In this document: piece after piece, positions 1-32,605 of the stretch
Position numbering within the stretch: position 1 is the stretch's first letter
Layout of the letters: each line of letters starts with the position of its first letter
NCBI GenBank assembly: GCA_009908405.1
Contig: JAAAPG010000110.1
Location: 1-32,605 of the forward strand
DNA from: Alphaproteobacteria bacterium
Lineage (GTDB): Bacteria > Pseudomonadota > Alphaproteobacteria > Rhodobacterales > Rhodobacteraceae
DNA length: 32,605 nucleotides
Direction of reading: 5' to 3'
Notes under the pieces: generated by a model
The model's database searches: none
Seen by the model: the letters and a program-made list of their open reading frames with translations, nothing else
What the model was told of the DNA's origin: nothing
Made by a program: the position numbers and the translations under genes

Positions 1-1
1 G

Positions 2-1096
2 CAAGGCGCGCGCAACAGGTTCATGCGGGCGGGCGTGGCAGCGCCACCGCCCGCGCTGGAACCGATCGCGACTGCCGACCTGCCCGACCGGCTGCCCGAC
101 GCGCGCGCGCTCGGGATGGTTCCGGACACCTGCGCACACCGGCAGACCGGAACGCACAAAGCCGCGCGTGCCACGCTGGACAGTTTCCTGACCACGCGGG
201 CGGAAGGGTATCGCGCCGGCATGTCATCCCCCCTGAGCGGCGAGCGCGCCTGCTCGCGACTGTCGCCGTACATCGCGCTGGGCGTGCTGTCGGTGCGCGA
301 GGTGGACCTGGCGCGACAGGCGACGCCCGTGGACCGCCCCGGTTGGAAGGCCAGCATGACCAGCTTCGCCAAGCGCTTGGCGTGGCGCGATCATTTCATC
401 CAGAAGCTGGAAGACGAACCCGCGCTGGAACACCGCTGCCTGCACCCCGCGCATGAGGGGTTGCGCAGCACCGACGCCGCGCGGTTGCAGGCTTGGGCGG
501 CGGGGCAAACCGGCGTGCCTTTCGTCGATGCCTGCATGCGCTACCTGGCGGCGACCGGCTGGTTGAATTTCCGGATGCGCGCCATGCTGATGAGCTTTGC
601 CAGCTACCATCTGTGGCTGGATTGGCGCGACACTGGCGCGGTTCTGGCGCGGCGCTTCACCGATTACGAACCCGGCATTCACTGGAGCCAGGTGCAGATG
701 CAATCGGGCACGACCGGCATCAACACGTTGCGCATTTACAACCCGGTCAAGCAAGGCCATGACCAAGACCCGGACGGGCGGTTCATTCGCGCCTGGGTGC
801 CGGAATTGAAGGGGGTTGCGCCCGCGCATCTGCACGAACCCTGGACCGCGCCGAATGCGCGCGCGGTGCTGGGGACGCGCTACCCCGAACCTGTGGTCGA
901 CCTTGCAGCCGCCGCGCGGCAGGCGCGTGACGTGATGTGGGGGCTGCGCAAGGATGCAAGCTTTGGCGATGCCGCGCGCGCGGTCGCGGTCAAGCACGCA
1001 TCGCGCGCGCGGGGGACCGACCGTGGCAGCGCGAGCGCAAAGCGCGCGGCCACGCGCAAGCGGCCCGACCCGTCGCAGCTGAGTTTCGACCTTTAG
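2..1096 (+). CDS. Photolyase/cryptochrome-family FAD-binding protein, truncated at 5' by window edge (ORF track start at 23)
   Basis: Photolyase FAD-domain motifs: [102 protein letters not shown]. Frame stays open upstream to the window edge. Confidence 0.9.
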
Positions 1097-1530
1097 GGGC
1101 GCAGGTAAGCGTAGCCGTCATATTGCAGTTCCATCAGGCGGACCGCGCCAGAGGGCACAACATCCGCCTCTGACAGCAGCGGGATATCGGTTTGGGTGCG
1201 CTGCTTCATGGCCTGAACCGTGTTGAGGCAGGCGGAGAAGCTGAGCGTGTCATGCGTCAGCGCCATGACGGAAATGCGGTCGGCCACGGGCGAGGTGTCT
1301 TCGCGCAGCATGTGCAATCCGGGGCCATAGGTCACGATCTCGACCGTCACCTCTTCCCCGATGCCCTCGTAATGCTTGATGATATTGGCGGCATTGTTCA
1401 GCGCCATGTTCATGGTGCGAACGGATTCTTCGTCGACATGGATGGCGACTTTCGCGCCTTCGGCCCAGGCGGCCAGCGGGCCAAGTGCCAGAATCGTCGC
1501 GGCAAAGCCCGCGCGGAGTGTCGTTTTCAT
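1093..1530 (-). CDS. DsrE-family protein with Sec signal peptide
   Basis: Start at [23 protein letters not shown] (signal peptide), then DsrE-like body with [17 protein letters not shown] track start at 1563 is probably too early. Confidence 0.75.
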
Positions 1531-1691
1531 GAGTGTTCCTCCCAGAAAGCGGGTCGCGGTCATGCGCCCCGGATGGAAAGGATGCGTGACAGGCTGCCGC
1601 AGTTCAAGAAAAACATTCGCATGTTCTCATGGAGTTGGTTTTGACGCCCTGCGTCGCGCGACTACTTTTAACCCATGGGAAAGGTGTTCTG

Positions 1692-1841
1692 ATGGCCAAG
1701 CATCCGAAGAAAGGCGATCTGCCGACCAAGACTTGCGCCACCTGCGGGCGCCCGTTCACATGGCGCAAGAAATGGGCCAGGGTCTGGGACGAGGTGCGCT
1801 ATTGTTCGGACCGGTGCCGGGGCGCGCGCAAAACTGCTTGA
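1692..1841 (+). CDS. DUF2256 family zinc-ribbon-like small protein
   Basis: [49 protein letters not shown]; CxxC...CxxxC arrangement typical of DUF2256. Confidence 0.85.
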
Positions 1842-1842
1842 A

Positions 1843-1918
1843 GCATGTCGCGCGAAACTGGTTTCCGGTGTTGCGCAAAAAGTCATGCGATCATGAAATG
1901 TTAGAGCGCGACGCGCTC
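1843..1918. repeat. Palindromic intergenic element: GCATG...GCGC...GCGC...CATGC hairpin plus GAGCGC-gac-GCGCTC hairpin
   Basis: GCATG 1843-1847 pairs with CATGC 1884-1888; GCGC 1850-1853 with GCGC 1873-1876; AAC 1856-1858 with GTT 1870-1872. Second hairpin GAGCGC 1904-1909 / GCGCTC 1913-1918. Organisation resembles a Rhizobiales intergenic palindrome known to me from memory. Confidence 0.6.
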
Positions 1919-2735
1919 AGGCCCCGCGCGCCTTGCGGTAAAGCGACGGCGGCCGCCCGGTCGAGGCGGAGAAGGCGCGCGAGAAATACCCCGGTGTCGA
2001 GAAACCGAGTGTGCGCGCGATATCTTGCACCGGCACATCCGTGTCGGTCAACATGCGGCGGGCTTCGTAAATCCGGCGCTCTTGCAGCATTTGCAGCGCG
2101 CTGCGCCCGCAACTGGCGCGGCAGGCGCGGGTCAGATGCGTCGGCGTCACGCCAAGCGCCTGTGCGTAGTCGCTGACATTCAGGGCCGACCCGAATTCGC
2201 GTTCCAGAAGGGCTGTGTAGCGCGCGGTCAGCCGCTCGTTGGCATTGCGCGACGACAGGCCCCGCGGGCTGTCATCCCCCGCAGAGCTGCGCTGACGTTC
2301 CAGCCAGATCGCCAGCAGCCCGATCTGATGGCGCGCGGCGCGTTCGGCATAGGCTTGCCCGCCGTCCAGTTCGCGTTGAATGGCGTCAATGATCTGCGCG
2401 ACCTCCGCGTGTTGCGTGCTGTCGCGCAGCCGCAGGTGCATCGGCGTGTCGGGCAGGTCCAGCCCCACCGGGTCGCCCATATGCAGCGCCACGCCCTGAA
2501 CACGGCTCATGGCCTGGAACCCATACATCGTGCCGGGGGGTATGTAGACCGCATTATGCGGGTGAAAGCCGCGCGTGCTGCCGCCCAGCGTGATACGGCC
2601 TTGCCCGGAGGTGAACCAGAAAAACACCGGTTCGCGCAGGGCGCGCAGGGTTTCGAGTTGCCATTTCGGCGCCGAGGCAAGTTTCGAAACAGGAACGAGG
2701 CGCAGCCGTTTCGGGTGGTCTGGAATTCGTGTCAT
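1917..2735 (-). CDS. AraC family transcriptional regulator
   Basis: N-terminal cupin-like region; C-terminal HTH: LNVSDYAQALGVTPTHLTRACRASCGRSALQMLQERRIYEARRMLTDTDVPVQDIARTLGFSTPGYFSRAF. Confidence 0.92.
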   Translation of the reverse strand: MTRIPDHPKRLRLVPVSKLASAPKWQLETLRALREPVFFWFTSGQGRITLGGSTRGFHPHNAVYIPPGTMYGFQAMSRVQGVALHMGDPVGLDLPDTPMHLRLRDSTQHAEVAQIIDAIQRELDGGQAYAERAARHQIGLLAIWLERQRSSAGDDSPRGLSSRNANERLTARYTALLEREFGSALNVSDYAQALGVTPTHLTRACRASCGRSALQMLQERRIYEARRMLTDTDVPVQDIARTLGFSTPGYFSRAFSASTGRPPSLYRKARGA

Positions 2736-2870
2736 GCGATGCTTGTTCCCCCTGATCCTGTCAAGATTAGGACAGCGATGTGGCAGGGGAAGCGGGAATC
2801 CTCACGCAACCGTGAGTCGCCCGTGAGTTTTACATGCAGCGTTGCAGTTGGGTGACTCTGCTCGCGGGGT

Positions 2871-3821
2871 CTATAAAAGTCGTGCCCAGTCGGACATGCG
2901 CGCGCGAAACCATGTCCGCTGGCGCTTGGCATATTGGCGCGTGGCAAGTGTTGCGGCGGCAACGGCATCTGCCAACGAGATGTGGCCTTGCAGATGCGCG
3001 ATCAGCTCTGGCGCGCCGATGGCCTTGGCCCATGGGGCGCGCGCGTCCCAGATCGGCAAGACCGCGCGCGCCTCGTCCATGGCGCCTTGGGCCAGCATGG
3101 CCTCGAATCGCGTGGCGATTCGCTGCGCCGACCATTCGGGCGCGGGCAGCATCACGAAAGCCGATGTCTTCGCCAGCGGCAACAGCGGCGGCGGTGTGTC
3201 GTCCTGCCACGCGGCCAGGCCCCGGCCCGTGGCGCGCTGCACCTCCCACGCGCGCTGCACGCGGGCGGGGTTGCGCGTGTCGATGCGGGCGGCGGTGTCG
3301 GGGTCGAGTTCGGCCAGAAGGGTCTCAAGCCCGGCCCGCGCCAGCAGCGCGTCGCCCTCGGCCCGGATGGCCGGGGGTGTGGGCGGAATGCGGGCAAGTC
3401 CTTCGGTCAGGGCGCGGAAATACAGCCCCGTGCCGCCAACGATCACCGGGTTGGGATGCTGCGCCAGCACGTCGTGCATCGCCCGCAGCCAATGGCCCAC
3501 CGACCAGTCCTGATCCGCGCCGACACAGCCATACAGCAGATGTGGCGCGCGCGTGCGGTCCTGCGCATCCGGGCGGGCGGTCAGAACCTGCCACATGCTG
3601 TAGACCTGCAACGCATCGGCATTGACGATGGTCCGCCCCTGCGACTCGGCCAGCGCCAGCGCCAGCGCGGATTTCCCGCTGGCTGTCGGACCGGCCAGCA
3701 GCACCGGACGGTCGAGCAGGGGAGGATTGCTGCGCAAAGCGGTCAGCACATCGGCAAATTCCGGCATAGCCCTCGCTTTCACATTGAACCCCGATGCGTT
3801 TTCCGACATTTTCACGCGCAT
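2871..3821 (-). CDS. miaA: tRNA dimethylallyltransferase MiaA (start uncertain; 3809 or 3767 also possible)
   Basis: P-loop [53 protein letters not shown]. Confidence 0.95.
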
Positions 3822-3871
3822 GAAAAGCGCCTGTTGTCATGGACGCAGCGCGCGCCATGGAAGGATGCCCG

Positions 3872-4609
3872 ATGACCGACCCCGCCCCGTCCCGAAGCGC
3901 GCAATATTCGCGTGTCATGCTGAAAGTTTCGGGCGAGGCATTGATGGGGGATCAGGGCTACGGCCTGCACCCGCCGACGGTGGCACGTATCGCCCAAGAG
4001 GTGAAATCGGTGCATGACCTTGGCGTCGAGGTCTGCATGGTCATCGGCGGGGGGAACATCTTTCGCGGGTTGCAGGGGTCGGCCCAGGGGATGGAGCGCA
4101 CCACCGCCGATTACATGGGCATGCTCGCCACGGTGATGAACGCGCTGGCCATGCAGGCCGCGCTTGAAGCGCATGGCGTGTTCACCCGCGTCATCAGCGC
4201 CATCCCGATGGACCAGATCTGCGAGCCGTATATTCGCCGCCGCGCCGTGCGCCACCTGGAAAAGAAGCGCGTCTGCATCTTCACCGCGGGCACCGGCAAT
4301 CCGTATTTCACCACCGACACGGCCGCCGCGCTGCGCGCAAATGAAATGGCCTGCGACGCGATCTTCATGGGCAAGAACGGGGTGGACGGTGTGTATGACA
4401 AGGACCCGCGCACCCACTCCGACGCCACCCGTTATGACAGCATCAGCTATGACGACGCCTTGTCGCGCAACCTGAAGGTCATGGATACCAGCGCCTTGGC
4501 CTTGGCGCGCGACAACAACTTGCCGATCATCGTGTTCGGCCTGGACCAACCGGGCGGGTTTCGCAGCATTCTGGCAGGCGAGGGGCCGCGCACGATCGTG
4601 CATAGCTGA
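3872..4609 (+). CDS. pyrH: UMP kinase
   Basis: [61 protein letters not shown]. Start MTDPAPS at 3872 preferred over 3839. Confidence 0.96.
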
Positions 4610-4693
4610 CACGGGCTATCACATCCGGCGAGTTTTCTGTATCAAGGGGCGAAGCGGCTGGGTGCCGCGCCCGAAAAGAGGACCATAACAGGC

Positions 4694-5257
4694 ATGTCTG
4701 ACGAGATAGAAATTGATCTGGACGATCTGAAACGCCGCATGGACGGGGCCATGGGGGCGTTGAAATCCGAATTCGCTTCGTTGCGCACCGGGCGCGGCTC
4801 GGCGTCGATGCTGGACCCGATCATGGTCGAGGCTTACGGCCAGAACACCCCCATCAACCAGGTCGGCACCGTGAACGTGCCCGAGCCCCGGATGGTGACG
4901 ATCAATGTCTGGGACAAGTCGATGGTCGGCAAGGTCGAAAAAGCCATCCGCGAATCCGGTCTCGGGATCAACCCTCAACTGAACGGCACCATCATCATGC
5001 TGCCGATCCCGGAACTGAACGAGGAACGCCGCCGCGAGTTGAGCAAGGTCGCGGCGCAATACGCCGAACATGCCCGCGTCGCCGTGCGCAACATTCGCCG
5101 CGACGGGATGGACCAGTTGAAAAAGGCCAAGGCCGCCGGGATGTCAGAGGACGAGCAAAAGCTCTGGTCAGAAGAAATCCAGGACCTGACAAACACCTAT
5201 ATCGGCAATATTGACGCGGCGCTGGACGGCAAGCAGGAAGAAATCATGCAGGTCTAG
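4694..5257 (+). CDS. frr: Ribosome recycling factor
   Basis: [58 protein letters not shown]. Confidence 0.97.
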
Positions 5258-5285
5258 GCCGGCAGGATCATTTGGGCAGATCAAG

Positions 5286-6032
5286 ATGACATTCGACCAG
5301 CAGCGCAACGATGGCGACGAAGACCCTGCCTTGCAGAACCATCTGCATGTCGCGGTCATCATGGATGGCAACGGGCGCTGGGCCAAGAACCGCGGCTGGC
5401 CGCGGCTTGTCGGGCACCGCAAGGGCGCCGAGCGCGTGCGCGAACTGGTCGATGCCTGTCCCGATATCGGCATCCGCTACCTGACGCTATATGCGTTTTC
5501 GACCGAGAACTGGAAACGCTCGACCGAGGAAGTGCTGGGCCTGATGTCGCTTTTCGGGCGCTACATCCGGCGCGAAGCCGGGCGTATGCGCCGCGAAGGT
5601 GTGCGGATGCGCATTATCGGGGACCGCAAACGGCTCGATCCGAAATTGCAGGCGCTGTTCGACTGGATCGAGGAAGACACTGCCAAGAATGACCGCGTCC
5701 ATCTGACAGTCGCCATCAATTACGGGGGCCGCGACGAGATTGCCCGCGCGGTGCGTGCCGCCGCGCGCGATGTTGCCGCGGGCACAGTCGCGCCGGACGC
5801 GCTGACGCAGTCCGCCTTTGCAGGGTATCTCGATACATCGGACCTGCCCGACCCCGATCTCGTGGTGCGAACATCCGGGGAAACGCGCGTGTCGAACTAC
5901 TTGCTGTGGCAGGCAGCCTATTCCGAATATGTTTTCACGCCGGTTCTGTGGCCCGATTTCACCCCGCAGACCATGGTTGACATCCTGCATGAATACGGGC
6001 TGCGCGAACGCCGCTTCGGCGGGGTGACGTAG
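5286..6032 (+). CDS. uppS: Isoprenyl transferase (undecaprenyl diphosphate synthase)
   Basis: HVAVIMDGNGRWAKNRGWPRLVGHRKGA, LTLYAFSTENWKRS, DLVVRTSGETRVSNYLLWQAAYSEYVFTPVLWPDF. Confidence 0.96.
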   Translation: MTFDQQRNDGDEDPALQNHLHVAVIMDGNGRWAKNRGWPRLVGHRKGAERVRELVDACPDIGIRYLTLYAFSTENWKRSTEEVLGLMSLFGRYIRREAGRMRREGVRMRIIGDRKRLDPKLQALFDWIEEDTAKNDRVHLTVAINYGGRDEIARAVRAAARDVAAGTVAPDALTQSAFAGYLDTSDLPDPDLVVRTSGETRVSNYLLWQAAYSEYVFTPVLWPDFTPQTMVDILHEYGLRERRFGGVT

Positions 6033-6034
6033 CG

Positions 6035-6814
6035 GTGCCAGAGTTTTCGGACCTGCGCGCGCGGGCCTTGTCCGGCGCGGCCATGGCAGGGCTTGGCGCA
6101 GGCGCAATCTGGCTGGGCGGCCCTGTCTTTGTCGGCCTTGTCTGCGTGCTGTCCGGGCTGATGGTCTGGGAATTGACCCGTATGCTGGACGCGGGGGCGC
6201 CCTTTGGCAAGGCAGAGGCTGCGGGTTTTACCGCCGCCGTGGTGCTCGCGGTGTTCACATGGCGCTTTGACGGTGCGGTGCTGATCGTGCTCACCGGCCT
6301 TGTCGCGGCCCTGCTGGCATGGCGCTTCCCCAAGGACCGGACGGTGGCCGGGGCCTATCTGGTGCTGATCCTGCTGGCCGGGCTGGGCCTGATCGCGCTG
6401 CGCGGCGAATACGGCGCGCTCTGGGTGCTGTGGCTGGTTGCGTTGGTCGTCGGGTCCGACGTGGCCGGGTATTTCGCGGGCCGCACCTTTGGCGGGCCAA
6501 AGCTCTGGCCGCGCGTCAGCCCCAAGAAAACATGGTCGGGCACGGTCGCGGGCTGGTCGGTTGCCGTGGCGATTGCGTTGGCTTTCATGCCGGTGCTGGG
6601 CGCCGGGGCGGGGCTGATTGCAGCCTCCGTCCTCATAACCATGGCCGGGCAGGCGGGCGATATTGTTGAAAGTGCCATCAAACGTCACGCGGGGGTCAAG
6701 GACAGTTCCAACCTGATCCCCGGTCATGGCGGGGTGATGGACCGGTTCGATGCCCTGATCGCGGCGGCGTTCGTGGCCTTCGCGCTGGCACAACTTGGCG
6801 TGTTGGGGGCGTGA
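6035..6814 (+). CDS. cdsA: Phosphatidate cytidylyltransferase (GTG start)
   Basis: Multi-TM protein with VSPKKTWSGTVAG and C-terminal VKDSSNLIPGHGGVMDRFD signature. Confidence 0.95.
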   Translation: MPEFSDLRARALSGAAMAGLGAGAIWLGGPVFVGLVCVLSGLMVWELTRMLDAGAPFGKAEAAGFTAAVVLAVFTWRFDGAVLIVLTGLVAALLAWRFPKDRTVAGAYLVLILLAGLGLIALRGEYGALWVLWLVALVVGSDVAGYFAGRTFGGPKLWPRVSPKKTWSGTVAGWSVAVAIALAFMPVLGAGAGLIAASVLITMAGQAGDIVESAIKRHAGVKDSSNLIPGHGGVMDRFDALIAAAFVAFALAQLGVLGA

Positions 6815-7977
6815 TGCGCGTTTCGGTTTTCGGGTCCACCGGGTCCATCGGCGAAAGCACGTTCGACCTGCTGCGCGCGCGCCCCGACATTCAGACCGTG
6901 GCCCTGACGGGCGGGCGCAACGTGGCACGGCTGGCCGCGCAGGCGCGTGAATTGCGCGCCGAGCTGGCCGTGACCGCTTATGACGAGTGTCTTGACGATC
7001 TGCGCGCCGCATTGGCGGGCACCGGAACAGAGGTCGCCGCCGGAACCCAAGCGTTGATAGATGCCGCCAGCCGCCCCGCCGATTGGGTCATGTCCGCGAT
7101 CGTGGGCGCGGCGGGGCTGGAACCGGGCTTTCGCGCGCTGGCCCAAGGGGCCACGCTGGCGCTGGCCAACAAGGAATCGCTTGTCACCGCTGGCCCGCTT
7201 CTGATGGCAGAGGCCGCACGCCACGGCGCGCGCATCCTGCCGGTGGATTCCGAGCATTCCGCCGTGTTCCAGGCGCTGGTGGGCGAGGACATGGCGGCGG
7301 TGGACCGCGTCATCATCACCGCGTCTGGTGGGCCGTTCCGCACCTGGACCAAGGCGCAGCTTGAAAGCGCCACGCTGGAACAGGCGCAGACGCACCCGAA
7401 CTGGTCCATGGGCCAGCGGATAACCATCGACAGCGCGACCCTGTTCAACAAGGCGCTGGAACTGATTGAAACGCGGGAATATTTCGGCATCGACCCCGCG
7501 CGGATCGAAGTGCTGGTGCATCCGCAATCGACCATTCATGCGCTGGTCGGCTTTCGCGACGGGGCGCTGATGGCGCATCTGGGCGTGCCCGACATGCGCC
7601 ATGCCATAGGCTATGCGCTGAACTGGCCCGACCGCGCGGCCTTGCCCGTCGCGCGGCTGGACCTTGCCGCCATGGGCCAGTTGACATTCGAGGCGCCCGA
7701 CCCCGACCGCTTCCCCGCCTTGCGGCTGGCGCGGCAGGTCATGGACCTGCGCGGCCATGCGGGCGCGGTGTTCAACGCCGCGAAAGAGGTCGCGCTGGAC
7801 GAATTCATCGCCGGGCGGCTGCGGTTCTTGCAAATGGCAGAGCTGGTCGACCGCACGATTGACACGCTTTTGACCGATTCTCGCCTGACTGCGCCGGTAT
7901 GCGCGCTTGAAACCGTGCAGCAGATGGACCACTTGGCAAGAGTAACGGCGCGCGATCACGCCGCGCGGCTGGCCTGA
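6811..7977 (+). CDS. dxr: 1-deoxy-D-xylulose 5-phosphate reductoisomerase
   Basis: VFGSTGSIGESTFDLL, ALANKESLVTAGPLL, ILPVDSEHSAVFQAL, HPNWSMGQRITIDSATLFNKALELIE. Confidence 0.96.
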   Translation: MMRVSVFGSTGSIGESTFDLLRARPDIQTVALTGGRNVARLAAQARELRAELAVTAYDECLDDLRAALAGTGTEVAAGTQALIDAASRPADWVMSAIVGAAGLEPGFRALAQGATLALANKESLVTAGPLLMAEAARHGARILPVDSEHSAVFQALVGEDMAAVDRVIITASGGPFRTWTKAQLESATLEQAQTHPNWSMGQRITIDSATLFNKALELIETREYFGIDPARIEVLVHPQSTIHALVGFRDGALMAHLGVPDMRHAIGYALNWPDRAALPVARLDLAAMGQLTFEAPDPDRFPALRLARQVMDLRGHAGAVFNAAKEVALDEFIAGRLRFLQMAELVDRTIDTLLTDSRLTAPVCALETVQQMDHLARVTARDHAARLA

Positions 7978-8001
7978 CATCTCGATTGAAGGACACACCC
8001 C

Positions 8002-9336
8002 TTGGACGCACTCGGCCTTTTGCCCGATTTCGGCAATTTCTTTGCAACCATCGCGGCGTTCGTGGTGGTTCTGTCCATCATAGTCGCGGTGCATGAATAC
8101 GGCCATTACATCGTCGGGCGCTGGTCGGGCATCCATGCCGACGTGTTTTCCATCGGCTTTGGCCCGGTGCTGGCGCAGCGCACCGACAAGCGCGGCACGG
8201 TCTGGCAATTCGCGGCCATCCCCTTGGGCGGCTACGTGAAATTCGCGGGCGATTCCGGGGCGACATCGGGCAAAGATGACGACGCCATGTCGGGGCTGAG
8301 CGCCGCGGAACGCCGCCGCACCATGCATGGCGCACCGCTTTGGGCGCGCGCGGCGACCGTGGCGGCCGGGCCGGTGTTCAATTTCATCTTCGCCTTTGTC
8401 GTCTTTGCCGGGTTGCTTGTTTACGAAGGGATCGCGGTGGACGAACCCGTTGTGGGAGAGATCACCGAACTGCCTGCCGCGCCTTTCGGTTTGCAGCAAG
8501 GCGACCGCATCCTGTCCGTGGGCGGCATCCAGACCGAAACCCTGTCGGATTTCGTGAACGCCTCCGAAGACTTGCCCGCGCAGGCCGTGCTTGACTACAC
8601 CGTGCTGCGCGACGGTCAGCAGATGCAGGTGACCGGTCCGCACCCGATGCCCCCCTTGGCCGGGTCGGTGGCCATGAAATCCGCGGCGCGTGACGCGCGG
8701 ATGCAGCCGGGCGACGTGATCACCGCCATCGACGGCACCGACATCGCCACCTTCAATGAACTGCGCGAGAAGGTCGCCGCGTCGGAAGGGGCGGCACTGG
8801 ACCTGACCGTCTGGCGCGCGGGGCAGGAACTGGATCTGACGTTGGTGCCGCGCAGCACCGACCTGCCCCTGCCCGAAGGCGGGTTTGAAACACGCTACCT
8901 GATCGGCCTGACCTCTGGCGCGGTGTTCGAATACGGCACCCGTGCCCCCGGCGTGCTGGAAACCGTCACGCTTTCTGCCGGGCAACTTTGGACCATCACC
9001 CGCACCTCGATCGAGGGGCTGTATTACATGGTCGTGGGCCAGATCAGCACCTGTAACCTGTCCAGCCCGATCGGCATCGCAGAGGCGTCCGTCGCGAAAG
9101 CGTCCGACGGGGCGGTGGAATTCATTTGGTTCCTTGGGGTCATCTCCATTGCCATCGGGTTTTTGAACCTGTTCCCCATCCCGCCGCTGGACGGGGGGCA
9201 CCTGATGTTTCACGCCTATGAAGCCGTGGCGCGCCGCCCCGCGAACGACCAGGCCGTGCGCGTGTTGATGACCCTGGGCATGGCGCTGGTGCTGACCCTG
9301 TTCCTGTTCGCGCTGTTCAACGACCTGACCTGTTAG
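8002..9336 (+). CDS. rseP: RIP zinc metalloprotease RseP (TTG start)
   Basis: VAVHEYGHYIVGRWSGI active-site HExxH, GGYVKFAGD, PDZ region, LNLFPIPPLDGGHL. Confidence 0.94.
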   Translation: MDALGLLPDFGNFFATIAAFVVVLSIIVAVHEYGHYIVGRWSGIHADVFSIGFGPVLAQRTDKRGTVWQFAAIPLGGYVKFAGDSGATSGKDDDAMSGLSAAERRRTMHGAPLWARAATVAAGPVFNFIFAFVVFAGLLVYEGIAVDEPVVGEITELPAAPFGLQQGDRILSVGGIQTETLSDFVNASEDLPAQAVLDYTVLRDGQQMQVTGPHPMPPLAGSVAMKSAARDARMQPGDVITAIDGTDIATFNELREKVAASEGAALDLTVWRAGQELDLTLVPRSTDLPLPEGGFETRYLIGLTSGAVFEYGTRAPGVLETVTLSAGQLWTITRTSIEGLYYMVVGQISTCNLSSPIGIAEASVAKASDGAVEFIWFLGVISIAIGFLNLFPIPPLDGGHLMFHAYEAVARRPANDQAVRVLMTLGMALVLTLFLFALFNDLTC

Positions 9337-9421
9337 GGCCCTGTTCCCCGAAAACGCCAAGTCACAGCCACATTCCTGCCGCGATTGCGCAGCATGTTGC
9401 GCCCAAAGAGCGGAGGCGCAA

Positions 9422-9577
9422 ATGGCTTATCTTGACGCGGAATTCAGCAATATCCGCCTGCTTTGGTCGCGGATCGGCGACAGGGTTCTGGTGGCGGGAT
9501 TGGTCGCATTCGCCATGGGGTCGGCCAGCTTCATCGCCATCCAGCTTGGCCATGGCCCGATCCTGATAACCCCGTAA
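9422..9577 (+). CDS. 51-aa predicted single-pass membrane protein (not in ORF track)
   Basis: MAYLDAEFSNIRLLWSRIGDRVLVAGLVAFAMGSASFIAIQLGHGPILITP*, with GGAGG Shine-Dalgarno just upstream (gcGGAGGcgcaaATG). Confidence 0.6.
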   Translation: MAYLDAEFSNIRLLWSRIGDRVLVAGLVAFAMGSASFIAIQLGHGPILITP

Positions 9578-9602
9578 GGGGGGATATCCACTGCTTGCCG
9601 AG

Positions 9603-9632
9603 CGCATCCGACACGGATCGGGTGCGTTTTGC
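9603..9632 (+). terminator. Putative intrinsic terminator: CGCATCCGA-cacgga-TCGGGTGCG followed by T-rich tract
   Basis: 9-bp stem with one G-U pair, 6-nt loop, then TTTTGCGTTT. Confidence 0.55.
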
Positions 9633-9679
9633 GTTTCTGGACAATAGTTTTCGTGCAGCAGCGCAACGCAGTCACTTTG

Positions 9680-9706
9680 CCCGGCCCGTGCCGGGGGCTT
9701 TGCTTT
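9680..9706 (+). terminator. Second hairpin, CCCGGC-ccgt-GCCGGG, followed by GGCTTTGCTTT
   Basis: Perfect 6-bp GC stem with tetraloop and T-rich 3' flank. Confidence 0.45.
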
Positions 9707-9733
9707 GACAACCCCAACGGAAGCCGCTAGGCA
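9705..9733 (+). promoter_or_regulatory. Candidate sigma70-type promoter upstream of bamA (TTGACA-17-TAGGCA)
   Basis: Consensus -35 TTGACA at 9705-9710; weak -10 at 9728-9733. Confidence 0.35.
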
Positions 9734-9768
9734 CGACTCCAAAATAATGCGGTAAGACGGGGCCCGAA

Positions 9769-12135
9769 ATGCGCGGAATCTTTAGGATGCTGCCATCGCG
9801 CGAGGGGGGCATGGCACAGCGCCTGCGCTTCTTCACTTTGATGGTTTCATGTTTGTTGTCAGTAAGTTCGTTTGCGGGCGTCACCTCGGCAGAGGCGCAG
9901 AGCTATCGTTTTTCGACCATCGAAATCGATGGGAATGTCCGTGTCGACGATTCTACGATCCTGAGCGTCGCCAGAATCGGCACCGGACAGTCTGTCAGCG
10001 CAGGGCAGATCAGCACGGCTTATGGCAATCTGTCGGCCTCGGGCCTGTTCGAAACGGTCGAACTGGAACCGCGGGGCAGTCGCCTTGTGATCCGCGTCAA
10101 GGAATTCCCTGTCATCGGTATCGTGAATTTCGAAGGCAACCGTCGAATCGACGATGATGTGCTGGCCGAATCCGTAGAGGTGCGGGCCGGGCGCGTTCTG
10201 TCGCCCGCCCAGGTCGAGGCCGATGCGCGTGCCATTGCCGAAGTCTACGCCGAACGGGGCCGCACCGCCGCGGAAGTGACGCCGCAGATCCTTCCGCGTG
10301 GAAACAACCGGGTCGATCTGGCGTTCGTGGTACGCGAGGGCGACGTGGTCGAGATCGAGCGCGTCTCTTTCGTCGGCAATCGCGCATTTTCCAATTACCG
10401 GCTGCGCAACGTGTTGAACACGAAGCAGGCAGGCGTGCTGCGCTGGCTGATCCAGCGGGACACGTTTGTCGCAGAGCGCATCGCACTGGACCGCCAGCTT
10501 CTGTCCGATTTCTACCAGGCGCGTGGCTATATCGACTTCGAAATCCTGTCGGTCACGCCGGAGCTGGCGCGCGAGCGCGACCGGTTCTTCCTGACATTCA
10601 ACCTGCGCGAGGGCGAACAATTTCGGTTTGGTGACGTGACGGTGGTCAGCGAAATCGACGGGATCGACGCGGCCGATTACGAGCGTGAATTGCGTGTGCG
10701 TGCGGGTGACATTTTCGCGCCGACCACGCTGGAGCGCAACATTGCCCGGATGGAAACTCTGGCAGAACGTCGTGGCTTGCGCTTCGTGCGCGCCGAGCCG
10801 CGCTTTACCCGCAATAACCGCGACCGCACCGTGGATGTCGAGTTCGCCATCGTCCGGGGGGACCGCGTCTTTGTCGAACGGATCGACATCCAGGGGAATA
10901 CCACCACCCGCGACGAGGTGATCCGCCGCCAGTTCCGGGTTGCCGAAGGCGATCCGCTGAACCCGCGCAAGATCCGCGAAGCGGCCGCGCGTATCGAGGC
11001 CTTGGGCTATTTCGCCGAGACCGATGTCGAACCGCGCCAAGGCTCGACACCCGATCAGGCGGTGGTCGATGTTGAAGTGGAAGAAACCACGACCGGGTCG
11101 CTGGGCTTTTCCGTCAGCTATTCGCGTGAGCAGGGCGCCGGTTTCGGGATTTCCTTTGCCGAGCAGAACTTTCTTGGTCGCGGGCAGCAGGTTGCGATCA
11201 GCCTGAACACCGTCAAGGGATCGCGCGACATTTCGGCGTCCATCACCGAGCCGGCGCTTCTGGGCCGCGATCTCGCGTACACGCTCAGCCTTGGCTACAA
11301 GGAAACATCGGATTTCCAGAATAGCAATTTCGACACCAAGGAAGCGTTCTTCAACAATTCGCTGGGGTTCCCGGTCAGCGAATTCGGACGCCTGACGCTG
11401 CGGCAGGGCTTGCAGGTTTCGTCGCTTGGCGGGCTACCGCCGACGGCGTCGGAAAGGCTGCTCGATGACCAGCGGGATGGACGCACCATAACCGGTACGC
11501 TGGGCTACACCTATGTCTACGACACCCGCGAGGACAGTGTTGACCCCAGCCGTGGTTGGATCTTCTCGCTGTCGCAGGACCTGGGTATCGGCAATGGACA
11601 GCGTCGTTTCTTCAAGACAGAAGCCCGCGCCGGGTATGAAATGGCCGTGTTCAACGAAGACGTGACACTCAAGGCCGATGGCCGGGTCGGTGCTTTGTAC
11701 ATGGCCAACGGGCGTTCGCGCTTCCGCGACCGCTTCCAGCTTGCCAGTGTCATGCGTGGTTTCGCGGCAGGTGATTCCGGGCCCCGGGACTTCGCGTCCG
11801 CGGAAGACGACATCCTGGGGGGCACGCGCTACGCGGTCGTGTCGCTGGAAGCGCAGTTTCCGCTTGGTCTGCCCGAAGAATACGGCCTGAGCGGCGGTGT
11901 GTTCGCCGATGTTGGCACGTTGTGGGGGGTTGATAATGCCGGTCGTCCGGGAATCAACCTGGTCGATGCAGCCGGGGAAAACTCTTCCGACCCGCATCTG
12001 CGCGCCACGCTCGGTGTGTCGTTGTTCTGGGACAGCCCCTTGGGTCCGCTGCGGTTCGATTTCTCGAAGCCGTTGAAAAAGCGCGACTATGACAAGGCGC
12101 AGAATTTCGACTTCTCGATCGTGTCCAGCTTCTGA
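9769..12135 (+). CDS. bamA: Outer membrane protein assembly factor BamA (start could also be 9811)
   Basis: Signal peptide, POTRA repeats (IEIDGNVRVDDSTIL, VNFEGNRRIDDD, VSFVGNRAFSNYRLR, IDIQGNTTTRDEVIRRQFRVAEGDPLN) and C-terminal barrel with LGPLRFDFSKPLKK...FDFSIVSSF. Confidence 0.96.
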   Translation: MRGIFRMLPSREGGMAQRLRFFTLMVSCLLSVSSFAGVTSAEAQSYRFSTIEIDGNVRVDDSTILSVARIGTGQSVSAGQISTAYGNLSASGLFETVELEPRGSRLVIRVKEFPVIGIVNFEGNRRIDDDVLAESVEVRAGRVLSPAQVEADARAIAEVYAERGRTAAEVTPQILPRGNNRVDLAFVVREGDVVEIERVSFVGNRAFSNYRLRNVLNTKQAGVLRWLIQRDTFVAERIALDRQLLSDFYQARGYIDFEILSVTPELARERDRFFLTFNLREGEQFRFGDVTVVSEIDGIDAADYERELRVRAGDIFAPTTLERNIARMETLAERRGLRFVRAEPRFTRNNRDRTVDVEFAIVRGDRVFVERIDIQGNTTTRDEVIRRQFRVAEGDPLNPRKIREAAARIEALGYFAETDVEPRQGSTPDQAVVDVEVEETTTGSLGFSVSYSREQGAGFGISFAEQNFLGRGQQVAISLNTVKGSRDISASITEPALLGRDLAYTLSLGYKETSDFQNSNFDTKEAFFNNSLGFPVSEFGRLTLRQGLQVSSLGGLPPTASERLLDDQRDGRTITGTLGYTYVYDTREDSVDPSRGWIFSLSQDLGIGNGQRRFFKTEARAGYEMAVFNEDVTLKADGRVGALYMANGRSRFRDRFQLASVMRGFAAGDSGPRDFASAEDDILGGTRYAVVSLEAQFPLGLPEEYGLSGGVFADVGTLWGVDNAGRPGINLVDAAGENSSDPHLRATLGVSLFWDSPLGPLRFDFSKPLKKRDYDKAQNFDFSIVSSF

Positions 12136-12137
12136 GA

Positions 12138-12740
12138 ATGGTCGGGTTTCGGGCGTTCGTCGTGATTGTGGTTGCAGGGTTTTGCCCTGTGACCATGAGC
12201 AGCGCCCAGCCGCAGACCGGCTTTTCCCTGGGCGAGACCGTGGGCACCACCAACGGCCCCGGTCTGGTTCTGCGCAGTATCGACGAGGAACGACTGTTCC
12301 GCGAATCGCAGTTCGGGCAGCGTGTTCTTGGGGCGATAGACGCGGCTTCACGCGCGCTCGAGGACGAGAATGCTGCCCTCCTGGCCGAGCTGACCGATCG
12401 AGAGGAAGAGCTTACCGAGCTGCGCGATACGCTCGATGCCGAAGAATTCCGCGCGCAGGCCGAAGCCTTTGACCAGCGCGCCGAGATGATCCGCCAGGGA
12501 CAAGCGCAGAAGCTGGCCCGTTTCTCGCAATTCGAAGAGTCAGAGCGCCGGCGTTTCTTCGCGCAGACCGAGGATGTCTTGCGGCAGGTTCTGGAAGAGC
12601 AAGGTGCGCAGATCCTGATTGCCTCGGGCGCGGTGATCGTTGGTGTGCCGGAAATGGACATGACCGATGCGACGATTGCCGCGATAGATGCCGCGATCGG
12701 CGACGGGGGCGCGCCTCCCTTTCCCCTGACATTGCCATGA
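12138..12740 (+). CDS. OmpH/Skp-family periplasmic chaperone
   Basis: N-terminal signal-like region, long charged helix (DREEELTELRDTLDAEEFRAQAEAFDQRAEMIRQGQ), located directly after bamA. Confidence 0.85.
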   Translation: MVGFRAFVVIVVAGFCPVTMSSAQPQTGFSLGETVGTTNGPGLVLRSIDEERLFRESQFGQRVLGAIDAASRALEDENAALLAELTDREEELTELRDTLDAEEFRAQAEAFDQRAEMIRQGQAQKLARFSQFEESERRRFFAQTEDVLRQVLEEQGAQILIASGAVIVGVPEMDMTDATIAAIDAAIGDGGAPPFPLTLP

Positions 12741-12820
12741 GCCGGTCCATCCGGGCGACGCTTGCCAGTTGTTGCCCGCCTTGCTAAGCGCAAGGCTGCA
12801 TTCGCTTGGAGAGGTCAGAT

Positions 12821-13291
12821 ATGACGGATAGTGCCCCACCCGCCGCAGAGGCCGACCTGGCCACGATCATGAAGATCATCCCGCACCGCTACCCGTTCCT
12901 GCTGGTGGACAAGGTGCGCGACGTGGTGGCGCGCGAAAGTGCCGTGGGCATCAAGAATGTCACCTTCAACGAGCCGCATTTCCAGGGCCATTTCCCGGGC
13001 GCGCCCATCATGCCCGGCGTGACCATTGTCGAAGCCATGGCGCAGACCGCCGCCGTGCTGGTTGGCCTGACCATCGGCTACGGTGAACAAGCCCCGCTGG
13101 TCTATTTCATGTCCATCGACAAGGCCAAGTTCCGCCGCAAGGTGGTGCCGGGCGATGTGTTGGAATTGCATGTGAAAGTGCTGCGCGGCTCGACGAAAAT
13201 CTGGAAGTTCGAGGGCACCGCAATGGTCGACGGTCAGATCGCCGCACAGGCCGAATTCGCGGCGATGATCGACGCCTCGGCCTCGGCATAA
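12821..13291 (+). CDS. fabZ: 3-hydroxyacyl-ACP dehydratase FabZ
   Basis: [49 protein letters not shown]. Confidence 0.97.
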
Positions 13292-13301
13292 GGGCGCACC
13301 C

Positions 13302-14102
13302 ATGTCAGGAATAGACCCAAGCGCAACGATTCACCCAATGGCGGTGGTGGAGGATGGCGCGCGGATCGGTGCGGGCTGCACCGTCGGCCCTTTTGCCACC
13401 ATCGGGCCAGAGGTCAGCCTGGGCGCGAATGTCACCGTCAAGCCCCATGCCCATGTCACCGGCTGGACGGATGTCGGTGAGGGCTGCACGGTCTTCTCCT
13501 TCGCGTCGGTCGGTGAAGTCCCGCAAGACCTGAAATACGCGGGTGAGCGCACGCGCCTTTTGGTCGGGCGCAACTGCCGCATTCGCGAAAACGCGACGCT
13601 GCATTGCGGGACCGAACAGGGGGGCGGGATCACGCGGGTCGGCGAGAACTGTCTTGTGATGGCGGGCGCGCATGTCGGTCATGACGCGCAGGTCGGCAAT
13701 AACGTGATCCTGGCGAATTACGCGGGCGTCGCAGGACATGTCGTGATCGAGGATAACGTGATCGTCGGCGCGCTGTCGGGCATTCACCAATTCGTCCGCA
13801 TCGGTGAAGGCGCGATCATCGGCGGGGTCAGCCGTGTTACGCATGACGTGATGCCCTTCGGCATGGTGGCCAATAACGATGGCACGCTGAACGGGCTGAA
13901 CCTGATCGGGCTGAAGCGTCGCGGCATGGCGCGCGATGATATCGCCGCGCTGCGCGCGGCGTATCGCACGCTGGCCGATCGCGATGTGCCCCTGGTGGAA
14001 GCGGCGCAAACCCTGGCCGACAGTGCAGAAAGCGAGGCCGTGCGCAAGCTCGCCGCGTTCTTCACCGACACGTCGGGCCGCAGCTTTTTGCGCCCGCAAT
14101 GA
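13302..14102 (+). CDS. lpxA: UDP-N-acetylglucosamine acyltransferase LpxA
   Basis: Hexapeptide repeats; SVGEVPQDLKYAGERTRLLVG, IRENATLHCGTEQGGGITRVGENCLVMAGAHVGHDAQVGNNVILAN, LNGLNLIGLKRRGM. Confidence 0.96.
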   Translation: MSGIDPSATIHPMAVVEDGARIGAGCTVGPFATIGPEVSLGANVTVKPHAHVTGWTDVGEGCTVFSFASVGEVPQDLKYAGERTRLLVGRNCRIRENATLHCGTEQGGGITRVGENCLVMAGAHVGHDAQVGNNVILANYAGVAGHVVIEDNVIVGALSGIHQFVRIGEGAIIGGVSRVTHDVMPFGMVANNDGTLNGLNLIGLKRRGMARDDIAALRAAYRTLADRDVPLVEAAQTLADSAESEAVRKLAAFFTDTSGRSFLRPQ

Positions 14103-14914
14103 CCCGCACGGCGCTGATCGCGGGGCGGGGGGTCTTGCCCGAAATCGTCGCCGCGCGGTTGTCGCTGGAAGGCGCGCCGCCGGTGCTGGCGGAACTCGAG
14201 GGGTTCGAGAGCCTGTCGCTGGCGCGCCACGGGGTGGAACGCTTCCGACTGGAACGCCTTGTGCCTTTCCTGGACCGGCTGGTCGATCTGGGGGTAACCC
14301 GCGCGGTGTTTGCGGGCGGCGTGCATCGCCCGCGGCTGGACCCCGCGCTTCTGGACCCGGCCACGATGCAGCTTTTGCCGCGCATCATGGCGGCCATGGG
14401 GCAGGGGGACGATGGCGCATTGCGCGAGGTGATCGCGCTGATGGGCGAATGGGGCATCGACGTTGTCGGCGCGCAGGATATTTGCCCCGAATTGCTGCCC
14501 GATGCGGGCCAGCTTGGCAGCCACGTGCCCAATACGCAGGACCGTAAGGACATCGCGCGCGGGTTTGAAATATTGCAAACCATGGGCGCGGCGGATGTGG
14601 GGCAGGGCTGCTGCGTCGCGCGCGGCCAGTGTTTGGCGATGGAGGCGCTCCCCGGCACCGACGTGATGCTGGTGCACCTGGCCACGTTGCGCGGCGGCGC
14701 GCTGCCCGAAGGTGGCGTGTTCTGCAAAGCCCCGAAGCCCGCGCAGGACCGCCGCATCGATTTGCCCGCCTTGGGCGTGGCCACGGTCGATGCGGCCCAC
14801 AGGGCCGGTCTGCGCGGCATTGCGGTTCAGGCGGGCGGCGTGCTTATGATCGACGCGCAAGCCATGATCGCGCGCGCCGACGAACTGGGGCTGTTCCTGC
14901 TGGCAGAGCCATGA
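14099..14914 (+). CDS. lpxI: UDP-2,3-diacylglucosamine pyrophosphatase LpxI (DUF1009)
   Basis: ALIAGRGVLPEIVAARL, QDICPELL, DIARGFEILQTMGAADVGQGCCVARGQCLAMEALPGTD; sits between lpxA and lpxB. Confidence 0.92.
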   Translation: MTRTALIAGRGVLPEIVAARLSLEGAPPVLAELEGFESLSLARHGVERFRLERLVPFLDRLVDLGVTRAVFAGGVHRPRLDPALLDPATMQLLPRIMAAMGQGDDGALREVIALMGEWGIDVVGAQDICPELLPDAGQLGSHVPNTQDRKDIARGFEILQTMGAADVGQGCCVARGQCLAMEALPGTDVMLVHLATLRGGALPEGGVFCKAPKPAQDRRIDLPALGVATVDAAHRAGLRGIAVQAGGVLMIDAQAMIARADELGLFLLAEP

Positions 14915-16065
14915 AGGTCTTCCTGATCGCGGGCGAACCGTCGGGCGACGCGCTGGGTGCCGCGCTGATGGCGGGGCTGGCCGATCTGGCGCCGGGTTGC
15001 GCATTCGCGGGTGTGGGCGGAGAGGGGATGACGGCGGCGGGTCTGAATTCACTCTTCCCCATGTCTGATCTGTCGGTTATGGGGCTGGCCGAAGTGCTGC
15101 CGCGTATCGCGCTCTTGCGCCGCCGCATCGCGCAGACCGCCCAGGCCATCACCGACACAAGGCCCGATCTGGTCGTGACCATCGACAGCCCCGATTTCTG
15201 CCTGCGCGTGTTGCGCAAGGCCCGCGCCGCGCGCCCCGATCTGCCGGTGGCGCATTACGTCGCGCCCTCGGTCTGGGCGTGGCGGCCAAGGCGGGCGGCG
15301 CGCATGGCGCCCTTGGTCGATCACGTTCTGGCGCTCTTGCCGTTCGAGCCGCCCTATATGCAGGAAGCGGGCATGTCCTGCGATTTCGTCGGGCACCCGG
15401 TCGTCGCCGTCCCCCGCGCGTCAGAGGCCGAGGCGCAGGCGATACGTCAATCGGACACGGTCGTTCTGGCGCTTCCCGGCTCGCGCGGGGGCGAGATCGC
15501 GCGGCTGGCCCCGCGCTTCGGGCAGGCTTTGGGGCTGGCGCTGCCACAGGGGGCGCAGGTGCTTGTGCCCACGGTGGCCGCGCAGGCCGACCACATGCGC
15601 GCGCAGGTGGCGGCATGGCCCATTCCGGCGCAGGTTTTGACGGACCCGGCCCAGAAGCGCGCGGCCTTCGGCGCGGCGGATGCGGCGCTGGCGGCGTCCG
15701 GCACGGTCAGCCTGGAGCTGGCGGCGAATGACACGCCCATGGTCATCGGCTACGACATGGCCTGGCTGACGCAGCGGATTGCCGAGCGTCTGGTCAAGCT
15801 GGACACGGTGACGCTGGTCAACTTGGTGTCCGATACCCGCGCGGTGCCTGAATACCTGGGACGTGCCTGCACGGCGCAGAACCTTGGGCAAGGCTTGCGC
15901 GACCTGCTCACCGACCCCGCCCGCCAAGCCGCCCAACGCGCGGCCATGCGCCTGACGATGGAGCGGTTAGGGCAGGGGGGCGACGCGCCGGGGCGCCGTG
16001 CGGCGGCGTCTTGCCTGGCCTTCATGGTTCGGAAAGCGGGTGGTGGTCCAGCACCAGCGCCTTGA
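14911..16065 (+). CDS. lpxB: Lipid-A-disaccharide synthase LpxB
   Basis: MKVFLIAGEPSGDALGAALM, FAGVGGEGM, VAHYVAPSVWAWRPRRA, FVGHPVV, LALPGSRGGEI. ATGA overlap with lpxI; ORF track start 14629 rejected. Confidence 0.95.
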   Translation: MKVFLIAGEPSGDALGAALMAGLADLAPGCAFAGVGGEGMTAAGLNSLFPMSDLSVMGLAEVLPRIALLRRRIAQTAQAITDTRPDLVVTIDSPDFCLRVLRKARAARPDLPVAHYVAPSVWAWRPRRAARMAPLVDHVLALLPFEPPYMQEAGMSCDFVGHPVVAVPRASEAEAQAIRQSDTVVLALPGSRGGEIARLAPRFGQALGLALPQGAQVLVPTVAAQADHMRAQVAAWPIPAQVLTDPAQKRAAFGAADAALAASGTVSLELAANDTPMVIGYDMAWLTQRIAERLVKLDTVTLVNLVSDTRAVPEYLGRACTAQNLGQGLRDLLTDPARQAAQRAAMRLTMERLGQGGDAPGRRAAASCLAFMVRKAGGGPAPAP

Positions 16066-16951
16066 GGCGCTCTTCCAGCACATGGGTGTAAATTTCCGTG
16101 GTGCCGATATCGGCATGGCCCAGCAATGTCTGGATCGCGCGCAGATCGGCCCCGCCTTCCAGCAGATGCGTGGCAAAGGCGTGGCGCAGCACATGCGGGC
16201 TGACGCGCGCGGGGTCCAGCCCTGCCGTGATCGCCATCTCTTTCAGCGCCAGAAAGAACCCCACGCGGCTGAGGTGGCCGACCTTGCCGCGCGACGGAAA
16301 CAGCGCCTTGGGTTCGGGTCTGCGCGCGGCGCGCAGCGCGCTGGCCTGGCGGTCCCATTCGGCCAGCCACGCGACCAGGGCGTCGCGCGCGGGTTGTGAC
16401 AGCGGCACCATGCGGTCCTTGCCGCCCTTGCCGGTGACATGGATCATGCGCGGATCGCCCCGCACGGCGTTGACCGGCAGGCTGACCAATTCGGTCACGC
16501 GCAACCCGGTGGCGTATAGCAGTTCCAGCAGGCAGGTATTGCGCAGGCGGTCGGCTTCGGTCCGCCCGGTGCGGCGCGCAGCGTCCAGCAGCGCGGTCAC
16601 CTCGGATGGCGACAGGGTTTGCGGCAGCTTGGCCGCCTTGCCCGGCCCGGCGATGCGCGCGGCGGGGTCACTGTCGCGCCAGCCTTCGGCATAGGCAAAG
16701 CGGAACATCTGCCGGATCGACGCCAAGCGCCGCGCGCGGGTGGCGCGGGCCAACCCCTGCGCGTCGAGATCCATCAGGTAGTGTTCTATCCTGTCCTGCC
16801 CCAAGGATGCGAAATCCAGCCCCTTGCGGTCGCACCACCCTTGGAAATCACGCAGGTCGCGCCCATAGGCGGCCAAAGTGTTGCGCGCCGCGCCGGTTTC
16901 GGCGGCAGCGGCCTGCAAGAAGGTCGAGATCCAGCGCGCGCTGTCCGACAT
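16022..16951 (-). CDS. xerD: Site-specific tyrosine recombinase XerD
   Basis: LLELLYATGLRVTELVSLPV, VTGKGGKDRMVPL, HVLRHAFATHLLEGGADLRAIQTLLGHADIGTTEIYTHV: R...HxxR...H...Y catalytic set. Confidence 0.93.
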   Translation of the reverse strand: MSDSARWISTFLQAAAAETGAARNTLAAYGRDLRDFQGWCDRKGLDFASLGQDRIEHYLMDLDAQGLARATRARRLASIRQMFRFAYAEGWRDSDPAARIAGPGKAAKLPQTLSPSEVTALLDAARRTGRTEADRLRNTCLLELLYATGLRVTELVSLPVNAVRGDPRMIHVTGKGGKDRMVPLSQPARDALVAWLAEWDRQASALRAARRPEPKALFPSRGKVGHLSRVGFFLALKEMAITAGLDPARVSPHVLRHAFATHLLEGGADLRAIQTLLGHADIGTTEIYTHVLEERLKALVLDHHPLSEP

Positions 16952-18523
16952 CTATCCGCGCCGGTCCAGCAGCAGCAGTTCCAGCGCGATCTGGCGCGCG
17001 TCCCGCTCCAGCCCCAGCGCCAGCAGCGCGGCCAGCCCGCGCTCTGTGGCCAGCGGATCGCCCTGTGTTGCATCCGCGATCGTGGCAAGGCTGTCCAGCA
17101 GCAGCCGACCCCGCTCGCCTTCCGCCAGCCACAGGCTTTGCGGCATTGGCAGGGTGTCATGACCAAACCCGGCCAGGATTGCGCCACCATAGCCAGACAC
17201 CGGCGTGTCGGGCAGGTCGGTGCCACTGGCCAAGGCCAATGCCAACCGGGCCGAGGCACTGGCCGGGGCGCGCTCTGCGGCAAGGTCCAGCCGTGTTTCG
17301 GCCAGCAACAGGATTTCCCATTGCATCCGCGCGCCGGGCCCGGTCAGATCGCGGTCGGCCAGCCTGTCGGCGAAAATGCGGGCGAAGGCGTTTTCCAGCT
17401 CCATCGCCTGGAACAAGGGCCACGCGGCGCGTAACGCACCGGCAACAGCGTTGTCGTCATCATCTTGCAAGGCGCTGTCCAGCCGTTGCACCGCGCGCAC
17501 CCGGTCCCACACCCCGCCAGAGGCCGCGGCGCGCCGTTGACTGTAAATGCCCATCAGTCGTTCCGGTTGCATGACCCCCATGCGCGTCAGCCGTTCGGCG
17601 GCGTCGATCTGGGCGCGCCAGCCGCTTGTGCCGCGCAGGTCGGCATGGGCGAAGGCCACCGGCAAGCTGCCGGTGCCAACCGGATCGCCCAGCGCTTCCA
17701 GCACGCGCCAGCCCATCGGGGTCAGATGCTGCGGCGGTGGCAGCGACAGTTCGACGTCTTCCTCTTCCAAAAAGCGGGTGAGCAAGGCGGCTTCGGCCCG
17801 GTCCAGCCCGCCAAGTGCGCGCGCCGCGCCCAAGGCGGCATGGGCGGTCTGCCATTCGCCGCGCCGGGCGAGGCAGAAAATGCGCGCGGCCTCGCCGCTC
17901 GCGCCGGCCAATTGTCCTTGCAGCCGCGCGCAGGCGCGGTCCTCTTCGCCCAGCAAAAGCGCGATATCGAAGGCCCGCGTGTTCAGCGCGGCGGTTTGCG
18001 CAGGCGCGGCGTCGATCAACTGGCTGGCCTGTTCCAGCGCGCCGATTTCGATCAGCTTGTCCAGCCGCGCCAGCAGCAAGCTGCCCGCCATGCCCGGATC
18101 GGCCAGATGCGGCGGCGCGAATTCCGCCGAAAGCACGCGCAGCATCAGCCGCTGTGCAGCCGGCACCATGTCCGGGTCCAGCGCGGCAATCGCTTCTGCC
18201 AAAAGCGGAACCGGGGTGTTTCCCCAAAGATCGCGCGGCAGACCGATGCGCGCGGCGGCAAACAGCCCGACGCTGTCGCGCGTCCTCTGTTCCAAAGGGC
18301 GCGCCACGATCGGCTCGGCACTGGCGCCGGGGTCGGGCAGGTCCCCCGGCGCCGTTGGCGACACCGGGGCAGGGGACGGCGCGCGCAACGGTGCGGACGG
18401 GCCCAAAGGCTGCGTCAACGCCTGTTCCAGCCAGTCGATGGCCGAGAGCGGCGTGCTTTGCTGGGCCGCACCCGCCACGGGTATGCAAAGCGCCAGGAAA
18501 ATGCCTGCCGCGCGCAGGATCAC
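16952..18523 (-). CDS. Hypothetical secreted 523-aa protein (GTG start)
   Basis: Signal peptide (V/M)ILRAAGIFLALCIPVAGAAQQ, Pro-rich linker, then Ala/Leu-rich helical body; stop TAG abuts xerD ATG. Confidence 0.75.
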   Translation of the reverse strand: MILRAAGIFLALCIPVAGAAQQSTPLSAIDWLEQALTQPLGPSAPLRAPSPAPVSPTAPGDLPDPGASAEPIVARPLEQRTRDSVGLFAAARIGLPRDLWGNTPVPLLAEAIAALDPDMVPAAQRLMLRVLSAEFAPPHLADPGMAGSLLLARLDKLIEIGALEQASQLIDAAPAQTAALNTRAFDIALLLGEEDRACARLQGQLAGASGEAARIFCLARRGEWQTAHAALGAARALGGLDRAEAALLTRFLEEEDVELSLPPPQHLTPMGWRVLEALGDPVGTGSLPVAFAHADLRGTSGWRAQIDAAERLTRMGVMQPERLMGIYSQRRAAASGGVWDRVRAVQRLDSALQDDDDNAVAGALRAAWPLFQAMELENAFARIFADRLADRDLTGPGARMQWEILLLAETRLDLAAERAPASASARLALALASGTDLPDTPVSGYGGAILAGFGHDTLPMPQSLWLAEGERGRLLLDSLATIADATQGDPLATERGLAALLALGLERDARQIALELLLLDRRG

Positions 18524-18654
18524 GCGGCCTCCAACTCTACGGGTTCGGACACCGGTGCGCGTTGCGGCGACATGTCCCCGATATAGGCATAGGCCACCAC
18601 GGCGATCGCCGCCAGCAGCACAAGGATAAGGACAAGTCGAAAAATATACTTCAT
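18520..18654 (-). CDS. 44-aa predicted membrane protein (not in ORF track)
   Basis: MKYIFRLVLILVLLAAIAVVAYAYIGDMSPQRAPVSEPVELEAA*; GTGA overlap with the downstream secreted protein start. Confidence 0.65.
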   Translation of the reverse strand: MKYIFRLVLILVLLAAIAVVAYAYIGDMSPQRAPVSEPVELEAA

Positions 18655-18800
18655 GAACCTGTTCGTGCCTTCCGGTTGCCCCCTCATTGTCACGCGGCGC
18701 GTCTTGGGGGTTTTCCTTTCGTCCCGCGGGCAATATCACGATCCCGCAAGCGCAGGCCATGAAAACTTGGACCGGCGCAGATCACAAGGACGCATTCGGC

Positions 18801-19346
18801 ATGAAACTGCACAAGACCGTGGTTCTGGTCGGCATGATGGGCGCGGGCAAGACCGCGATCGGAAAGCATGTCGCGCAACTCCTGGGCGTGCCGTTCCGCG
18901 ATTCGGACGAGGCGATCGTCGCCGCCGCGCAAATGTCGATCCCGGAGATTTTCGCCCGCGACGGTGAGGCGTTCTTTCGCGCCCGAGAGGCAGAGGTGAT
19001 CGCCCGCCTGATGCGCAAATCTCCCGGTATATTGTCCGTGGGTGGCGGTGCGTTCCTGCGCGCCGAAACCCGCGCGCGCATCCACGAGCAGGGCGTGTCG
19101 GTCTGGTTGCGCGCCGATCTGGACCTGCTGTGGCAGCGCGTGCGCGCCAAGCCCACGCGGCCCTTGTTGCAGACCGACGATCCGCAGGGCACGCTCGCGC
19201 GCCTGCTGGCAGAGCGCACGCCCGATTACGCGCAGGCCGACCTGGTGGCCGATGCCGACCCGGCCTATTCCATCGCCAAGATGGCGCAAGCCGTGCTGGC
19301 GGAATTGGCCACGCGTCCCGATGTCCTGGAAGGATTCCAAGCATGA
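18801..19346 (+). CDS. aroK: Shikimate kinase
   Basis: MKLHKTVVLVGMMGAGKTAIGKHVAQLLGVPFRDSDEAI; GGGAFLRAETR; followed by aroB. Confidence 0.94.
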   Translation: MKLHKTVVLVGMMGAGKTAIGKHVAQLLGVPFRDSDEAIVAAAQMSIPEIFARDGEAFFRAREAEVIARLMRKSPGILSVGGGAFLRAETRARIHEQGVSVWLRADLDLLWQRVRAKPTRPLLQTDDPQGTLARLLAERTPDYAQADLVADADPAYSIAKMAQAVLAELATRPDVLEGFQA

Positions 19347-20452
19347 GTGTTCAAACCGTCCATGTGCCCTTGGGCGACCGCGCCTATGACGTGGTCATCG
19401 GGCGCGGCCTGCTGGCGGATGCGCCGCGCTATCTTGCCCCGCATCTGCATCGCGACCGCGTGGCCATCCTGACGGAAACGCGCGTGGCGGGCCTGCACCT
19501 GGACCGCGTGCAAGCGGCCTTGGGTGCGATCGACAGCCCCGCGCTGGCGCTGGACCCGGGCGAGGGCACGAAAAGCTGGGCGGGGCTGTCGCAATCGGTC
19601 GAATGGCTGCTGGACGCCAAGGTCGAGCGCCGCGACCTGGTCATGGCGCTTGGCGGCGGCGTCATCGGCGACCTTGGCGGGTTCGCCGCTGCCGTGCTGC
19701 GGCGTGGCGTGCGCTTCGTGCAGGTGCCGACCTCGCTTCTGGCGCAGGTGGACAGTTCCGTGGGTGGCAAAACGGGGATCAACACGCGTCACGGCAAGAA
19801 CCTTGTGGGCGCGTTTCACCAGCCCAGCCTTGTGCTGGCCGATATCGACCTGCTGGACACGCTGCCCGCGCGCGACTTCCTGGCGGGCTATGGCGAGGTG
19901 GTGAAATACGGGCTGCTGGGGGACGCCGCGTTTTTCGACTGGCTGGAAGTGAACGGCCCCGCCTTGGCGGCTGGCGACCCCGATCTGCGCCAATATGCCG
20001 TGCACCGCTCGGTGCAGATGAAGGCCGAGATCGTCGTGCGGGATGAAACCGAACAGGGCGACCGCGCGCTGTTGAACCTTGGCCATACCTTCTGCCACGC
20101 GTTGGAAGCGGCGACCGGCTATTCCGACCGCCTGCTGCACGGCGAGGGCGTGGCGATTGGCTGCGCGCTGGCGTTCGAGCTGTCCGCGCGCATGGGCCTG
20201 TGCCCGCAGGAAACCCCCGGCCGCGTGCGCGCGCATCTGCGCGCCATGGGCATGGCGACGGACCTGGCCGATATTCCGGGCGACTTGCCCGACGCGGACG
20301 GGCTGATCGTGCTGATGGGGCAGGACAAGAAAGTGCAGGACGGCCGCCTGCGCTTCATCCTTGCGCGCGACATTGGCGCGGCCTTTGTCTGCGACGATGT
20401 GCCGGGCGACGTGTTGCGGGCGGTGCTGCAAGACGCGTTGGCAGGGCGCTGA
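19343..20452 (+). CDS. aroB: 3-dehydroquinate synthase
   Basis: DLVMALGGGVIGDLGGFAAAVLRRGVRFVQVPTSLLAQVDSSVGGKTGINTRHGKNLVGAFHQPSLVLAD, NLGHTFCHALE. Confidence 0.97.
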   Translation: MSVQTVHVPLGDRAYDVVIGRGLLADAPRYLAPHLHRDRVAILTETRVAGLHLDRVQAALGAIDSPALALDPGEGTKSWAGLSQSVEWLLDAKVERRDLVMALGGGVIGDLGGFAAAVLRRGVRFVQVPTSLLAQVDSSVGGKTGINTRHGKNLVGAFHQPSLVLADIDLLDTLPARDFLAGYGEVVKYGLLGDAAFFDWLEVNGPALAAGDPDLRQYAVHRSVQMKAEIVVRDETEQGDRALLNLGHTFCHALEAATGYSDRLLHGEGVAIGCALAFELSARMGLCPQETPGRVRAHLRAMGMATDLADIPGDLPDADGLIVLMGQDKKVQDGRLRFILARDIGAAFVCDDVPGDVLRAVLQDALAGR

Positions 20453-20509
20453 GGCTGGTCAAACGCGGGACGGGCCTTACCTCTGGGAAAACCAAGGAAA
20501 GGCCGCCCC

Positions 20510-21034
20510 ATGCTGATGACCCGCCGCGCGCTTCTTGTCGGACCCTGTGCGCTTGCCGCCTGCTCACGGTTGCCCGCCAGTCCGGATGGGCCGCGCCTGC
20601 CCATCACCTTGGAGCAGGCTTTCGCCGGGCGCGCGGTGGGGGCGGGCGTGTTCAAGGTGGACCTGACCGGGTCGGAGCGGCGTTTCCGCGCGCGGCTGAA
20701 CGGACGGCTGGACGGCGACCGGCTGACCGTGGTGGAAGATTTCATCTATGACGATGGCGAGGAAAATCGCCTGACATGGGTGTTCGACCGCGCGGGGCCG
20801 GGCCGCTGGACCGGGCGGCGCGAAGACACCGTCGGCGTGGCCGAGGTGGTGGAAACCGGCACCGAGATTCGCCTGTCCTACACCGCCGATTTCATGTCCG
20901 AAGGCGAGGTGACGCGGCTGGGCTTCGAAGACGTGATCTATTTCGGCGAACAAGGCCGTGTCATCAACGACGCCGTTGTCACCCGCTGGGGCCTGCCCGT
21001 GGCGCGCGTGCGGTTCGAAATGGAAAAACTCTGA
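20510..21034 (+). CDS. DUF3833-like lipoprotein
   Basis: Lipobox-like LAACS; VVEDFIYDDGEENRLTWVF typical of DUF3833; ends VRFEMEKL. Confidence 0.75.
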   Translation: MLMTRRALLVGPCALAACSRLPASPDGPRLPITLEQAFAGRAVGAGVFKVDLTGSERRFRARLNGRLDGDRLTVVEDFIYDDGEENRLTWVFDRAGPGRWTGRREDTVGVAEVVETGTEIRLSYTADFMSEGEVTRLGFEDVIYFGEQGRVINDAVVTRWGLPVARVRFEMEKL

Positions 21035-21066
21035 TCCGTTGCGTCGCGTTCTGTGAACCTACCCGC

Positions 21067-21095
21067 TTGGAATAATGCATCTTTGTGCATACACT
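21067..21095 (+). promoter_or_regulatory. Candidate promoter TTGGAA-17-TACACT
   Basis: -35 at 21067-21072, -10 at 21090-21095, 17-bp spacer. Confidence 0.4.
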
Positions 21096-21126
21096 GTCGC
21101 TTCGATATTCCGTCGAAGGAGCAGGC

Positions 21127-21393
21127 TTGAAACACGAGACACCCAAACGCCGCGACCCGTTCGAGATGTTGGACGAGGCTTTGCAGACTGGCTGGAACAG
21201 GTTGGACACGATCCCGCTGAAAGGCGAGGGTGAGTTTCTGGTTCTGACGGTGTCCGGGCTTGTCAGGATGGCGCGCAACAGAAAGGCGTTTCGCAAGCCG
21301 CGCAAGGCTGATTCCTACGGGCCAGAGCGCACGACGGTGAATTCCGTCAATACAGGCAATTACCTTGGGGCAATAGCGTGGCGTTGGCCATGA
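21127..21393 (+). CDS. Hypothetical protein (probable TTG start)
   Basis: In-frame TTG preceded by GAAGGAG; contains GWNRLDTIPLKGEGEFLVLTVSGLVRMAR. ORF track start at 21085 has no clear SD. Confidence 0.55.
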   Translation: MKHETPKRRDPFEMLDEALQTGWNRLDTIPLKGEGEFLVLTVSGLVRMARNRKAFRKPRKADSYGPERTTVNSVNTGNYLGAIAWRWP

Positions 21394-21406
21394 TGCGCCG
21401 CTCCTT

Positions 21407-21742
21407 TTACCGGATAAGCGCGTATCGGTCCGCTTCCTCGAATACGTCGATCACCCGTGTTCCGGCGGCAATCCGGGCGCTGTGCAGCACGCCCGCGGGA
21501 ATGCTGTAGCTGTCGCCGGGGCGGCGAGTGGCCGTTTCACCCCCGATGGTCAGCTCGATCTCGCCCGCGATGACCGTGCCCCATTGCGCGCCATGGGCAT
21601 GGGCCGGCAGGTCCATGTCCTGAAAGAAGGTGAAGAACACCACCAACCCCTCGGGCGACTGCACGGCACGGGCCTGCACCACGTCGGTCGGGAAAGGAAT
21701 TTCCAAACCCGGCAGCGCGTCGATGAATCCGGGGAATGACAC
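21407..21742 (-). CDS. Cupin domain protein
   Basis: AHAHGAQWGTVIAGEIELTIGGETATRRPGDSYSIPAGVLHSARI. Confidence 0.85.
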   Translation of the reverse strand: MSFPGFIDALPGLEIPFPTDVVQARAVQSPEGLVVFFTFFQDMDLPAHAHGAQWGTVIAGEIELTIGGETATRRPGDSYSIPAGVLHSARIAAGTRVIDVFEEADRYALIR

Positions 21743-21745
21743 CGT

Positions 21746-22090
21746 TCAGACCCGTTCGACCGTGACCTTGCTGGCGTCAAAGGCAAGGTAATCTTTCAAC
21801 TGTGCGGCGCCCTCGGTCGGCGCGTCAATGAAATACCCGGCATTCTCGATCATCCCCTCGGGGCTGGACACATGGAAATACGCCCCCGTTCCCCGGTCGT
21901 CGCATTCCAACTTGCGCGGCGACGGGTCGATCACCGCTTTCGCGATATCCTCGCGCGGGAAATAGATCACGAAGGGCCAGTCGCGTTGCAAGAGTTCGAG
22001 CGCACGCGTGCTTTCGCCGATGACAGAGCCACCCGCGCGAACCACCCAAGTCCCCTCGGCCGGATAAATCTTGAGATTGCTCATTGGCAT
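21746..22090 (-). CDS. DUF427-type domain protein
   Basis: MSNLKIYPAEGTWVVRAGGSVIGESTRALELLQRDWPFVIYFPREDIAKAVIDPS...CDDRGTGAYFHV; start 22090 or 22084. Confidence 0.75.
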   Translation of the reverse strand: MPMSNLKIYPAEGTWVVRAGGSVIGESTRALELLQRDWPFVIYFPREDIAKAVIDPSPRKLECDDRGTGAYFHVSSPEGMIENAGYFIDAPTEGAAQLKDYLAFDASKVTVERV

Positions 22091-22146
22091 GTCGCGGTTT
22101 CCTTCATCCAGTGGCGCCCATCGGGCGCTGTATGCGTTTTGGGCTG

Positions 22147-23964
22147 TTATGCCCCAAGGGGGGCGCAAGCTTCGTTCAGCCAGTCACGGGTCGCGGTCGA
22201 AACCAGTGGCGACAAGGACATGCGAACACGGTTGTGATAGGAGTTCAACCAGTCACGCTCCCCCGCGCTCAGTTCGTCTTGGACTATAAGCCTGCGGTCG
22301 ACAGGAGCAAGCGTCAAGGTGTCAAAGCCCAGCCAGTCGCGCCGGTCGGCACCTTCGGCGGGTTCAAGGTGCCGCACAGCGACAAGGTTTTCAAGCCGTA
22401 TGCCGAACGCGCCCTCGCGGTAATAGCCCGGCTCGTTCGACAGGATCATGCCTTCGGCCAGCGGCACCTGGCTGATGCGCGACAACCGTTGCGGCCCTTC
22501 ATGCACCGACAGGTAGGCCCCCACGCCATGCCCGGTGCCGTGGTCATAATCCAAACCCGCCAGCCACAAAGGGTAGCGTGCCAAGGCATCCAGATGCCCG
22601 CCCGCCACGCCGCGCGGAAACCGGGCGCGCGACAGGGCGATCATGCCTTGCAGCACGTGGGTAAAACACTGCGCTTCCCGCGCGCCCACCGGGCCGATGG
22701 CGATGGTGCGGGTAATGTCGGTCGTGCCGTCCAGATACTGCCCGCCGCTATCGACCAGCATCAGATCACCGGGCAACAGGCGGCGGTTGCTGTCCTCTGT
22801 CACGCGGTAATGCACGATGGCCCCGTTCGGGCCGGACCCGGCGATGGTGTCGAAGCTGATATCGCGCAAGGCGCCGGTCGCGGCGCGGCAGCTTTCCAGA
22901 TGGCGGACGATGTGGATTTCGGTCAGCACATGCGCGGGATCGTCCAGCAGCTTTTGCGCCTGCCCGTCCAGCCAGCACAGGAATTCCGCCATCGCGGCCC
23001 CGTCGCGCAGATGCGCGGCGCGCGCGCCGTCCAGCTCGGCGGCGGTCTTGCGCGCCTTGGGGGCCAGGCAGGGGTCTTGCATGGCGGCACTCGCAACGCC
23101 CGCCTCGCCCAGGATATCGCACACCGCGACCGGCACGCTCGCGCGGTCCACCCGCACCGGCCCGGACAGGCTGCGCAAAGCAGGCTCGAACGCCGCAAGC
23201 GGGCGAAGGGTCACGCCCTCTTCCAGCGCGACATGCTCGAACTTGGCGGCATCCGCGAACAGGTCCACGCGCGCGTCATCATGCAGGACAGCCAGCGCCT
23301 GCACCACCGGCACGCGCGGCAGGTCGGACCCGCGCAGGTTCAGCAGCCAGCAAATGCTGTCGGGCTGGGTCAGGATCGTGGCCCTTTGCCCGTTCTGCAC
23401 CAAGGATTGCGCCGCATCGCGCCGCTTGACGGCGGTTTCGACACCGGCCAGGCTTTCGGGATAGGCCATGACCTCGCCCATCGGCGGGGCCGGGCGGTCG
23501 GTCCAGATCGGGTCGATCATGTTGGCCGCGCGCACCAGGCTCACGCCGCTGCCCAACAATCCGCGTTCCAGTGTCTCTATCTCGTCCGGTGTGTGCAACC
23601 ACGGGTCGAAGGTGATGACGGCGCCGTTGGGGCAGGCGTCGCGCAGCCAGTCGGCGGGCCGTGTTTCGGGCCAGGGCACGATCGTGAACACCTCGGCGCA
23701 TTGCGCGCGCGCCTGCACGCGGTAGCGCCCATCGACGAACAGCCCCGCGCGGTCCGGCAGCACGATGCAGAACCCGGCCGACCCGGAAAACCCGGTCAGC
23801 CAGGCCAGCCGCGCGTCACAATCCGCGACGTATTCCCCCTGGTGCAGGTCCGCGCGGGGCACGATCACTCCGTCCAGGCCCTTGGCGGACAGCGCCGCGC
23901 GCAAGGCGGACAGGCGTGGCGGCCCGTCCTGCGGGCGCGAGGGTGACGTAAAATCCTGAAACAT
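22147..23964 (-). CDS. Xaa-Pro aminopeptidase (M24/aminopeptidase P family)
   Basis: Creatinase-like N domain; LMLVDSGGQYLDGTTDITRTIAIG, GLDYDHGTGHGVGAYLSVHEGPQ, GMILSNEPGYYREGAFGIRLENL metal-site motifs. Confidence 0.93.
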   Translation of the reverse strand: MFQDFTSPSRPQDGPPRLSALRAALSAKGLDGVIVPRADLHQGEYVADCDARLAWLTGFSGSAGFCIVLPDRAGLFVDGRYRVQARAQCAEVFTIVPWPETRPADWLRDACPNGAVITFDPWLHTPDEIETLERGLLGSGVSLVRAANMIDPIWTDRPAPPMGEVMAYPESLAGVETAVKRRDAAQSLVQNGQRATILTQPDSICWLLNLRGSDLPRVPVVQALAVLHDDARVDLFADAAKFEHVALEEGVTLRPLAAFEPALRSLSGPVRVDRASVPVAVCDILGEAGVASAAMQDPCLAPKARKTAAELDGARAAHLRDGAAMAEFLCWLDGQAQKLLDDPAHVLTEIHIVRHLESCRAATGALRDISFDTIAGSGPNGAIVHYRVTEDSNRRLLPGDLMLVDSGGQYLDGTTDITRTIAIGPVGAREAQCFTHVLQGMIALSRARFPRGVAGGHLDALARYPLWLAGLDYDHGTGHGVGAYLSVHEGPQRLSRISQVPLAEGMILSNEPGYYREGAFGIRLENLVAVRHLEPAEGADRRDWLGFDTLTLAPVDRRLIVQDELSAGERDWLNSYHNRVRMSLSPLVSTATRDWLNEACAPLGA

Positions 23965-24038
23965 CGGGCCGGTCCTGCGCAGCAATCTTGCGGTTGATTG
24001 GTAGACAGGCCGCGCGCGCCGGTCAATGCCGCGCCGCC

Positions 24039-24071
24039 AAAAGAAAACCCTCCGCGTCGGGACGCGAAGGG
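24039..24071 (-). terminator. Intrinsic terminator of ilvC
   Basis: On minus strand CCCTTCGCGTC-CC-GACGCGGAGGG (one G-U) followed by TTTTCTTTT, 26 nt past the ilvC stop. Confidence 0.85.
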
Positions 24072-24096
24072 CAGGGTCCGCAAACGCTGGGGGCGG

Positions 24097-25206
<1,110 letters not shown>

Positions 25207-25220
25207 CTATGCAAAGATCA

Positions 25221-25243
25221 TTCGTTTTTGGCAAAATAACGAA
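25221..25243. promoter_or_regulatory. Dyad TTCGTT-N11-AACGAA immediately upstream of an Lrp-family gene
   Basis: Perfect 6-bp arms spanning 23 bp, ending 6 nt before the ATG at 25250. Confidence 0.45.
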
Positions 25244-25249
25244 ATACCC

Positions 25250-25708
25250 ATGCAGATTGATGACACTGACCGCCGATTGTTGCGCCAGCTTCTGGCTAAC
25301 CCAACGGCGACAACTGCCGACCTTGCCGCCCGCGCGGGCGTGACAGAGGCCACATGCTGGCGCCGCCTTGACCGCCTGCGCGCGCGCGGCATTCTGCGCG
25401 GGCAGCAGGCGGTGATCGACTGGCGCGCCCTGGGCTTCCAGGTCGAGGTCTCGCTCCGCGTCACCCTCGACAAGACCAACCCGCGCGCTTTTGACGAATT
25501 CATCACCCAAGCCCGGCTTGTGCCCGAAGTGCTTGAAATCCAGACCTTCCTGGGCCGCGTGGACCTGCGCCTGAACATCATCGCCCGCGACATGGCGCAT
25601 TACCAGGACATCTACCGCGACCGCATTCTGACCCTGCCGCATATCGCCGATCTTGAAGCGCTGATGCACCTTTCCGACATCAAATCCGACGAAAGCCTGC
25701 CGATATGA
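25250..25708 (+). CDS. Lrp/AsnC family transcriptional regulator
   Basis: MQIDDTDRRLLRQLLANPTATTADLAARAGVTEATCWRRLDRLRARGIL plus AsnC/RAM-type domain. Confidence 0.92.
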   Translation: MQIDDTDRRLLRQLLANPTATTADLAARAGVTEATCWRRLDRLRARGILRGQQAVIDWRALGFQVEVSLRVTLDKTNPRAFDEFITQARLVPEVLEIQTFLGRVDLRLNIIARDMAHYQDIYRDRILTLPHIADLEALMHLSDIKSDESLPI

Positions 25709-25742
25709 TCTGCATCCTTGCCCATTCAAAAGGGCCAGAGGC

Positions 25743-26198
25743 ATGATCGCGCTCGACGATCTTGACCGCCAGATGCTGCGCATGCTGGCCAAAGACGCCA
25801 CCCTCTCGGCAGGGGCGCTGGGCCGCAGCTTGGGCCTCAGCCAGCCCGCCGCATGGCGCAGGCTCAAACGGTTGCGCGACGCGGGCGCCATCGCGCGCCA
25901 CCGGCTGGATATGGATCTGCCCGCGCTTGGCTTCGGCGTGACCGTGTTCCTTGGCATCACGCTTGCGACCAAGGGCCGCGTCAGCCTTGCAGATTTCGAA
26001 CGTGCGGTCGCCGCCATCCCAGAGGTGCAGACCGTGCAGCATGTGCTTGGCCTGTATGAATATCGCCTGCGCGTCGTGGCCCGCGACCTGTCGGATTTCG
26101 AGCGCGTCCTGCGCCGCCGTATCATGACCTTGCCGGGTGTCGGGGCGGTCGATGCGAATGTGCTTCTGTCCGAAGAACGGCTGCCCGGTCCACTATAG
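25743..26198 (+). CDS. Lrp/AsnC family transcriptional regulator (second copy)
   Basis: IALDDLDRQMLRMLAKDATLSAGALGRSLGLSQPAAWRRLKRLRDAGAI plus RAM-type domain. Confidence 0.92.
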   Translation: MIALDDLDRQMLRMLAKDATLSAGALGRSLGLSQPAAWRRLKRLRDAGAIARHRLDMDLPALGFGVTVFLGITLATKGRVSLADFERAVAAIPEVQTVQHVLGLYEYRLRVVARDLSDFERVLRRRIMTLPGVGAVDANVLLSEERLPGPL

Positions 26199-26237
26199 CC
26201 GATTGACCAAACCGTCCCCTTCGGGCATGACGCGGCC

Positions 26238-26576
26238 ATGCTGATCTACAAGATATTCCGCCGTTCTGAATGGGACGACCTGAAAGCGCAGGGTGAAACC
26301 TTCGGTGCGCCCATCGATCTGGCCGATGGCTACATCCATTTCTCGACCGCCGCGCAGGTGATGGAAACCGCCGCCAAGCATTTCGCGGGTCAAAGCGACC
26401 TTGTTCTGGTCGCGGTCGATCCCGACCAATTGGGCGCGGCGCTGAAATGGGAGGTTTCGCGCGGGGGTGCACTTTTTCCACATCTTTACCGTGCCTTAAC
26501 CATGGCCGATGTCGTCTGGGACACGTCGCTGCCCTTGGGTGCCAGCGGCCATATCTTCCCCGAGGGGCTGGTATGA
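26238..26576 (+). CDS. DUF952 family protein
   Basis: [61 protein letters not shown]. Confidence 0.9.
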
Positions 26577-27631
26577 GCCTGCTTGAGCGCGCGGGCCTTG
26601 CCGCCCTGCGCAGCTTCGACCCCGAAACCGCGCATGGCTTTGCCATTCAGGCGCTGAGCTTGGGGCTTGCCCCGTTGCCGCGCCCTGTCATCTCGTCCCG
26701 CCTGCACACTCAGCTTGCCGGGTTGGATCTGCCCAACCCGGTGGGTTTGGCAGCGGGGTTCGACAAGAACGCCGAGGCGCTCGGCGGCCTTGCCCGCGCG
26801 GGGTTCGGCTTTGTGGAGGTGGGTGCCGCCACACCCCGCCCGCAAGACGGCAATCCGCGCCCGCGTCTGTACCGCTTGCCGCAGGATCAGGCCGTCATCA
26901 ACCGCTTCGGGTTCAACAACCAGGGCGCGCAAGCGATTGCAGCGCGTCTGGAAAAACGCCCGGCCGGCATCGTGCTGGGTCTGAACCTTGGTGCCAACAA
27001 GGACAGCGCCGACCGTGCGGGCGATTTCGCCCAAGTGTTGCGCATGTGCGGCGCGCATGTCGATTTCGCCACTGTCAATGTGTCCTCGCCCAACACCGAG
27101 AAACTGCGCGATTTGCAAGGGGCCGACGCCCTCACGGCCTTGTTGCAAGGCGTGCTGCAAGCCCGTGCGGACCTGGCGCGCCGGGTCCCGATCTTCCTGA
27201 AAATCGCCCCCGACCTGAACTCGCAGGAACTGGCTGACATCGCCGGGGTTGCCACGCAAACCGGTGTCGACGCGATCATTGCCACCAACACCACGCTGGC
27301 GCGCAAAGGTTTAAAAAGTGCAAGTGCAGACGAAAAAGGCGGCCTATCCGGCCAGCCATTGTTCGAAATGTCCACGCGCGTTCTGGCGCAACTCTCGTAT
27401 CTGACCGACGGGAAAATCCCGCTCATCGGGGTTGGCGGCGTCGGCAGTGCGGACCAAGCCTATGCCAAACTCCGCGCCGGGGCCTCTGCCGTGCAGCTTT
27501 ATTCCGCGCTTGTTTATGAAGGACTGTCGCTTGTCCCCCGCCTGAACCGGGGCCTGATAGACCTGATGGACCGTGACGGCTACGCAAACGTGACACAGAT
27601 CACCGGCACCGGCCGCGCAGACTGGCTTTGA
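26573..27631 (+). CDS. pyrD: Quinone-dependent dihydroorotate dehydrogenase
   Basis: [113 protein letters not shown]. Confidence 0.97.
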
Positions 27632-27701
27632 CCTTTTCATCTTTGTAAAAATATCCTGGGGTGAATGGGGCGCGCAGCGGCCCAGAGGGGCAAAGCCCCT
27701 C
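27632..27701 (-). repeat. Composite intergenic module: GAGGGGC-ttt-GCCCCTC hairpin, GC-rich spacer, then GGATATTTTTACAAAGATGAAAAGG (minus strand)
   Basis: Hairpin 27685-27701 overlaps the MATE stop codon. TATTT-N5-AAGATGA core is shared with 32548-32567 on the plus strand. Confidence 0.55.
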
Positions 27702-29013
27702 AAACGCCTTTGGCCACCCGGCGTTCCAGCCGCGGATATAGCGCGCCGAGGAACACGGCGCGCAAGATGTTCAGCAAGATCAGCGCCGACCACAGCGCCG
27801 GGTTACCATAGCCCGGCACAAAGGCCCAGATCACGGCCGCATAGATCGCCACGGCCAGAACCACCGTGTTGCGCATCTCGCGCGTGCCGGTGGCGCCTAT
27901 GAAAATGCCATCCAGCATATAGGCCGCGCAGCTTGCAAGGGCCAAGGCCGCGACAAAGGGCAGGTAGGCGGTCGCGGCGGCTTGCACGTCCGGGTCCCGT
28001 GCCATCATCGCGATCACGCTTGGCCCGCCCAGCAGAAAGGCCAGCGCCAGCGCCCCGGCCAGCCCAAGGGCCCAGACCCCCGCGCGCAGCCCCGCGCGGC
28101 GCATATCCGCCACCGCGCGCGCGCCCACGGCTTGCCCGACAAGGGCCTCTGCGGCAAAGGCGAACCCGTCCAGCGCATGGGCGATGATCATCAGGAATTG
28201 CCACAGGATCTGGTTGGCCGCCAGCGCCACGTCGCCGAAGCCGGCAGAGGTGAACAGGAACCCCGTCATCGCGCCTTGCAGCGCGACCGAGCGCAGCATG
28301 ATATCGGAATTGACAGACCACATGCGTTTCAGCCGCGCGCGGTCGAAGACGCGCGGCCAGTCGCGCCATTGGTTGCCCGAAAATGCCGCGCGACACAGCC
28401 ACAGCCCAAGCGCCAGCGCCGTCAGTTCCGCGATCAGGGTCGCTGTCGCCACACCCGGCACGCCCCAGCCCAGGCCGATCACGAACCACAGCGACAGCAC
28501 CACGTTCAGCCCGCTCAGCCACAATTGCAGCGCCAGCACGCTGCGGGTGCGTTCGGTCGCGATCAGCCAGCCGTTCAGCGCGTATAGCGCGATGGTCGCG
28601 GGCGCGCCCCAGATGCGGATGGCCAGGTAATCGCGGGCCAGTGCCTCGACCGTGGCGCTTGCGGGGGCGATCAGGAAGGCCGCCTCCATCAACGCCACTT
28701 GCCCCAGCACCATGACCAGCCCCGCGCTTAGCCCGATCATGACCCCGCGCATCAGGATGGCGCCGCTTTCGGCCAGATCTCCCGCCCCGGTGGCTTGCGC
28801 CACAAGCCCGGTCGTGCCCATGCGCAAGAAACCGAACACCCAATAGACCGAGGTCAGGATCACCGCGCCCAGGCCCACGGCCCCGATGGGCGCGGCTTCG
28901 CCCATCTGACCGATTATGCCGGTATCGACCGCGCCCAGCAGCGGCACGGCGATATTGGCCAGCAATATGGGGGTGGCAATGCGCAGGATGCGCCGGTCAG
29001 TGATCGGTTGCAT
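27700..29013 (-). CDS. MATE family efflux transporter
   Basis: 12-TM-like hydrophobic protein; ATPILLANIAVPLLGAVDTGIIGQMG, AANQILWQFLMIIAHALDGFAFAAEALVGQAVGAR. Confidence 0.93.
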   Translation of the reverse strand: MQPITDRRILRIATPILLANIAVPLLGAVDTGIIGQMGEAAPIGAVGLGAVILTSVYWVFGFLRMGTTGLVAQATGAGDLAESGAILMRGVMIGLSAGLVMVLGQVALMEAAFLIAPASATVEALARDYLAIRIWGAPATIALYALNGWLIATERTRSVLALQLWLSGLNVVLSLWFVIGLGWGVPGVATATLIAELTALALGLWLCRAAFSGNQWRDWPRVFDRARLKRMWSVNSDIMLRSVALQGAMTGFLFTSAGFGDVALAANQILWQFLMIIAHALDGFAFAAEALVGQAVGARAVADMRRAGLRAGVWALGLAGALALAFLLGGPSVIAMMARDPDVQAAATAYLPFVAALALASCAAYMLDGIFIGATGTREMRNTVVLAVAIYAAVIWAFVPGYGNPALWSALILLNILRAVFLGALYPRLERRVAKGV

Positions 29014-29512
29014 CGCGGCCCGTCTGCGGCATCAGGAAATGCCCCGTCGCCTGCGCGAACAGCCGCGCGCGATTGTCCTGCCACGCTTCCACATGCACGC
29101 TGGCATAACGGCGGCCAGAGCGGTTGACGCGGGCGCGTGCATAGCCATCGCGCGGCAGGCCCGAGCGCAGGAAATCCACCGTGAAATCAATGGTTTTCGG
29201 CAGGCGCGGCAGGTTTTGCGCCATCTCCTCGGGGGTGATGCGCCCGGCTTCCAGATCGGGCCAGACGGTCGCCCAGCTCAGCTCTATTATGGCCGCCACT
29301 TCCAGAAAGGACGCGATCACGCCACCATGGATAGCAGGCAGCAGCGGGTTGCCGATCAGCTTGTCGTCATGGGGCAGGATGGCGGTCAGCTCGTCGCCAT
29401 GGCGTTCGAAATAGATGCCAAGAAATTGCGCATAGGGCACGGCGCCCACAAGGCTGGCCAGCGCCCGGTCGCGACGTTGCTTGACGGCCTGGACGGGTTC
29501 GGGCGTGGTCAT
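28997..29512 (-). CDS. PaaI family (hotdog) thioesterase
   Basis: LPHDDKLIGNPLLPAIHGGVIASFLEVAA. Confidence 0.85.
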   Translation of the reverse strand: MTTPEPVQAVKQRRDRALASLVGAVPYAQFLGIYFERHGDELTAILPHDDKLIGNPLLPAIHGGVIASFLEVAAIIELSWATVWPDLEAGRITPEEMAQNLPRLPKTIDFTVDFLRSGLPRDGYARARVNRSGRRYASVHVEAWQDNRARLFAQATGHFLMPQTGRDATDH

Positions 29513-29919
29513 GGCGTGGCGTCCTTCGCGGCAAAGGTGAAGGCCCCGGTGGCGCTGGCCAACGGCGTGTCGCCCCCGTCATGTGCCGTGGCGCGCACGA
29601 AAGCCACGTTGCGCGTGACATGGTAGCACTCGGCCTTTGCCACAAGCCGCGCGCCCGGTGTCGCCGCGCGCATGTAGTCGATGCGCAGGTCAATGGTTGC
29701 GGTGGTCGTGGCACCGGGCACGGACAGCACGGCCGCGCCCCCGCAAGTGTCCATCAGCGCCGAGACCGCGCCGCCATGGATAACGCCCGTCGCCGGGTCG
29801 CCGACGAAACGCGCGTCCCACGGCATGGAAATTTCGGCGTGCCCGTCACCCAGATCGTCCAGCCGCATGGCCAGCGCCTGTGCAAAGGGCAGCGCGTTAA
29901 TGAAGTTTTGGGCATTCAT
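29509..29919 (-). CDS. PaaI family (hotdog) thioesterase
   Basis: FVGDPATGVIHGGAVSALMDTCGGAAV, TIDLRIDYMRAATPGARLVAKAECYHVTRNVAFVRA. Confidence 0.88.
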   Translation of the reverse strand: MNAQNFINALPFAQALAMRLDDLGDGHAEISMPWDARFVGDPATGVIHGGAVSALMDTCGGAAVLSVPGATTTATIDLRIDYMRAATPGARLVAKAECYHVTRNVAFVRATAHDGGDTPLASATGAFTFAAKDATP

Positions 29920-29995
29920 GGCGCAGGCTCCAACAGTGCAGACCTATCTGCACGCGCCGGGCGGGCAAAGGCAAGGGGTGGTGGTTGACGCGACG

Positions 29996-30025
29996 TTGTT
30001 CTTTACGTAAACGTCAACTTATGAT
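29996..30025 (+). promoter_or_regulatory. MerR-type promoter/operator candidate: TTGTTC-18-TATGAT with TTTACGTAAA palindrome in the spacer
   Basis: Perfect palindrome TTTACGTAAA 30002-30011 inside imperfect 22-bp dyad 29996-30017; -10-like TATGAT at 30020-30025. Confidence 0.5.
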
Positions 30026-30065
30026 GTGCTGTAACAAGGAAAGGTTGCAGAGCGTAGTTCCTAGC

Positions 30066-30482
30066 ATGAGTGGGGTTCGTCACATGCCTGAAGAGTTCAA
30101 GACCATTCGCCAGATGTGCGCCGATTTCGGGGTCACGCCGCGCACCCTGCGTTTTTACGAGGCCAAGGAACTGCTGTTCCCGCAGCGCGACGGGCAGCAC
30201 CGGCTGTTCACCCGGCGCGACCAGGCCCGGCTGAAGCTGATCCTGCGCGGCAAGCGGTTCGGGTTCAGTCTGGAACAGATACGCCAGCTTCTGGAAATGT
30301 ATGACCGCGACGACAGCGAGTTGAAGCAACTGCGCAAGACCTACGCCATCGCGCAAGAACGACTGGCCGATATGGAACGCCAGCGCGCCGAGCTGACCGA
30401 TGCGATTTCCGAGTTGCAACAAGACCTTGCCTGGGCGGACGACGTGCTGTCCCAGGCCGACCGGCCGCGCGCCGCCGAATAA
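30066..30482 (+). CDS. MerR family transcriptional regulator
   Basis: [72 protein letters not shown]. Start 30066 or 30084. Confidence 0.93.
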
Positions 30483-30504
30483 AAGCGCCCATTGGGAGAG
30501 AGAG

Positions 30505-32277
30505 ATGCCAAGCTACACCGCCCCCGTGAAGGACATGCAATTCGTGCTGCACGATGTGCTCAATATCGGCGCAAGCGATATTCCGGGCTACGAGGATCTG
30601 GATCGCGACACCACCGGCGCGATCCTGGAAGAGGCGGCGAAGCTGGCCGAAGCTGCGCTTGCCCCGACCAACGCCACCGGCGACCGCGAAGGCTGCCGCT
30701 TGGAAAACGGTGTCGTACGCACGCCCACCGGCTTTGCCGAAGCGTTCGAGCAGGTCAAACAGGGCGGCTGGAACGGGCTGGACCTGCCGGAAGAATTCGG
30801 CGGGCAGAACCTGCCCTATGTCATGAACTCGGCCACGGGCGAGTTTTTCGTGTCCGCCAACATGGCGCTGAACATGTACCAGGGCCTGACCCACGGTGCG
30901 ATTTCCGCCATTCTGGCGCACGGGTCCGACGCACAAAAAGCGCAATACCTGCCCAAGATGGTCTCGCTGGACTGGACCGGCACGATGAACCTGACGGAAC
31001 CGCATTGCGGCACCGATCTGGGCCTGATCCGCACCAAGGCGGAACCGCAGGACGATGGCAGCTATGCCATTACCGGGCAGAAGATTTTCATCTCTGCCGG
31101 TGAGCATGACATGGCCGAGAACATCATCCACTTGGTTCTTGCCAAGGCACCGGGCGGCGGCGACGGCACCAAGGGCATTTCCCTGTTTATCGTGCCGAAA
31201 TTCATCGTGAACGACGATGGCGGCCTGGGCGCGCGCAACGGCGTCAGCGTCGGCAGCATCGAAGATAAAATGGGGATTCACGGCAACGCCACCTGCGTCA
31301 TGAATTACGATGGCGCGACCGGCTACCTTGTGGGCGATCTGCACAAGGGCATGCGCGCGATGTTCACCATGATGAACGAAGCGCGCCTTGGCGTGGGGCT
31401 GCAAGGCTATGCGCAAGCCGCCGTCGCCTATGAAAACGCCGCCGCCTATGCCAAGGACCGGCTGCAAGGGCGCGATGTGACCGGCGCGAAAAACCCCGAC
31501 GGCCCGGCCGACCCGCTGCTGGTGCACCCCGATATTCGCCGCGTGCTGATGGACCAGAAAAGCTTTGTCGAGGGCGCGCGCGCCTTCACCATGTGGGGCG
31601 CCAGCCTGATCGACCGCGCGCATCGCGCGCAAGATGCCGAGGCCGACGGCCTGATCTCGCTCATGACCCCGGTGCTCAAGGGGTTCCTGACCGACAAGGG
31701 CTTCGACATGTGCGTGCAGGCGCAGCAGGTCTATGGCGGGCATGGCTATATAGAGGAATGGGGCATGTCCCAATTCGCCCGCGACGCGCGCATCGCCATG
31801 ATCTACGAGGGCGCGAATGGCATCCAGGCGCTGGACCTTGTGGGGCGCAAGCTGGCGCAGGATGGCGGCAAGCATGTCATGGCCTTCTTCGCGCTGGTCA
31901 AGGAAGAGGTCGCGGGCAGCGATGACCCACGCCTGGCCGACCTGCGCGACGCGCTGAAGGCCGCGTCGAAGGATATGCAGGCGGCGGGCATGTTCTTCAT
32001 GGAGAACGGGATGAAGAACCCCGATGACGCGCTGGCGGGCTCGACCGACTTCATGCATCTGTTCGGCCATGTCTGCCTTGGGCTGATGTGGCTGCGCATG
32101 GCGCGTGCGGCCTACGCGGCGCTGGATGGCAACACATCAGACCCGGCATTTCACGAGGCGAAACTGGCGACCGCGCGCTACTACATGGCGCGTCACCTGC
32201 CCGCCACGGCGCTGCACCTTGCGCGCATCCGCTCGGGTGGCGCACCCGTGATGGCCCTGGCCGAAGCCGATTTCTGA
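30505..32277 (+). CDS. Acyl-CoA dehydrogenase, large C-terminally extended family (DmdC-like)
   Basis: [94 protein letters not shown]. Confidence 0.93.
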
Positions 32278-32288
32278 AAGGACCGAGC

Positions 32289-32501
32289 ATGCCCAAACGC
32301 TTTCGCCTGACCCGCCGCTTCAACGCCGCCATGACCGAGGACGGCTACCGCCGCCTGCGCCGCTTCGCGCAGGAGGCGGGGCTGGACGAGGGCGAGGCGC
32401 TGTCTTTCCTGTTCGAGAATTTCGAATCGGTGACAGACGCGGACAACCTTGGCCACCGGCTGCGGCTGTTCAATTCGGAATTGGAGGCACGCAAGAAGTG
32501 A
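32289..32501 (+). CDS. 70-aa small protein with ribbon-helix-helix-like sequence
   Basis: MPKRFRLTRRFNAAMTEDGYRRLRRFAQEAGLDEGEALSFLFENFESVTDADNLGHRLRLFNSELEARKK; 11-nt gap after the acyl-CoA dehydrogenase stop. Confidence 0.6.
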   Translation: MPKRFRLTRRFNAAMTEDGYRRLRRFAQEAGLDEGEALSFLFENFESVTDADNLGHRLRLFNSELEARKK

Positions 32502-32519
32502 CAGGCGGGCGGTGCACGC

Positions 32520-32569
32520 GGCGACGCCGGTCGCCTCCGGCGAGGGAGTATTTGGGGCAAGATGACGGA
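32520..32569 (+). repeat. Second TATTT-N5-AAGATGA intergenic module with two mutually exclusive GC hairpins
   Basis: GGCGAC-gccg-GTCGCC (32520-32535) or CGCCGG-tcgcct-CCGGCG (32525-32542), followed by GAGGGAGTATTTGGGGCAAGATGACGG. Confidence 0.5.
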
Positions 32570-32605
32570 CGATGCGCCCCGCCCCTCGGCTTGTGGCGTC
32601 AGCGG

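Follow-up and report, generated by a model that had tools for sequence, protein, structure and literature searches.

An intergenic element between convergent DUF2256 and AraC-type genes

The window, by which we mean the whole 32,605-nucleotide stretch of DNA analysed here, contains two convergent genes separated by a short palindromic element. The left neighbour is a DUF2256 gene on the forward strand (1692-1841; PF10013, E = 4.7e-24) with its TGA stop at 1839-1841, and the right neighbour is a gene for an AraC-type regulator on the reverse strand (1917-2735; PF12833, E = 4.9e-23) with its minus-strand TGA at 1917-1919. Both genes are flush with the element, which exactly occupies the gap between their convergent stops, as the first-pass annotation of this sequence had described. 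On the evidence of blastn, a covariance model and alignment to a consensus, the element is a damaged copy of a two-arm repeat that runs, borders included, from 1838 to 1921 on the forward strand, wider than the 1843-1918 given earlier and measuring 84 bp against a consensus of 107 bp. The left border, TTGA (1838-1841), stands where the consensus has YTAR, mostly CTAG, and holds the DUF2256 stop; the right border, TCAGG (1917-1921), stands where the consensus has TCTAR and holds the stop of the AraC-type gene. Arm I, GCATGTCGCGCGAAACTGGTTTCCGGTGTTGCGCAAAAAGTCATGC (1843-1888, +), is a hairpin with an A-rich bulge on its 3′ side, defined by its fold and by covariation across lineages, and is joined by a linker, GATCATGAAATG (1889-1900, +), placed by alignment with full copies, to an arm II remnant, TTAGAG followed by CGCGACGCGCTC (1901-1918, +), which still folds.

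The nested inverted repeats noted earlier at this locus are borne out by the sequence and are more stable than shuffles of it. Arm I folds at -20.3 kcal/mol, a value that none of 300 shuffles equalled, and the small but perfect GAGCGCG/CGCGCTC hairpin at 1904-1918 is more stable than all 300 of its shuffles. When 1835-1925 is folded alone, the 5′ arm can alternatively pair with the arm II remnant (z = -2.4). Global alignment to the consensus places a single 23-bp deletion between 1906 and 1907 that removed the tip of arm II, and the short TTAGAGCGCGAC hairpin is what this deletion left behind, not a normal arm II. Elsewhere in the window, a simple codon-bias caller places no gene in the roughly 1.1 kb at 14915-16021, which is unusually long for such a dense region.

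The element belongs to a dispersed alphaproteobacterial repeat family

The window copy is neither alone nor tied to DUF2256 flanks, as blastn finds 23 further places that match it in the 2.58-Mb draft genome (E < 1e-5), which is probably that of a haloalkaliphilic member of the Rhodobacterales. A covariance model built from 20 full copies (R1) matches 30 places in the same genome at E < 1e-5, and a second model from which the window copy was left out (R2) recovers that copy at E = 2.8e-13. The intact unit, about 107 bp with its borders, reads CTAGAGCATGTCGCGCAAAAGTGGTTCCCGGTTTTGCGCAAAAAGACATGCGAcCATgAAaGGTTAGAGTGgGGCGCGTGAATACGAATGAACGCGACGCGCTCTAG and is laid out as YTA, then (R)AGC opening arm I, the linker, arm II closing in GCT(Y), and TAR. 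Its ends are terminal inverted repeats with the consensus GAGCaTGTCGCGc and GAGCgCGTCGCGt (RAGCaTGTCGCGc; GAGCATGTCGCGC).

The distribution is patchy, and in the family and the class as a whole most genomes do not have the element. Of the 37 genus genomes, 24 have it; copy numbers in the genus run from 0 to 71, and several complete genomes have none. R2 finds a match (E ≤ 1e-4) in at least 48 of 249 sampled family genomes and at least 46 of 385 sampled class genomes, both counts being lower bounds under strict filters. A blastn search of plasmids with the consensus returned 161 records (best E = 5e-10), 145 of them from Rhizobium and 132 spanning 80% of the query or more. Carriage by phages was considered and rejected, as 50,697 phage records gave no match. 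The Rhizobium plasmid copies align over 107 of 107 positions at 73-76% identity, and a Bradyrhizobium-like copy from the class sample (L097), which reads CTAGAGCATGATCCGGAAAAGTG...CGGTTTTCCGAGAAGATCATGCTCAAACAA, has matches of up to 91% in Bradyrhizobium plasmids. The kinship with a palindrome of Rhizobiales that had been proposed is thus one of block-by-block, end-to-end homology. The same proposal left open whether the element was a divergent lineage-specific member or a horizontally shared MITE-like family, and both descriptions hold, for it forms a subfamily and is mobile and patchy.

Several described repeats resemble the element. Among them are the RIME-type two-arm intergenic repeats of Rhizobium and Bradyrhizobium (Osteras et al., 1995, as cited in PMC2573895), compared here by their description and through the Rhizobium and Bradyrhizobium homologues. 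Those homologues share the two arms, the AAAAGTG...CGGTTTT core, the CTAA/CTAG borders and the position flush after stop codons, but in the genus studied here the stems have diverged with compensation and arm II has no GANTC at its tip. CcrM-associated intergenic repeats, or CIR (Chen and Shapiro, 2003, as summarised in PMC2229807), are alike by description in being intergenic alphaproteobacterial sequences of about 110 bp with two long inverted repeats, a linker and 5′TA3′ termini. Bru-RS1 and Bru-RS2 of Brucella (Halling and Bricker, 1994, as cited in PMC10800456), compared by description only, are palindromic, intergenic, multi-copy alphaproteobacterial repeats of 103 and 106 bp. RUP of Streptococcus pneumoniae, to which no sequence relation is claimed, is likewise 107 bp long with terminal inverted repeats and a TA target (PMC2229807). 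The element is therefore of a known two-arm, RIME/CIR-like type, and its Rhodobacterales variant is new. What is new comprises the Rhodobacterales subfamily, its lost GANTC and the direct evidence of TA duplication at stop codons, for none of which did we find a published description in a search that covered few subscription journals.

Both arms are maintained by compensatory change across lineages

Individual copies fold alone into the same two arms. A cross-lineage alignment of 31 diverse copies has 93% of its cells paired. Changes on both sides occur at 24 of its 32 pairs (7-12 in controls with the partner slid), and compensatory cells number 117 against 28 expected from shuffles; these counts are biased upwards, since the alignment had been fitted to the fold. 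The signal disappears once the partner is shifted by 1-3 columns. In the core of arm I (AAGTG...CGGTT) the sequence itself is conserved. Covariation in the stem, put forward earlier as a check on the family, is therefore present across lineages; within the own genome, where the copies differ too little, none rises above shuffles.

A conserved fold with covariation is also what a structured regulatory RNA, or riboswitch-like element common to orthologous genes, would display. We regard this as very improbable, since the genes flanking the element vary from copy to copy, the element occurs in both orientations relative to them and it sits at their 3′ ends. Rfam, moreover, holds no family that the window copy matches at gathering score, only chance matches appearing at E up to 10, even though the repeat family spans many alphaproteobacterial genera.

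Two copies from class relatives (L095 and L100, in genomes G225 and G179) carry, after arm I, another hairpin that resembles a terminator and has a T-run, e.g. GGGAGTGGATTTCGATCCGCTCCCTTTTTCG. These two copies suggest that arm II may be exchangeable.

The genus variant lacks the GANTC site at the arm II tip

The defining feature of CIR is a GANTC, the CcrM site, capping one of the two arms, and it is here that the genus variant departs from the type. Of 18 copies taken from beyond the genus, 16 contain GANTC, in nearly every case at the tip of arm II. None of the 28 own-genome copies examined has it there, and of 61 further genus copies 60 lack it as well; the tips read GAATGCGAATGA or similar instead. 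In the window copy the arm II tip is itself deleted. The genus has thus lost a GANTC that most of its outside relatives retain. A RAMA-domain protein of CcrM size is encoded in the own genome (G000:C23:2099-2392, in a 388-aa frame) and is a candidate CcrM. GANTC has been lost although a CcrM-like protein is still encoded, which argues that the site is not required for the element to persist.

Empty sites reveal insertion with duplication of TA

Joined flanks of own-genome copies were looked up in relatives, and exact empty sites were recovered at four loci, showing a TA target-site duplication. The first locus reads CGCTTAGGCGG, or something close to it, in four relatives, against CGC[ATAGGG...CTCTAG]GCGG in the own genome. 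At the second, three relatives read GGCTAACGC or GGTTAGCGC, against GG[CTAGAGC...GCTCTAG]CGC. Two further loci, at stop codons, agree. TA stands at both ends in 69 copies. In 53 of these the base just inside it on the left is complementary to its counterpart on the right, so this base is part of the element and only the TA is duplicated. A 4-bp duplication of CTAG was considered and rejected, as it fits only 16 of the 69. The preference for YTAR holds where the opposite stop codon is uninvolved (45/52 on the left and 43/44 on the right). A review, in its account of CIR-type elements, gives their duplication and mobility as unknown and calls for more information on how they move (PMC2229807); for the present element, the TA duplication is demonstrated. 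The empty sites show how relatives of these repeats insert, namely at YTAR, with TA duplicated, and often in stop codons, which the element itself repairs.

The borders of the window copy are too mutated for its own TA duplication to be read, and its locus holds no element in any of the five nearest relatives; one of them, G027, has the two stop codons overlapping at the empty site as GCTTAGG. G032 carries an element elsewhere within this gene gap, which is most simply explained as an independent insertion. In G032, a genome with 61 matches, the DUF2256 gene has one copy on each side (L169, contig C131).

Most copies lie flush with stop codons and between convergent genes

In 74 of 107 copies a border TAR is the exact end of a reading frame of 80 codons or more, and in 18 this is so on both sides, although some of these copies are orthologous between genomes (e.g. 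L063/L085 and L151/L164), so that the counts are not all independent. The frame ends exactly there because the first base of the element restores TAG or TAA. With frames of at least 100 codons, 45 of 88 end at the left border (10 and 5 for the two remaining frames) and 38 of 77 at the right border (10 and 0). At unannotated loci, gene ends were placed by a simple codon-bias caller and may be wrong in single cases; on annotated Rhizobium and Roseinatronobacter plasmids the element is equally flush after stop codons. Convergent gaps make up 60 of the 79 gaps that contain an element, compared with 4 among the window's 30 gene pairs, and only one of the 79 is divergent. The window was used for this comparison since a local background of 7/83 convergent gaps is biased, as a gap beside a convergent gap cannot itself be convergent.

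Such a location, almost exclusively 3′ and convergent with a single divergent gap, is what one would expect of a domesticated 3′-end module, in which the host keeps the hairpins to terminate transcription in both directions or to stabilise the mRNA 3′ ends of convergent genes, and mobility explains only their spread. The compensatory changes in both arms across lineages favour this reading as well, and they exceed the constraint that a purely parasitic MITE would need, which weighs against the MITE-like reading given below. Bidirectional termination had also been suggested for this locus in the first-pass annotation, but neither arm is followed by a T-run and a terminator scan finds nothing at the element. 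Covariation is moreover absent within the genome, the distribution is patchy, sister genomes are element-free at the same gene pairs, and arm II is broken in the window copy. We therefore consider a host-maintained module of this kind unlikely.

The search for a mobiliser

The palindromic, intergenic and multi-copy character of the element also recalls REP/BIME-type repeats mobilised by a RAYT (Y1) tyrosine transposase, and a RAYT/Y1 link had been raised for this locus. It finds no support in the genomes: Y1_Tnp was not found in the own genome, and of the 37 genus genomes it was found only in two, G006 and G021, both element-free. Duplication of TA together with terminal inverted repeats points to a DDE-type reaction and not to Y1 chemistry, so that a REP/BIME origin is scarcely credible.

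An IS630-type transposase (DDE_3) was rejected as the resident mobiliser, as it is missing from most element-rich genomes and abundant in an element-free one. No DDE_3 match was found in the own genome or in the element-rich G033, G032, G034 and G002; G028 has five such matches and 71 elements, and G005, of the same genus, has 78 matches and no element. The search for a longer, autonomous element with the same ends yielded none in the complete genome G033, and in both G033 and G028 the exact end motif occurs only at positions consistent with ordinary copies. In this the element differs from RUP, which has an IS630 partner with matching ends, but many accepted MITE-like repeats are likewise without a known partner (PMC2229807).

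A stop-codon-restoring MITE-like element as the most probable explanation

We think it very likely that the element is a non-autonomous, MITE-like repeat that targets TA and lands at gene ends, and that the window holds an old, decayed insertion. The mobile unit consists of about 101 bp plus the duplicated TA, with two hairpin arms, a linker and terminal inverted repeats (RAGCaTGTCGCGc). It inserts at the TA of a YTAR site, best CTAG, and duplicates the TA, presumably by means of a TA-specific transposase that acts in trans and is now absent or undetected. In GC-rich genomes, many of the non-coding YTAR sites are TAA or TAG stop codons. Since R is the first base of the element on either strand, TAR is regenerated on each side, so that a single stop or two overlapping convergent stops are preserved and both proteins remain intact. 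Insertions that are harmless in this way would survive, and this survival bias probably causes the 3′-end, convergent-gene location. At the window locus, an old insertion between the overlapping stops of the DUF2256 and AraC-type genes would have been followed by loss of 23 bp from arm II and by border mutations.

A bolder version is possible, though we hold it only tentatively: a widespread alphaproteobacterial hairpin element specialised in overlapping convergent stops, which rebuilds both of them, is kept by the host as a double 3′-end structure and depends on a transposase supplied in trans. Were this true, the RIME, CIR and Bru-RS repeats would be joined into one mobile superfamily.

At one further site (L034/L058, G000:C2:21721-21894), a full copy and a fragment made up of arm I and linker lie head to tail with a common border, an arrangement indicating that copies can accumulate side by side.
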